Shown here: positions 1 to 62,355 of the stretch, one piece after another
How the letters are laid out: each line of letters starts with the position of its first letter
Position numbering within the stretch: position 1 is the first letter of the stretch
DNA from: Burkholderiaceae bacterium
Lineage (GTDB): Bacteria > Pseudomonadota > Gammaproteobacteria > Burkholderiales > Burkholderiaceae_B
Direction: 5' to 3'
Length of the DNA stretch: 62,355 bases
Assembly: GCA_030728985.1 (NCBI GenBank)
Contig: JANQYI010000033.1
Location: 1-62,355 of the forward strand
Made by a program: the position numbers and the translations under genes
Notes under the pieces: generated by a model
Told to the model about the DNA's origin: nothing
Seen by the model: the letters and a program-made list of their open reading frames with translations, nothing else
The model's database searches: none

Positions 1-434
1 ACCCAACTATCGGCGGTCTTGTTCATCAAACGCGAACGTCGATACATACTCATCAATGCAGCGGTCAACTCTTCGGGTGCGACAGGTTTGCTCAAATAGA
101 TATCGGTACCCGCCTCGTAACCCTTGAGTCGATCAGGAACCGCCGCACGCGCCGTCAGCATAATGATGCCCATGCTGGGAATACTAGCGCGCATGCGTCT
201 CGCAATTGAAATTCCATCTTCGCCAGGTAAGGTCAGGTCAAGCACCATCGCATCGATGGGCTCGCTGATGAGCAAATCATCCAGGGAGCGACCACTATTG
301 ACAGCGAAAACTAAAAAACCCTGCTGTTTGAGGTGATAGTGGATTTCCTTGCGAAGCAAGGAGTCGTCCTCGACGAGCGCGACGCGCATCGGCGCAAGTG
401 TAAACAGACTGACGGGATCGTCATTTGGAATCAT
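1..434 (-). CDS. Response regulator, receiver domain (C-terminus cut off by window edge)
   Basis: The reading frame is open from ATG at 434 to the window edge, giving 144 residues of a CheY-like receiver domain. Visible residues are the acidic pair E22/D23, phospho-acceptor D66 in 'VLDLTLPGEDG', T94 in 'MLTAR' and K116 in 'YLSKPV'. The output domain lies beyond the window; an OmpR-type DNA-binding domain is likely but unseen. The start overlaps the kinase stop (TAATGA), so the two genes are translationally coupled. An internal ATG at 389 ('MRVALVEDD') begins exactly at the conserved receiver fold and could be the true start. It is presumably phosphorylated by the 7TMR-DISM kinase encoded just upstream. 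Confidence 0.88.
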   Translation of the reverse strand, partial: MIPNDDPVSLFTLAPMRVALVEDDSLLRKEIHYHLKQQGFLVFAVNSGRSLDDLLISEPIDAMVLDLTLPGEDGISIARRMRASIPSMGIIMLTARAAVPDRLKGYEAGTDIYLSKPVAPEELTAALMSMYRRSRLMNKTADSW

Positions 435-2323
435 TACTTGAGCTCAACAGTAAAATTCACTTGGCTATCCTTGTGTTCAAAATGAATTGAACCACCCAAA
501 ATATTGCATAAAGACTTCACCAGATACAAGCCTAGTCCAGTCCCTGATTTTTCATAGGCGTAAGGACCTCGGTAATAGCGACTGAACACACTCGCAGAAT
601 CAGGCACGCCACTTTCCTGAACCTCATTTGTTACCCGCAACACCAACATCGCGGGGGACTCACTGAACGGTTGGTGAAGCTTGATCTCGAGCACCACCCG
701 CGTATTCGGTTCGGAGTACTTAAGTGCATTATCGAGCAAATTTGTCAAAATAATCGCAAAAAGATTTGGATCGGTGCGGAAAATCAGCGAAAAAGGCTGA
801 ATAAATAAGTCAATACGGTTAGGTTCGGATTGAGCGGTAATCAACGTACCAACGAGTTCATTGATCTCGACATCATCAAATTTTGGCGAAAACCCCTTTT
901 GATCGAGTTGATCGACCTGCACGCAACGTTCAATCACCGTATTCATGTTGTTGATGGCCTGTACCATGCTGTCAATGCGTTCGCCCGATTCGTTCGACTG
1001 AGCGAAGGTGAGCTTACTCAAACTCCTTCTGAGGGAGCCGGCAGCCATGTGCATGGTCGCAAGCGGATTTTTAAGCTCGTGGGTGAGCATATCAATCAAC
1101 ATACTGCGATCTTTGATTTGCTCGGACTCCATCAGATTGCGCGCCCGTAAAAACTGTAGGGCTTGCATATCACGGTCATAAATCACCCGTCGATGCGAAA
1201 TGTCGCTATTGACCATCAGGGACAAAGCAAAAGCCACAACCAACCCCCCCCAATTACCAGGTGCGGCGACAATTTCCGGCCTAATCCAACCTAGCACTGG
1301 CAATATATCCACCCACAACAACCCGCCCATGATTAAGGCGCCCGCACCGATGAGTAGTCGATGCGACGTGGGCATCTGTCGACACCACGGGAGCGCCAGC
1401 AACAGCATTAAAGGCATGAGCGTGAGCAGTAAAAAGTTGAAGTTCAACGCAGTGATCGTCAGGTAACCCAGTTTGAGGGCGAACAACTCTACAAACAAAA
1501 TAGCGATGGCTCCTTTGACATAGTGGTCATACCATTTAGGCGCACCGTAGTTTCTCAAGAGCTCCTGCGTGAGCAACACAGACAGCATCAACCTGAACAC
1601 ATACAAAGTGTTAAAGGTCAGATTGTCCAACCATACATGCTGTTGAAAATACATGGCAGCCAACAGGCCAGAGGAGGAAAGATTAAATAGGAGTGTCACC
1701 ACCTCAGAAACAAAAAACACACCAACGAGTCTATTTCGTGTTCGCACGAAGACAAATAAAGCCCAAAGGGCTATCGCTAAAATGACGCCAGACTCGGCTC
1801 CAAAAACTCTTTGTTGGTCGACAATGAAAGCAGAAAGAGCCTCAGGGTACATCGCCCGCGTTATCAAAAAGAACCCATTGGTCGTGTCGATGCGCAGATA
1901 GAAATAATTGTCGACATTCGCCTTGATCGTGACAGGAAAACAATATAAGTTGTCCGCACAGGAATGCTGGCTTGCGGGGTAACGATCCCCCGCGGAGCGA
2001 GAGGTCCAGGCGCCGTCCTGATGTTCAAAGAGTTGAATATCTCCTATGTAGTGCGGACCGATACGCAAAATCACCTGCTCAGACCCTTGTTTGGGCGCCG
2101 CGACAAGCAATCTCAACCAGCGCACCGTCGGACGGAGCTCTCTGTTGAGCACTGTAGCGAATGGCTCGTATTGTTGCGTCAGTGCTTGTTCTATTGTGAG
2201 CGAACCTGGAGCAGGCTCGACAAACAAGCCACGCTCGATGATCAGATCTCGGTCAGGGTTTGCATACACACTCAGGCTCAGCCCTGTCAACAGAAACAAG
2301 AGCAGAGTGCGAAGCAGACGCAT
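434..2323 (-). CDS. 7TMR-DISM sensor histidine kinase
   Basis: A 629-residue membrane sensor kinase. A signal peptide (about residues 1-21) precedes an extracytoplasmic domain resembling 7TMR-DISMED2 (about 25-165). A run of seven hydrophobic helices follows (about 178-372). Then come a dimerisation domain with phospho-acceptor His415 in 'THELKNPL' and an HATPase domain with N-box 'LTNLLDNALKY' and G-box 'GTGLGLYL'. 7TMR-DISM proteins are thought to bind carbohydrate or other small ligands; the ligand here is unknown. The start lies two bases after the stop of the aminotransferase gene, with an AGGGAAG ribosome site inside that gene's end, so all three genes are probably one transcript. The response regulator overlaps its stop. 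Confidence 0.88.
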   Translation of the reverse strand: MRLLRTLLLFLLTGLSLSVYANPDRDLIIERGLFVEPAPGSLTIEQALTQQYEPFATVLNRELRPTVRWLRLLVAAPKQGSEQVILRIGPHYIGDIQLFEHQDGAWTSRSAGDRYPASQHSCADNLYCFPVTIKANVDNYFYLRIDTTNGFFLITRAMYPEALSAFIVDQQRVFGAESGVILAIALWALFVFVRTRNRLVGVFFVSEVVTLLFNLSSSGLLAAMYFQQHVWLDNLTFNTLYVFRLMLSVLLTQELLRNYGAPKWYDHYVKGAIAILFVELFALKLGYLTITALNFNFLLLTLMPLMLLLALPWCRQMPTSHRLLIGAGALIMGGLLWVDILPVLGWIRPEIVAAPGNWGGLVVAFALSLMVNSDISHRRVIYDRDMQALQFLRARNLMESEQIKDRSMLIDMLTHELKNPLATMHMAAGSLRRSLSKLTFAQSNESGERIDSMVQAINNMNTVIERCVQVDQLDQKGFSPKFDDVEINELVGTLITAQSEPNRIDLFIQPFSLIFRTDPNLFAIILTNLLDNALKYSEPNTRVVLEIKLHQPFSESPAMLVLRVTNEVQESGVPDSASVFSRYYRGPYAYEKSGTGLGLYLVKSLCNILGGSIHFEHKDSQVNFTVELK

Positions 2324-2325
2324 GA

Positions 2326-3534
2326 CTAGTCTGCTTCCCTAGAAAGGTATTCCACAGCGCTGCGAACGCCTTGATTGCCCACATCGATCCCCAAAGACTG
2401 CATCGATGCTTCGACCCCGGCGAGGCAACCGAGGATCATGGCTGGGTTGAGATCCCCCAAGTGCCCAATGCGAAACACGCGTCCCGCGAAGGGTCCGAGT
2501 CCGCCGGCAATCATGACCTGGAATTTTTCGCGGGCAGTGTGGCGTATCCGCTCAGGATCAATACCCGGCTTGACCAAAATCGCCGTCACCGCGTCGGAGC
2601 GCGCAGCCGGCTCTCGACACAGAAAATCCAGTTGACCGGCTTGCGACCACGACTGCACAGCGGCACGGACTGCACCCGCCAAGGCACGATGTCGGGCGTA
2701 AACACGCGCGACCCCTTCTGCCTCGAGCAATTCAAACGCGGCTTCCATGCCAAACAACAAATTTTGCGGGGCGGTGCCGCAAAAGCGACTGTAGGAAGGC
2801 CCTTTACGGCGACGCAACCAGTCCCAATAAAATCGCGGTGCGGGGTTGTTTTGGCATACTGTGATCGCGCGCGCGTCGGCAACACAAAATCCCACTCCCG
2901 GGGGCACCATCAGTCCTTTTTGTGAAGCACCGATCACCGCATTGATCCCCCACCCATCCATATCGAACGGGATCGCGCCTAACGACGCCACGACATCCAC
3001 GACGAAGAGGGCTGGGTGCCCGGTCGCACTGATGGTCTGACGCAGAGCAGGAATATCGCTTGTTGTGCTGCTCGCAGTGTCCGTATGCACGGCGAACACC
3101 GCAACAATCTCGTGCTGCGTGTCATCACGCAACAACTGTGCGACCGCCTCCATATCGATCGGGTAACCCTCGTGATATGGAGTGCGCAACACGATCGCGC
3201 CCATCGCCTCGGCCATCACCGCCCATGACTCTGAAAAGTGACCGGTACCAGGAATCAATACCTTTTGTCCCGGTGCCAACAGATTAACGATCATCGCTTC
3301 CCAGGCGCCGTGACCGTTTGCCGCGTAAAAAAATACCTCTGCGGCCTGCGTTCCCAACAGCTTTTTTAGGCCCGCTTCGCACGCATCCACACATGCATCG
3401 ACGCGCGGGTCACCCATATCCATCGGCTGCCTGGTCATCGCATCCAACACCGCTTTGGGAACGTTGGAAGGTCCGGGAGAGTGAAGCAAACGAACACCTG
3501 GGAAATACGGGAAAGCAGCTGCAGACGAGGTCAT
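2326..3534 (-). CDS. Class V aminotransferase (serine/alanine-glyoxylate type)
   Basis: A 402-residue fold-type I PLP enzyme of class V. The N-terminus 'LLHSPGPSNVP' is typical of alanine/serine-glyoxylate aminotransferases. D180 in 'FVVDVVASLGA' should hold the PLP ring nitrogen and K206 in 'GASQKGLMVPPG' should form the Schiff base. Likely role: transfer of an amino group between serine or alanine and glyoxylate in the cytosol. Substrate preference cannot be read from the sequence. It is first in a three-gene unit with the sensor kinase and response regulator, an unusual partnership that may mean regulation by a related metabolite. A 133-bp gap separates it from the divergent TadE-like gene. 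Confidence 0.88.
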   Translation of the reverse strand: MTSSAAAFPYFPGVRLLHSPGPSNVPKAVLDAMTRQPMDMGDPRVDACVDACEAGLKKLLGTQAAEVFFYAANGHGAWEAMIVNLLAPGQKVLIPGTGHFSESWAVMAEAMGAIVLRTPYHEGYPIDMEAVAQLLRDDTQHEIVAVFAVHTDTASSTTSDIPALRQTISATGHPALFVVDVVASLGAIPFDMDGWGINAVIGASQKGLMVPPGVGFCVADARAITVCQNNPAPRFYWDWLRRRKGPSYSRFCGTAPQNLLFGMEAAFELLEAEGVARVYARHRALAGAVRAAVQSWSQAGQLDFLCREPAARSDAVTAILVKPGIDPERIRHTAREKFQVMIAGGLGPFAGRVFRIGHLGDLNPAMILGCLAGVEASMQSLGIDVGNQGVRSAVEYLSREAD

Positions 3535-3667
3535 ATCCGATCCTTGTGAATGTGTGTGAATTTTAACCTGTCAATATCCATGCGCGTTCATCCGAATCGA
3601 CAACACGTACCTTAGACACCACACTTTGCCCCCTTCATGACAGCCGCCGCATCGGCAACCATTCACC

Positions 3668-4186
3668 TTGTATCCGAGCCTCCTTTTTTATCCTTGTTGT
3701 GCCAAAACAGCGCAAAGACAAAGCGGCGCCGCGCTCGTCGAAGCCATGCTGGCCTTGTTACCGATATTGCTGATTGGGAGCCTGTGCATTGAACTGGCAC
3801 GAGGCTATCAAACCAGGCACCTACTGATTCTTTCCATGCAAGAAACAGCACGCGTGGCAGCGGTGCAGCATGCGGATCCGCAACGCTGGCAGCCTGCCCT
3901 CAAGCACTCCTTAGCAAGGTTATTTGTTCCTGCGGGGCGCTTCGCCAGTCCTCAGGCGCGACTCGAAGCCACTCGCCAAGCGTTTCAGGCACGCTTTCAA
4001 TTGCCTCTCTGGCGCATGCAGCGCATCTCGTCAACGCCGGACACCATTCATCTGCGTCTGATCTATTTTTATCAGCCCCTGCAGGAATGGCTAAGAATGC
4101 TATTGCAAACATTCCATATTGGCGAACAGGGCTTAATCCCGATCGTGGTGGACTACCGAGTGTTGAGACACTATCGCCCCGATTAG
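3668..4186 (+). CDS. TadE-like pseudopilin-type membrane protein
   Basis: A 172-residue protein whose 'RQSGAALVEAMLALLPILL' segment (about residues 17-35) is the class III signal and hydrophobic helix of TadE/TadG-like Flp-pilus components. The rest is a soluble domain. The only in-frame start after the upstream TGA at 3638 is TTG at 3668, without a convincing Shine-Dalgarno; the next ATG would cut into the signal. So the start is TTG, or there is a frameshift just upstream (an ATG at 3637 lies in another frame). No tad prepilin, ATPase or secretin genes are near, so it is an orphan. Its stop overlaps the convergent ftsB stop by four bases. Confidence 0.6.
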   Translation: MYPSLLFYPCCAKTAQRQSGAALVEAMLALLPILLIGSLCIELARGYQTRHLLILSMQETARVAAVQHADPQRWQPALKHSLARLFVPAGRFASPQARLEATRQAFQARFQLPLWRMQRISSTPDTIHLRLIYFYQPLQEWLRMLLQTFHIGEQGLIPIVVDYRVLRHYRPD

Positions 4187-4545
4187 CGCGTCGCGGGTTT
4201 GGTGCCCGTCACGGGCTTGGGCGTGGGCTTGATCGTGGGCTTGAGTGTGGATTTGAGCTCGGGAGGTTTAGCGCCAGTAGGCAAAATCTGAACAAACACT
4301 TCACCTTGACGCATCATGCCCAACTCGCCACGGGCGCGCTCTTCAGAGGCGTCCGTGCCAGAACGCAGGTCTTCGACTTCAGCGGCAAGTGCAACGTTAC
4401 GCGCGGCCAGCCCCTCGTTAATCATGCGCTGGTCGGCGACTTGTGCCTGCATATCCCAGACGGAAAACCAACCTCCCCGACCCATCCACAAGGGATACTG
4501 GATCAGACCGACTAGCGCAACCATCACAATGAGCAGCAGACGCAT
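4183..4545 (-). CDS. ftsB: Cell division protein FtsB
   Basis: A 120-residue bitopic protein: a short cytoplasmic N-terminus, one membrane helix (about residues 2-20), then a coiled coil (about 28-70) with 'LAARNVALAAEVEDLRSG' and the conserved 'ERARGELGMMRQGE' block. FtsB joins FtsL and FtsQ in the divisome and helps activate septal peptidoglycan synthesis. The family is usually about 100 residues; the extra length is a Lys/Pro/Thr-rich tail after residue 95. It sits 48 bp downstream of eno, the normal proteobacterial arrangement, and is probably the last gene of the pyrG-kdsA-eno-ftsB transcript. Confidence 0.92.
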   Translation of the reverse strand: MRLLLIVMVALVGLIQYPLWMGRGGWFSVWDMQAQVADQRMINEGLAARNVALAAEVEDLRSGTDASEERARGELGMMRQGEVFVQILPTGAKPPELKSTLKPTIKPTPKPVTGTKPATR

Positions 4546-4593
4546 AACACCTTGTAAAACTGGAACGACCGACAGCCATTCAAGTCGGTCAAT

Positions 4594-5910
<1,317 letters not shown>

Positions 5911-6761
5911 TTAAACAAAACGCGACTCTAGAAAACCATGCTTTTTAACGACACGATCAAGCTCGACCAACGTCGTCAGCAAATCTTTCATCTGCCCGAG
6001 CGGCACGGCGTTCGGGCCATCGGACAGCGCTTTGTCAGGATCGGGATGGGTTTCCATAAACAAGCCTGCGATGCCGGCCGCGACCGCGGCCCGTGCGAGC
6101 ACGGGGACAAATTCCCGCTGACCACCCGACGAGGTGCCCTGACCACCAGGCAGTTGAACCGAGTGGGTCGCGTCAAAAACGACGGGACAGTCTGTCTCGC
6201 GCATGATCGCCAGTGAACGCATATCAGAGACAAGATTGTTGTAGCCAAAAGAAACACCGCGCTCGCACACCATAATGTCCTCGGCGACACCGGCTTGCCG
6301 AGCAGCGTGGCGGGCTTTATTGACGACTTGCAACATATCGTGCGGCGCAAGAAACTGGCCTTTTTTGATGTTGACGGGCTTGCCACTCGCGGCACAGGCC
6401 TCGATAAAGTCTGTCTGCCGGCACAAGAAAGCAGGCGTTTGCAACACATCCACGACGGCTGCGACCGCCTTGACTTGATCTTTGTCATGGACATCGGTCA
6501 ATACGGGCACCTTGAGTTGGGCACGCACATCGGCCAGAATCTGTAGTCCTTCATCCATCCCCGGGCCGCGGTAAGACGTCCCTGAGCTGCGGTTGGCTTT
6601 GTCGAAGGAGCTTTTATAAATAAATGGAATACCCAAAGCCGTCGCGATTTCCTTGAGTTGTCCCGCAGTATCAAAAGCCATTTGGCGGGATTCGATCACG
6701 CAAGGACCCGCGATCAGAAAAAAAGGGTGCTCCAGACCAACGCTGAATCCGCATAGCTTCA

Positions 6762-6762
<1 letters not shown>
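5911..6762 (-). CDS. kdsA: 3-deoxy-8-phosphooctulonate synthase (KDO-8-P synthase)
   Basis: A 283-residue DAHP-synthase-like TIM barrel that condenses arabinose-5-phosphate with phosphoenolpyruvate to KDO-8-phosphate, the precursor of lipopolysaccharide inner-core KDO. The motifs 'IAGPCVIES', '[10 protein letters not shown]' and '[12 protein letters not shown]' are typical. Its ATG shares one base with the pyrG stop (TGATG), so translation is coupled. The order pyrG-kdsA-eno-ftsB is common in Proteobacteria. It also marks the host as a Gram-negative with KDO-containing LPS. Confidence 0.97.
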
Positions 6763-8458
<1,696 letters not shown>

Positions 8459-8539
8459 GCCGCCTGACTCACTTTTGCGGAAAACCCGTATCGATTTATC
8501 CACAACATTCTCGACTTTTGCCGAGCAGAGGCCGTTTTT

Positions 8540-10348
8540 TTACGGCAAAGCCTCGGTGCGGTGCATCAACCAAGCCAATGCTGCACCGCTTACCTTGGGC
8601 GCCAACCGTCTGCGAACCTCGGCGTGGTAGGCGTTGATCCAGTCCACCTCGTCTTGTCTGAGCTGGTCTCGCTGCACGCAGCGGGTGTCAATCGGACACA
8701 AGGTTAGAGTTTCAAACTCCAAAAACTCACCAAACTCCGAGGTGCCGGCAGACACATTGCACACCAGATTTTCAATCCGGATTCCCCAACGTCCCGGGCG
8801 ATAAAGCCCCGGCTCGTTCGACGTGATCATGCCTGGCTGCATGGCAGTGTGTGGTCCGGGCACCGCGCGATATGAGATCACTTGCGGCCCCTCGTGCACA
8901 TTGAGGTAGTACCCAACCCCGTGTCCTGTTCCGTGGCCATACTCGGCGAGTCGCGCCCAAAGCGGCGCGCGAGCCACTGCATCGAGCATGGGCGAGGCTA
9001 CGCCGCGAGGAAACTTGAGTCTGGACAGAGCGATCATGGCTTGCAAAACAGCCGTGTAGTCGTCTTTCTGAGCTGCGCTTGGCTGCCCCACAGGCACCAC
9101 GCGCGTGATGTCGGTGGTCCCGCCGACATACTGCCCCCCTGAGTCGATCAAAAGCAAGCCATCACCCGCGATCTGGGCAAAAGACTCGGGCGTAGCTCGG
9201 TAATGCGGCATGGCGCCATTAGCGTTGTAGGCCGCAATCGTGCCAAAACTCCGCGATACAAAACCCGGTTGCTGGCTGCGCAAAGCGAGTAATTGCTCAT
9301 CGATCATGAGTTCATTTAGAGGCGAGGAATCACAGCAGGCGATCGCGTCTTCGAGCCAGGCAAAAAATGCACACAGCGCGGCCCCATCGTCCTCCATTAC
9401 ACGCCGGACGTGACCGAGTTCAAAAGTCGTTTTCTGTGATTTGAAAAACGTGCTTGGATTGATCGTGCGCACCAACTGGCAAGACACGCGATCGACCAAG
9501 GCACAGGTCGTGCGGGCAGGGTCAAACAACAAAGACGCGCTTGCCTCAAGCTCAGACAGCGCCTGAGCCGCCTCTTGATACGGCCGGACCTCAATGCCCT
9601 GCTGGGCCAGGGTTTGCGTCAGTGTCGCATCAATTTTTTCAGGCAAGACAAAAAGAAATACTCGGTCAGGCCCGATCAAGACATGCGCCAGAAAAACCGG
9701 ATTGAAACTCACATCCGCGCCACGTAAATTCAGCAACCACGCAATATCGTCCAAGGTTGAAATAAGATGCCATTGCGCACCGCGCTCGGCCATCTCAGCG
9801 CGCACCCGCGCGAGCTTTTCCAGCCTCGAGTGACCCGCGATACTCATAGGCAATTCGCGTATCGCCGCTGTCGGTAATGCAGGACGATCACGCCAACACT
9901 GTCCTGGCAGATCCAACGACAACTCAAGCCTGACCGCTCGGGGTGCCAGCTGTTCTTGCAAGGCCTCGCGCGCGGCTAAGCCTAGCGCACGACCATCCAC
10001 CGCCACGACGCCACCATGAGGGACGTGCGCACCAAGCCAAGCGGCATGCGCCGGATCAGTCGCGACGCCGATTTTCATCAAGGTCACACCCGAACCCACC
10101 AGCTCCGCTTCGGCCTGCACCCAATAACGACTATCCACCCAGATCCCTGCAAAGTCCTGCGTCACGACGACCGTACCCACTGAACCCGTAAAGCCGGTCA
10201 ACCAAGGTCTGATCTGCCAGTATGCCGGGAGATACTCGGACAGATGCGGATCCGCCGAGGGGATCAGACAGGCATCGACTCCGGCCTGTCGCATCGCGTC
10301 GCGCAAGGCGACTAAAGGGTTGACAAGCGGACGCGTGGATAGAGTCAT
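8540..10348 (-). CDS. Xaa-Pro aminopeptidase (M24B family)
   Basis: A 602-residue metallopeptidase that removes N-terminal residues preceding proline. Two creatinase-like N-terminal domains (about residues 1-310) are followed by a pita-bread catalytic domain. Metal ligands are visible in 'LLIDSGGQYVGGTTDITR', the His in 'HGTGHGVGYYLNVHEGP' and Glu in 'TSNEPGLY' and 'IRIENLV'. A C-terminal extension (about 535-602) matches the long three-domain aminopeptidase P forms (about 600 residues) and not the shorter E. coli PepP. It stands alone on the minus strand between pyrG and the CoA-transferase genes; it ends 128 bp before the pyrG start. Confidence 0.93.
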   Translation of the reverse strand: MTLSTRPLVNPLVALRDAMRQAGVDACLIPSADPHLSEYLPAYWQIRPWLTGFTGSVGTVVVTQDFAGIWVDSRYWVQAEAELVGSGVTLMKIGVATDPAHAAWLGAHVPHGGVVAVDGRALGLAAREALQEQLAPRAVRLELSLDLPGQCWRDRPALPTAAIRELPMSIAGHSRLEKLARVRAEMAERGAQWHLISTLDDIAWLLNLRGADVSFNPVFLAHVLIGPDRVFLFVLPEKIDATLTQTLAQQGIEVRPYQEAAQALSELEASASLLFDPARTTCALVDRVSCQLVRTINPSTFFKSQKTTFELGHVRRVMEDDGAALCAFFAWLEDAIACCDSSPLNELMIDEQLLALRSQQPGFVSRSFGTIAAYNANGAMPHYRATPESFAQIAGDGLLLIDSGGQYVGGTTDITRVVPVGQPSAAQKDDYTAVLQAMIALSRLKFPRGVASPMLDAVARAPLWARLAEYGHGTGHGVGYYLNVHEGPQVISYRAVPGPHTAMQPGMITSNEPGLYRPGRWGIRIENLVCNVSAGTSEFGEFLEFETLTLCPIDTRCVQRDQLRQDEVDWINAYHAEVRRRLAPKVSGAALAWLMHRTEALP

Positions 10349-10357
10349 GTCGCCGGC

Positions 10358-11014
10358 TTATCCTTTGAACGTCGAGACATCGAGCTTGGCGGAAGTTTTG
10401 GACTTGATCTCATCAACAGTGACGCTCGGTGCGAGCTCAAGAAGCTTGAGGCCCTTTGGTGTCACTTCCATGACGCCCAAGTCGGTGATCACCATGTCGA
10501 TCACGCCCACGCCAGTCAGTGGCAAGGTACATTTGGGCAACAGTTTCAAATCCGTCGTACCGTCTTTTTTGGTCGCGACATGTTCCATCAACACAATCAC
10601 GCGACCCACCCCTGCGACCAAGTCCATCGCGCCACCCATGCCCTTGACCATTTTGCCAGGAATCATCCAGTTCGCCAGATCGCCGGTCTCGGAGACCTGC
10701 ATCGCGCCCAAAATGGCGAGATTGATTTTGCCGGCGCGGATCATGCCAAACGAGTCGGCGGAGGAGAAAATCGCTGAACCGGGCAAGGTCGTCACCGTTT
10801 GCTTGCCGGCGTTGATCAGATCAGGATCAACCTCACTTTCAAGCGGGTGAGGCCCAATCCCGAGCAGACCATTTTCAGATTGAAGCCAGACCTCCATATT
10901 GTCCGGTACGTGGTTGGCCACCATGGTGGGCAAACCAATTCCCAAGTTGACGTAAAAACCGTCTTTTAATTCGCGCGCTGCACGCGCGGCCATCTCATCA
11001 CGAGTCCATGCCAT
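10358..11014 (-). CDS. scoB: 3-oxoacid CoA-transferase subunit B
   Basis: A 218-residue beta subunit of the family I CoA-transferases (ScoB/AtoA type), which move CoA from succinyl-CoA or acetyl-CoA to a 3-oxoacid such as acetoacetate. The conserved SENG motif is present, with E47 in '[12 protein letters not shown]' expected to form the glutamyl-CoA intermediate. It follows subunit A by 11 bp on the same strand. Whether the true substrate is acetoacetate, 3-oxoadipate or another oxoacid is not decided by sequence; no ring-cleavage genes are adjacent. Confidence 0.92.
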
Positions 11015-11025
11015 CTTTGTTCTCC

Positions 11026-11727
11026 TTAGCTCGCCGCGCGAACGATACGTTGCTCAATACGCTTTTCAGGCGTTGCATTGATCACAATGCGGTGCACGTA
11101 AATGCCGGGTAAATGAATGTTTTCGGGTGCGAGTTCGCCGTTCTCGACGATACGTTCGACCTCGACGACAGTGAGTTTTCCAGCCATCGCGACCGGTGGA
11201 TTAAAGTTGCGCGCGGTTTTGCTAAACATCAAATTACCGCTGCGGTCAGCCACCTCAGCTTTGACCAAGGACACTTCGGGCACCAAGGCGCGCTCCATGA
11301 TGTAAAGCTCACCGTCAAACTCCCGCACCTCTTTTCCCTCGGCGACGATCGTGCCAACGCCGGTTTTAGTAAAAAAGGCGGGGATTCCCGAGCCGCCCGC
11401 GCGCAAGCGCTCTGCCAAGGTCCCTTGAGGCGTGAACTCAAGCTCAAGTTCACCAGCCAGAAATTGCCGTTCAAACTCCTTGTTTTCGCCAACATAGGAC
11501 GCGATCATGCGGCGAACCTGACGGGATTCGAGCAAAATCCCCAGACCAAAGCTGTCCACACCTGCGTTGTTACTGATGCAGGTTAAGTTTTGGACCCCGA
11601 CCTCCTTGACGGCGGCGATCAAGGCCTCCGGGATTCCGCATAGCCCAAAACCACCCACAGCAATGGTCTGGCCATCTTTTAATATATCGGTCAGCGCGTC
11701 TTTCGCGCTCGGATACAGCTTGTTCAT
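11026..11727 (-). CDS. scoA: 3-oxoacid CoA-transferase subunit A
   Basis: A 233-residue alpha subunit of the same family I CoA-transferase. The glycine-rich '[10 protein letters not shown]' (residues 25-34) and '[14 protein letters not shown]' are family hallmarks. The alpha and beta subunits form a heterotetramer in the cytosol. It is upstream of scoB, 33 bp downstream of a thioesterase gene on the same strand. The set suggests acetoacetate or related CoA-ester metabolism. Confidence 0.92.
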
Positions 11728-11760
11728 CAGAACGACTCCTAGAAGGTCACCTAAAGTTTA

Positions 11761-12246
11761 TTATCGACGATTTATGCTGCTTGCCAACGCCTGCAAGACC
11801 TCCTCAGGCCAAGGATGCGCGCGGTTTAATTCAAAATCCATCCAGACCATGACCGACTTACCTTGCGCGCAGAACTCAAGCCCGTCAGGGTGGATCAGGG
11901 ACAAGTCCACGGCGTGTTCCATGCTGGAGCGGCCAATGCGCTCTACCCGATGGCTCACCCGAATCAAGGCGGGATATGTAATTGGTTTTTTAAAATCACA
12001 CGCGCAATGGACGACCACGGGGCCAAAGCGGGTACTTTGCTGGACACCGCCTTCGACAAACATCCTGATCCGCCCTTCTTCCATATAGCGAAAATAATTG
12101 GCGTTATTCAAGTGATTGAGCGCATCGGCGTCGGCCCAGCGCATCGGCAGGTCAAAATCAAAGATATCGCCCACCTCGAGCGTGCGGGCAGATCCATCGG
12201 GTTGCACCAATACCTTCTCCACAAAACAGCGAAAGGGTGAGTTCAT
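11761..12246 (-). CDS. Acyl-CoA thioesterase, hot-dog fold (4HBT/YbgC type)
   Basis: Read from ATG at 12246 ('MNSPFRCFVEKV', preceded by AAAGG) this is 161 residues; a longer reading would need a TTG at 12294. The motif 'MRWADADALNHLNNANYFRYMEEGR' contains the Asp of the 4-hydroxybenzoyl-CoA-thioesterase active site. It should hydrolyse a cytosolic acyl-CoA; chain preference is unknown. It is followed closely by scoA and scoB and lies 92 bp from the divergent ETF-QO gene. This context fits fatty-acid or ketone-body metabolism. Confidence 0.85.
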   Translation of the reverse strand: MNSPFRCFVEKVLVQPDGSARTLEVGDIFDFDLPMRWADADALNHLNNANYFRYMEEGRIRMFVEGGVQQSTRFGPVVVHCACDFKKPITYPALIRVSHRVERIGRSSMEHAVDLSLIHPDGLEFCAQGKSVMVWMDFELNRAHPWPEEVLQALASSINRR

Positions 12247-12337
12247 GCCTTTGCAAGTCTGGCAGCCTTCAAACGCCTCACGCGTGCAATACAATCCATC
12301 TCAATGAAACATCATACTTGGAAGCAGGGAGACTCTC

Positions 12338-13984
12338 ATGTCCGAACGTGAATCGATGGAATACGACGTTGTCGTGGTGGGTGGTGGCCCCGGTGGACTG
12401 GCGACCGCTATCCGGCTCAAACAGCTCGCCGCCGAGCGCAATCACGAGATTTCGGTCTGTGTACTTGAAAAAGGCAGCGAGATCGGCGCCCACATTCTGT
12501 CTGGCGCCATTATGGATCCCAAGGCACTGACCGAATTGCTGCCAGACTGGAAATCGACCGGCGCCCCCCTCAATACGGCGGTGACCGAGGACGAGTTTCT
12601 GTTTTTATCCCCGACGGGATCGCAAAAAACGCCTAACTGGCTCTTACCCGAGTGCTTTCAAAACCACGGCAACTATATCGTCAGCCTGGGCAGCGTCGCC
12701 CGCTGGATGGGCGAGCAAGCCGAAGCCCTCGGCGTCGAAATATTCCCGGGCTTTGCCGCGGCTGAGGTCTTGTACGACGACAAAGGCGCGGTTCGCGGCG
12801 TCGCCACCGGTGACATGGGCGTGGGTCGGGACGGTCAACCCACCGACCAATACCAGCGCGGCATGGAGCTGCATGCCAAATACACGATCTTCGCCGAAGG
12901 CGCTCGCGGCCAGCTCGGCCGCCAGCTCATCGAAAAATTCACGCTTGACCAGAACCGCGATCCACAAAGCTATGGAATTGGGATCAAAGAACTGTGGGAA
13001 GTCGAACCGTCCAAATCGCGCCCAGGCCTGGTGGTGCACACCGCCGGGTGGCCCCTGGATGCGGATACCTACGGCGGCTCCTTTCTCTATCACCTCAAGG
13101 ACAATCTGGTCGCAGTCGGCATGGTGGTTGGTCTGGACTATGCCAACCCCTGGATTTCGCCTTTCGAGGAATTCCAACGCTACAAGACACACCCTGCCAT
13201 CCGCGGCACCTTCGAAGGCGGCAAACGCATTGCCTATGGCGCGCGTGCGATTACCGCAGGTGGTTTATTGTCCTTGCCAAAGCTGGTGTTCCCAGGCGGC
13301 GCACTAGTCGGTTGCGAGGCTGGCTTCTTGAATGCGTCACGCATCAAGGGCAGTCATGCTGCGATCAAGTCTGGCATGATGGCCGCCGAAGCCGCCTTTG
13401 ACGCCTTGGTCGCCGAGCGCAGTCACGACGAGCTACCCGCCTACCCGGCCGCGTTCGAACACTCATGGTTGCATACCGAGCTCAACAAAGCCCGCAACTT
13501 TAAACAGTGGTTCAAAAAAGGTCGCACCGTCGGCACACTGATGACCGGTATCGAACAATGGCTGCTCAAGGGCAACATACCCTGGACCATTCATCGCGAC
13601 AAGCCTGATCACGCCTGCCTCAAGCCGGCCGCTGACTGCGTCAAGATCGACTATCCAAAACCCGATGGCGTGCTGACCTTCGATCGCTTGAGCTCGGTAT
13701 TTATCTCCAACACCAATCACGAGGAAAATCAGCCCATCCACCTGACACTCAAGGATGCGTCTGTTCCCGTGTCCATCAATTTGGCCAAATTCGAAGGCCC
13801 CGAGGCGCGTTACTGTCCAGCGGGCGTTTACGAATACGTCAAGGACGATCAAGGTGCAGATCGTTTGCAAATCAATGCGCAAAACTGCGTGCATTGCAAA
13901 ACCTGCGACATCAAAGACCCCACACAAAACATCGTCTGGGTCACACCGCAAGGTGGTGAGGGTCCGGTCTACACCGGCATGTAA
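12338..13984 (+). CDS. etfD: Electron transfer flavoprotein-ubiquinone oxidoreductase
   Basis: A 548-residue membrane-associated flavoprotein that passes electrons from reduced ETF, loaded by acyl-CoA dehydrogenases, to ubiquinone. An N-terminal FAD Rossmann motif 'VVVGGGPGGLATA' lies near residues 11-23. The C-terminal 4Fe-4S cluster ligands include C517, C520 and C523 in 'CVHCKTC' plus the Cys of 'ARYCPAGVYEY'. Length matches human ETFDH and bacterial ETF-QO. ETF subunit genes are not in the window. It would serve the acyl-CoA dehydrogenase encoded at 33654. Confidence 0.95.
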   Translation: MSERESMEYDVVVVGGGPGGLATAIRLKQLAAERNHEISVCVLEKGSEIGAHILSGAIMDPKALTELLPDWKSTGAPLNTAVTEDEFLFLSPTGSQKTPNWLLPECFQNHGNYIVSLGSVARWMGEQAEALGVEIFPGFAAAEVLYDDKGAVRGVATGDMGVGRDGQPTDQYQRGMELHAKYTIFAEGARGQLGRQLIEKFTLDQNRDPQSYGIGIKELWEVEPSKSRPGLVVHTAGWPLDADTYGGSFLYHLKDNLVAVGMVVGLDYANPWISPFEEFQRYKTHPAIRGTFEGGKRIAYGARAITAGGLLSLPKLVFPGGALVGCEAGFLNASRIKGSHAAIKSGMMAAEAAFDALVAERSHDELPAYPAAFEHSWLHTELNKARNFKQWFKKGRTVGTLMTGIEQWLLKGNIPWTIHRDKPDHACLKPAADCVKIDYPKPDGVLTFDRLSSVFISNTNHEENQPIHLTLKDASVPVSINLAKFEGPEARYCPAGVYEYVKDDQGADRLQINAQNCVHCKTCDIKDPTQNIVWVTPQGGEGPVYTGM

Positions 13985-14005
13985 TTTCCACGGAAAACAC
14001 GCATC

Positions 14006-14293
14006 ATGACAACTCGTCCTCAAGCCACACCCACCACACAAATCGATAACAACCGCGTCATCGTCACCGAGTGGCGCTTCGCACCTGGTGCCGAGACAGG
14101 CTGGCACACCCATGGCCACGATTATGTGGTGGTTCCCACGACCAACGGCTTGCTTCATCTCGAAACGCCTGACGGTCTCAAGGAGTTTCCCTTGGTACTC
14201 GGCAAGTCCTATACCCGCGGCGCAGGCGTCAATCACAACGTCATCAATGCCAGCAACCACGAAGTCGTCTTTGTCGAGATCGAAATACGCTAA
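14006..14293 (+). CDS. Small cupin-domain protein
   Basis: A 95-residue single-domain cupin. 'GAETGWHTHGHDYVVV' supplies the first cupin motif with the metal-binding His pair, and 'GVNHNVINASNHEVVFVEIE' the second. The product probably binds a divalent metal. No substrate can be assigned; small cupins may be dioxygenases, isomerases or binding proteins. It lies 21 bp after the ETF-QO gene and 34 bp before an esterase gene, likely co-transcribed. Confidence 0.8.
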   Translation: MTTRPQATPTTQIDNNRVIVTEWRFAPGAETGWHTHGHDYVVVPTTNGLLHLETPDGLKEFPLVLGKSYTRGAGVNHNVINASNHEVVFVEIEIR

Positions 14294-14327
14294 ATTTTCT
14301 CTCTCCCCTTTTTTAGGAAACGATGAC

Positions 14328-15263
14328 ATGCTCGATCCACAAGCCAAGGCTCTGATTGATCTCGTGATTGAAAAAGGGATCCCCCCGGTTCACACGACCG
14401 AGCCTGTACAAGCCCGATTGTTCTACGCCGAGCGACGTTTTTTTAGCCAGCCCGATGCGCCCGAGGTTGCCCAGGCACTAGATATCAAGGTTCCAGGCCC
14501 AGCGGGTGAGATCACCTTGCGCCACTACCGGCCGCACGGTTCAGCGTCGACAGCGACCCTGCCTGCTCTGGTTTACTACCATGGCGGTGGCCACGTGATT
14601 GGCGATCTCGAAACCCATGATGTGCTGTGTCGCACACTTTCTAATCAAGCCCACTGCGCCGTGTTTTCCGTCGACTATCGACTGGCTCCCGAGCACATTT
14701 TCCCCGCTGCGGCAGACGACTGTGTCGCCGCGACCAAATGGGTGCATGCCAATGCATCCTCGCTCAAGATCGATGCTTCACGGATCGCTGTCGGAGGCGA
14801 TAGCGCGGGCGGCCAGCTTGCAGCGGTCGTCGCCTTGGCACTCAAACAAGACGGCAGTTTCAAACCCGTGTTGCAATTGCTGATTTACCCCGTCACGGAT
14901 CCCAGCTGCGAGCGAGAATCGATGCGCACCAATGGCCAAGGCTATATGCTGACGCGTGATTCAATGCATTATTTTTACGGGCACTATATGCCCGAGGCAT
15001 GGATGCGCCAAGACTGGCGCGCCTCACCCATGCTCGCCATTGACCACGCAGGCTTGCCGCCGGCGTTTGTCCTCACCGCTGGATACGATCCCTTGCGCGA
15101 CGAGGGCTACGCCTATGCCGACAAACTATCCTCAGCAGGCGTGCCTACACAATATGTATGCTTTGAGCGTCAGATCCATGGCTTTGTGCCGCTAGGTCGG
15201 ATCCTCGACGAGGCCAACACGGCCGTGAAGCTCTGCGCGCAGGCGCTTCGCGACCGGTTCTAA
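14328..15263 (+). CDS. Alpha/beta hydrolase, HSL-family esterase
   Basis: Start chosen at ATG 14328 ('MLDPQAKALIDLV'), preceded by AGGAA; an upstream in-frame extension to 14088 only overlaps the cupin gene. The 311-residue product has the hormone-sensitive-lipase signature: oxyanion motif 'HGGGHVIGD', nucleophile Ser in 'GGDSAGGQ', Asp in 'DPLRDEG' and His in 'QIHGFVPLG'. It should hydrolyse short- to medium-chain carboxylic esters in the cytosol. No physiological substrate is indicated. It is last in the ETF-QO, cupin, esterase group and converges on the FAH-family gene 13 bp away. Confidence 0.9.
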   Translation: MLDPQAKALIDLVIEKGIPPVHTTEPVQARLFYAERRFFSQPDAPEVAQALDIKVPGPAGEITLRHYRPHGSASTATLPALVYYHGGGHVIGDLETHDVLCRTLSNQAHCAVFSVDYRLAPEHIFPAAADDCVAATKWVHANASSLKIDASRIAVGGDSAGGQLAAVVALALKQDGSFKPVLQLLIYPVTDPSCERESMRTNGQGYMLTRDSMHYFYGHYMPEAWMRQDWRASPMLAIDHAGLPPAFVLTAGYDPLRDEGYAYADKLSSAGVPTQYVCFERQIHGFVPLGRILDEANTAVKLCAQALRDRF

Positions 15264-15276
15264 CCCCCAGGCAGTC

Positions 15277-16128
15277 TTACTTTTTAAACGCGATCACTTC
15301 CTGACGCTGCTCCCCCAGACCCTGGATACCCAGCGTCATGACGTCGCCTGCCTTGAGGTAGCGTGGCTTAGGTTTGACGCCCATGCCAACGCCGGGAGGC
15401 GTACCCGTCGTGATGATGTCACCAGGCATCAAGGTCATGAACTCGCTCACATAGCTCACAATCGTGGCTACATCGAAAATCATGGTCTTGGTGTTGCCGG
15501 TCTGAAAACGCTTACCGTTGACATCGAGCCACATATCGAGATTTTGAGGATCTTTGATTTCGTCAGTCGTCACTAACCAGGGACCCACTGGGCCAAAAGT
15601 ATCGCAACCCTTGCCCTTGTCCCAGGTACCGCCTCGCTCGAGTTGATACTCCCGTTCGGAAATATCGTTGACCAGGCAATACCCTGCGACGTATTTCAGT
15701 GCGTCTTTTTTGCTGACGTAACGGGCTTTTTTACCAATCACGAACGCGAGCTCAACTTCCCAGTCTGACTTTTTGGAGCCTTTGGGCAACATCACCTTGT
15801 CATTGGGGCCGGACAAGCTGGTGTCGGCCTTAAAGAAAATGATGGGTTCTTTTGGACAGGGCATGCCGGCTTCGGCTGCATGGTCTGAGTAGTTCAGGCC
15901 GATGGCCAGAAACTTACCGACGTTTGCGAGCGGCACGCCAAAGCGTGGCTTGCCTTTGACCAATGGCAATGTGCTCGTCTTGATTTTAGCGAGCTTGGCG
16001 AGTGCCGCTGAAGACAGCTGCTCAGTCGTGATGTCTGACACCACACCAGACAAGTCGCGTAACTTGCCTTCTTTGTCGATCAGGCCGGGCTTTTCTTTGC
16101 CTTTCGCGCCGTAACGTACGAGTTTCAT
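15277..16128 (-). CDS. Fumarylacetoacetate hydrolase family protein
   Basis: A 283-residue FAH-fold enzyme. The catalytic core (about residues 70-280) includes 'IGLNYSDHAAEAG', the metal-binding 'PIIFFKADTSLSGPNDKV', 'DWEVELAFVIGKKARY' and 'GDIITTGTPPGVGMG'. Members hydrolyse or decarboxylate 2,4-dioxo acids, for instance in homoprotocatechuate or sugar-acid breakdown. Automatic annotation often says ureidoglycolate lyase, which the sequence alone does not support. It stands alone on the minus strand with an AAGGAG ribosome site. An 8-bp inverted repeat lies in its upstream gap. Confidence 0.88.
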   Translation of the reverse strand: MKLVRYGAKGKEKPGLIDKEGKLRDLSGVVSDITTEQLSSAALAKLAKIKTSTLPLVKGKPRFGVPLANVGKFLAIGLNYSDHAAEAGMPCPKEPIIFFKADTSLSGPNDKVMLPKGSKKSDWEVELAFVIGKKARYVSKKDALKYVAGYCLVNDISEREYQLERGGTWDKGKGCDTFGPVGPWLVTTDEIKDPQNLDMWLDVNGKRFQTGNTKTMIFDVATIVSYVSEFMTLMPGDIITTGTPPGVGMGVKPKPRYLKAGDVMTLGIQGLGEQRQEVIAFKK

Positions 16129-16147
16129 TGCTTCTCCTTGGTTGAAT

Positions 16148-16178
16148 GCCTTCGCAATTTAACAGCTTACGCGAAGGC
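16148..16178. repeat. 8-bp inverted repeat upstream of FAH-family gene
   Basis: GCCTTCGC (16148-16155) and GCGAAGGC (16171-16178) are perfect reverse complements separated by 15 bases. The repeat lies between the end of the CopD-like gene and the FAH-family gene start. It may be an operator for the FAH-family gene or a weak terminator for the CopD-like gene; no T-run follows it. Confidence 0.35.
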
Positions 16179-16216
16179 GAATCAATCCATCAGGCAAATC
16201 AACCCGTCGCACGCCC

Positions 16217-16675
16217 TCAGAAGTAACGGCCACCCGCGCCGATCACGACAGTGATCACACCGAGTACCAAATTCGTCAGCATCAGCACGCGAATTTGACC
16301 GAGCGCTTGCGCACCGACAGGCCATTGCTTGTCAGCGACTGCCGCCTTGAGCTTTTTGAAAGGGCTTGCATAGATATATCCAAAAATCACGGTCATGATG
16401 ACAGCAGTCAAGATCATGGCATGTACGTGCCCACCGAGCTTGGCCTGCGCGCCCATCAGCGAAATCAACCAAAAACCCGTCGCAAATAACACGACGATGG
16501 AAACCTTAACCCAAATAAAAAATCGCTTAAAGACACCACACAAAAGTGTCAGCCGCTCTGGAGGCTGTAAAACATCCGCAGCGGTGGGACGTAAAGCACT
16601 GTGCGCGAAAAACATGCCGCCCACCCAGATTAAAGCGGCCAACAAATGCAACACAATCAAAATCGCGATTGACAT
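16217..16675 (-). CDS. CopD-like integral membrane protein
   Basis: Start taken at ATG 16675 (GGAGATCACC-ATG); the open frame reaches 16714 but without a ribosome site. The 152-residue product has four hydrophobic helices (about residues 3-24, 46-68, 75-97, 125-148). It opens with 'LHLLAALIWVGGMFFAHSALRP', as seen in CopD-domain and related haem or copper membrane proteins. Several His residues lie near the membrane face (H8, H18, 'GGHVHAM'). Function is uncertain; metal or haem handling is an inference from the family. No cop genes are adjacent. Confidence 0.65.
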   Translation of the reverse strand: MSIAILIVLHLLAALIWVGGMFFAHSALRPTAADVLQPPERLTLLCGVFKRFFIWVKVSIVVLFATGFWLISLMGAQAKLGGHVHAMILTAVIMTVIFGYIYASPFKKLKAAVADKQWPVGAQALGQIRVLMLTNLVLGVITVVIGAGGRYF

Positions 16676-16730
16676 GGTGATCTCCAAAATAAGTGAGTGA
16701 AGTCTACCCTTCATTTGGTTGACGCGACAA

Positions 16731-16754
16731 AAAGGGCCTCTTTCGAGACCCTTT
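16731..16754 (-). terminator. Rho-independent terminator after acs
   Basis: On the minus strand a hairpin with arms AAAGGG.CTC and GAG.CCCTTT closes a four-base loop and is followed directly by TTTTTG. It lies 31 bp past the acs stop and upstream of the CopD-like gene. Confidence 0.75.
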
Positions 16755-16784
16755 AAACCTACACCTCATGTGGCTATTCGGTAT

Positions 16785-18764
16785 TTACACGGGTGAAGAC
16801 AACTGATCCAAAATCGCAGGATTTTCCAAGGTAGACACATCCTGTGTGACCTTTTCACCTTTGGCCACCACGCGCAACAAACGACGCATGATTTTGCCAG
16901 AGCGTGTCTTGGGCAAGTTGTCGCCAAAACGAATTTCCTTTGGTTTGGCGATCGGTCCGATTTCTTTGGCGACCCAGTTACGCAACTCTTTGCCCAGAGC
17001 AATCGCCTCCTCACCTTCGGGTCGTGTACGTTTGAGTACCACAAACGCCACCACGGCTTCACCGGTTGTATCGTCGGGGCGCCCCACGACTGCGGCCTCA
17101 GCCACCATCGGATGCGCGACCAGGGCTGACTCGACCTCCATCGTACCCAATCGGTGACCCGATACGTTCAGCACGTCATCAATTCGACCCATGATCCAGA
17201 AACAGCCATCCTTGTCGCACTGGGCACCATCGCCCGCAAGGTAATAGCCACCGAGCTCTGGTGGAAAATAGCTTTTCACAAAACGATCGGGATCACCCCA
17301 GATATTACGAATCATGGATGGCCAAGGACGCTTGATCACCAGGAAGCCGCCCTGACCCGCCTCGACATCACCACCTGCCTCGTCCACAATGGCCGCGGTA
17401 ATGCCAGGTAAACGTGTTGTGCATGAACCAGGCTTAAGCGGCGTCGCACCCGGCAAAGGCGTGATCATGTGACCACCCGTTTCAGTCTGCCACCACGTAT
17501 CCACAATCGGGCAACGACCGCCCCCAACATTGTTGTGGTACCACATCCATGCTTCAGGATTGATTGGCTCACCCACCGAACCCAATAGGCGCAAACTCTT
17601 CAAGTCATAGGACTTTGGATGGTGCGCCTCAGTGGCCTCAGAGGCCTTGATCAAAGAACGAATCGCCGTAGGTGCTGTGTAGAAAATCGTGGCTTTGTGG
17701 TCCTGAATCATTTTCCAGAAACGACCCGCATCTGGATAAGTTGGCACACCTTCAAACACAATCTGAGTCATGCCGGCGGCCAAGGGGCCATACGCGATAT
17801 AAGTGTGACCCGTGACCCAGCCCACGTCCGCAGTGCACCAGAACACATCGTTCGCCTTGGCATCAAAGACCCACTTCATGGTCAATTTTGCCCACAGTAA
17901 ATAACCGCCCGAGGAATGCTGAACGCCCTTAGGCTTTCCCGTTGAACCCGAGGTATACAAAATAAACAGTGGATGCTCCGCATTGACAGGCACAGCCGGG
18001 CATTCCTTGGCCTGGTTTTCTGACAACGCATGCATCCAGACATCGCGCTTGGCGTCCCACGCAATTTTGCCGCCTGTGCGTTTGTAGACAACAACATGAC
18101 GCACGGCGTCACAACCACCCATACCAAGGGCCTCGTCGACCGCAGGCTTAAGCGCGATCGGGCGGCCGCCGCGCATTTGCTCGTCTGCGGTGATCACAAG
18201 CGTGGCACCCACATCGGCAATCCGCTCATTCAAGCTCTTGGAAGAAAAACCACCAAACACGACCGAGTGCGTCACGCCGAGTCGGGCGCATGCCTGCATC
18301 GCGACAACGGCCTCGACCGACATCGGCAAATAAATAATCGAACGATCCCCGGCCTTGTAGCCGAGGGACTTCAAGCCATTAGCAAACTGGCAGACGCGTT
18401 CGTAGAGTTCTTGATAGGTGACCTTGTGGACCTCACCGCTGTCCGACTCAAAAATGATCGCGACTTTGTTGGCGTTCCCATTTTTAAGATTCGCGTCCAG
18501 ACAGTTTGCCGAAACATTGAGCTCGCCGTCGCCGAACCATTCATAAAAAGGCGCGCGTGACTCGTCCAGAACTTTGGTAAAAGGCTTGTTCCAGTGCAAC
18601 TCCTCGCGCGCCAGACGCCCCCAAAAACCCTCCGGATCCCGATCGGATTCCTCAAGCAACGCGGCATAACCGGCGGCCTGCGAGACATTGGCTTGTTGGG
18701 CGAATTCCGCTGGAGGTGGAAAAACGCGCGTCTCGATCATTGTTGATTCAATCGAATTAGACAT
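16785..18764 (-). CDS. acs: Acetyl-CoA synthetase
   Basis: A 659-residue adenylate-forming enzyme that makes acetyl-CoA from acetate, ATP and CoA. The P-loop '[21 protein letters not shown]', '[16 protein letters not shown]' and the C-terminal '[13 protein letters not shown]' with K624, the usual acetylation-controlled lysine, are all present. Length is normal for Acs. It is 71 bp downstream of a GlcG-like gene on the same strand and ends at a strong terminator. It would allow growth on acetate and recovery of acetate released by the catabolic pathways nearby. Confidence 0.97.
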
Positions 18765-18835
18765 ATAAGGGAGTCTCCTCTTTCATCTGGGTGGAAGTGG
18801 GTTTTTTAATGACGAGTTAAAAGAATACTCAACAC

Positions 18836-19246
18836 TTAAATTTTTAAAGCTGCGATGCCAGCAGCCGCAACCTGAGCATCCTCATGAGACTGGACACCCG
18901 ACACGCCCACGGCGCCAATCGTCACACCGTCGACCAAGATCGGCAAGCCGCCCTCGAGCATGCCTTGCAACAATGGGGCGGACAAAAAGGACATGCGGCC
19001 CTTATTGATCACATCTTCGTAAATCTTGGATTCACGCGCGCCCATCGCGGCTGTGTGGGCCTTGGCAGGAGCGATATAGGCCGAAATCGTGTTGGCACCG
19101 TCAAGGCGCTGCATGCCCAGCATGTGTCCACCGTCGTCCACCACGGCAATCGTCACCGCCCATTTGTGTTGGTGAGCATGGGCTTTGGCACCCTCAAGAA
19201 TGAGCGAAACATCTGCATCGGTTAATACGACTTTGGTTTTCATCAT
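18836..19246 (-). CDS. GlcG/HbpS-family (DUF336) protein
   Basis: A 136-residue single-domain protein. 'WAVTIAVVDDGGHMLGMQRLDGA' and 'GGLPILVDGVTIGAVGVSG' are typical of the GlcG/HbpS fold. Some members bind haem; others sit in glycolate or diol operons as accessory proteins of unknown role. Here it precedes acs on the same strand and may share its transcript. Function is not assigned. Confidence 0.85.
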   Translation of the reverse strand: MMKTKVVLTDADVSLILEGAKAHAHQHKWAVTIAVVDDGGHMLGMQRLDGANTISAYIAPAKAHTAAMGARESKIYEDVINKGRMSFLSAPLLQGMLEGGLPILVDGVTIGAVGVSGVQSHEDAQVAAAGIAALKI

Positions 19247-19387
19247 GAATCCTTTATTTGTTCAAGTGCGCGTGGGCAGGCCTGAGGACGAGCCCCCGAA
19301 CTTTGTTTGTAATTTTGAGGCTTTTTGTACTACTATTGTGTCAGGTTAAGCTTTCACGAGTCTTTCCAGATTGGTATTTTTTGTGTG

Positions 19388-19417
19388 TTGACCCAAAATA
19401 TTAGTCTTTTTTATTTA
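19388..19417 (+). promoter_or_regulatory. Possible promoter for NlpC/P60 gene
   Basis: TTGACC (19388-19393) is a good -35 hexamer, followed 17-18 bases later by a weak -10 (TTATTT or TATTTA). The segment is strongly AT-rich and lies 25-54 bases before the ATG at 19442. Confidence 0.35.
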
Positions 19418-19441
19418 TTAACCAACGAGTGACCTCGCACG

Positions 19442-20053
19442 ATGACTATCCCAAGAACCGCAAGCTTCATGTCGAGAGCCTGCCTGCAGATGCTGCAAAG
19501 CACACGCATGGTTTTCGCTTGCCTTGGAGCGGCTGTTTTAGTGGGTTGTGCTGGGCAAGATGGCTCGGGAAGCAACAAGCGTGCGGGTGACTGGCGCAAC
19601 TCGGCCGACCCAATCGGTGCTTTTGCCCTCGGGCCAAAATATGTTGCTGGCCTGGGTGAGATTGATCATCCGTTGGCCAACCAAGCGCTCAATCAGCTCG
19701 GCATTCGTTACCGTTGGGGCGGTAAGTCTCCCGAAACAGGCTTTGACTGCAGTGGGCTGATTGTTTACTCAGCCCAACGTTCACTGGGTCTCAAACTGCC
19801 TCCCCGTTCGGATGACATCGCCAAAATTGGTAATAAAATCAACAAGAAAGACCTTCAAGTGGGTGACTTGGTTTTTTTCAATACCTTAGGCACACGCTAC
19901 TCCCATGTCGGGGTTTATTTGGGCCAAAACAAGTTTGTTCATTCTCCAAGACGCGGCCAGGTGGTCCGCATCGAAGATATGACGCTGCGTTATTGGACAG
20001 CCCGTTACACGGGCGCCCGACGACTAGACCCGACGCTGATCGCAGCGCGCTAA
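19442..20053 (+). CDS. NlpC/P60 family lipoprotein, peptidoglycan endopeptidase
   Basis: A 203-residue putative cell-wall hydrolase. A hydrophobic leader ends in the lipobox 'VLVGC' (C36), so it is probably an outer-membrane lipoprotein. The NlpC/P60 domain (about residues 80-195) has catalytic C103 in 'GFDCSGLI' and H155 in 'RYSHVGVYLG', and 'RYRWGGKSPETG' upstream. Such enzymes cut D-Glu/mDAP bonds in peptide stems. The start may be later (ATG for M23, just before the hydrophobic leader), since no strong ribosome site precedes 19442. Its end overlaps the convergent DUF2325 gene by about 30 bp. Confidence 0.9.
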   Translation: MTIPRTASFMSRACLQMLQSTRMVFACLGAAVLVGCAGQDGSGSNKRAGDWRNSADPIGAFALGPKYVAGLGEIDHPLANQALNQLGIRYRWGGKSPETGFDCSGLIVYSAQRSLGLKLPPRSDDIAKIGNKINKKDLQVGDLVFFNTLGTRYSHVGVYLGQNKFVHSPRRGQVVRIEDMTLRYWTARYTGARRLDPTLIAAR

Positions 20054-20440
20054 ACCCGCGCAATCACACAAACCACACTGCTCTAGTGCCTGCTGCATCG
20101 CGCAAACTGAGCGCCTGCAGGCGACCACCCTCACACCGGATTTTTGCGCGGCGTTCCTAAACGTTTTCATAACGTTATGACCTAAAAAATCTGTTAACAA
20201 AATGACGATTTGAGTTCCGCTAGGGAGTGAAAGAGTCTTTTTTTGATGCGCCGGGTCACGACCGCTGATGTGATGGGTGATTGAAATATTGTGTCCACGC
20301 AGCAAATCCGGGATGTTCCCAAGACGATCTGCGCCGACGATCACCGCGCTGAGCGCTGGACCTGCAAATCCCAAATCTGTTGAGCGGGCGGGACTCAAGG
20401 ACGAGGGGGTATTGGGGGAAAGGGTTAGTGCTTGCATCAT
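20024..20440 (-). CDS. DUF2325 domain protein, probably iron-regulated
   Basis: Start taken at ATG 20440 or 20437 after AGGAG; the frame opens further only via a TTG. The 138-residue protein matches DUF2325: 'AVIVGADRLGNIPDLLRGHNI', 'SGRDPAHQKKTLSLP', 'VILLTDFLGHNVMK' and 'GVRVVACRRSVCAM'. Biochemical function is unknown. A good Fur box overlaps its candidate promoter, so expression is probably iron-dependent. The C-terminus has four Cys residues in 'CAMQQALEQCGLCDC', a possible metal site beyond the usual domain end. It lies downstream of cysB on the same strand. Confidence 0.85.
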   Translation of the reverse strand: MMQALTLSPNTPSSLSPARSTDLGFAGPALSAVIVGADRLGNIPDLLRGHNISITHHISGRDPAHQKKTLSLPSGTQIVILLTDFLGHNVMKTFRNAAQKSGVRVVACRRSVCAMQQALEQCGLCDCAGLARCDQRRV

Positions 20441-20469
20441 GTCTGCTCCTAAAAATGGCAACAGACTAA

Positions 20470-20497
20470 ATGATAATGATTCTTATTTAAATAGCAA
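20470..20497 (-). promoter_or_regulatory. Candidate promoter overlapped by Fur box
   Basis: On the minus strand TTGCTA (20497-20492) and TATCAT (20475-20470) are separated by 16 bases. The segment 20471-20485 reads TGATAATGATTCTTA on the plus strand, matching the Fur 7-1-7 consensus TGATAAT-N-ATTATCA at 12 of 14 defined positions. Fur bound here would cover the -10 and spacer of the DUF2325 gene. Confidence 0.6.
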
Positions 20498-20509
20498 GCG
20501 TAATAATAC

Positions 20510-21454
20510 TCATTCTTGTTTAAGCTCGATCAAATTACGAACCCGCTCGGCATCTAACTCTGGGTTCAACATTGCAATAAAGGTGTAGACATACTCGCGC
20601 AAAAATACCCCTGACTTGAGCGCGACCTTGGTTGTTTGCTTGCCAAACAGGTGCCCGGCAGGCAAGCTCACCAGATTTCCGTCACGTGCGGGCTCATACG
20701 CCATGCCGGCAATAATGCCAATGCCCAAGCCAACATCCACGTAAGTTTTAATCACGTCTGCGTCAATCGCCTCAAGCACCACATCGGGACGGATGCTGTG
20801 CGACTCAAAGGCGCGGTCAATCGAAAGACGCCCTGAAAATGCCTTGTCATACGTCACAATCGGATAGCTCGCCAGATGCTCGAGGGTGAGCGCAAAGCCT
20901 TTTTTCTGCGAAAGTTCCACTAAAGGGTGATTAGGCTTAACCACGACCGAATGCTCCCAGATGTAGCAAGGCATGGTCTCAAGTCCGGGGGTGAGCGCCA
21001 ATGACTCGGTTGCGACCGCGAGATCAGCTTGCCCGCTCAGAACCATGTGCGCGAGCTGCGGTGGACTACCCTCAGCGAGCGATAGGTGCACTTTGGGAAA
21101 ATGTTGACGAAAAGCCAGAATCACTTTGGGCAAGACGTAACGCGCCTGCGTGTGGGTGCACGCAATGACCAAGCTTCCCTCGTCGCGCCTGGCAAACTCG
21201 TCACTGACTTTTTTGAGATTGTCGATCTCTTGCATGATGCGCTCGACCACTTGCGCCACGGCCTTTCCAGGCTTGGTTAAACCTTTGACTCGCTTGCCAT
21301 GGCGCTCAAAGATCTGGACACCCAGCTCATCCTCGAACTCTAAGATCGCCTTGGACACCCCAGGTTGTGAGGTAAACAGGCTACGTGCCGCCTCGGTCAG
21401 GTTGAAATCCCTACGGATGGTTTCACGGACAAAACGAAACTGCTGCAAATTCAT
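20510..21454 (-). CDS. cysB: CysB-family LysR transcriptional regulator
   Basis: A 314-residue LysR-type regulator. The N-terminal winged helix-turn-helix (about residues 1-60) reads 'NLTEAARSLFTSQPGVSKAI'. The effector domain (about 93-300) contains 'IACTHTQARYVLP', the motif for O-acetylserine or sulfate binding in CysB/Cbl. It controls sulfur assimilation and often alkanesulfonate use. No cys genes are in the window. Its ribosome site lies in the loop of a 6-bp hairpin just before the ATG. It is divergent from pepA. Confidence 0.93.
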   Translation of the reverse strand: MNLQQFRFVRETIRRDFNLTEAARSLFTSQPGVSKAILEFEDELGVQIFERHGKRVKGLTKPGKAVAQVVERIMQEIDNLKKVSDEFARRDEGSLVIACTHTQARYVLPKVILAFRQHFPKVHLSLAEGSPPQLAHMVLSGQADLAVATESLALTPGLETMPCYIWEHSVVVKPNHPLVELSQKKGFALTLEHLASYPIVTYDKAFSGRLSIDRAFESHSIRPDVVLEAIDADVIKTYVDVGLGIGIIAGMAYEPARDGNLVSLPAGHLFGKQTTKVALKSGVFLREYVYTFIAMLNPELDAERVRNLIELKQE

Positions 21455-21472
21455 GTTGATTCTCCTATCAAC
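21455..21472 (-). promoter_or_regulatory. Hairpin enclosing the cysB ribosome-binding site
   Basis: On the minus strand GTTGAT-AGGAGA-ATCAAC directly abuts the cysB ATG. The six-base arms are perfectly complementary and the loop is exactly the Shine-Dalgarno AGGAGA. As DNA this is also a candidate palindromic operator. Confidence 0.5.
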
Positions 21473-21665
21473 ACGATTATAAGTAATATAGACGCAATTC
21501 TAAATAGCTTATTTGAATAAGTTACTAAAATTACCCCATATGTGCGAGTCTAGATTCTCCAATCGCGGGAAACACGGGACCGGAATCCACCACACAAACA
21601 AAACATGCGAGATAATCAAAATATACGCATATTTTTCATCTCTAGCTTATCAACAGGCAGGACCT

Positions 21666-23180
21666 ATGGACTTCAGCACGCACGTCACCGTCTCTCCCCA
21701 TCAAATCAAAACCCCAGCCTTGGCGATTGGCGTCTTTGCCGATGGCATGTTGAGCACCACTGCGGACATCATTGACCGCGCCAGCCAGGGCGCGGTGCGC
21801 GCCGTTGTAAAAAGCGAGTTTCAAGGCCGCTTGGGCAGCACACTTGTCTTACGCGACCTCACAGGCGTGACGGCCGCTCGTGTTGTCTTGGTCGGGCTTG
21901 GCAAGCAAGCCGAGTACGGTGCCAAAGCGCAAGCCAGCGCTGAACGCGCCTTTGCGAACATCTGCGTCCAAGCCCGACTGACCGAAGCCGCCTCCAGCAT
22001 CTCTGGCATCGCTTATGACTCAAGCACACCCAGAGAGCGCGCGCGCATCGCAGCTCGCTCAGCCGGCGAAACCACCTATCACTACGATTTGAGCTTTGGC
22101 AAGCCAGACGTCGATGCCCGACCCAAGCTCAAAAAAATCTCGATACTCGTTGCCAAGACGGATCAGAGCGCCTCCAACGAAGGACTCAAAGAAGGTGCCG
22201 CACTCGCTCAAGGGATGTCTCTGGCGCGCACGTTGGGTAACATGCCCGGCAACTTGTGCACACCGACCTATTTGGGTGACACGGCCAAAAAACTGGGTCG
22301 TGAATTCAAAAGCATCAAGGTCAGTGTGCTTGATCGCAAACAAATCGAAGCGCTCGGTATGGGTTCCTTTTTATCGGTTGCAAAAGGCTCCGCCGAAGCA
22401 CCTCGCTTTATCGTGATGCACTACAAAGGCAAAGAAGCTACTAAAAAAGTCGGCAAAGGCGCTAAAGACAAAGGCCCCGTCGTCCTCGTCGGCAAAGGCA
22501 TTACGTTTGACTCCGGAGGCATCTCCATCAAGCCCGCAGGCACGATGGACGAAATGAAATTCGACATGTGTGGCGCGGCCAGCGTGCTGGGGACCTTTCG
22601 CGCGATCGCCGAAATCGAAATAGCGGGCGAAGTGATCGGACTGATCCCGGCTTGCGAAAACATGCCTAGCGGGACTGCCAACAAACCCGGTGATGTGGTC
22701 ACCAGCATGTCCGGCCAGACGATCGAGATTCTCAACACCGACGCCGAAGGACGCCTCGTGTTGTGCGACGCCCTCACCTATGCTGAACGCTTCAAACCCT
22801 CAGCGGTGATTGATATCGCCACCCTCACGGGTGCGTGTGTCGTCGCGTTGGGGGGTGTGAACTCAGGTCTGTTCTCGACGGATGATGCGTTGGCTAACGC
22901 CTTGCTCGCCGCGGGCAAACAAGCCCTCGACCCAGCCTGGCGCATGCCTCTGGACGAAGCTTACCAAGAGCAACTGAAGTCCAACTTCGCGGATATGGCC
23001 AATATCGGCGGCCCCCCAGCTGGGGCGGTCACTGCGGCATGCTTCTTGTCACGCTTTACCAAAGCCTACAGCTGGGCGCACCTCGATATCGCCGGAACTG
23101 CTTGGCGCGGCGGCAAGGAAAAAGGCTCAACAGCCCGCCCCGTGCCTTTGCTGGTGCAATACCTATTGAACCTAGCCTAG
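21666..23180 (+). CDS. pepA: Leucyl aminopeptidase PepA (M17)
   Basis: Start chosen at ATG 21666 ('[15 protein letters not shown]') preceded by CAGGACCT; the frame is open to 21513 but the extra residues look non-coding. The 504-residue product has an N-terminal macro-like domain and the C-terminal catalytic domain with the M17 signature 'NTDAEGRL' (about residue 357). Other dinuclear-metal ligands lie in '[16 protein letters not shown]'. It is a hexameric cytosolic exopeptidase. PepA also binds DNA in E. coli (carAB, cer/Xer). It is followed 9 bp later by holC, a conserved pairing. Confidence 0.96.
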
Positions 23181-23189
23181 CCACTCGCG

Positions 23190-23642
23190 ATGGCACGCAT
23201 TAACTTCGCTTTTGGTGCGACTGAACGCATTGCCCAGGCCTGCCAGACCACGCTAAAACAGTATTTGGCAGGCCAAAAAATGGTGGTGTACTGCAGCGAT
23301 GTCGCCCGTTTGCGCCAATACGACCAAAAGCTCTGGGCCGTCGACGAGGCGGCGTTCGTTCCCCATGTCTGGGCCGATGACCCTTTGGCAAACTGTACGC
23401 CCATAGTGTTGGTGGCCAAGGATCTTGCGCAGGTGCTCGAGCGCTCCACGCCTGACACTTGGCTACTCAATCTAGATAACGCCTGCCCACCTACCTGCGG
23501 AGCGCTTCAGCGCGTAATGGAGATTGTCTCTGACGAGCCCGAAGAAAAAGAGGCCGCGCGACAACGCTGGCGCACCTACCAAGCGGCAGGACATGACCTC
23601 AAGTCATATTCCCTGCAAAACACCACGCAGTCACAGGACTAA
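23190..23642 (+). CDS. holC: DNA polymerase III subunit chi
   Basis: A 150-residue protein with the HolC fold: 'YCSDVARLRQYDQKLWAVDEAAFVPHVWADD' and 'PIVLVAKDLAQVLE' match the family. Chi links the clamp loader (via psi) to single-strand binding protein at the replication fork. The gene follows pepA by 9 bp, as in many Proteobacteria, and is probably translated from the same mRNA. The end of the protein is slightly longer than E. coli HolC (147 residues). Confidence 0.92.
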   Translation: MARINFAFGATERIAQACQTTLKQYLAGQKMVVYCSDVARLRQYDQKLWAVDEAAFVPHVWADDPLANCTPIVLVAKDLAQVLERSTPDTWLLNLDNACPPTCGALQRVMEIVSDEPEEKEAARQRWRTYQAAGHDLKSYSLQNTTQSQD

Positions 23643-23713
23643 ATTGTCCCTACTTTTTGCTGAAAACCTAGCCTTTCAGGGAACTGTAAGGTATGCTTTC
23701 GGTCATAGACTTT

Positions 23714-23738
23714 GGACTCAGTCAAATTGGTCGAGTCC
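23714..23738 (+). other. Leader hairpin between holC and the BI-1 gene
   Basis: GGACTC and GAGTCC pair around a 13-base loop and are followed by TATTTTC. It could be a weak terminator for pepA-holC or a leader structure of the next gene, whose AAGGAG ribosome site follows. Confidence 0.3.
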
Positions 23739-23759
23739 TATTTTCGAAAGGAGCTTTAA

Positions 23760-24464
23760 ATGAATGATCCGCGTCCCACACTATCACGCAGCCCCTACCA
23801 GTCGGGCCCAGTCGAGGTCGTGCGCAACCGGGTTTTGCGCAACACCTATTGGCTGCTGGCGCTTTCACTGATTCCAACCGTCCTCGGCGCCGCCGTGGGC
23901 ATGTATAGCGGTCTCAACCAAATCATGGCGGCCAGCCCCGGCATGACCGTCATCGTCTTTCTCGCAGGTGCCTTCGGTCTGATGTTTGCTGTCGAGAAAA
24001 ACAAAGAAAACTCCCTAGGCGTCGGTCTGTTGCTGCTGTTTACCTTCTTCATGGGTCTCATGCTTTCGCGCATGCTGGGCTTTGTGCTGGGCATGAGTAA
24101 CGGCACTTCCTTGGTCATGTTCGCGTTTGGCGGCACCGCGGTTGTGTTCGGCACGATGGCCACGCTGGCCTCTTCGATCAAGCGCGATCTCTCAGGCCTG
24201 AGCAAGTTCATGTTCATCGGCGTGGTCGTGTTGTTGCTTGCAGCCGTGGCTAACATCTTCTTGCAGATTCCTGCGCTGATGTTGACGGTCTCCGTACTGG
24301 CCATTGTGGTGTTTTCAGCCTTCATGTTGATCGATCTGCAGCGTGTCGTGAACGGCGGCGAGACGAACTACGTGTCAGCGACCTTGGCGATTTACCTCGA
24401 CGTCTACAACGTCTTTGCCAACCTGCTCGCTATCCTCGGTATTTTTGGTGGCAGTCGCGACTAA
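23760..24464 (+). CDS. Bax inhibitor-1 / YccA family membrane protein
   Basis: A 234-residue inner-membrane protein with seven predicted helices (the first near residues 30-50, the last near 205-230). The family Asp-rich C-terminus is present ('YLDVYNVFANLLAILGIFGG'). YccA is a substrate and modulator of FtsH, and BI-1 homologues can act as pH-dependent ion leak channels; which applies here is unknown. An AAGGAG site precedes the ATG by seven bases. A strong terminator follows. Confidence 0.92.
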   Translation: MNDPRPTLSRSPYQSGPVEVVRNRVLRNTYWLLALSLIPTVLGAAVGMYSGLNQIMAASPGMTVIVFLAGAFGLMFAVEKNKENSLGVGLLLLFTFFMGLMLSRMLGFVLGMSNGTSLVMFAFGGTAVVFGTMATLASSIKRDLSGLSKFMFIGVVVLLLAAVANIFLQIPALMLTVSVLAIVVFSAFMLIDLQRVVNGGETNYVSATLAIYLDVYNVFANLLAILGIFGGSRD

Positions 24465-24488
24465 ATCAACAGACGCGTTCTGATGCTG

Positions 24489-24510
24489 AGGCCCACTTCG
24501 GTGGGCCTTT
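24489..24510 (+). terminator. Rho-independent terminator after BI-1 gene
   Basis: AGGCCCAC-TTCG-GTGGGCCT is an 8-bp GC-rich stem with a stable UUCG tetraloop, followed by TTTCTTTTT. It lies 25 bp past the stop codon. Confidence 0.92.
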
Positions 24511-24521
24511 TCTTTTTCTGG

Positions 24522-24730
24522 TTTGTTTTAAAGGGAGGCCTACGGTGCATCAAACCGATGCTGGGTCCGAGCGGAGCCCGGACTTCCCTGCGCCCAAGCT
24601 TGAGCACATCGCACAACGCCCAAACTCGCCCCAAGGGGCTCAGACAAGGGCGTTGTTCATGCGATGCGCTCTGCGTTGGGCTTGGCTGCGCTGACGGTTT
24701 GATGCACCGTAGGCCTCCCTTTAAAACAAA
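24522..24730 (+). repeat. Structured palindromic repeat, copy A
   Basis: A 209-bp element with no gene. Outer arms 24522-24557 and 24695-24730 are perfect 36-bp reverse complements. Inside, in order, are module 1 (24555-24595) with an internal hairpin GTCCGAGC/GCCCGGAC, a middle-stem left arm (24596-24613), module 2 (24614-24657) forming CAACGCCC/GGGCGTTG and GCCCC/GGGGC, the middle-stem right arm (24660-24677, 13 of 18 paired) and module 3 (24678-24697). The GCCC ending module 1 and GGGC opening module 3 would clamp the middle stem. Modules 1-3 recur in copy B on the other strand. Open frames through it are by-products of the palindrome. It fills most of the gap between the BI-1 and enoyl-CoA hydratase genes. 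Confidence 0.93.
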
Positions 24731-24784
24731 GCGAAGACCAATCTGAATGACAAACCTAAGGCGCATCGACACCCAAGCAATGCG

Positions 24785-25531
24785 TTACTTCTTTTTATTT
24801 AAAAACGAGGCAAACGCCGCTTGCGCTTCGTCTGATTTCAAACGCTCGTTGAAGTGTGCCCATTCATAATCAAATGCAGCATGAACCTTTGGCCTTAGGC
24901 TGTGCTTGAGCATACGCTTGGATGTTTGAAGCGCTTGGGGCGGAAGCGCGGCCAGCTCATTTGCCAAGGCTTGTGCATCATGAAGCGCCTGACCGGGTTT
25001 AGAAAGAGCAGTGATGAAGTCCGCTTCCAAGGCCTCTTGCGCGCTGAAGGGACGACCACGCAGCAACCAGTCTGTGGCACGACGTGACCCGACGATTTGC
25101 GCCATCAGCATGCTCGAAGCCCCCTCTGGGCATAGACCAAGCGGCACAAAAGGAATTTTAAACGTGACATTTTCAGCCGCATAGACAAAATCGCAATGCT
25201 GCAGCAGCGTGACACCAATACCGATCGCACTCCCTTCAACCGCCACCACAATCGGCAAATCACAATCCGCCAAACTACGAAGAAACTTAATCCCAGCACT
25301 ATCCCCCTCCGGCCTTGGCACTTGAAAATCTTTGAGGTCATTCCCCGCGGTGAAATAGTTTTCAGCACCCGTTAAAACTATCGCCCGGATCTCTTTATCT
25401 TGACCTGCAGCCAAAATCTGTTCAGCGAGCCCAAGATAAGTCGCAACGTCCAAAGCATTCCGCCGCTCTGGACGATTAATCGTCAGGGTCAACACCCCAT
25501 TATTTTTTACAACAAGCACAGTTTGGTTCAT
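24785..25531 (-). CDS. Enoyl-CoA hydratase/isomerase family protein
   Basis: A 248-residue crotonase-fold protein. The oxyanion-hole segments are 'NYFTAGNDLKDF' and 'VAVEGSAIGIGVTLLQHCDFVYA'. The region where classical enoyl-CoA hydratases carry a catalytic Glu reads 'PLGLCPEGASSMLM', so Glu follows Pro here and the isomerase-type or hydratase-type reaction is not decided. It should act on a cytosolic acyl-CoA. It is a single-gene unit on the minus strand, bracketed by the two inverted repeat copies. The catabolic operons nearby supply possible partners. Confidence 0.88.
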   Translation of the reverse strand: MNQTVLVVKNNGVLTLTINRPERRNALDVATYLGLAEQILAAGQDKEIRAIVLTGAENYFTAGNDLKDFQVPRPEGDSAGIKFLRSLADCDLPIVVAVEGSAIGIGVTLLQHCDFVYAAENVTFKIPFVPLGLCPEGASSMLMAQIVGSRRATDWLLRGRPFSAQEALEADFITALSKPGQALHDAQALANELAALPPQALQTSKRMLKHSLRPKVHAAFDYEWAHFNERLKSDEAQAAFASFLNKKK

Positions 25532-25655
25532 CGAAAGCGTTCCGAATCTAAAGAGATATTAATGATAAGAGGATATGAGCGACAAGTGGTTATGAACGAT
25601 AAAAGCACATTAATGCTGTTGTAGCGCAAAACGAAAAAACTTGAGAGCCACATCA

Positions 25656-25855
25656 CTCTTGAGGGTCAAAGATGCGTGTCAGGCCGTCAGCGCAGCCAAG
25701 CCCCGTCATAAGATCATCGCATCAACAACGCCCCTGTCTGAGCCCCAACGGGGCGAGTTTGGGCGTTGTGCGATGATCTTATGACAGGGCGCAGGGCAGT
25801 CCAGGCAAAGCCTGGACCCAGCATCGGTCTGACACGCATCTTTGACCCTCAAGAG
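25656..25855 (-). repeat. Structured palindromic repeat, copy B
   Basis: A 200-bp element in opposite orientation to copy A. Outer arms 25656-25682 and 25829-25855 are perfect 27-bp reverse complements. Middle-stem arms 25705-25721 and 25769-25785 are perfect over 17 bp. On the minus strand module 1 (25827-25787), module 2 (25768-25724) and module 3 (25703-25684; 20 of 20 identical to copy A) follow in the same order. The module-1 hairpin here is GTCCAGGC/GCCTGGAC, paired like copy A but with different bases. Neither the outer nor the middle stem resembles that of copy A. It lies in the 416-bp gap between the enoyl-CoA hydratase and hydrolase genes; I see no gene in the rest of that gap. Confidence 0.93.
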
Positions 25856-25947
25856 CCCTTGCCTCAAAAGCCCCCCAAAAACCGACAAGATCTCTTGACG
25901 CTGCCAACAACCTCATGCCAAGCTAGCCCCCTACTTAGGAGAACTTC

Positions 25948-26832
25948 ATGCTGACCGTGAAAACCGATGATGGCGTTGATCTAGTCTACGAAACCTATGG
26001 TTCTGGAACCCCGATTGTGTTTGTCCACGAATTTGCCGGACACAAAGAAAGCTGGGAACCTCAAGTGCGTCACTTCGCACGGCAGCATCAAGTGATTACT
26101 TACAATGCACGCGGCTATCCCCCCTCCTCCGTACCCCCTGATGTCTCCTCCTACTCGCAGAATCGCGCCGTGGCAGACATTATTGCCGTGATGGATCATC
26201 TAAAAATACAAAAAGCCCATATTGTCGGCTTGTCGATGGGTGGCTTTGCCACATTGCATTTTGGTCTACAGCATCCCGACCGCGCTTTATCCTTGTGCGT
26301 CGCAGGTTGCGGCTACGGTGCCGAACTCGACCAGCAAGAGCAGTTCAAAAAAGAAGCCGAAGCCATCGCCGACATGTTGCTCAAGCAGGGCATGAAAGCC
26401 TTTGTTGACAAGTATGCGCATGGCCCCACCCGGATTCCTTTTGAACGCGCAGATCCACATGGTTTTGCGGAGTTTAAACAGCAGTTTTACAGCCACTCCG
26501 CGCTCGGCTCCGCCAATACACAACTCGGTGTGCAACGCGAACGTCCTTCGCTCTACAACCTCAAAGACAAGCTTGCCAAACTCACGGTGCCCACGTTGAT
26601 TTTGAACGGCGACGAAGACTGGCCTTGCCTCGCGCCAGGGCTGATGCTCAAGCAAACGATTCCTTCAGCCGCCTTGGCGATTTTGCCCAATTGCGGCCAT
26701 ACGATGAATATCGAAATGCCCAATGAGTTTAACCATGTCCTGGGCAACTTTATCAGCCATGCAGAAAGCGGTCGTTGGCCCATGCGCGATCCACGCGCCA
26801 TGGTCGCTTCGATCACAGGCATGAAGGATTAA
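25948..26832 (+). CDS. Alpha/beta hydrolase
   Basis: A 294-residue alpha/beta-hydrolase. It has the oxyanion region 'FVHEFAGHKESWEPQ', nucleophile Ser in 'GLSMGGFA', Asp in 'NGDEDWP' and His in 'NCGHTMNIEMP'. The overall form resembles 3-oxoadipate enol-lactonase and related C-C or ester hydrolases, but the substrate is unknown. An AGGAG site precedes the ATG. It heads a four-gene plus-strand set; its TAA shares one base with the ATG of the next gene. It may hydrolyse a lactone or ester taken up through the Bug-type binding protein. Confidence 0.88.
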   Translation: MLTVKTDDGVDLVYETYGSGTPIVFVHEFAGHKESWEPQVRHFARQHQVITYNARGYPPSSVPPDVSSYSQNRAVADIIAVMDHLKIQKAHIVGLSMGGFATLHFGLQHPDRALSLCVAGCGYGAELDQQEQFKKEAEAIADMLLKQGMKAFVDKYAHGPTRIPFERADPHGFAEFKQQFYSHSALGSANTQLGVQRERPSLYNLKDKLAKLTVPTLILNGDEDWPCLAPGLMLKQTIPSAALAILPNCGHTMNIEMPNEFNHVLGNFISHAESGRWPMRDPRAMVASITGMKD

Positions 26833-27752
26833 TGTCGTCCGTGATGACACTTACGCTCGCTGAAAATTTTAGGGCTATTTTTTATACGCCCTTTTACTTG
26901 CTCAAAGCACTCGGTCTGGCCGAACAGGCCGGCCTAGACCTAAGATGGTTGCCGCCGGGCTCGCCTGGCGGCGCGATTGATGCGATCAAGAGCGGCACCG
27001 TGGATCTGACCTGGGGTGGTCCCATGCGCGTCATGAAAGATCATGACACGACACCCTCCAATGGACAGTCCTTATTGTGTTTCGGCGAAGTTGTCTCGCG
27101 CGACCCCTTCTTTTTGCTCGGTAAAAAAAGCCCCGGTCGCTTCGAGCTTGGTCAGCTCAGACAACTTCGTCTGGCACAGGTCTCAGAAGTACCGACCCCT
27201 TGGCTATGCCTACAGGCAGATCTACGCGATCTTGGATTGAACGTTTCGGAAATTGAGGACGCACTGACGCGCGGTTTGAGCATGCCCGAACAAATTCAGG
27301 CTCTCAAAGCGGGCACCCTCGACGTTGCCCAACTCTTTGAGCCCCTCGCCAGTGCGCTATTGACCGATCCCGATTATCAAATCCTGTATGCCGGCCACAC
27401 CCGTGGTCCTACGGTTTACACCACCTTCATTTGCTCTCGCGATGGCTGGGAAAAAAACCATCTTGCCTTGACCGCACTCAGAGATATTTTAGGCACATTA
27501 CAGACATGGCTGCACGCGCAGACACCTGCCACGATCGCGGCGCATGTTCAACATTTCTTTCCAGAGCTCAGTGCTCAACAACTCGAGCAAGCCCTTGCGC
27601 GCTATTTACATCATGACATCTGGAGTAAATCGCCCGAGATGTCCAAAGCCGGCTTTGACAGATTGTCCTACAGCCTGCACAGTGGTCGTTTCATCCGCGC
27701 GCAGATTGAGTTTGCATCCTGTATCACACCCTTAGACACCCTCAACATCTAG
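26832..27752 (+). CDS. NMT1/SsuA-like binding-fold protein without signal peptide
   Basis: Start at ATG 26832 (TAATG overlap with the hydrolase stop); 306 residues. 'AENFRAIFYTPFYLLKALGLAEQAGLDL', 'GAIDAIKSGTVDLTWGGPMR' and 'LKAGTLDVAQLFEPLAS' are typical of the NMT1/SsuA substrate-binding fold. The protein starts straight into the fold, with no signal peptide or lipobox, and no ABC permease or ATPase genes are adjacent. It may be a cytosolic ligand-binding protein or an enzyme built on this fold, as for THI5 and MqnA/MqnD. Function is not assigned. It is coupled to the hydrolase and followed 21 bp later by a Bug protein. Confidence 0.75.
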   Translation: MSSVMTLTLAENFRAIFYTPFYLLKALGLAEQAGLDLRWLPPGSPGGAIDAIKSGTVDLTWGGPMRVMKDHDTTPSNGQSLLCFGEVVSRDPFFLLGKKSPGRFELGQLRQLRLAQVSEVPTPWLCLQADLRDLGLNVSEIEDALTRGLSMPEQIQALKAGTLDVAQLFEPLASALLTDPDYQILYAGHTRGPTVYTTFICSRDGWEKNHLALTALRDILGTLQTWLHAQTPATIAAHVQHFFPELSAQQLEQALARYLHHDIWSKSPEMSKAGFDRLSYSLHSGRFIRAQIEFASCITPLDTLNI

Positions 27753-27773
27753 TTCCTTCAAGGAGTACCACTC

Positions 27774-28763
27774 ATGAACACTTTTCGCCTCGTCAAATGG
27801 CTTGCCGCTTCGGTCGCCAGTTTGGGTCTTATTCACAGTGCCGCTCAGGCGCAGACACCCGCCCCCTATCCAAGTCGCCAACTTCAGCTGATCGTTCCCT
27901 TCCCCGCGGGCGGACCAACCGACATCGTGGCGCGACTCTATGCGCAACAACTCTCAAAGCTTGCGGGCCAACCCGTCGTCGTTGAAAACATGGCTGGTGC
28001 CTCTGGAATGATCGGCACACAAAATGCTGTCCGTGCTGAACCCAACGGCTACACCATCCTTTTCAGCACGGCCAGCACCAGCGTGATGAATGAAATCGTG
28101 CGTAAAAAAGTGCCCTACAACTTCCAGAAAGATTTCGCGATGATTGGCCTGATCGCCGATGCGCCTCACCTGTTGGTCGTCGGCCCCTCCGTGCCTGTTA
28201 ACAGCGTGGCCGAGCTCATCGCACTGGCCAAAAAAGAACCGGGCAAACTGAGTTACTCCTCGGCAGGCACCGGTAGCATCGTCCAGATGGGTGCCGAACT
28301 CTTTCGCACCAAGACCGGCACCGAACTGATGCACGTCCCCTACAAGGGTGGTGCGCCCGCGACGCTGGCTGTCTTGCGTGGCGAAGTCACCCTCAACGTC
28401 AACGATCTGAGCACCTTCAAGGCGCAAATCGCCGAAGGTAAACTCAAGCCCTTGGCCGTGGCACACACCAGCCGGCTCAAGCCTTTGCCAAATGTGCCGA
28501 CTTTCACTGAACTCGGTATGCCGGGCATTGTGTCGAGCTCTTGGTGGGGCATTGCCGTTCCGGTGAAAACACCCGGTGCGATCCAAGCAAAGTTACGCGA
28601 GTGGAATCAGAAAATCGTCACAAATCCTGAATATGTTGGACGATTGGCTGAGATGGCGTTTGAGCCCATCAATATGACGCCAGAGCAAACCAAAGCATTT
28701 ATGGCCGCCGAGATTAAGAAATGGCAAGCTGTCGCAAATGCCGCCAACATTCAATTGGATTAA
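27774..28763 (+). CDS. Bug-family (TctC) substrate-binding protein
   Basis: A 329-residue periplasmic protein with a signal peptide (about residues 1-26, cleaved near 'AAQAQTP'). Family motifs 'YPSRQLQLIVPFPAGGPTDIVAR', 'VVENMAGASGMIG', 'GTELMHVPYKGGAP' and 'EMAFEPI' are clear. Bug proteins bind carboxylates, amino acids or aromatic acids and can feed tripartite tricarboxylate transporters. No tctA/tctB permease genes are in the window. Two bases separate its stop from the RraA-family gene. The ligand is unknown. Confidence 0.93.
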   Translation: MNTFRLVKWLAASVASLGLIHSAAQAQTPAPYPSRQLQLIVPFPAGGPTDIVARLYAQQLSKLAGQPVVVENMAGASGMIGTQNAVRAEPNGYTILFSTASTSVMNEIVRKKVPYNFQKDFAMIGLIADAPHLLVVGPSVPVNSVAELIALAKKEPGKLSYSSAGTGSIVQMGAELFRTKTGTELMHVPYKGGAPATLAVLRGEVTLNVNDLSTFKAQIAEGKLKPLAVAHTSRLKPLPNVPTFTELGMPGIVSSSWWGIAVPVKTPGAIQAKLREWNQKIVTNPEYVGRLAEMAFEPINMTPEQTKAFMAAEIKKWQAVANAANIQLD

Positions 28764-28765
28764 TC

Positions 28766-29428
28766 ATGAAAGAGTCTGCTGCCATTTTGCGCGACCTCGA
28801 AACCCTGGATACCAATACGGTATCTGACGCACTCGATTTTATGGGCTTACCTGGCGCAACCTTTGGTTTGAGACCCTTGTGGGACTGCCCGAAAATCGTC
28901 GGCCGTGCGGCGACGATTTTGCTGGGTCCCAAACAAGGCTCCACACCCACGGTTCATTTGATCACGCCCGTTATCACCAGTATCACCACGGATGACAAAA
29001 TCCTAGTGATCTCAGGGGGACCAGAAGGCATTTCCTGCTGGGGTGATATTTTGGCCAACGCCTCCAAGATGAAAGGCATTCGAGGGTCTGTCATCGATGG
29101 CGTCAGTCGGGATATCGAGGGTAGCGAGTCCATTGGCTACCCCGTCTATGGGCGAGGCGTGACGATGATCAGCGCTCGCAATCGTATTATTCAAATTGAC
29201 TCAGGCAATCCAGTACAAATGGCCGGTGTGACCGTTCATGAAAATGATTACGTCATTGCGGATCGCTGCGGAACGGTATTTATCCCGGCAGCCAAAGTCG
29301 AGGAAGTGATTGCTTTAGGTCAGCGCATTGCTGCCCGTCAGGACGGCATGGTGCAAGCCGTGCGAGCCGGACAGTCTGTCGAAGAAGTCATGCACGATAA
29401 AAAGTTCGAGGCCATTCGGCACGGCTAA
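28766..29428 (+). CDS. RraA-family protein (possible HMG/CHA-type aldolase)
   Basis: Start at ATG 28766, two bases after the Bug gene stop; the frame extends upstream only inside that gene. The 220-residue product has the RraA/dimethylmenaquinone methyltransferase-like fold with 'TVSDALDFMGLPG', 'GVSRDIEGSESIGYPVYGRG' and 'DYVIADRCGTVFIP'. The R-D pair in 'GVSRDIE' is conserved in 4-hydroxy-4-methyl-2-oxoglutarate and 4-carboxy-4-hydroxy-2-oxoadipate aldolases. A pyruvate-releasing aldolase role is likelier here than RNase E inhibition, because the neighbours are catabolic. Confidence 0.87.
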   Translation: MKESAAILRDLETLDTNTVSDALDFMGLPGATFGLRPLWDCPKIVGRAATILLGPKQGSTPTVHLITPVITSITTDDKILVISGGPEGISCWGDILANASKMKGIRGSVIDGVSRDIEGSESIGYPVYGRGVTMISARNRIIQIDSGNPVQMAGVTVHENDYVIADRCGTVFIPAAKVEEVIALGQRIAARQDGMVQAVRAGQSVEEVMHDKKFEAIRHG

Positions 29429-29433
29429 ACCCC

Positions 29434-30156
29434 TCAAGCGGTCAGGCCGACCGTCATCCCGCCGCAGACATACAACAGTTGGCCTGTCAAAAATCCTGCT
29501 TTGCGATCCAGAAACATACGGACCACGTGGGCGATTTCCTCTGGTTCGCCAAAGCGTCCCACAGGAATGGATGCCGCGATCTTTTTAGTTTGAGGCAGTT
29601 CCGGCGGATTGCTCGCCAAAAATAAATCTGTCGCAATCGGACCGGGAGCGATCGCGTTGACCGTAATCCCGTCAGCCGCTGTCTCCAGGGCCCAAGTCCT
29701 TGTCATTCCCGCCAAGCCGGCTTTGGTACCGCCATAGATCGTCCTTCCGGACTTTCCGAGGGCGGCGCGACTACCGATATTGACGATTCGACCAAATTTG
29801 TTGGCACGCATGGCCGGCAATACAGCTTGTGTCATGATCAGAGGAGCAATCAAGTTGAGCGACATCATGTCCTCGATTTGTTCGAGTGTGATGTCCTCGA
29901 TCTTGCCGATATGAATCATGCCGGCATTATTGACGAGACTGAGGATGTCTTTTTTAGCGGCCCAGTCAAACGCCGCCTCGCGGGCGCGTTTGGGGTCGCC
30001 GAGATCGACGGATTCGAAAATCTCACCAGGTAATAACTGCGCAGGTGCAGTCCGACTGAAGTTGATGACTTCGTAACCATCTTCGATCAAAGACTGCACC
30101 ACAGCGCGACCAATACCTCGACTTCCTCCGGTCACAAGTGCTGTGGTGCCTTTCAT
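29434..30156 (-). CDS. SDR-family oxidoreductase
   Basis: A 240-residue short-chain dehydrogenase/reductase. The cofactor motif 'ALVTGGSRGIGRAV', 'NNAGMIH' and the catalytic Ser...Tyr-Lys set 'NIGSRAALGKSGRTIYGGTKAG' are present. It is FabG-like, but the housekeeping fabG is at 48544, so this copy is probably catabolic. It follows a Bug protein gene by one base on the same strand, suggesting it acts on the compound that protein captures. It converges on the RraA-family gene. Confidence 0.9.
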   Translation of the reverse strand: MKGTTALVTGGSRGIGRAVVQSLIEDGYEVINFSRTAPAQLLPGEIFESVDLGDPKRAREAAFDWAAKKDILSLVNNAGMIHIGKIEDITLEQIEDMMSLNLIAPLIMTQAVLPAMRANKFGRIVNIGSRAALGKSGRTIYGGTKAGLAGMTRTWALETAADGITVNAIAPGPIATDLFLASNPPELPQTKKIAASIPVGRFGEPEEIAHVVRMFLDRKAGFLTGQLLYVCGGMTVGLTA

Positions 30157-30157
30157 T

Positions 30158-31147
30158 TTATTGCGCCTTGATGTTTCGTTCTTTAATCAGTTTGCCCCAT
30201 TTGGCGCGCTCGCCGGCCTCGAACTTTGCAAGCTCAGCTCCGAACAAGTTGCCAGGAACCGCCGCCAAGCGCTCGTACGCCTGGATGACTTTAGGTGATT
30301 TCAACCCCACACGAGCCGCTTCGATCAACTTGTCCATCACCGGCTGCGGTGTACCTTTTGGCGCGTAGATCGCAAACCAAGCCGTCACATCAAAGCCTTT
30401 GACACCGCTCTCTGCGAAACTGGGCAGCGTCGGCATCAGTGGCGTGCGTTCAAGCGATGTGACAGCAATGCCGCGCACCCTTGAACCGTCTTTGATCTGA
30501 GCGATCGAACCCGACAGGTTATCAAAGAGCAGGTCAATCTGACCGCCAATCAAAGCAGGCATCGAGGCTGACACACCTTTGAAGGGCACGTGCAGCATTT
30601 CCACACCTGCCATGGCCTCAAAATAGGCACCCGTCAAGTGCGGCGAGGAGCCAATGCCCGGCGTACCGTAGCTGAGTTTTTTATCCCCGGCAGCCTTTGC
30701 AGCCTTGAGAACATCCCCTAGGTTTTTCCAAGGTGATTTCACGGATACCACCATCACATTTGGTGTCGTGGACACCAGTGCGATCGGCACCAAGTCTGTT
30801 GAAGGATTAAACTGCATTTGGCTATAGAGAAACGGGTTAATCGCCTGCGTACCAATCGTACCCAGACCGATCGTGTAGCCATCGGGCTTACTGCGGGCGA
30901 CTTGAGCCAAACCTACATTACCGGCTGCACCAGGCTTGTTTTCAACAATCACCGTCTGCTTGAGTGTCGCTTCCATCGCTTGGGCAATCGATCGGCCAAA
31001 CGTGTCCGCAGCACCCGCGGTCGGATAAGGCACAACCAGCGTAACAGGCCGGTTGGGATAGTTTTGCGCATGCGCGACGCCAAGCGTGGCGGCGCTTAGG
31101 GTGACTGCGGCCGCGAGGGCGCGGATAGTGAAACGTGTTGACTTCAT
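30158..31147 (-). CDS. Bug-family (TctC) substrate-binding protein
   Basis: A second, diverged Bug protein of 329 residues. The signal peptide (about residues 1-27) ends at 'GVAHAQNYP'. Motifs 'YPNRPVTLVVPYPTAGAADTFGR', 'IVENKPGAAGNVG' and 'EMLHVPFKGVSAS' are typical. The family Asp-directed pocket usually binds a carboxylate; here the first loop reads 'TAGAAD' against 'AGGPTD' in the other copy, so the ligands probably differ. It is first in a two-gene unit with the SDR and divergent from the acyl-CoA synthetase operon. No cognate permease is present. Confidence 0.93.
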   Translation of the reverse strand: MKSTRFTIRALAAAVTLSAATLGVAHAQNYPNRPVTLVVPYPTAGAADTFGRSIAQAMEATLKQTVIVENKPGAAGNVGLAQVARSKPDGYTIGLGTIGTQAINPFLYSQMQFNPSTDLVPIALVSTTPNVMVVSVKSPWKNLGDVLKAAKAAGDKKLSYGTPGIGSSPHLTGAYFEAMAGVEMLHVPFKGVSASMPALIGGQIDLLFDNLSGSIAQIKDGSRVRGIAVTSLERTPLMPTLPSFAESGVKGFDVTAWFAIYAPKGTPQPVMDKLIEAARVGLKSPKVIQAYERLAAVPGNLFGAELAKFEAGERAKWGKLIKERNIKAQ

Positions 31148-31213
31148 CAGTGATTGCTCCTGTCGTACGCCTTAAAAAAGGCGCTTGTTATTTGTGTTTG
31201 AAGTGCGTGAAAC

Positions 31214-31247
31214 TTAGATCTAAAGTGCATAAATAAGTACTATAGTA
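31214..31247. promoter_or_regulatory. Two palindromes in divergent intergenic region
   Basis: TTAGATCTAA (31214-31223) and TACTATAGTA (31238-31247) are perfect 10-bp palindromes, 14 bases apart, in the 167-bp gap between the divergent Bug and acyl-CoA synthetase genes. A half-like CACTATAG recurs at 31263. They are candidate operators for the GntR regulator encoded in the plus-strand operon. Confidence 0.4.
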
Positions 31248-31314
31248 ATAGCTCTACAAAGCCACTATAGCAGCACAATGTCTGCTCAAGCGCAAAGTTC
31301 CTCTGAGACAATTC

Positions 31315-32910
31315 ATGTATTTTTCTGAACGCATGGCCGCACTGGCCAAGAGCCATGGTCAACACCCCGCACTGATCGACCGGGATGTCACGACCACATT
31401 TGCCGAACTGCATACGCAATCCTTACAACTCGCGGGCAACTTCGCCCGACAAGGCATCGGTCCCAAGGACCGCGTCGCAGTCTGGCTACCCAATTGTCTA
31501 GCTTGGCTACAAACCTTCCTTGCGTGCGCACATCTCGGCGCGACAGTCCTCGCGGTCAACACTCGCTTTCGCAGCCAAGAGGTCGCCGATATCGTCGGTC
31601 GCGGTCAAGCGGACTGGTTACTCATGTGGCCCGACTTCAAAGGCATTGCGTTTGCAGACATTTTGGCCGATGTTCCCACCGAGGTTCTGTCCAGACTGCG
31701 CGCCATCATCACGCTGGGCGACACCCAAGGAGCCGCCACGCAAGCTATTGCCGCGCGAGGCTACAAGATCCTGGACTACCAGAACTTGCTCGACACCGCG
31801 TGCGCTGCTCCGCCAGCGATTGGAAACGCTGGTGTACTCTGTTTTACAACCTCGGGCACCACCTCTTTACCCAAATTCGTCTTGCACGATCAGACCACCT
31901 TGATCAAACATGGTGAGGTCATGCAGCAAGCCTATGGCTACGACGCCAACAGTCGTATTTTGGCGAGCGCACCCTTTTGCGGCGCCTTTGGCTTTTCCAC
32001 ACTCACGGGCGGGCTTGTGACGGGATGCACAACGGTCAGCGAACCTGTAACAGACACGCTCAGCACGTTGGCACAAATCCGTAAGCATCGCGTGACCCAC
32101 ACCTATGCCAACAACGAGTCGATTTTGAAACTCTTCGAGATGGCCGCCTCACCGACTGATTTTGAAAGTTGCAAGCTGTTTGGCTTTGCGAGCTTTTCTC
32201 CTGCGATCAATAGTTTGCTCGAACAAGCTGAGCGCAATCACGTCGGGCTCACGGGACTATACGGCTCAAGCGAACTGCAAGCCTTGGTCGCTGCGCAACC
32301 CACCGACGAATCGCAAGGCGATACCAGTGTGCGCTACCTTTCTGGCGGTCGCTTAATCCATCCCGAGGCGCGCGTGCGAACGTCAGATCCAGAGACCGGA
32401 CAAGTACTCAAACAAGGCGAATCTGGCGAGATCGAAATTTTCAGCCCCAGCCGTATGGTGGGTTATCTGGATCAGCCTGAAGCCACAGCCAAAGCAATCA
32501 CTGCTGATGGTTTCTTTAAGACCGGCGACTTAGGCTATGCATTGAGTGAGCGTCAATTCGTATTCCAAACCCGTATGGGTGACTCGATGCGCCTCTCTGG
32601 CTTTCTGGTCAACCCCGCCGAAATCGAACAGGCTGTGGAAAAGCTGCCGGGCATCAAAGCCTGTCAGGTTGTAGGAGGCACCCTTGGCACTAAAATCTTG
32701 CCGGTCGCCTTTGTGATGTTGCAAGACGGTGCGCAAGGCGATTCGACTGGCTGGACTCAAGCATGTAAGCGCGTGATGGCGGGCTATAAAGTACCTGTAC
32801 ATTTTGAGGTCGTCACGGTTTTTCCCTCAGTCGAAAGCGCGAATGCCGTCAAAATCCAAAAGAATAAATTACGCGATATGGCCGATGCCTTATTGGCTGC
32901 GCACGCATGA
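31315..32910 (+). CDS. Acyl-CoA synthetase, class I adenylate-forming enzyme
   Basis: A 531-residue AMP-forming ligase that would activate an organic acid as its CoA ester. The P-loop is 'FTTSGTTSLPKF', with Ser where most members have Gly. 'GLYGSSELQALVA', 'FFKTGDLGYAL' and the C-terminal 'VKIQKNKLR' with K513 follow. The acid is unknown; fatty, aryl or branched short-chain acids are all possible. It is the first gene of a five-gene operon; its stop overlaps the GntR start by four bases. The preceding ribosome site is weak. Confidence 0.9.
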   Translation: MYFSERMAALAKSHGQHPALIDRDVTTTFAELHTQSLQLAGNFARQGIGPKDRVAVWLPNCLAWLQTFLACAHLGATVLAVNTRFRSQEVADIVGRGQADWLLMWPDFKGIAFADILADVPTEVLSRLRAIITLGDTQGAATQAIAARGYKILDYQNLLDTACAAPPAIGNAGVLCFTTSGTTSLPKFVLHDQTTLIKHGEVMQQAYGYDANSRILASAPFCGAFGFSTLTGGLVTGCTTVSEPVTDTLSTLAQIRKHRVTHTYANNESILKLFEMAASPTDFESCKLFGFASFSPAINSLLEQAERNHVGLTGLYGSSELQALVAAQPTDESQGDTSVRYLSGGRLIHPEARVRTSDPETGQVLKQGESGEIEIFSPSRMVGYLDQPEATAKAITADGFFKTGDLGYALSERQFVFQTRMGDSMRLSGFLVNPAEIEQAVEKLPGIKACQVVGGTLGTKILPVAFVMLQDGAQGDSTGWTQACKRVMAGYKVPVHFEVVTVFPSVESANAVKIQKNKLRDMADALLAAHA

Positions 32911-33653
32911 AGCAAGCACCCGGCCTCCTCTATGCAAGAAGTCCACAACCCTTGTATTTGCAGGTGGCCGCGATCGTTCGGCGCAATATCGAACGCGGAG
33001 TCTGGCCACGTGGTCATCAAGTGCCCGCACTGGAAACGCTCGTCGACACACTCGGCGTCTCGCGTGCCACTGTCAGGCAAGCGTTTGGTCTCTTGGAGCG
33101 CGAAGGTCTGATACACCGCTCCAGAGGTTCAGGCACCTATGTCAACGAGAATATTCCAGAAACGCATAAGCTCACACTCCCTAAAACGTGGGCCGATACC
33201 GTCGCGCTCTCAAAGGCGCTTGGCACCACGACCCTGATGGAGTCCAATGCCGATGTGCCGCTCCCTCTGCTCGGCATGGAGTGTCCTTTTCAAACAAATG
33301 GACGCTTCCAGTATTTGAGACGAATTCACACCACCTCGTCGGGTCCTTTTTGTTATACCGAAATGTATCTCGAACGCGATATTTACCGTCAACATCCGGC
33401 GCGCTATCGTCACTCGACCGTCGCGCCTATTTTGCATGAATTACATGGTGACAAACTGACCCATGCCGGACAGTTACTCACCATTATCGAAGCCGGCGCA
33501 GACTCCGCCGAGGCCCTGCACTTACCTCTTTCCGCACCCGTCGCCGAAATGCGCAGATATGCCTGCATCGGTGAGCAGGTGGTGTATTTTGCGCGACTAG
33601 AGATCCCGACGCGCTATGTGCAGATGAAATTTGATCTTCTTGGAAATCAATAA
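32907..33653 (+). CDS. GntR-family regulator, HutC/UTRA subfamily
   Basis: A 248-residue transcription factor. The N-terminal winged helix (about residues 12-75) includes 'PALETLVDTLGVSRATVRQAFGLLEREGLIHRSRGSGTYV'-type GntR spacing, read here as 'SRATVRQAFGLLEREGLI'. The C-terminal ligand-binding UTRA domain spans about 95-245. HutC-type regulators usually repress their operon until an effector binds. It is the second gene of the operon it presumably controls, coupled on both sides: four-base overlap upstream, and the next ATG directly follows its TAA. Confidence 0.9.
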   Translation: MKQAPGLLYARSPQPLYLQVAAIVRRNIERGVWPRGHQVPALETLVDTLGVSRATVRQAFGLLEREGLIHRSRGSGTYVNENIPETHKLTLPKTWADTVALSKALGTTTLMESNADVPLPLLGMECPFQTNGRFQYLRRIHTTSSGPFCYTEMYLERDIYRQHPARYRHSTVAPILHELHGDKLTHAGQLLTIIEAGADSAEALHLPLSAPVAEMRRYACIGEQVVYFARLEIPTRYVQMKFDLLGNQ

Positions 33654-34832
33654 ATGTTCAATCCTGATTCGCTGAAGTTACCTTTTTTCGATCACAGCCA
33701 TCGCGCACTTTACGCTGACGCCAAAACCTGGGCGAGCGCAGCCCTACCAAATCGCGTGCATACCGGCAACGTCGACGAACACTGCATCAAGCTTACGCGA
33801 CAAATGGGCGAGGCAGGTTGGCTAAGGTATTGCGTACCTGCTGAATATGGTGGCGCGCTTACTGAGCTCGACTCACGCAGCATATGCCTGCTGCGTCAGA
33901 CGCTCGGCTATTACGATGGTCTGGCCGACTTCGCTTTTGTCATGCAGGGCTTGGGAAGCGGGCCGATCTCCCTGTTTGGTTCCGAGGCGCTTAAACAAAA
34001 GTATCTGCCCCATGTCGCTTCTGGAAAAATGCTAGCTGCTTTTGCGCTCTCGGAGCCCGAGGCAGGTTCTGATGTGGCCGCCATGACGACACGCGCCACG
34101 CGAACGACGCAGGGCTATCGACTCAATGGCGTCAAGACCTGGATTTCCAACGCGGATATCGCCGACTTTTATACGGTCTTTGCTCAAGTTGAAAACGATG
34201 AAGCCGAGGGCGTCACCGCTTTTGTGGTCGATGCCGATACACCCGGACTGCAAGTCACCGAGCGTTTTGATGTCTGCGCCCCCCACCCGATCGGGACACT
34301 GACTTTTACGGATTGTGACATCCCTGTCACACAGCGTATTGGTCAAGCCGGCAAAGGCTTCAAAGTCGCGATGCAAAATCTCGATGTCTTTCGCGCTTCG
34401 GTCGGCGCCGCAGCACTAGGCTTTGCCGAAGCCGCACTCGACATGGGGATTGCGCGCGCGACCACTCGATCAATGTTTGGCGCGACGCTGGCCGATCTGC
34501 AAATGACACAGGCTGCGATTGGTGACATGAGCACAGAGATCGATGCGGCCACCTTGCTCATTTATCGAGCGGCTTGGGAGCGCGATGTACTCAAACAACG
34601 TACGACAAAATCTGCAGCGATGGCCAAAATGTTCGCGACCGAATCCGCACAACGCGTGATCGACCGCTGCGTGCAGTTACATGGTGGTTTGGGTGTCAAA
34701 GTCGGCCACCCCATGGAAATGTTGTATCGTGAAATCAGAGCGTTGCGCATTTACGAGGGGGCGACCGAAGTCCAGCAAGTCATCATCGCGCGCGAAACAA
34801 TGAAAAATAAAACTGGAGGAGTAACAGAATGA
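33654..34832 (+). CDS. Acyl-CoA dehydrogenase
   Basis: A 392-residue flavoprotein. The family motifs 'FALSEPEAGSDVAAM', 'GVKTWISNADIAD', 'QLHGGLGVKVGHPMEMLYRE' and 'RIYEGATEVQQVIIAR' are in the expected order. It should introduce an alpha-beta double bond into the acyl-CoA made by the operon's synthetase and pass electrons to ETF. ETF-QO is encoded at 12338. Short/branched-chain specificity is possible but not shown. Its start follows the GntR stop without a gap, and its stop overlaps the ThDP-enzyme start by four bases. Confidence 0.94.
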   Translation: MFNPDSLKLPFFDHSHRALYADAKTWASAALPNRVHTGNVDEHCIKLTRQMGEAGWLRYCVPAEYGGALTELDSRSICLLRQTLGYYDGLADFAFVMQGLGSGPISLFGSEALKQKYLPHVASGKMLAAFALSEPEAGSDVAAMTTRATRTTQGYRLNGVKTWISNADIADFYTVFAQVENDEAEGVTAFVVDADTPGLQVTERFDVCAPHPIGTLTFTDCDIPVTQRIGQAGKGFKVAMQNLDVFRASVGAAALGFAEAALDMGIARATTRSMFGATLADLQMTQAAIGDMSTEIDAATLLIYRAAWERDVLKQRTTKSAAMAKMFATESAQRVIDRCVQLHGGLGVKVGHPMEMLYREIRALRIYEGATEVQQVIIARETMKNKTGGVTE

Positions 34833-36391
34833 ACGGTTCAGAGGCCATGGTACACACCCTGCTCGCAGGGGATGTTGATGTGTGTTTTGCCAATCCTGGC
34901 ACGTCCGAGATGCACTTCGTCTCCGCGCTCGACCGCGCGCGCGGAATGCGCTGCGTTTTGGGGTTATTTGAAGGCGTCGCGAGTGGTGCAGCCGACGGTT
35001 ATTACCGCATGGCGGAAAAACCTGCCGCAACGCTCTTGCATCTGGGCCCTGGCTTGGGCAATGCGCTTGCCAACATCCATAACGCGAAACGCGCCTACTC
35101 CGGCATGGTCAACATTGTTGGTCAGCATGCGTGGGATCACATCCATAACAACGCGCCGCTGAATTCCGATGTCGAGGCGGTCGCACGTCCCATGTCCAAC
35201 TGGGTCAAAACCACCATGTCGTCCGCAGCCGCCCCACTGGACACCGCTGAGGCGATCTCGCAAGCGCGCAGCACCCCAGGGCGTATTGCCACGCTGGTCC
35301 TACCCGCCAACTGTGCTTGGGAGCCCTCCGACCCGGGACATTATTCGACCGCACCTGCTCAAACAGCTGCGGCCCCCCTCGCTGAGACCATCGTCGCCCT
35401 TGCGCGCCTTTTGTCTGACCGAAAAACTGCTGAAGCTACAACGCTCTTGCTCGGCGGACGGGCCCTGCGCGCGCGCGAAGCCACGCTCGCTGGAAAAATC
35501 GCCGCGCACACGGGTTGCAAGTTGGCCTCTGAACCTCGCAATCCACGCATGGAGCGAGGTCGCGGTCGCGTCAACATCGCGCCACTACCCTTTCCAGTCG
35601 ATGGCGCGGTCGCAATGCTCAAAGACACCAAGCATTTGGTCTTGGTCGGTAGCGCCCCGCCTGTGGCATTTTTTGCCTACCCCAACAAGCCGCGCATGAT
35701 CAAGCAGCCTGACTGCGAAGTCCTGACTCTGGCGACCCTGACGCACGATATCGAGGCGAGCTTGCAAGCGTTAGTCGATGCGCTGGGTGCGCAAAACACG
35801 GCACCTGCTCAAGTGTCTAATGGGCCCATCATTACCGACCTTCCCACCGGCGCTCCGATCGCCGAACACATCGGCACCGTCATCGCAGCACTACTGCCCG
35901 AAAACGCCATCATGGTGGACGAAGCTGTGACTACGGGTCGCCAGTTTGCCAAGGTCACGCCTCAAGCGGCGCCACATGACTGCATTGACATCACGGGCGG
36001 CGCGATTGGCTGGGGCATGTCGGCGGCGGTCGGTGCCGCGGTCGCTTGTCCGGATCGCAAGGTCTTCGCCTTTCTCGGGGATGGTAGCGCGATGTACACC
36101 GTACAGGGGCTGTGGTCGATGGCGCGTGAAAATCTCGATGTCACGGTCGTGATTTTTGCCAATCGCTCCTACAAGATTTTGCGAGGTGAGCTGGCGAATA
36201 TGGGCGGTCCTGAGGCGGGCGACAACGCCCGCCGCATGCTCGACCTCGATCAGCCATTTTTGGACTGGGTATCGATCGCACGTGGGCATGGCGTCCCGGG
36301 CGTACAAGTCAACACGCTCGAGGGCTTTGCGGAGGCGATGCGTATCGCTGCCAAAGAAAAAGGTCCCCGCTTGATAGAACTGGTGATGTAA
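34829..36391 (+). CDS. Thiamine-diphosphate enzyme, acetolactate synthase large-subunit-like
   Basis: A 520-residue ThDP enzyme of the benzoylformate decarboxylase / acetolactate synthase superfamily. E27 in 'NPGTSEMHF' is the cofactor-activating Glu. 'GQHAWDHIHNNAPL' carries His residues in the active-site region. The Mg-ThDP motif starts at 'GDGSAMYT' near residue 417 and ends at 'FANRSYKIL'. It is the form often called IlvX or acetolactate synthase homologue, without a small regulatory subunit gene nearby. A 2-oxoacid decarboxylase or carboligase role in the operon is likelier than branched-chain amino acid synthesis. It is coupled to the acyl-CoA dehydrogenase. Confidence 0.88.
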   Translation: MNGSEAMVHTLLAGDVDVCFANPGTSEMHFVSALDRARGMRCVLGLFEGVASGAADGYYRMAEKPAATLLHLGPGLGNALANIHNAKRAYSGMVNIVGQHAWDHIHNNAPLNSDVEAVARPMSNWVKTTMSSAAAPLDTAEAISQARSTPGRIATLVLPANCAWEPSDPGHYSTAPAQTAAAPLAETIVALARLLSDRKTAEATTLLLGGRALRAREATLAGKIAAHTGCKLASEPRNPRMERGRGRVNIAPLPFPVDGAVAMLKDTKHLVLVGSAPPVAFFAYPNKPRMIKQPDCEVLTLATLTHDIEASLQALVDALGAQNTAPAQVSNGPIITDLPTGAPIAEHIGTVIAALLPENAIMVDEAVTTGRQFAKVTPQAAPHDCIDITGGAIGWGMSAAVGAAVACPDRKVFAFLGDGSAMYTVQGLWSMARENLDVTVVIFANRSYKILRGELANMGGPEAGDNARRMLDLDQPFLDWVSIARGHGVPGVQVNTLEGFAEAMRIAAKEKGPRLIELVM

Positions 36392-36428
36392 CAAGATCAC
36401 AACCACCCGCACATTAGGAGTTCAAGAC

Positions 36429-37487
36429 ATGAAATGCTACTGCGTGATGAATTTCAAAGAACCGCTTGGCTTGATGGAAATGGAAACACCCACCCCAACC
36501 GGTACCCAGGTACTGGTCGAGGTGCGCGCCGCGGGTGTTTGCCACAGTGATATTCACTTTTGGGAAGGGAGTTACGACCTTGGCAATGGTCGTAGCCTCT
36601 TACTCAAGGATCGTGGCATTAAATTACCCATGACCATGGGCCACGAGACTGCGGGTACTGTTGTGGCCTTGGGGGCTGAGGCGACTGGCGTCGAAAAAGG
36701 TCGTAACTATCTGGTCTATCCATGGATTGGTTGCCGTCAATGCCCCGCCTGCCTGGACGGCCTGGAGAATCATTGCTCCGCTCCACAATACCTCGGCGTG
36801 CAGCGACCGGGTGGTTATGCCGATCACCTCTTGGTGCCACATCCACGCTATCTGATCGATATCGGTGACATGGACCCAGCCGAAATCGCCCCTTATGCCT
36901 GCTCAGGTCTGACCACTTACAGCGCGCTCAACAAAGTCGGCGCCAACATCTTCCAGAAACATCCCATCGTGATCCTGGGTGCGGGTGGACTGGGCTTAAT
37001 GTGTCTGGCGTTGGTCAAGGCCCTGAAGGGCGTCGGCGCGATCGTGGTGGATATCGATCCCGCCAAGCGACAGGCCGCACTCGAAGCGGGCGCCCTCGCC
37101 GTGGTAGATGGCGCAGCACCTGACGCCGCACAACAAATCATTGCGGCTAATGGTGGCAAACTGGTTCAGGCCATGATCGATCTCGTCGGTGCCCCCGCCA
37201 CAACATCCCTGGGCTTTGACATCTTGATCAAAGGGGGCAAGCTCGTCATCGTCGGCCTGTTTGGTGGCGGCGCGTCTTGGCCGATTGCCTTTATTCCGAT
37301 GAAAGCCTTGCAGATTCTTGGCAGCTATACCGGTTCGCTGGACGAGCTGACTGCGTTGTTAAAACTCGTCAAAGATAAAAAGATCACACCTATTCCGGTG
37401 CACACACACCCTCTTGCTGAGGCAGATAAGGTGTTGACCTCATTACGCGAAGGCAAGGTCACCGGTCGCGCTGTGTTGACCGCATAA
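36429..37487 (+). CDS. Zinc-dependent alcohol dehydrogenase (MDR family)
   Basis: A 352-residue medium-chain dehydrogenase. Catalytic zinc ligands are C38-H39 and H72-E73 ('GHETAG'). Structural zinc is held by C102, C105, C108 and C116. The NAD-binding Rossmann motif is 'ILGAGGLGLMCLALV'. It resembles enzymes oxidising secondary or omega-hydroxy alcohols such as 6-hydroxyhexanoate dehydrogenase; the substrate is unknown. It is the last gene of the operon, 37 bp after the ThDP enzyme, and could interconvert the aldehyde released by that enzyme. It has its own AGGAG site. Confidence 0.92.
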   Translation: MKCYCVMNFKEPLGLMEMETPTPTGTQVLVEVRAAGVCHSDIHFWEGSYDLGNGRSLLLKDRGIKLPMTMGHETAGTVVALGAEATGVEKGRNYLVYPWIGCRQCPACLDGLENHCSAPQYLGVQRPGGYADHLLVPHPRYLIDIGDMDPAEIAPYACSGLTTYSALNKVGANIFQKHPIVILGAGGLGLMCLALVKALKGVGAIVVDIDPAKRQAALEAGALAVVDGAAPDAAQQIIAANGGKLVQAMIDLVGAPATTSLGFDILIKGGKLVIVGLFGGGASWPIAFIPMKALQILGSYTGSLDELTALLKLVKDKKITPIPVHTHPLAEADKVLTSLREGKVTGRAVLTA

Positions 37488-37512
37488 CATCAAGCATGGC
37501 ATACGCTTTTTG

Positions 37513-38121
37513 TCATCCTGCTGCTTTGGCTGGCTGAAAGCGTTGCAATGCGACCAAGACTTGGCGGGTGGTTAAAGGCCGCCCGGCCAGATGTTCTGAC
37601 AAGCGCTCACGCAAACTCGCACGTAACTCAGGCTCACCTTGCGCATCTTCAAAATCCGGCTCTTCGGCATCTAGGCCGTAGCCCGTTTCCTTAAGCAAAA
37701 TCCATTCAAAACGTCGTAAAGCACCTGCCGCAGCTTGACCTGCCGCGAGCCGTTGCAACGCGATCACATACGCGTCAAACAAGCCGGGGTGAGGGTCCTC
37801 GCGTGGCAACAAGCGAAATAACAACTCGTTCATATACCAGCATGACATCATGGCAGCACCCGGCAAGGGGTGCACGCCCGCACATTCAGCGCGTGTCAGA
37901 GTTTTCATTTCACCAGCGCCTGTCCAGGACAACAACAGAGGCTGAAACACCGATAGCGCAGGTCGCAAGACTGAATGGGGACGTTTAGCCCCTTTGGCGA
38001 CCATGCTGACCCAGCCGTGGTCTCTTGAAAAGGCTTGAACAATCAGAGAGGTTTCACGCCAGGCCGTTGCGTGCAACACGTAGCCTGGTGTTTCGAGGAC
38101 ACGAAGGACGCGTCTACTCAT
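37513..38121 (-). CDS. recO: DNA repair protein RecO (short form)
   Basis: A 202-residue recombination mediator that loads RecA with RecR on SSB-coated DNA. The N-terminal OB fold 'YVLHATAWRETSLIVQAFSRDHG' and the middle helical part ('YMNELLFRLLPREDPHPGLFDAY', 'LRRFEWILLKETGYGL') are clear. It is about 40 residues shorter than E. coli RecO (242): the part between 'LDAEEPDF' and the C-terminal 'RPLTTRQVLVALQRF' is compressed, and no zinc-finger cysteines are visible. Its start overlaps the end of era by eight bases. Confidence 0.9.
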   Translation of the reverse strand: MSRRVLRVLETPGYVLHATAWRETSLIVQAFSRDHGWVSMVAKGAKRPHSVLRPALSVFQPLLLSWTGAGEMKTLTRAECAGVHPLPGAAMMSCWYMNELLFRLLPREDPHPGLFDAYVIALQRLAAGQAAAGALRRFEWILLKETGYGLDAEEPDFEDAQGEPELRASLRERLSEHLAGRPLTTRQVLVALQRFQPAKAAG

Positions 38122-39040
38122 ATCCTAAGTCGCGCAGGCTGCTTTCTTTTTCAGCCCAGCCCTTGCGCACCTTGATATAGACCTCAAGGTGCACGGGCTT
38201 GTCCATCAGCTTGGCCATGTCTTGGCGCGCCTCGGAAGCGATGCGCTTCATATGACTGCCGCCCGCACCCAACAAGATGGGACGATGGCTATCTCGCTCG
38301 ACGATGACACAGGCGTTAATGTGCGCGCCTTTGGCGGTCTCTTCCCACTGCTCAATGACGACGGTGCACCCATACGGCAGCTCGTCACCCACTAAGCGAA
38401 AGATTTTTTCACGGATCAGTTCTGCTGCGATAAAGCGCATGGGCCGATCTGTGAGGGTATCCGCATCGAAAAATGGTTCATTTTCAGGCAAACGTTTGGC
38501 GACTTCATCCAGCAACTGATCCAGTTGGTGGCGTTTCGTCGAACTCACGGGCACGACCGCATCGAACTTGAATTGCGACGCGATCTTGGCGACAAAAGGA
38601 TACAACTCGTCACGATTTTTAAGCTGATCAATTTTACTGATCACCAAAATTGTCCGCTCTGGATGGTGTAATAGGGTCAACAGTTTGGCATCACCCGGTG
38701 ACCACTTGCCAGCCTCGACCACAAACAACACCACATCCACATCAGCCAGCGTCTGTGTCACCACACGATTCATCATCTTGTTCATGGCGCCGCCATGACG
38801 CGTTTGAAAGCCTGGTGTATCCACAAACACAAATTGTTCTTGGTCGCGCGTGAGTACGCCCTGAATGCGGTGACGCGTGGTTTGCGCCTTGCGTGAAACA
38901 ATCGAAATCTTACTGCCGATCAAGGCGTTGGTGAGCGTTGATTTGCCCACGTTGGGTCGGCCAACCACGGCGACAAAACCACAACGATAAGCATGATCCG
39001 TTGTCGAAGTTGAGACCGTGATGTCTATATTTTCTGTCAT
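38114..39040 (-). CDS. era: GTPase Era
   Basis: A 308-residue GTPase for 16S rRNA maturation and 30S assembly. The G domain has G1 'GRPNVGKST' (residues 27-35), G3 'DTPGF' and G4 'SKID'. The KH domain follows, with 'EGAT'-type loops replaced by '[15 protein letters not shown]'. The G4 motif reads S-K-I-D where most Eras have N-K-x-D. The start overlaps the rnc stop by four bases. The rnc-era-recO order is conserved in Proteobacteria. Confidence 0.97.
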
Positions 39041-39822
39041 TTAAGTTCCTGAGCCACCGCAACCGGCAGCGTCAATTGTGCCGTTTTGCGCGCTCGGGTT
39101 GAACGCTTTTTAACTGGGGTTGGACTCGCAGTCTCCGCCGCTTCTAAGGCAAGTTTGGCCGCAGATTGCTCAGCGGCACGGCGACTGGAGCCGGGGGCGT
39201 TGACTTTGATTTCAAGAGAGGGAATCGCGCATTCGACTTCAAACTGTTGGCTATGCGCCGCGCCATGGGTGGCGACCACGCTGTAAAGAGGCAACGCAAT
39301 CTTTCTACTTTGCAAAAATTCTTGCAAGAGCGTCTTGGCATCTTTACCCAGTGTCAAAGGGTCCACGCTCGCCAAGATCGGTTTGTACAGTCGTTCAATG
39401 AGCTGTTGAGCCGCGACAAAACCACCATCCAAGTACACCGCAGCCAAAATCGCCTCGAAGGTATCCGCCAAAATAGAGGGACGTCTGAAACCCCCACTTT
39501 TAAGCTCCCCCTCGCCCAACCTGAGGTATTTGGAGAGATCGAGTTTTTGGGCGATGTCCGCCAGCGATGATTGCTTGACCAGATTGGCACGCACGCGAGA
39601 CAAGTCCCCCTCGTCGAGGGTCCCGTAATGATTGAACAGCAATGCGGCCACCGACACGTTCAACACCGAATCACCCAGAAACTCCAGGCGCTCGTTATGA
39701 CGGGCGCCATGGCTGCGATGCGTCAGAGCCTGCTCAAGCAGAGCAGGTTTGACGAACGTATATCCAAGCGAAGTCTCAAGAGCGGCCAGAGGCATGTAAT
39801 GAATTTCATCAACGGGTGACAA
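39037..39822 (-). CDS. rnc: Ribonuclease III
   Basis: A 261-residue double-strand RNA endonuclease for rRNA and mRNA processing. The signature '[12 protein letters not shown]' lies at residues 43-54, with further acidic catalytic residues in '[16 protein letters not shown]'. A double-stranded RNA-binding domain spans about 155-230. A Lys/Arg-rich tail ('[13 protein letters not shown]') extends the protein beyond E. coli RNase III (226). It lies 13 bp downstream of lepB and overlaps era. Confidence 0.97.
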
Positions 39823-39835
39823 GGATCTAAAGGAA

Positions 39836-40726
39836 TCAATGGAAAGGACCGATGCGTCCTAGGTTCCCAAAATTCATCCAGATAAAGAAAGCTTTACCGA
39901 CGATATTCGCCTCGGGGACGAAACCCCAGAATCGACTGTCCAGGCTGTTATCGCGATTGTCACCCATCATAAAGTAAACACCGGCCGGCACGGTACAGCG
40001 CAGACCATTTCGCAGGTATTCGCATTTTTCACGATGCGGAAAGCTTGAAGTGGGCCCTAAGTCCTGCCATCTCCGCTCATCTAACAGTATTTGATGCGGT
40101 TTTTTGCCAAGGTACTCTGTAAACTGTGCGGTATATGCCACACGATCCGGTTCGAAATACTCGCCGTCTCGCTTGCGCGGCACCTCTTTGCCGTTGATAT
40201 AAAGCCGTTTATCGAGATAAGCCACTTCATCACCTGGTAAACCAATGACACGCTTGATGTAATCCACCGAAGGATCAACAGGGTAACGAAACACCATCAC
40301 ATCACCGCGCGCCGGCTCACCGAGTGAAATCACTTTTTCATTGAGCACAGGTAGGCGCAATCCATAGGTGAACTTGTTGACCAAAATCAAATCGCCCGCT
40401 TGCAGCGTCGGCAACATCGAGCCCGAAGGAATGCGAAAGGGCTCAACGATAAAAGAGCGCAACACGAATACAAACAGGATGACCGGAAAAAAACTCGCGC
40501 CATACTCGACCCACCAGGGTTGCTTTCCCAGGTCCGCGCGAATCTGCTCTTCGCGGCTAAGCCGCTCTTGCTCAGGCAGTGCGGCCCAGCTAGGCCGGGC
40601 CAAGTCGAGCGCCTGCATCATGCGAGCATGTCGCTTTTGTCTCAGTGAAAACTTATCGATTGCCCAGATCACACCTGTGATCACGAGCGCGATAAATAAA
40701 ATCAGGGCAAAGTTCCAGCTCATCAA
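39836..40726 (-). CDS. lepB: Signal peptidase I
   Basis: A 296-residue inner-membrane serine protease that removes signal peptides from exported proteins. Two N-terminal membrane helices (about residues 4-24 and 77-93) are followed by the periplasmic catalytic domain. Nucleophile S103 lies in '[10 protein letters not shown]' and general-base K158 in '[11 protein letters not shown]'. Boxes '[14 protein letters not shown]' and 'GKAFFIWMN' are present. It lies 18 bp after lepA and just before rnc, the standard arrangement. Confidence 0.97.
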
Positions 40727-40744
40727 TTCAACCTAGCATTAGTG

Positions 40745-42538
40745 TTATTTGTCATCGACTTGCAAAATCGCCAAGAACGCTTCCTGGGGAATCTCGACAC
40801 TACCGACTTGTTTCATACGTTTTTTACCAGCCTTCTGCTTTTCCAGCAGCTTTTTCTTGCGGCTAATATCGCCGCCATAACATTTGGCCAGCACGTTTTT
40901 ACGCAAGGCTTTGACGTTTTCTCGCGCAATAATTTCGGCGCCAATCGCGGCCTGAATCGCCACGTCGTACATTTGACGCGGGATCAGCTCACGCATGCGC
41001 GACACCACCTCGCGCGCGCGATAGCGGGCGTTGGAGCGATGACAAATATTTGACAAGGCGTCGACCTTGTCGGTGTTAATCAGCAAATCGACTTTGACCA
41101 CATCCGCAGCCCGATACTCTTTGAACTCGTAGTCCATCGACGCATAACCGCGGGAGACTGATTTCAGCTTGTCAAAGAAATCAAGCACAATTTCAGCAAG
41201 CGGGATTTCGTAGTGCAGATGGACTTGTCGACCGTGATAGCTCATATCGAGCTGCACCCCACGCTTGTTATTACAAAGCGTCATCACCGTCCCGACATAT
41301 TCTTGAGGCATGAACAGCGTCACATTGACGATGGGCTCGCGCACTTCGATAAACTTGCCGACCTCGGGCATCCGTGACGGGCTTTCGATATGAATAACAG
41401 AGTTGTCCCGCATCACCACCTCGTACACCACGGAGGGCGCGGTCGTGATGATGTCCATGTCAAACTCACGTTCGAGACGCTCCTGGACAATCTCCATGTG
41501 CAAGAGTCCGAGAAAACCGCAACGGAAGCCGAAGCCGAGCGCTTGCGATACCTCGGGCTCGTACATCAAAGCGGAATCATTGAGTTTGAGTTTTTCAAGC
41601 GAGTCACGCAATTGGTCGTATTCGCTGCTTTCGACGGGATACAGCCCCGCGAAAACTTGTGGCTTGACCTCTTTGAACCCTGGCAACGCTTCGGCGGCAG
41701 GTTTGGCCAACAAGGTGATCGTGTCACCCACTTTTGCGTCGGCGAGTTCTTTGATACCGGCGATCACAAACCCGACCTCGCCCGCGGACAGAAACTTGCG
41801 GGGCTCGGATTTTGGGGTAAAAACACCTACTTGCTCGCACAAGTGCACCGCACCTGTCGCCATGAAGAAAATTTTGTCCTTGGGCTTGAGCACGCCATTG
41901 ATCACGCGAATCAGCATGACCACACCCACATAGTTATCGAACCAAGAGTCAATAATCAATGCCTGCAGCGGCGCTTCGGGGTCACCCTTGGGGGCAGGAA
42001 TGCGTGCCACGACAGCTTCGAGAATATCGTCGATGCCCATGCCTGTTTTGGCGCTCGCCAAAATGGCGTCCGTCGCGTCGATGCCGATGACCTCTTCGAC
42101 CTCGGCGCGCGCGCTCTCAGGATCGGCCTGCGGCAAATCCATTTTGTTTAGAATCGGCACGACCTCGACACCGAGCTCAATCGCCGTATAACAATTGGCA
42201 ACCGTCTGCGCCTCGACTCCCTGTGAGGCATCCACCACCAGCAACGCGCCCTCGCAGGCTGACAAGGAACGACTTACTTCGTAAGAGAAGTCCACGTGTC
42301 CGGGGGTATCAATTAGATTGAGGTTGTAGATCTTGCCGTCTTGCGCTTTGTAATGCAGCGCGGCTGTCTGGGCTTTGATGGTGATACCACGCTCGCGCTC
42401 GATATCCATGGAGTCCAACACCTGCGCGGACATCTCGCGATCAGCCAAGCCACCACAACGATGGATCAGACGATCCGCCAAGGTGGACTTGCCATGGTCG
42501 ATGTGGGCAATAATGGAGAAATTGCGAATATGCTGCAT
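40745..42538 (-). CDS. lepA: Elongation factor 4 (LepA)
   Basis: A 597-residue ribosomal GTPase. The N-terminal '[19 protein letters not shown]', '[12 protein letters not shown]' and '[11 protein letters not shown]' form the G domain, followed by EF-G-like domains II, III and V. The LepA-specific C-terminus ends in '[18 protein letters not shown]'. It acts in back-translocation or initiation. A terminator separates it from the upstream mucD gene, so lepA-lepB-rnc-era-recO may start from a promoter in the 87-bp gap. Confidence 0.98.
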
Positions 42539-42566
42539 AACACCTGAAAAGTAAGCGGGCTCGCAA

Positions 42567-42595
42567 GCAAAAGGGGCGCTCTGCGCCCCTTTTGC
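42567..42595 (-). terminator. Terminator between mucD and lepA
   Basis: A perfect 13-bp stem, GCAAAAGGGGCGC with GCGCCCCTTTTGC, closes a three-base loop. Read on the minus strand it ends in CCCCTTTTGC, giving a short U-tract. It lies 31 bp past the mucD stop and should end the sigma-E operon transcript. Confidence 0.8.
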
Positions 42596-42625
42596 GGCAA
42601 ACCACTATTCTAGCCGTTCTTGGAC

Positions 42626-44131
42626 TTATTTGGCGGGTGGCACTGCAACCCAGCGGGTTTGATCACCCGTTCGAACCATCAAGCCTACGGGCTTGGTCTT
42701 GTCCAGCCCAGCAATCACCTTGGCAAACTGTTCCGGACTGGTGATGTCGGTGTTGTTGGCCGCCAAAACAATATCTCCTTCCGCAATACCCACCGTTGAG
42801 GCAGGGGCTGCGACGGCAGTCACCTGAACGCCGCCTTTGATGCGCAGCTTTTTCCGCGCCTCAGGGCTCACCGCAACGATTGACATACCCAACACCACAT
42901 TTTGAGACACCGCGGGTTTTTCCTTGGAGGCAGGTGCTTCGGCAGTTCGCTCAGCTTTAAGTTCTGTCACGGTGACATTGAGCTTGACGGCCTTACCCTT
43001 GCGCCAAACTTCTACAGGTGAAACGACCCCAGGTTTTGTTTGCCCCACGAGGCGAGGCAAATCAGACATCCGAGTGATGGCTTTACCGTCGAATTTCAAA
43101 ATAACGTCACCAGGCAAAATGCCGCCCTTGTCTGCTGGGCCATCAGGCTCGACACCGCTGACCAACGCACCTTCAGCCTTGGGCAATCCAATTGCTTGTG
43201 CCACCTCCTTGCTCACTTCGCCGATTTGCACACCGATACGTCCACGTGTGACACGACCCGTGGACTTGAGTTGATCCACAACTTGCATCGCTTCATCAAT
43301 CGGAATGGCCAGAGAGATGCCCATAAACCCACCACTACGAGACACGATCTGCGCATTGATGCCCACGACTTGTCCCTCAAGGTTCAACAACGGACCACCA
43401 GAGTTACCTGGATTGACCGCCACGTCCGTCTGGATAAACGGCAAGTAGTCACCCGTCTCACGGCCCAGCGCGCTGATAATGCCCGCGGTCACCGTCGACT
43501 CAAGTCCGAACGGAGAGCCAATCGCCATCACCCACTGACCTTTTTTAAGCGTTTTGGCATTTCCGATCGGCAGTGTAGCCATTCCCTTCGCATCAATTTT
43601 GAGCAAGGCGACATCCGTTCGCTGATCACTACCCACGACTTTCGCCTTGAACTCGCGACCATCCGTCAGCGTGACAAAAATATCCGTCGCATCCGCCACC
43701 ACATGATGGTTCGTTAACAGGTGTCCGTCAGCCGAGATGAAAAAACCAGAACCGACGCCGCGAGGTACCGAGCGCTCTTCAGGCTCGGCACGACGACCGC
43801 GCGGTGCTTGCTGTGGTCCCTGACGTCCGCCTGGGGGGGCTAAATCAGGGCCAAAAAAATGACGGAATAATTCATAGGGGTCCTGACCTGGCGCGCCACC
43901 ACCACCGCCTGCACGCGAGGAAACTTTAGCAGTTGTGCGGATATTCACCACAGCTGCCTCTGATTTTTCGACGATTGCCGTGAAATCAGGCAAGCCAGCA
44001 ATGCGCGCTTGCACTGGCGAGGCTTGCAAGCCACCGAGCACCAAAGCCGTGACGATCATCAACGTTGTCGCGATGCGGCGCATACGATCAACAGACTGAT
44101 ACAGATATGAATGTGACTGATCTTGCATCAT
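42626..44131 (-). CDS. mucD: Periplasmic serine protease, Do/DegQ family (MucD)
   Basis: A 501-residue HtrA-family protease that degrades misfolded envelope proteins. A signal sequence lies near residues 18-42. The catalytic triad is H143 ('TNHHVV'), D173 ('RTDVALL') and S244 ('GNSGGP'). Two PDZ domains follow (about 295-385 and 410-495). A Gly/Pro/Arg-rich loop (about 74-115) in the protease LA region is longer than in most relatives. CGGAGTAC before the first ATG supports the long start. It closes the rpoE-rseA-mucB-mucD unit. Confidence 0.95.
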   Translation of the reverse strand: MMQDQSHSYLYQSVDRMRRIATTLMIVTALVLGGLQASPVQARIAGLPDFTAIVEKSEAAVVNIRTTAKVSSRAGGGGGAPGQDPYELFRHFFGPDLAPPGGRQGPQQAPRGRRAEPEERSVPRGVGSGFFISADGHLLTNHHVVADATDIFVTLTDGREFKAKVVGSDQRTDVALLKIDAKGMATLPIGNAKTLKKGQWVMAIGSPFGLESTVTAGIISALGRETGDYLPFIQTDVAVNPGNSGGPLLNLEGQVVGINAQIVSRSGGFMGISLAIPIDEAMQVVDQLKSTGRVTRGRIGVQIGEVSKEVAQAIGLPKAEGALVSGVEPDGPADKGGILPGDVILKFDGKAITRMSDLPRLVGQTKPGVVSPVEVWRKGKAVKLNVTVTELKAERTAEAPASKEKPAVSQNVVLGMSIVAVSPEARKKLRIKGGVQVTAVAAPASTVGIAEGDIVLAANNTDITSPEQFAKVIAGLDKTKPVGLMVRTGDQTRWVAVPPAK

Positions 44132-44172
44132 GTACTCCGATTTAAACGCTTCGACTCAACGCTCGCAGCGCG

Positions 44173-45207
44173 TTAACGTGCGGACGTTGGCGGAACATAT
44201 TGAATTGCCTGAGCCAACTGTTCAAGGGTTGCAGCCGGCACTTCACCCAATACAGTCAACCAAAAGTTTGCTACCTTGATCCCGAAGATATTCACTGAGC
44301 CACTTCGCGCAGCGCCTTGGGGCTCATACTCAGACCGTTCTAACAGATAAGGTTCAATAAAAATTGAAATTGTTGCAAGACCGTCCGACAACACGAGTTG
44401 ATTCACGCGTTTGTTATTTGAAAAAACGCGTTCCAATTGTGAGGTGAGGACGTAGCCTGCAGGCGATGGAATCCGCCAACCCTGCCCCAGCAAATCCACC
44501 TTGGCATGCTGAGCGCGGACGCGACGCCAATCCGATGTGACCCATGCAGGTGTCAACATCGCATCCGTGATTTCCGCGCCGATGGTAACCTGTGTGAAAG
44601 CGACTTGTTCGATCACAACACCTTCAGAACCCACCATTTGCGCCTTGAGCAACAAATTGGATTCAAGGTCTGCGCACAAACGATAACCGTAGCGATGCGA
44701 ATCGCGTGGCGTGATTTCAATACCGCGGCAAGGTCTACCCGCGATACGCAATTGCTCAGGCGCCATTCGCATGGTGTAATTTTTTTCTAAAGATTGTGCG
44801 TCATTGAGCAGTAAACCGGGAAAACGGTCGCCGCGCTGACGCTCGAGCAAAACAAGCTTGCGATCTGGCATCAAGCCTTGCACTTCATCGTTAAACCGCA
44901 AGTATTCACGCGGAGCGCCATCCAAAATTTCAATGCGTTCCTTTTCATTTTTTCCATCAAACAAGTGCGTAATACGCGATGACTCAAAACGCTCGCCCTG
45001 CTGAAACGCAAATACGCCCACATAGTTCAACGTCCGTGCGGCGTGTTGAATTTGTCGCACAATCTGATTGACTTCAGACGCCTCGGATTGTTGAGGCAAG
45101 GATTGGGCTGACGCAGCTGGTAATTGCGCCCCAGGAGGTGAAGCCTGAGCCAGGACGCTCGCACCGATCAGCAGGAACGATAAAGCACTACAAAGCAAAC
45201 GTGACAT
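44173..45207 (-). CDS. mucB: Sigma-E regulatory protein MucB/RseB
   Basis: A 344-residue periplasmic protein with a signal peptide (about residues 1-22, 'GASVLAQASP'). The N-terminal lipid-binding domain carries 'YVGVFAFQQGERFESSRITH', and the C-terminal domain includes 'VTSDWRRVRAQHAK' and 'LVLSDGLATISIFIEP'. RseB shields RseA from DegS cleavage until lipopolysaccharide or lipoprotein is sensed. The start shares one base with the rseA stop. It is followed by mucD 41 bp later. Confidence 0.95.
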   Translation of the reverse strand: MSRLLCSALSFLLIGASVLAQASPPGAQLPAASAQSLPQQSEASEVNQIVRQIQHAARTLNYVGVFAFQQGERFESSRITHLFDGKNEKERIEILDGAPREYLRFNDEVQGLMPDRKLVLLERQRGDRFPGLLLNDAQSLEKNYTMRMAPEQLRIAGRPCRGIEITPRDSHRYGYRLCADLESNLLLKAQMVGSEGVVIEQVAFTQVTIGAEITDAMLTPAWVTSDWRRVRAQHAKVDLLGQGWRIPSPAGYVLTSQLERVFSNNKRVNQLVLSDGLATISIFIEPYLLERSEYEPQGAARSGSVNIFGIKVANFWLTVLGEVPAATLEQLAQAIQYVPPTSAR

Positions 45208-45779
45208 TACCGCATAGCTCCAAACGAAACGTGACGCACATTCGCTGGTCCTGATATTTCACGATGCGTATTCACATAGTCTCGAACGACAGGAGCATTG
45301 AAGGCGACTTCTGTCGAGCGAACTGGTTGCGCGGGGGTCACCTCAGCCACTTGCTCGGACGACAGTGAAAGCTCTGGCAGTAAAAACGGTTTGGCGACCC
45401 AAATGACAGAAGCAACGGCGGCCGCCATCGCTACGCCCGGCCAAATCGTTCGACCCCAAGAGCGCAGACCGTTCGTTCCGGTCGCTGCAGGTGCTGAAAG
45501 GGGTCGCGAGGTCGGCGCTGGCGCCGCCACAATCGCAGGTTCCTGTGCGATGGCTTGTGAGATACGCTGCTGAAGCGAAGACGTTTCTGGCAGTGCCAAG
45601 GCGGGGGTACGCAAGGTGTCGCCAATCAAATGATAAAGGTCCCAAGTCGATTGCCCTTGGGCGGAGGTCAAATGCGTTGGCATGTCAGTCTCCGCATCAC
45701 CATCCATCCACGCTGAAATCTCACTCTGAGGCTGTTGGGTTGACTGATTCATATTTGAGATCTCGTTAGACTGTTTCAT
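45207..45779 (-). CDS. rseA: Anti-sigma-E factor RseA
   Basis: A 190-residue single-pass membrane protein. The N-terminal cytoplasmic part ('EISAWMDGDAETD', 'WDLYHLIGDTLR') is the sigma-E-binding domain. One membrane helix lies near 112-130 ('WPGVAMAAAVASVIWVA'). The periplasmic tail should contact MucB. It is cut by regulated proteolysis under envelope stress. It lies 12 bp after rpoE and overlaps mucB. A second in-frame ATG at residue 10 is an alternative start. Confidence 0.92.
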   Translation of the reverse strand: MKQSNEISNMNQSTQQPQSEISAWMDGDAETDMPTHLTSAQGQSTWDLYHLIGDTLRTPALALPETSSLQQRISQAIAQEPAIVAAPAPTSRPLSAPAATGTNGLRSWGRTIWPGVAMAAAVASVIWVAKPFLLPELSLSSEQVAEVTPAQPVRSTEVAFNAPVVRDYVNTHREISGPANVRHVSFGAMR

Positions 45780-45791
45780 CGTTTGAACTCC

Positions 45792-46391
45792 TCACCAACG
45801 CCGATCGCCGGTGTCACCCAGCAAGGGACGCAACTTTATCGCGATGGCTTCACGGGCTCGAAAAATACGGGACCGCACCGTGCCAATCGGACAACTCATA
45901 CTTTCAGCAATATCTTCGTAACTCATTCCATCAATTTCACGCATCACAATAGCGTTACGCAAGTCTTCGGGCAAATCATTCATCGCCTTATTGACCGTTT
46001 CGGCAATTTGCTGACTCGCCATCTCAGATTCGGGGTTGCTACTGTCTGTTAGGTTGTCAGTTGCGTTAAAAGTTTCACCATCTTCGTTTTCTTGTGCAGA
46101 AGGCGTGCTTGGTCGACGGTTATTTTGTGCCAACCAGTTACGGGCCGTATTGATTGCGATGCGGTAAAGCCAAGTGTAGAAAGCACTTTCACCCCGAAAC
46201 TGGGGTAAAGCGCGATAAGCCTTAATAAAGGCTTCCTGAGCCACATCCTCGATTTCACCGGGATCGCGGATCATGCGCGAAAGTAAGCGCATGATTTTTC
46301 TCTGATATTTCAACACCAACAGATCAAAAGCCTGTTTGTCTCCGCGTTGTACGCGCGCAACCAACTCGGCGTCTACGTCCCGCTCACTCAA
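45792..46391 (-). CDS. rpoE: RNA polymerase sigma factor RpoE
   Basis: A 199-residue ECF sigma factor (ECF02, RpoE/AlgU group). Region 2 is 'FDLLVLKYQRKIMRLLSRMIRDPGEIEDVAQEAFIKAYRAL' in pattern, with 'DVAQEAFIKAYR' and 'FYTWLYRIAINTARN'. Region 4 contains 'EIDGMSYEDIAESMSCPIGTVRSRIFRAREAI'-type spacing, seen as 'GTVRSRIFRAREAI'. It directs the envelope-stress response. Its start overlaps the stop of the upstream membrane-protein gene by four bases, so it is also translated from the fabF-side transcript. Confidence 0.97.
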   Translation of the reverse strand: MSERDVDAELVARVQRGDKQAFDLLVLKYQRKIMRLLSRMIRDPGEIEDVAQEAFIKAYRALPQFRGESAFYTWLYRIAINTARNWLAQNNRRPSTPSAQENEDGETFNATDNLTDSSNPESEMASQQIAETVNKAMNDLPEDLRNAIVMREIDGMSYEDIAESMSCPIGTVRSRIFRAREAIAIKLRPLLGDTGDRRW

Positions 46392-46891
46392 GCTAAATCC
46401 CCTTTTGAGTCACAATGGGCACCCTCCAGCTGCCGCGCAGCCTGAAGGGCGACTTCGCGATATACGGCAGCATTCGTGCACTGCTTCCAAACCACCGCGA
46501 AGAAAGTCTTTGTTCTGTTATGGGGACGATAATGAAATTTCAAACCTAAGCTCAGTCCAAAAAGATGATGCCAACGCTGTATGACAATAACCTCTATGCT
46601 ATCAGTCAGACCAGTCACTTCTGAAAAAAAAGCCAAATGCCAGGACTGATCAGAGCGAATGACTAAAACGCGCCCCCCAAAACCGTTGATTTTGCTCCTC
46701 TGTCCAAACCCATGCACCAAAAAGGGGATTACCCCCAACGGATATGCAATCCAAGGTTCGACGCTGACCCACAAGGCAGAAGTCACTAAGGCTAGGCTAG
46801 CCAGTGAAAGCAGCACAAAAACCAATCCCGCTATCCAGCGAGGTTGGGTCAGCGGGACAAGCAGTACCGGGCGGGAGGTTTCTGACGTCAA
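46388..46891 (-). CDS. Small membrane protein, YgfX-like
   Basis: A 167-residue protein with two close hydrophobic helices (about residues 18-40 and 45-60) and a soluble C-terminal half ('GRVLVIRSDQSWHLAFFSEV', 'QRWHHLFGLSLGLKF'). The layout resembles YgfX/CptA-type proteins (two helices, then a small beta domain with a 'W-L' strand), but similarity by eye is weak. It overlaps fabF upstream and rpoE downstream by four bases each, so all three are translationally coupled. An unknown protein lies at this place in related genomes. Function is not assigned. Confidence 0.7.
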   Translation of the reverse strand: MTSETSRPVLLVPLTQPRWIAGLVFVLLSLASLALVTSALWVSVEPWIAYPLGVIPFLVHGFGQRSKINGFGGRVLVIRSDQSWHLAFFSEVTGLTDSIEVIVIQRWHHLFGLSLGLKFHYRPHNRTKTFFAVVWKQCTNAAVYREVALQAARQLEGAHCDSKGDLA

Positions 46892-48117
46892 ATACGGCGA
46901 ACAGCCATCGAGCCGTTGGTGCCGCCAAAACCAAACGAGTTGGAGAGCGCCACATCGATCTTGAGTTCACGCGCAGCATTCGCGCAATAATCCAGATCGC
47001 ATTCGGGGTCTTGATTAAAGATGTTGATCGTCGGCGGAGAAATCTGGTGGTGCACCGCGAGTGTCGTAAACACGGCTTCAATACCACCTGCCGCACCCAA
47101 CAGATGTCCCGTCATCGACTTAGTCGAATTGACCACGAGCTTTTTGGCGTGATCACCAAACGCCAACTTCAGCGCTTCCGTTTCATTTTTGTCGCCAAGC
47201 GGGGTCGAGGTCCCATGCGCATTCACGTATTGCACCTGGTCAGCATTGATTCCGCCGTTGCGTAACGCATTGGCTATACCACGACGTGGTCCATCGCGAT
47301 CGGGCGCAGTGATGTGATGCGCGTCAGAGCTCATCCCAAAGCCGGCGAACTCACCATAAATACGCGCGCCGCGTTTTTTCGCATGCTCGTATTCTTCGAG
47401 AATCAAGACCCCGGCCCCCTCACCCAAGACAAAACCGTCACGATCACGGTCCCAAGGACGCGAGGCCGTTGTCGGATCGTCGTTGCGCTGGGATAAGGCA
47501 CGCATGGCGGCAAAGCCACCAATGCCAAGCGGCGATACGGTCGACTCGGCCCCTCCGGCCATCATTACATCGGCATCACCGTACTCAATCATGCGGGCGG
47601 CGTCGCCAATCGAGTGCAGGCCCGTGGTACATGCCGACACCACCGCATAAGAAGGGCCTTTAAAGCCCAACATAATAGAAATCTGTCCAGAAATCAGGTT
47701 AATCAGTGAAGCAGGGACGAAAAACGGGGAAATACGACGCGGACCACGCTCGAGGTACTCAGTTTGCGTTTCTTCAATCCGCTGCAGTCCGCCAATGCCC
47801 GAGCCGACAATCACGCCGATACGCTCTGCGTTGGTCTCGGTAATTTCCAACCCAGAGTCTTTCCAAGCTTGTAGGCCGGCTGCGATGCCGTAATGGATAA
47901 ACGTATCCATCGTGCGCGCTTCTTTGACGGGGAGGATCTGGGTGATATCGAAATCTTTGACTTCACCAGCGATGTGGGAATTAAACGCGCTAGGATCAAA
48001 GCGCGAGATCCGTCTAATTCCAGACCGACCACTTACGATGTTGTCCCAAGCCGTTGGAATGTCGTTGCCCACCGGGCTGACAATGCCCAGACCAGTAATT
48101 ACGACACGTCGCTTCAC
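46888..48117 (-). CDS. fabF: 3-oxoacyl-ACP synthase II (FabF)
   Basis: Start taken at GTG 48117, preceded by AGGAG with six-base spacing and giving the usual 'MKRRVVITGLG'; a longer frame to 48177 has no support. The 409-residue condensing enzyme elongates acyl-ACP. C163 in 'VVSACTTGLHS' is the acyl nucleophile. The two catalytic His lie in 'VNAHGTSTPLGD' and 'STKSMTGHLLGAAG'. It follows acpP by 130 bp and runs into the small membrane protein and rpoE genes. Confidence 0.97.
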   Translation of the reverse strand: MKRRVVITGLGIVSPVGNDIPTAWDNIVSGRSGIRRISRFDPSAFNSHIAGEVKDFDITQILPVKEARTMDTFIHYGIAAGLQAWKDSGLEITETNAERIGVIVGSGIGGLQRIEETQTEYLERGPRRISPFFVPASLINLISGQISIMLGFKGPSYAVVSACTTGLHSIGDAARMIEYGDADVMMAGGAESTVSPLGIGGFAAMRALSQRNDDPTTASRPWDRDRDGFVLGEGAGVLILEEYEHAKKRGARIYGEFAGFGMSSDAHHITAPDRDGPRRGIANALRNGGINADQVQYVNAHGTSTPLGDKNETEALKLAFGDHAKKLVVNSTKSMTGHLLGAAGGIEAVFTTLAVHHQISPPTINIFNQDPECDLDYCANAARELKIDVALSNSFGFGGTNGSMAVRRI

Positions 48118-48185
48118 GGAGCACTCCTCAAATATGCGATTCGCGGTCAAGAACACGGGCGAAAGGAAAACTGACACAACTAAAC

Positions 48186-48202
48186 GGGAGCCATAGGCCC
48201 CC
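48186..48202 (-). terminator. Weak hairpin between acpP and fabF
   Basis: GGGAGCC and GGCCCCC pair with one mismatch around a three-base loop. On the minus strand GTTTAGTT follows. It may attenuate transcription so that acpP is made in excess over fabF. Confidence 0.3.
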
Positions 48203-48247
48203 GCCGAGCGATGCAGCTTGTTCTAACCGCCTAAATACCGATAAAAA

Positions 48248-48484
48248 TTACTTGGAATTCGAAGTGATGTAATCCACGGCCTGTTGAACAGTCGTGATTT
48301 TTTCTGCTTCTTCATCGGGAATTTCGGTTTCGAACTCGTCTTCGAGCGCCATCACCAACTCAACCATGTCGAGCGAATCGGCACCGAGGTCGTCAAGAAA
48401 GGAAGATGCGTTCTTAATCTCGGCTTCATTCACGCCAAGTTGTTCAGCGACTATCTTTTTGACGCGCTGTTCGATGCTTTCCAT
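48248..48484 (-). CDS. acpP: Acyl carrier protein
   Basis: Start at ATG 48484 after GGAGATCTGC; 78 residues, the normal size. S37 in '[15 protein letters not shown]' is the phosphopantetheine attachment site. The protein is highly acidic, as expected. It carries growing acyl chains for FabH, FabG, FabF and PlsX. Spacing to fabG upstream is 59 bp. Confidence 0.98.
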
Positions 48485-48543
48485 GCAGATCTCCAAAGGG
48501 AAAAGTCCGGCGAATTATAGCCAACCGGGAGAAAAAAAACCTA

Positions 48544-49278
48544 TTACATGTACATGCCGCCATTGACGTGCAATGTCGTGCCTGTGATGTAGCCTGCTTG
48601 AGGTGACGCCAAAAACGCCACCGCGTGCGCGATATCGCTGGCCGAACCAAGTCGTCCAAGCGGAATTTGTCCCAAGAGTGCCTTGGTTTGGTCCTCATTA
48701 AGAGCACTTGTCATATCTGTTTCTATAAAACCGGGGGCAATGCAATTGACTGTCACACCGCGGCTACCGAGCTCACGCGCTAAAGCGCGACTCATCCCGG
48801 CGACACCAGCTTTGGCGGCTGCATAGTTAGCCTGACCTGGATTGCCGCTTGAGCCCACAACCGACGTAATGTTGATGATGCGACCCCAACGGGCCTTCAT
48901 CATGCTGCGCATGACGCCTCTAGACAAACGGAAAACCGCACTGAGGTTGGTTTGCAATACGGCATCCCACTCCTCGTCTTTCATGCGCATCGATAAGTTG
49001 TCGCGTGTGATACCCGCGTTATTGACCAAAATGTGCGGACCACCCGACTCTTTGGCCAACGCATCCAACAATGCTTCGCATCCTTGCACATCCGTGACAT
49101 TGAGCACAACACCCCGGCCACCGAGAGGCTCCAGCATTTCCGTCACTCCAGCGGCGCCGGCCTCGGTCGTTGCGGTGCCAATCACGCAGGCACCACGACC
49201 CGCCAATTCGAGTGCAATCGCTCGGCCGATTCCACGGGAAGCGCCCGTGACAAGCGCGACTTTATCTTTTAGGTACAT
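48544..49278 (-). CDS. fabG: 3-oxoacyl-ACP reductase (FabG)
   Basis: Start taken at ATG 49278 ('MYLKDKVALVTGAS'), eight bases after AAGGA, giving 244 residues as in E. coli; another ATG three codons upstream sits directly on the AAGG. Cofactor motif 'VTGASRGIGRAIA', 'NNAGITRDNL' and the catalytic 'NITSVVGSSGNPGQANYAAAKAG' are present. It reduces 3-oxoacyl-ACP with NADPH. It lies between fabD and acpP in the standard fab cluster order. Confidence 0.97.
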   Translation of the reverse strand: MYLKDKVALVTGASRGIGRAIALELAGRGACVIGTATTEAGAAGVTEMLEPLGGRGVVLNVTDVQGCEALLDALAKESGGPHILVNNAGITRDNLSMRMKDEEWDAVLQTNLSAVFRLSRGVMRSMMKARWGRIINITSVVGSSGNPGQANYAAAKAGVAGMSRALARELGSRGVTVNCIAPGFIETDMTSALNEDQTKALLGQIPLGRLGSASDIAHAVAFLASPQAGYITGTTLHVNGGMYM

Positions 49279-49298
49279 GTCAGTCATCCTTGAGCTTG

Positions 49299-50237
49299 TT
49301 ATTGAGCTGTAGCCAGCACATCAAGCGCGGCCTGCATGGATTCGGGGTCTGTCACAGAAAGCGCCACCAGGTCCGGATCGATGCGCTTGACCATACCGGT
49401 CAGCACCTTGCCCGGGCCGCACTCCACCACATGAGTGATGCCTTGGCCGCGCATCGCCTGAATTATCTCCACCCAACGCACGGCATGCCAAGCTTGTCGA
49501 ACCAAGGCATCGCGAATGCCGTCGGGCTCTTGCACCATCGCGACATCGACGTTATTGATAACGGGAATCCGAGAAGTCGAGACACTCACCGCAGCGAGTG
49601 CGCCCTGAAGCACGTCGGCTGCGGGCTTGAGCAGACTTGAATGAAATGGTGCAGAGACAGGCAAAAGCATGGCACGTTTGGCGCCCGCCGCCTTGGAGGT
49701 CTGGATGGCACGCTGCACGGCCTCTGCATGACCTGCGATGACCACTTGAGAGGGTGCATTAAAGTTGACCGCCTCAACGACTTGTCCCTGCGCGGCTTCG
49801 GCGCAGGCCGCACGGACGGCATCGTCCTCAAGACCCAGTACAGCTGCCATGGCACCCGTGCCGACTGGCACGGCTGCTTGCATCGCATCGGCACGAATAC
49901 GCACCAGGCGTACCGCATCGTCCAGCGATAACGAACCGGCAGCGGTCAGCGCCGCATACTCACCAAGGCTATGACCGGCCATCAGTGAGGCCGTCGGCCC
50001 CCCTGCCGCACGCCAAGCCTCGAACATCGCAACACCCGCCGTCAACATCGCTGGCTGGGTATGGGTGGTCAGATTCAGTTGCTCAACAGGTCCCTGGGCC
50101 ATCAAAGCACCCAAGTCCTCACCCAACGCGGCAGAAGCGTCCGCGACGACTTGCATGGCGGCTGAATGCCCAGACCATGCATCCATCATTCCGACGGATT
50201 GCGAGCCTTGACCTGGAAATACGAATGCAAATTTCAT
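49299..50237 (-). CDS. fabD: Malonyl-CoA-ACP transacylase (FabD)
   Basis: A 312-residue acyltransferase that loads malonyl groups on ACP. 'VFPGQGSQSVGM' opens the protein. The nucleophile is S90 in 'AGHSLGEYAAL', and the catalytic His lies in 'SAPFHSSLL'. 'EVV.CGPGKVLTGM' near the C-terminus is typical. It follows fabH by 49 bp, a gap rich in A/T runs but without an evident terminator. Confidence 0.97.
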   Translation of the reverse strand: MKFAFVFPGQGSQSVGMMDAWSGHSAAMQVVADASAALGEDLGALMAQGPVEQLNLTTHTQPAMLTAGVAMFEAWRAAGGPTASLMAGHSLGEYAALTAAGSLSLDDAVRLVRIRADAMQAAVPVGTGAMAAVLGLEDDAVRAACAEAAQGQVVEAVNFNAPSQVVIAGHAEAVQRAIQTSKAAGAKRAMLLPVSAPFHSSLLKPAADVLQGALAAVSVSTSRIPVINNVDVAMVQEPDGIRDALVRQAWHAVRWVEIIQAMRGQGITHVVECGPGKVLTGMVKRIDPDLVALSVTDPESMQAALDVLATAQ

Positions 50238-50286
50238 GATGTCGCAGAGTAAAAAAATTAAAAAAAACCTAGAAAGCTAAACCTTA

Positions 50287-51273
50287 CTACATACGCAATA
50301 GCACCGAACCCCAGGTGAACCCGCCCCCGACACCCTGCATCAACACCAGCTGACCAGGCTGGATACGACCATCGCGACGGGCGACGTCAAACGCAAGGGG
50401 AATGCTTGCTGCCGAGGTATTTGCGTGCTGATCGACGGTGATAATCACCTTTTCGACGGGGATGTCTAATTTTTTGGCTAAAAAAGTCAGAATTCGGAGG
50501 TTCGCTTGATGGGGAATCAGCCAATCGATATCCGCGAGCGCGACGCCGGACTTTTCCGTAACGGAACGCGCTGAGCGGTCCAGTACCGTGACCGCCTGTT
50601 TAAAAACCGCCTGCCCGTCCATGCGCAAAAAGGGATCGCCCGTCACTTGACCAAAAGCGACATTACCCGCCGCACAGAGAATATTCATCTGGCTGCCATC
50701 GGCGTGGAGTTCGGCCTCCATAATGCCAGGCGCATCGCTGGCCTTGAGGACGACCGCACCCGCGCCATCACCAAACAAGACACAAGTGGAACGATCGCTC
50801 CAGTCAAGAATGCCAGAGAACACCTCAGCACCAATGACCAAGACACAACGCGCGCGCCCTGCACGGATAAAACTATCCGCTGTCGTCAAACCGTAAACAA
50901 AACCACTGCAAACGGCCTGAACATCAAAGGCGGCAGCGCCTTTATTGCCAAGATTCGCCTGGACTAGACAGGCAGTACTTGGAAACACAAAATCCGGTGT
51001 CGATGTGGCCACAATAATCAGATCGACCTCGTTGGCCGTCACACCCGCGTCTTGGAGCGCGAGGCGGGCGGCTTCAGTCGCCAGCGCGCTGGTCGTCACC
51101 CCCTTATCCGCCAGATAACGCTGACGTATGCCGGTCCGCTCGGTGATCCATTGGTCTGACGTTTCGATCTGACGCGTTGCAAGCTCCAAAGCCAAATCAT
51201 TATTGCTGACCACCCGCGGGGGTAAGCATCCGCCGGAGCCAACGATGCGCGCGAAAGGCATGACCTGGGTCAT
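50287..51273 (-). CDS. fabH: 3-oxoacyl-ACP synthase III (FabH)
   Basis: A 328-residue condensing enzyme that starts fatty acid synthesis from acetyl-CoA and malonyl-ACP. C122 in '[11 protein letters not shown]', His in '[11 protein letters not shown]' and Asn in '[11 protein letters not shown]' form the triad. Its ATG overlaps the plsX stop (ATGA). The plsX-fabH-fabD-fabG-acpP-fabF order is conserved in Proteobacteria. Confidence 0.97.
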
Positions 51274-52343
51274 TCGGTGTCTCCAGATTGAGTCGAAGAC
51301 ACCGCTTCGACTTGTGAGTGTGTCAGTTGAGCGATGGCCTCAGCGGTGCGCGTGAGTAACCCCGTACTGACGGCCTCGCGAGCCCGCTCAAGGGCGCAGC
51401 CAAAAGCAAAGGCATCTGCTGAGCCATGGCTCTTGATCACGACCCCGCGCAGACCAAGCAAGGCCGCGCCATTGTATTGACGATTGTCGACGCGACGTCG
51501 AAATCTGGACAACACAGGTAAGGCGATCAGCCCCAACAATTTAGTAAAAATATTGCGACTGAATTCTTCTCGTACCATGACAGACATCATGCGCGCCACG
51601 CCCTCGGCGGACTTGAGAGCAACATTACCCACAAAGCCATCGCAAACAACCACGTCAACGGTCCCTTTAAAAATGTCATTGCCTTCGACGTTACCGTAAA
51701 AGTTCAGTGAACTCTCTCTGAGTAATTCGCCGGCTTGCTTGACAATATCGTTGCCTTTGATGGCCTCTTCGCCGATATTGAGCAAACCCACCGAAGGAGC
51801 ATGGCTAGGGTCTCCCGCTTGCGCGAGTGCCGTGCCCATAATGGCAAACTGCAACAGATGCTCAGGCGTGCAATCAACGTTCGCGCCCAAATCCAACATC
51901 GTGGTCGCGCCCCCTTTTTGATTGGGCAAGGCAGAGGCAATCGCTGGGCGGTCAATGCCAAACAATGTTTTGAGCACATAGCGCGAAATCGCCATCCACG
52001 CTCCCGTATTCCCTGCAGAGATACAGGCATCGGCGAGGCCATCTTTGACCGCTTGCGCGGCAACTCGCATCGAGGAATCTTTTTTTCGACGCAGAGCGAC
52101 CTCAACAGGGTCGTCCATAGTCACCACCTCGGAGGCCGGCAAAATCGTGTAGCGCTCAGGTGAAATGTCCGGATAACGCTTGGCACACGCAGCAACGGCC
52201 TGCTCGATTTGCTCGGACAGGCCGACTAAAAGTATGTGCGTATCAGGAAAGCGCTGCGCAAAGGCAAACGCAGCCGGGACGGTGACGGGAATACCCTCGT
52301 CACCACCCATGCAGTCTATCGCGATGCGAATTACGGTAGCCAC
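51270..52343 (-). CDS. plsX: Phosphate acyltransferase PlsX
   Basis: A 357-residue enzyme that converts acyl-ACP to acyl-phosphate for phospholipid synthesis. '[21 protein letters not shown]' is the conserved start; the codon used is GTG at 52343, without a strong ribosome site. '[13 protein letters not shown]' and '[17 protein letters not shown]' are diagnostic. It follows rpmF by 66 bp and overlaps fabH. Confidence 0.96.
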
Positions 52344-52409
52344 GTGATGATGGTGCGCAGCACGTTTGAATAAGACACGCTTAGACGAGGTAAGCCCGTC
52401 AACCGCGTA

Positions 52410-52592
52410 TTATTCGTCGGTCTTGGTCTTGAGAACCTTGCGGCCACGGTAAAAGCCTGTGGGGCTGATGTGGTGGCGCAGATGTTGCTCTCCCGTATTT
52501 GGCTCGATCGCCGTTGGGGGATTAACCAGAAAGTCGTGCGAGCGGTGCATACCGCGCTTGGACGGGGATTTTTTGTTTTGCTGAACAGCCAT
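52410..52592 (-). CDS. rpmF: 50S ribosomal protein L32
   Basis: A 60-residue basic protein beginning '[20 protein letters not shown]', as L32 does, with '[14 protein letters not shown]' near the end. It has no zinc-ribbon cysteines, so it is the zinc-independent form. CAGGAG precedes the ATG. It lies between the DUF177 gene and plsX, the usual order. Confidence 0.97.
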
Positions 52593-52641
52593 GACAACTC
52601 CTGTGGATTGGCGAATTGTACGCCAACCGTCTTGATAACAA

Positions 52642-53241
52642 CTACTGACCCTTGGTTTTGAGCTGACTCAACACCGCAAAGGGCGAGAGGGGCTCCTCCC
52701 TACCGGCCTGCTCTTCTGCTTGCGCGTCTAGATCAAGCGTTTCCGGACACGCTTCGTGTCGCGGCACATAGGGTACTTCTAAAATTAACTCATCCTCAAC
52801 CAGAGCGCACAAGTCAAACTTGGGCGATCCAACGATTTTTTCGGGCTGACCTAAATCCTCCTCGTCGATCTCATCATCGCCAAGATCCGACTCACGCCGC
52901 ACCAATTCAAAAACAGTTTGCCGATCAACCGGCAACACGAGCGCCCCTAAACAACGCTGACACTCGAGTACTAAATTTGCCTGAACAAGAACCACAAGTT
53001 GCGACTTGTCGTCTTTTGTTCGTCTGCCTTCGATTTCAACCCTAACCACACCAGGTACGGTCGGCGCGGACTCAAGAACAGTCAGCTCGGCGACCGGCTG
53101 CTCAGGCAACCCTTCGAGCAAACGCTCTAAGCGATGCACACTAAAAACACCTGTTGATACCTGCCCTCGTCGCGCAAAATCAAACGCATCTACGATCGGC
53201 GGGGGACTAAACCTGTATGTGGCGTTGGAATCTTCTGACAA
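52642..53241 (-). CDS. yceD: DUF177 / YceD-family protein
   Basis: About 199 residues if translation starts at TTG 53241 ('[11 protein letters not shown]', after GGCAGG); the frame is open to 53316 but would overlap the divergent maf leader. The DUF177 pattern shows in '[16 protein letters not shown]', with its Cys pair, and '[21 protein letters not shown]'. YceD proteins occur with rpmF across bacteria and plants and are linked to 23S rRNA accumulation. It ends 50 bp before the rpmF start, with which it is probably co-transcribed. Confidence 0.85.
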
Positions 53242-53362
53242 AATGGCCTGCCTATAAGTGCATACCAATGCGCTCGTGAAAGCACAAACGTACAGTCTGC
53301 AACAAAAGAGCAACAAAGCGAGAGATAATAGCTTGTTTTCACCCGTATCGTCAATTTCAAAC

Positions 53363-54010
53363 GTGGCTCAAATCACATTGACACACCCACTGATCCTAGC
53401 CTCTAGCTCTCCTTATCGGCGCGAGCTTCTGTCTAGACTAAAAATTCCTTTTATTACGATTCCACCCAATGTGGATGAAACGCCATTGCCAAGCGAGCCG
53501 CCTCGCGCGCTAGCGCTTCGTCTTGCGCAAACCAAAGCCCAAGTGATCGCAGCCCAGTACCCAGGACATATTGTCATTGGTGCCGATCAGGCGGCTGCTT
53601 TGCATGGCGAACCCTTAGGCAAGCCTGGCGACCACACCAATGCGCAGCGTCAGCTCAGAGCGCTTTCTGGACAAACGGTGATTTTTCACAGCGCGATGTG
53701 CGTGGCGAGAGACCAACAAATTCACACCCTCGATGTGCCAACAACCTGCGTTTTTCGGACATTGTCTGAGGCGGCAATCGACAGATACCTCCACATTGAT
53801 ACGCCTTACGACACCGCCGGCAGCGCGAAAGCCGAGTCCCTTGGGATCGCACTCATGCAAAGCATGGAAAGCGCGGATCCCACTTCGATCATAGGTTTGC
53901 CCCTGATTGCCCTGACTCGCGTGCTCACAGAGTTTGGGCTCGACCCCCTTGAGCATGCCCGCCTGACACCTCCCACTTCATTTTTAAAGAACAATGATGT
54001 CGAATCCTAA
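53363..54010 (+). CDS. maf: Maf-family nucleotide pyrophosphatase
   Basis: The fold begins with 'LILASSSPYRRELLSRL', diagnostic for Maf. The start is uncertain: GTG 53363 gives 215 residues, near the family length, while the frame is open back to GTG 53258. 'NVDETPLPSEPPRALALRLA', 'VIGADQAA' and 'YDTAGSAKAESLG' complete the motifs. Maf proteins hydrolyse modified or canonical NTPs (dTTP, UTP, m7GTP in the YceF group). It is divergent from the DUF177-rpmF unit and overlaps the next gene by 17 bp. Confidence 0.9.
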   Translation: MAQITLTHPLILASSSPYRRELLSRLKIPFITIPPNVDETPLPSEPPRALALRLAQTKAQVIAAQYPGHIVIGADQAAALHGEPLGKPGDHTNAQRQLRALSGQTVIFHSAMCVARDQQIHTLDVPTTCVFRTLSEAAIDRYLHIDTPYDTAGSAKAESLGIALMQSMESADPTSIIGLPLIALTRVLTEFGLDPLEHARLTPPTSFLKNNDVES

Positions 54011-54749
54011 CTCCAACGCTGCATCCTTGAGCCAGAGTGGAACGGGTACGCTACATCTGATTCCCGTCGCCCTAGGCGAGGCGCCGATTGATCAATGGCT
54101 TCCTACGCAAGCACAAGCTCGGGCGGGAAGCCTCAAGATTTATATTGTCGAAAGCGCCAAAGTCGCTCGCGCTTTTTTAAAGCTCACGCCGTTGACTCAT
54201 CCATTGCAAGACATCCTCATGCATGAACTCAATGCACGAGTCGAAGATGCTACTGTCGAGCAGTGGCTTGCGCCGCTCAAAGCAGGTCAGGACATCGGCT
54301 TGGTTTCCGATGCGGGCTGTCCTGCCGTCGCCGATCCTGGCGCCCGCGCGGTCGCTCTCGCGCACCGGTGGGGTATCCCTGTTAAACCTTGGGTCGGTCC
54401 TTCTTCAATATTGCTAGGACTCATGGCGAGTGGATTGGACGGACAACGTTTCGCTTTTCATGGTTACGCACCTGTGGAGCCCGCTGAGCGCGCCCGACAA
54501 CTCAAAGTTTGGGAGCAAATTTCTTCCAAACAAAAACAATCTCAACTCTTCATCGAAACGCCCTACCGCAATCAGGCGATGTTCGCGAGCCTGCTTGAAC
54601 ACCTCAAAGGCAACACCCGCTTATGCATCGCCCGCTCGGTCACAACCCAAGACGAATGGATTCGGACCCTGAGCATCGCGCAATGGAAAACCCAGCCAAG
54701 CCCCGCCCTCGATAAACACCCGACGCTTTTTATCGTTCAGGCCGCATAA
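53994..54749 (+). CDS. SAM-dependent methyltransferase, RsmI/tetrapyrrole-methylase fold
   Basis: A 251-residue protein with the tetrapyrrole methylase fold as in RsmI (16S rRNA C1402 2'-O-methyltransferase). 'LVSDAGCPAVADPGARAVALAHR' and 'VKPWVGPSSILLGLMASGLDGQRFAFHGYAP' match. It lacks the usual GTLYVVATPIGN-type N-terminus (here 'GTLHLIPVALGEAPIDQWLP') and the RsmI C-terminal domain, so it belongs to a distinct short subgroup whose target is unknown. It overlaps maf and shares one base with the amidase start. Confidence 0.85.
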   Translation: MMSNPNSNAASLSQSGTGTLHLIPVALGEAPIDQWLPTQAQARAGSLKIYIVESAKVARAFLKLTPLTHPLQDILMHELNARVEDATVEQWLAPLKAGQDIGLVSDAGCPAVADPGARAVALAHRWGIPVKPWVGPSSILLGLMASGLDGQRFAFHGYAPVEPAERARQLKVWEQISSKQKQSQLFIETPYRNQAMFASLLEHLKGNTRLCIARSVTTQDEWIRTLSIAQWKTQPSPALDKHPTLFIVQAA

Positions 54750-55597
54750 TGCATACGTTGAGCTCTTACGCACCTTTTTCATCGCGTCTTTTTTATCAAC
54801 GCCTGTGCCTCTGCCTGTTTGCAATCATCTTGTCAGGCTGCGCGTCTCAGGTCGGCGGCCCCTACCGCTTCGACGACTCGATGAAGTCGCGCGGCCAAAG
54901 TGGTCGCATCGATGTGATCGTGTTGCACTACACCGCATCGACCAAACCCAGCGCGCTTATGACACTCACCAATCGAGATGTGAGTGCGCACTATGTCGTG
55001 ACCGACGACAAGCCGCCGATCGTTTACCGTCTGGTCAATGAGGACAAGAGTGCTTGGCATGCTGGCGACAGCAGCTGGTATGGAAAAACCTTTCTGAACC
55101 AACGCTCCATTGGCATCGAGATTGTGCACCCAGGCTGGACGCGCAATAGCCATGGAGACAAAGGCATCCCCTATACAGACACACAGATCGCCGCGGTCAT
55201 CGCGCTCACAAAAGAGGTTGCCCAACGCCACAAGATCGCACCTGAAAATATTGTCGGACACAGTGATGTCGCACCGATGCGCAAAATTGATCCTGGGCCG
55301 TCCTTTCCCTGGAAAAAGCTCGCACAAGCGGGCGTCGGGCGTTGGTTCGACGAGGCCGCTGCGGCTAAATATGAAGCCAACTTTACTCGCACAGGCTATC
55401 CAGACGCCGGATGGTTTCAGCAGCAGCTCAGGCGGGTGGGCTATCAGGTGCCGGAGTCCAGATATTTCGATGCCGGGACCTTGGCGGCCATTGGCGCCTT
55501 TCAAATGCACTATCGGCCAGATCGCGTGACCAGCCGTCCAGACCCGCAAACGGCGGCTCGCCTGATGGCCCTGCCGACGACAGGCTCAGGCCTATAG
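54749..55597 (+). CDS. amiD: N-acetylmuramoyl-L-alanine amidase, AmiD-type lipoprotein
   Basis: A 282-residue amidase_2 (AmpD-fold) zinc enzyme that cleaves muramyl-L-Ala bonds. The lipobox 'IILSGC' (C31) makes it a probable outer-membrane lipoprotein, as AmiD. Zinc ligands include H60 in 'VIVLHYTAS' and the His of 'NIVGHSDVAP'; 'RKIDPGPSFPW' follows. A C-terminal peptidoglycan-binding domain lies near 205-275. Its ATG overlaps the preceding TAA, so the maf-methyltransferase-amiD set is one unit. Confidence 0.93.
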   Translation: MHTLSSYAPFSSRLFYQRLCLCLFAIILSGCASQVGGPYRFDDSMKSRGQSGRIDVIVLHYTASTKPSALMTLTNRDVSAHYVVTDDKPPIVYRLVNEDKSAWHAGDSSWYGKTFLNQRSIGIEIVHPGWTRNSHGDKGIPYTDTQIAAVIALTKEVAQRHKIAPENIVGHSDVAPMRKIDPGPSFPWKKLAQAGVGRWFDEAAAAKYEANFTRTGYPDAGWFQQQLRRVGYQVPESRYFDAGTLAAIGAFQMHYRPDRVTSRPDPQTAARLMALPTTGSGL

Positions 55598-55638
55598 ATA
55601 TCCCTGCACCCTAAGGCGCGCTCTCACGATCACAAGCG

Positions 55639-56259
55639 TTAAAGACGGGCTTTGAACCAAGCCCTCCACACGCGCCAAGCCAATAAGAACGCCAAGACCG
55701 CCGCATAGATCAAGACCGTATCGAAATCGTTTTTGCCTTGTTTGTGCCACCAATAATGCAAGATCGCCAACAAACCGATCAAATAAATCGAACGATGCAA
55801 AAGCTGCCACCTTTTACCTAAGCGACGCATCCAGCCCTGGGTGGAAGTGATGGCCAACAGTGTCATAGTCAAAAATGCCGCGGCTCCCACCAAGATAAAC
55901 GGGCGTTTCCAGATATCAGAAATCATGGGCAGCAACTCAAAACTCTGGTCCCACCCCGCCCATGACAGGGCATGCAGCGTGGCATAAAAAAAAGTGAAGA
56001 GTCCGCACATTCGCCGCCAACGCAGAAGCGCCGGCTGTTTCAGCCATTGACGCAAAGGGGAGATGGATAACGTTACCAGCAAGCACACCAGGGTCCAGGT
56101 TCCAGACGACCGCGTCAAGAACTCAACCGGGTTCGCTGTCAAGTCGTCTTGATACCCAAGCATCACCCATCTAAGTAGTGGATAAAGCCCTGCAATGAAG
56201 AGCAGGGGTTTGGCACGATCAAACGTCTTGACTGAGAGTGCCTGCACGCCCTGACTCAA
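55639..56259 (-). CDS. msrQ: MsrQ, haem-binding membrane subunit of methionine sulfoxide reductase
   Basis: A 206-residue inner-membrane protein with about six helices and conserved His in '[10 protein letters not shown]' and '[19 protein letters not shown]'. MsrQ passes electrons from the quinone pool or flavin reductase to MsrP. The gene overlaps msrP by four bases. This periplasmic system repairs oxidised methionines in envelope proteins. Confidence 0.93.
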
Positions 56260-57230
56260 TAGTTTTTGCGCAAGTCCAAGCCCGCATAAAGCGACCCTAC
56301 TTCGTTGGCATAGCCATTGAGCATCAGTGTTTTACGCTTGGGTGTAAACAGACCGTCTTCGCCGATGCGTCGCTCGGTCGCCTGGCTCCAACGTGGGTGA
56401 GAGACTTCGGGATTGACGTTGGAATAAAAGCCGTATTCGGAGGGTTGCGACTGCTCCCAACTTCCAACCGGTTGCTTTTCAAGTAAGCGAATCGTGACAA
56501 TCGACTTGACGGACTTAAAGCCGTATTTCCAGGGCACGACCATACGTACCGGCGCGCCATTTTGATTGGGCAAGACTTTTCCGTACATACCCACCACCAA
56601 CATGGTCAAAGGATGCATCGCCTCATCGATCCTCAAACCATCGCGATAGGGCCAGTCAATCGAACTTGTGCGCAAACCCGGCATATTTTTAGGTTGCATG
56701 TCCGTAACGAACTCTACAAACTTCGCGTTGCTGTTAGGCTGAACTTGCTTGATGAGCTCGGACATCGAATAACCGACCCAAGGAATCGCCATCGACCAGC
56801 CTTCGACGCAGCGCATACGGTAAGCACGGTCTTCGAGCGGCGCAAGCTTGAGCAAGTCATCCAGATCGAAGGTTTTAGGGGCCGCACACTCTCCCTCAAC
56901 CCGCAATTTCCAAGGAGTGGTCTGCATTTTGTGCGCATATTTGACCGGATCACCTTTGTCCATGCCAAACTCAAAGAAATTGTTATAACTCGTCGCGTCT
57001 TTTTCTGGGGTGAGAGGCTCCATCAAGACAAATTGAGTTGAGCGCTTTGCGTCAAGCTTCGCCTTGTTCGCGGCTGAACTTAGCTGGGGCAAGCCTGCGA
57101 GCGTGCCGGCGGCAAAGGTCGCACCAGCCGCTTTCATCCAGTAACGTCGACTTTCCCAGACCTCTTCGGGAGTGATTTCACTGGCGCGTATACGTGGGTA
57201 ACGATAGACAGGCATCTGGAACTCCGACAA
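56256..57230 (-). CDS. msrP: MsrP, periplasmic molybdoenzyme methionine sulfoxide reductase
   Basis: A 324-residue catalytic subunit. The Tat signal is '[16 protein letters not shown]' (RR at 28-29). The molybdopterin-binding core has C141 in '[15 protein letters not shown]', the Mo ligand, and '[14 protein letters not shown]' with '[18 protein letters not shown]'. It reduces protein-bound methionine sulfoxide in the periplasm. It comes directly before msrQ. Confidence 0.95.
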
Positions 57231-57317
57231 GGGAAATGATTCGAAGATTGAAACACACTTCAGCAGCGAGAAACACCTATTGAAAGTGGGTTTAACAATT
57301 CTACAGCGTACCGACGG

Positions 57318-57980
57318 TCACGCTGAGGCAATACGTTCGCGCAGCCACTGGTGCAAACTCGACACATCTGAAGCGATCGTATGGTGAGGGCATGCCCTCA
57401 GCTCCTCTTCGGGATGGGCGCCATAAGCGACCCCAATGCCGTGCACGCCTGCATTGGCCGCCATCGTTAAATCGTGCGACGTGTCGCCAACCATCACCAT
57501 GCGCTCGGGCTCAACCATGAGCTCATCGATGAGTTCGAGCAACATGCCGGGGTGTGGTTTGCCAAACGTCTCGTCGGCAGTGCGTGTGGCCGCAAACGCG
57601 CTGTGCAGAGATGTCGCCGCAAGCGCGCGATTTAACCCCACCCGGCTTTTACCCGTGGCGACCGCAAGCGTCGCACCCGCGGCCTGCAAATCGCTGAGCA
57701 TCTCCGGCACACCGTCGAAAAGCTTCAGCTGCGTGTCTTTGGCAAGATAATGATAGCGATAACGCTCGAGAAACAACGGTTCCATCGAAGGCTTCAAATC
57801 CGGCACCGCGCGGCGCAAAGCGGGTTCGAGTGACAAACCAATCACCCAAGCCGCCTCCGCGGCGCTTGGCACCCGTAGCTCAAGATCCCGACACGCGCCC
57901 TGAATCGCCACCACAATGCTGTGCGTCGAGTCCATGAGGGTGCCATCCCAGTCGAACACAATCACCGAATAGGGTTTCAT
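57318..57980 (-). CDS. HAD-IA family hydrolase, phosphoglycolate-phosphatase-like
   Basis: A 220-residue phosphatase. Nucleophile D10 lies in 'VFDWDGTLMDS', with motif II 'AVATGKSRVGL', Lys in 'FGKPHPGM' and motif IV 'MVMVGDTSHDLTMAANAG'. The cap domain is of the Gph type. The substrate is probably a small phosphoester; phosphoglycolate is a guess. It overlaps rluC by four bases, a pairing seen in other Betaproteobacteria and Gammaproteobacteria. Confidence 0.92.
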   Translation of the reverse strand: MKPYSVIVFDWDGTLMDSTHSIVVAIQGACRDLELRVPSAAEAAWVIGLSLEPALRRAVPDLKPSMEPLFLERYRYHYLAKDTQLKLFDGVPEMLSDLQAAGATLAVATGKSRVGLNRALAATSLHSAFAATRTADETFGKPHPGMLLELIDELMVEPERMVMVGDTSHDLTMAANAGVHGIGVAYGAHPEEELRACPHHTIASDVSSLHQWLRERIASA

Positions 57981-58951
57981 CGCGCCTCCAGTTTTTGGAG
58001 GATTTTTTCACAACTCGAAGGTAAAGGTGCTTCGAGCACCATGGGCTCTTGGCTTAAAGGATGAGGCATTTCAAGCCGGCAAGCATGCAAAAACATTCTG
58101 GTGAACCCTAGTTTGCTAAAAATTGCGCGCGTCTCATCGCGCCCGTATTTATCATCGCCCACGATCGGAAATCCACTGGAGGCGAGATGTACCCGTATCT
58201 GATGCGTCCTTCCGGTCCGTAATTCGGCGTCAACCAGACTATAGCCATTGAAACGACGCTCTGCACTGACGATCGTATGAGCGACCTGCCCTTCGGCCTC
58301 GACTTTGACGCGACGCTCGCCCGTTTGAGTGGTCCACTTAAGTAAAGGCAAACGGATATGTTGACGCGCATTGACCCAGTCACCCTCCACCAGTGCTAAG
58401 TAATGCTTTCTTCCGCCGCCTGTCCGGAACATCTCGTGTAGAGATAACAAAACATTTCTTTTTTTGGCAATTAATAATAGGCCAGAAGTATCTCGATCCA
58501 AGCGATGCGCAAGCTCTAGAAACTTGGCTTCAGGCCGAGCCGCCCGCAAAGCCTCGATCACGCCAAATGACACGCCGCTGCCGCCATGCACGGCGGTCCC
58601 CGCAGGTTTATCGATCACCAGCAGACCTTCGTCTTCGAACACGACAGGAAACTCAGTGCCCGGAACCGATCTTTTCTCGTCAGGTGCAGGCAGGCGCATC
58701 GGGGGCACGCGGACGAGATCTCCAAGCTTGAGTCGGTCATCTGGCGAAACTCGCCCTTTGTTGACCCGCACCTCCCCGCCCCTGACTGCTTTGTAAATAT
58801 GACTTTTGGGCACGCCTTTGCACAACCGCATTAGAAAGTTATCCAGCCGCTGGCCATCATGCTCTTCGGTGACCTCGATCATCCGAACAACTGGGGGAGG
58901 CGCAACTGGAGAAGCTACATTTTTAGGGGGTGCTATAGAATCTTTGCGCAT
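57977..58951 (-). CDS. rluC: 23S rRNA pseudouridine synthase RluC
   Basis: Start taken at ATG 58951 ('MRKDSIAPPK'), giving 324 residues; a TTG at 58978 is the alternative. An N-terminal S4 domain (about 25-86) precedes the catalytic domain with D152 in 'HRLDRDTSGLLL'. 'TGRTHQIRVHLASSGFPIVGDDKYG' is in family pattern, seen as 'RTGRTHQIRVH'. It modifies U955/2504/2580 in E. coli. It is divergent from rne, the arrangement found in E. coli as well. Confidence 0.95.
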   Translation of the reverse strand: MRKDSIAPPKNVASPVAPPPVVRMIEVTEEHDGQRLDNFLMRLCKGVPKSHIYKAVRGGEVRVNKGRVSPDDRLKLGDLVRVPPMRLPAPDEKRSVPGTEFPVVFEDEGLLVIDKPAGTAVHGGSGVSFGVIEALRAARPEAKFLELAHRLDRDTSGLLLIAKKRNVLLSLHEMFRTGGGRKHYLALVEGDWVNARQHIRLPLLKWTTQTGERRVKVEAEGQVAHTIVSAERRFNGYSLVDAELRTGRTHQIRVHLASSGFPIVGDDKYGRDETRAIFSKLGFTRMFLHACRLEMPHPLSQEPMVLEAPLPSSCEKILQKLEAR

Positions 58952-59001
58952 CAGCAAAAGCGGCTTATAATCAGCCAAGCCTGAAAAGGGTTAAGAAAGC
59001 C

Positions 59002-59033
59002 GGGTTGTAAAGCCTCTTAGGATTACAAAACCC
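59002..59033. repeat. Inverted repeat in rluC-rne gap
   Basis: GGGTTGTAA and TTACAAAACCC pair with a two-base bulge around a 12-base loop. It lies 51 bp before the rluC start and could be an operator or leader structure for either divergent gene. Confidence 0.3.
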
Positions 59034-59541
59034 TCCTTCGTAGAGATGCAACGTTACGTTACGTTGCGTTTCCGTCGGGATCGCGCACTGCACTATTTTT
59101 GTATTGTACCGCTTGCTTTCTTACCCTCTGGGTTGCTGGTCGTCGGCTAGACCGAGTTGTCCTTCGGACGCGATGTTGCGACGTTTTAACGTTTCGCCCG
59201 CATCGAAATTACATACTCCGTCATGCCGCGCGCAATACTGAATTAAGAGCAAGATTAAAAGCAAGAAACCGTCGTATCCCTGCACCAGGCGTTTGACACA
59301 TATCCGCCTGATGTTCACAGCATTTTTTTAGTCAACCACTTTTGTCAAATACTCTTGTGACCCTGACCCTCCTGCTGAATGAACCCCGCGCCTCAGGGCG
59401 CACAGTGCCGGTCTAAAGACCTTTTCTTCGTGCGTCCCAACAAGGGCGCGCGTCCTCTTTGCCTGCTTCAGTGTTTCGCAGCCAACAACGCGTGGCTGCG
59501 CGCCGATTTACGGCGCGCCATTTAAATGGAGAAACTCTCTC
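59034..59541 (+). promoter_or_regulatory. rne: Long leader and promoter region of rne
   Basis: About 560 bp without a gene separates rluC from rne. No clear sigma-70 promoter stands out; AT-rich stretches near 59091-59107 are possible. Three hairpins precede the start: GGTC-TAAA-GACC plus TTTTC at 59410-59421 (terminator-like), GCAGCCA/TGGCTGC at 59478-59499, and GCGCGCCG-ATTTA-CGGCGCGC at 59498-59518. The last two overlap by two bases, and the GGAG ribosome site follows at 59528. In E. coli rne mRNA a structured 361-nt leader mediates autoregulation by RNase E; the same logic is plausible here but is inferred. Confidence 0.6.
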
Positions 59542-62265
59542 ATGAAGCGCATGCTGTTTAACGCAACGCACCAAGAAGAACTACGTGTTGCAATCGTCGA
59601 CGGGCAAAAGCTCATCGACCTCGATATCGAAATCGCCGGACGCGAACAGCGCAAAGGCAACATTTACAAAGGTGTCATTACCCGCATCGAGCCTGGTCTC
59701 GAAGCTTGCTTTGTCAACTACGGCGAAGACCGTCACGGCTTTTTGCCCTTCAAAGAAATTGCACGCAGCTATTTCAAAGAAGGCGTCGATGTTCGTGCCG
59801 CCCGCATTCAAGACGCGCTGCGCGAAGGCCAAGAGCTGATCGTTCAGGTTGAAAAAGAGGAGAGAGGCAACAAAGGCGCTGCGCTCACGACCTTTATCTC
59901 GCTTGCAGGCCGTTATTTGGTGCTAATGCCTAACAATCCTCGCGGTGGTGGTGTTTCACGCCGCGTCGAGGGCGAAGAGCGTCAAGAACTCCGCGAAGCG
60001 ATGGATCAACTCACCATCCCGCCCGGGATGAGCATCATCGCTCGCACCGCCGGCATTGGTCGTAACGCCGAGGAACTGCAGTGGGACATGTCCTATCTGA
60101 TGCAGCTTTGGACAGCCATTGACGGCGCCGCTAAGGATAACCCCGCCCCCATTCTGATTTACCTCGAATCGAGCCTCGTGATCCGAGCGATCCGTGATTA
60201 CTTCTCACCCGATATTGGTGAGATTTTGATCGATACGGACGATATCGCTGATCAAGCCACGGCCTTTATGAGTGTCGTAATGCCTGACAACGTCGAGCGG
60301 GTCAAACGCTACCGCGACGACGTTCCACTGTTCTCGCGCTTCCAGATCGAACACCAGATCGAAACCGCCTACTCGCGCACGGTTGAGCTGCCTTCCGGCG
60401 GCTCGGTCGTGATCGACCATACCGAGGCACTCGTCGCTGTTGATGTCAACTCGGCACGCGCCACCCGTGGCGCCGACATCGAAGAAACTGCGGTGCGCAC
60501 CAACCAAGAAGCCGCCGACGAAGTCGCGCGTCAATTGCGTCTGCGTGACTTGGGCGGTCTGATTGTGATCGACTTCATCGACATGGAAGACACGAAAAAT
60601 CAGCGTGCAGTTGAAAATCGCCTGCGCGATGCGCTTCATTTTGACCGTGCTCGCGTCCAAATGGGCAAGATTTCACGTTTTGGTTTGATGGAGCTGTCCC
60701 GTCAGCGTTTGCGTCCAGCGCTCAACGAAGGCTCACACATCACTTGCCCACGTTGTAATGGCACGGGTGTGATTCGCGATGCCGAGTCCAGCGCGCTGCA
60801 AGTCTTGCGTTTGCTTCAAGAAGAAGCCATGAAGGAAAACACGGCCGCTGTGCATGCACAGGTCCCTGTCGATGTCGCGACCTTCTTGCTCAACGAAAAA
60901 CGTTCAGACATCACCAAGATTGAGACACGCCTCAAAGTCAACCTGATCTTGATTCCAAATCGTCATCTCGAGACGCCGCATCACCATATCGAGCGCTTGC
61001 GTCATGACGATCCTCGTCTCGAGGACATTAAAACCAGCTTTGACATGGTGGATGCTCCCTCGACGGATATGAGCTGGGCACCCAAAGAACAGGAAATCAA
61101 AGCCAAACCCGAAGCCCTGGTCAAAGGCATCACGCCCGCAAAACCGGCACCCATCTCTTCGACCCCAGCCAAGAAAGCGGAGAGCGACACAACGCCTGGC
61201 TTGTTTTCCCGCTTCATGAGCTGGTTGACCGGTGGCTCCTCCACTGAGAAAAAAGAAGAGTCTACAAAACCGACTGACTCACGTGAACGTGGTCGCTCAG
61301 GGCAAGGCGACCGTCGTGGCGGTAATCGTGGTGGTCGTGGTCGTCGTCCCGACAATCGTGGCGAAGCGCGTTCCGCAACGGGTGATGCTTCAAACACTTC
61401 CGACAATCGTCGCCCCCCCAAGGATGAACTCGCTCAGCGCGCGCCTCAAGCGCGCAACGAAGCAAGCGAATCGGGCGAGGATAGCCCACGCGGCAATCGT
61501 AACCGTCGTGGCCGTGGTCGTAACCGTCGCGAGGATGGTAGCGATGTTCGTCCGGATCAAGTCGAGGGAGTGACCAACGCCGCTCAGACAGATGATGTGA
61601 CCGCTTCGACCGAGCGTCGTCCTCAAGCGCCACGCTCAACACCGGCTGCGAGTCCATTGACGGATGATCAGACCAACCTTCAACAGGGCTTGGATGCACA
61701 AGGCTTGGGTGAGGATGATATTGACCAGGCCGATCCAGAGCGCAAGCGACGTCGCCGTCGTAGTCGTCGTGGCCGCCGTGGCACCGACGAAGGGTCCGGT
61801 ATCGAGGGTCGCGAAGACCAAGCAACGGAAAACGAAGACTTTGACCATGTGTCGAGCAATGCGCTTTCCGGTGCGCCCGTTGCCTATGTTGAACACGGCG
61901 CAAGCGTAACGGTAACGCCTGTCGCATCTTCTGCGCCTAGCGCACCTGCTGCTCCTGAAGCGCTCGTAGTTGCTCCAACTCCTGATCTGCCCACCCCAGT
62001 AACCACTGCCGTACTCACTGCCGCACCTATTCAGGTCGCGACGGTGTCAACGGCGCCGACTTTGACACAGACCCCACGCGTTGATCAAGCCACTTTGCAT
62101 GCGATTGTGCAAACAGCAGGATTGCAATGGGTTGAAACTGATCCTGCTCGTGTCGCGCAAGCGTTGGCCAGTCAAAACGTCGTGCCTGTTAAGCTCGGAC
62201 GTGAACCAAAGCCAAAGGCTGCTGTATCTAGTCAGCCTTTAGTTCAAGTAGAAACTATTCGGTAA
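59542..62265 (+). CDS. rne: Ribonuclease E
   Basis: A 907-residue endoribonuclease. The N-terminal catalytic half (to about residue 510) has the S1 domain ('[27 protein letters not shown]' region), the DNase-I-like site with '[13 protein letters not shown]' and '[12 protein letters not shown]', and the Zn-link Cys pair C402/C405 in 'CPRCNGTG'. The C-terminal half is disordered, with Arg-Gly-rich blocks near 575-610, 650-670 and 730-745 and an Ala/Pro/Val-rich end. Such tails bind RNA, membranes and degradosome partners; eno is in this window. GGAG lies ten bases before ATG. Confidence 0.97.
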
Positions 62266-62310
62266 TTGACTCTCTTGCGCGAAAGCGCAAGTCACACTGG
62301 AATCGGCATA

Positions 62311-62337
62311 GGGGGCAATCATAGTTGATTGCGCCCC
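62311..62337 (+). terminator. Hairpin downstream of rne
   Basis: GGGGGCAATC and GATTGCGCCCC pair with one bulge around ATAGTT, 46 bp past the rne stop. A smaller hairpin, CTTGCGC-GAAA-GCGCAAG, lies at 62274-62291. Neither has a T-run, so termination is possible but not proven; they may protect the 3' end. Confidence 0.45.
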
Positions 62338-62355
62338 TGCCACACCACCCGGCAT

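Follow-up and report, generated by a model that had tools for sequence, protein, structure and literature searches.

How can two stretches of DNA each pair almost perfectly with themselves when the pairing arms of one share almost no sequence with those of the other? Two elements in a 62,355-nucleotide stretch of a Zwartia genome (the window, meaning that whole stretch) raise this question: copy A, at 24522-24730 on the plus strand, and copy B, at 25656-25855 on the minus strand. The first-pass annotation had read them as one structured element whose compensatory changes are the hallmark of selection on a fold. We favor, with a probability of about 0.6, an order-wide family of palindromic monads whose dyads proliferate as units and whose arms are matched at the DNA level by arm-to-arm correction.

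Copies A and B and their locus

In copy A, the outer stem P1 consists of a 5′ arm at 24522..24557 and a 3′ arm at 24695..24730, which form a 100% inverted match over 36 bp. The P2 hairpin, the core of module 1, was placed at 24565..24583 by alignment and fold, and the apical module AACTCG-stem-CTCAGACA, which is the signature of the family, at 24623..24646 by pattern and locus scans; module 3 spans 24678..24697. Copy B, placed by the same means on the minus strand, has its P1 arms at 25825..25855 (5′) and 25656..25686 (3′), a 97% inverted match, with the P2 hairpin at 25799..25817, the apical module AACTCG-stem-CTCAGACA at 25735..25759, and module 3 at 25684..25703. Module 3 is identical between the two copies (20/20), and modules 1 and 2 are nearly identical. 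The outer stems have almost no sequence in common, yet each pairs near-perfectly with itself; in P1 of copy B, 28 of the 29 counted positions are Watson-Crick pairs and the remaining one is an A.C. The 5′ arm of copy A reaches −50.8 kcal/mol with its own 3′ arm versus −12.3 kcal/mol with that of copy B, and the arms of copy B reach −50.6 kcal/mol with each other versus −13.9 kcal/mol with those of copy A. Folding z-scores are −12.8 for copy A (24515-24737, plus) and −14.9 for copy B (25650-25862, minus), with none of 200 shuffles as good in either case.

These results bear out much of the first-pass annotation. The positions of both copies and their three common modules agree with the alignment, the proposed outer stem of copy A (36/36) matches in full, and that of copy B (27/27) agrees outside the single mismatch. 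The nested fold P1[P2,P3[P4[P5]]] was reproduced. The annotation had recognized no named family; likewise, no Rfam 15 family attained its gathering cut-off in scans of the whole window and of seven loci, and relaxed matches fell far below it.

Copy A begins directly after a terminator-like hairpin with a 9-bp stem and a T-rich tail (24488..24519, plus), which stands behind a Bax1-I family gene (23760..24464, plus; PF01027). Copy B lies upstream of an alpha/beta hydrolase gene (25948..26832, plus; PF00561). Between the two copies is an enoyl-CoA hydratase gene (24785..25531, minus; Pfam PF00378), which by synteny is inverted relative to the genus. That the A/B pair encloses an inverted gene, and that its head-to-head arrangement is the commonest of the family, had been overlooked in the first-pass annotation.

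Zwartia is a member of the Alcaligenaceae, and close copies are carried by 5 of its 32 genomes, seven copies in total, all of which occupy one and the same locus; a sixth genome (G211) has a 34-bp match only. The Bax1-I and hydratase genes are co-directional in 21 of 21 non-carrier loci of the genus in which both were seen, and the hydrolase is co-directional with the hydratase in all 11 non-carrier loci where it was also seen. Three carriers (G060, G184, and G159) have a single element between hydratase and hydrolase. In G108 and the window genome, two elements face in opposite directions and the hydratase gene that they enclose is inverted, which places the inversion in two of five carriers versus none of the 21 non-carrier loci. 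Between G060 and G184, a 204-bp core with 90% identity lies in opposite orientation within collinear flanks. The locus may have first received an element between hydratase and hydrolase; a second copy would then have been gained behind the Bax1-I terminator and the hydratase between the copies inverted, an order of events that we infer. Core identity between Zwartia copies ranges from 0.76 to 0.92. Of 161 core columns, 98 do not vary among the seven copies, while fourfold sites of the three locus genes differ by 39-59% among the five carriers; each copy thus seems constrained, which would not be expected of plain junk and counts against our favored account.

An order-wide family of monads and dyads

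A covariance model built from the seven Zwartia copies was used to find candidate relatives. By DNA similarity search, A and B are the sole copies in the window genome, which is 87% complete; four more distant copies, on contigs C4 and C11, score with the model. Matches were found in 17 of 399 Burkholderiales genomes at E<=0.01 and in 20 of the 32 genus genomes at E<=1. The reverse strands of A, B, and the G184 copy receive 27.7-30.0 bits from this model, near the lowest matches of the 399-genome search. Because low-scoring matches can be any long hairpin, the breadth of the family rests on the exact apical-module signature, which occurs in 38 of the 399 sampled Burkholderiales genomes and 23 of 159 genera; a reversed-pattern control gave zero in all 399. 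The figure of 38 is a lower bound, since the exact signature misses subtypes (G546 has model matches and no pattern place), and it includes two pattern places in G034 (one in L243) where the portion read shows no P2 module and which might belong to a different repeat. A 299-genome sample of Pseudomonadota yielded two signature matches, both in Burkholderiales, and none in its 279 genomes from outside the order. The multiple copies that the first reading implied are thus found, seven in Zwartia and relatives across the Burkholderiales by both model and signature.

A looser pattern occurs 167 times in the retrieved loci. Most of the matches listed share a common plan (P1 arm, GC hairpin P2, CCCT, P3/P4, AACTCG-stem-CTCARACA, P3′, CTCGGC, P1′), and a monad measures 150-200 nt. 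A and B are two diverged Zwartia monads of this order-wide interspersed repeat family, each of which would form a nested palindrome, P1[P2,P3[P4[apical module]]]. An origin from plasmids or phages was considered and set aside: BLAST found no match to copy B in either group, nor to one other monad in plasmids or to a further one in phages, and a longer pattern gave no match in viral contigs, where a shorter one (at least 120 stretches) was discarded as too short.

Within the genus, eight genomes beyond the five carriers (G200, G203, G206, G207, G215, G217, G218, and G220; L215-L222 and L229) contain monads whose apical stem is shortened (AACTCGCTTCGCTCAAACA or a variant differing by one base), and seven of the eight have one covariance-model match each. 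The five carriers also have more distant monads on both sides of a urea-type ABC transporter operon, approximately 6 kb apart (L232 1967-8218; L233 1061-7246; L234 1941-8199; L235 1715-7980; L236 1892-8132). This operon, which we take to be urt, has the domains PF13433, PF02653, and PF00005 in L232, and a head-to-head monad pair stands at one of its ends in three of the five carriers.

In other Burkholderiales, two monads usually stand head-to-head as a dyad, often between convergent genes. Monad order was counted over 119 deduplicated occurrences in 38 genomes (a set that overlaps, and is not identical to, the 38 carriers), in fetched stretches partly chosen for near pairs. Among 42 neighbors within 3 kb in these stretches, 36 were '+ −', 2 '− +', 3 '− −', and 1 '+ +', and within 500 bp 30 of 34 were '+ −' (binomial p 1e-14 against 0.25). 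The order-wide signature matches listed gave 16 of 21 '+ then −' within 3 kb and 11 of 14 within 500 bp, and the window pair A/B has this order too. Outside Zwartia, the dyad of two head-to-head monads is roughly 400-600 bp long. Five G518 dyads align with one another, as do seven from the related genomes G262 and G474, in each case across several hundred bases that take in the shared outer hairpins.

One orthologous gap allows dyad and empty site to be compared. It is flanked by genes for a tyrosine recombinase (PF00589, presumably xer-like) and a lipoyl ligase (PF21948, presumably lipB-like), and in it G262 has 625 bp with a dyad versus 83 bp in G628, a single comparison without an outgroup in which insertion and loss are indistinguishable (gap loci L288, L315, L316, L313, and L184). 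In G616 and G622, the dyad at this gap matches better in opposite orientation; G474 has an opposite-orientation match on the recombinase side only, where its contig ends. The junction as read has GC-rich ends and no clear target-site duplication. The PF00589 recombinase gene next to the G262 dyad is taken as a host gene, since it also adjoins the empty gap in G628. Several alignable copies per genome, absence at one orthologous gap, and opposite orientation there in relatives show the dyad to act as a single, non-coding unit that proliferates.

Other repeats were seen between monads. In G518 dyads (L238, L275, and L276), the space between the two monads repeatedly contains a second short repeat around ACGGTCGACCGTAAAA, and in L303 (871-1933) short ORFs repeat the peptide HGLCYNARLDPMH several times, which suggests another, unrelated repeat there.

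Pairing in RNA or in DNA

A functional structured RNA (a 3′-UTR element, a small RNA, or a cis-regulator) with its fold under selection has several observations on its side. The strong compensatory change noted at first sight is real: in the seven Zwartia copies, 11 consensus pairs changed on both sides versus 4.8 ± 1.5 in shuffles (0 of 500 reach this number), and a partner-slid control gave 1-3 double-changed pairs. Across the order, 684 double-changed cells were counted versus 201 in shuffles, over 48 rows that are model matches from 41 retrieved loci in a model-fitted alignment, three of them reverse-strand. The internal loop AACTCG/CTCARACA is kept across genera, the modules are far more conserved than fourfold sites, and outer monads face the 3′ end of the neighboring gene in 65 of 88 cases (65 versus 23, p 9e-6, from a simple ORF caller with related loci uncorrected).

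The types of pairs argue otherwise. Variable pairs of the element comprise 72 G.U, 65 A.C, and 138 other mismatches, whereas RNase P RNA from 27 order genomes (27 of 30 loci, three being outside the length filters) gave 80 G.U, 5 A.C, and 25 others, a G.U to A.C ratio of 16:1; an unfitted alignment of the same element rows gave no consensus pairs, so that the treatment of element and control differed. Across the seven Zwartia copies, 215 of 219 P1 pairs are Watson-Crick and one is G.U, even though arms taken from different copies mostly make poor partners (with partial exceptions in G060, G184, and G159). Order-wide, pairing is copy-specific: upstream and downstream halves of the same copy reach −69.0 kcal/mol, and halves drawn from dissimilar copies −50.1 kcal/mol (152 copies; p 3e-26). 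With composition controlled, the two strands have mean z-scores of −3.97 and −4.03 (76 of 152 copies), and orthologous loci differ in element orientation, as with the core inverted between two sister genomes. Because G.U is not above A.C, both strands fold alike, and the element is flipped at orthologous sites, a DNA-level process accounts best for the pairing, and the strong covariation here probably does not mean a structured RNA. From the earlier reading, the nested fold, the covariation, the multiple copies, and the lack of an Rfam family are retained, while selection on the fold in the RNA sense is not, and we regard a structured RNA as unlikely.

Against the DNA-level view, isolated mismatches in near-perfect stems are A.C in 41 distinct contexts versus G.U in 15. 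This A.C excess in strong stems is a strand asymmetry that could fit a transcript of the opposite strand and hints at a role for it. As the candidate RNA strand, the opposite strand was set aside: it folds more stably in 117 of the 152 copies, a difference that dinucleotide shuffles explained in the 76 copies so treated.

Near-perfect pairing, replacement of sequence, no wobble preference, and flips are together the prediction of arm-to-arm copying in a palindrome, and would be hard to obtain from selection on RNA. Arm-to-arm correction is suggested by these patterns of variation: stems would stay paired during turnover mainly because their arms copy or correct one another as DNA, with a hairpin or cruciform, template switching, or arm-arm recombination as candidate routes. 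Conservation of the short modules may reflect their recognition as folded DNA by some factor. The same exchange between arms would account for the inverted cores, the inverted whole dyads, and, at the window locus, the inverted gene.

Alternatives and known systems

A role at gene ends as a bidirectional terminator of transcription or as an insulator, with conservation for that role and spread by duplication, would suit the strand symmetry of the element, the T-rich stretches that follow the outer hairpins of dyads outside Zwartia, and the flanking genes, which are convergent at 24 of 55 loci and divergent at 7 of 55 (both neighbors called by a simple ORF caller, some places counted twice). 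We consider it quite improbable, given that copy A sits behind an existing terminator, that a terminator scan gave no such site at either copy itself, that copy B lies upstream of the hydrolase gene, and that a terminator requires neither 200 nt nor conserved loops.

Genes enclosed by monads raise two further ideas. Head-to-head monads might mark either end of a mobile DNA cassette of a novel type and be read as folded single-stranded or cruciform DNA by a hypothetical recombinase able to insert, invert, and enclose genes; the window hydratase would then be a chromosomal gene captured and flipped. To this we give little likelihood. Simple gene-cassette ends, with head-to-head monads enclosing accessory genes that move with them, are less likely still. 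Six of eight neighbors 500-3000 bp apart are '+ then −', and five such pairs besides the window pair enclose small orphan genes, one of them DUF6988; the cases are few, however, and the gene enclosed in the window is an old gene of the genus, not cargo. A Pfam search of the eight proteins enclosed by cargo-bearing pairs returned no transposase or recombinase.

Among these pairs, L305 (693-1896) has inverted arms of approximately 246 bp and 86% identity around one DUF6988 gene, whose protein matches the candidate defense model PDC-S52, the one match to PADLOC among six enclosed proteins. In G490, three + / − monad pairs (L281 750-3201, L283 777-2985, and L263 1501-2790) enclose small orphan genes, and of six of their proteins searched against Pfam, only one has a match, weak and below cut-off (DUF4238).

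A REP/REPIN family mobilized by a RAYT (Y1) transposase, whose intergenic hairpins likewise come as inverted pairs in many copies, is the least credible reading, as an association of Y1 with carriers was tested across the 399 genomes and not found: 15 of 38 carriers have Y1_Tnp (E<=1e-8) versus 183 of 361 others (Fisher p 0.23), some of which do carry elements because the exact pattern misses subtypes, and no Y1_Tnp occurs in G518, which has the most pattern places (17), or in G272, G355, G490, and G474.

Palindromic DNA units with arm-to-arm correction remain our preferred account. The analysis brings to light an order-wide, apparently unnamed interspersed palindromic repeat family, which points to a mobilizing activity. 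It also presents a case of strong covariation in which stems are rewritten yet remain Watson-Crick, with no wobble preference and with flips. Covariation pipelines could mistake such an element for RNA; the count of G.U versus A.C separates it from RNase P RNA. The family would provide a natural setting for studying, in bacteria, how palindrome arms are corrected and how inversions arise.

Comparison with known systems places the family within a familiar class. It shares nested helices and covariation with the structured RNAs of Rfam, and its wobble pattern is unlike that of RNase P RNA. REP, BIME, and REPIN elements of enterobacteria and pseudomonads are likewise intergenic, multi-copy, non-coding, and strand-symmetric inverted pairs of hairpins. 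The REPIN trait of an inverted hairpin pair dispersed as a unit is found here as well, in that close neighbors are mostly '+ then −' and dyads align whole. REP units are hairpins of about 20-40 nt with a GTAG-type tetranucleotide at the base, whereas the Burkholderiales family consists of nested palindromes of 150-200 nt with an internal-loop module and, unlike REP/REPIN with RAYT, has no Y1 association over 399 genomes. ERIC and NEMIS are intergenic repeats of the MITE-like kind, and presence or absence at orthologous sites, a MITE-like trait, was found in one comparison (83 bp in G628, 625 bp in G262). One report (PMC2759123) also describes the intergenic, MITE-like repeat units RU-1 (127 bp), RU-2 (168 bp), and RU-3. 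As far as these descriptions extend, RU-1, RU-2, RU-3, ERIC, and NEMIS resemble the Burkholderiales family as non-autonomous intergenic repeats of 100-200 bp; they belong to other hosts, and the family is set apart, by description, through its head-to-head dyads and the replacement of stems around kept modules. Searches of the open-access literature turned up no paper with an apparent description of it. The family is thus apparently new and unnamed, an interspersed palindromic repeat of a known broad kind with unusual anatomy and behavior.
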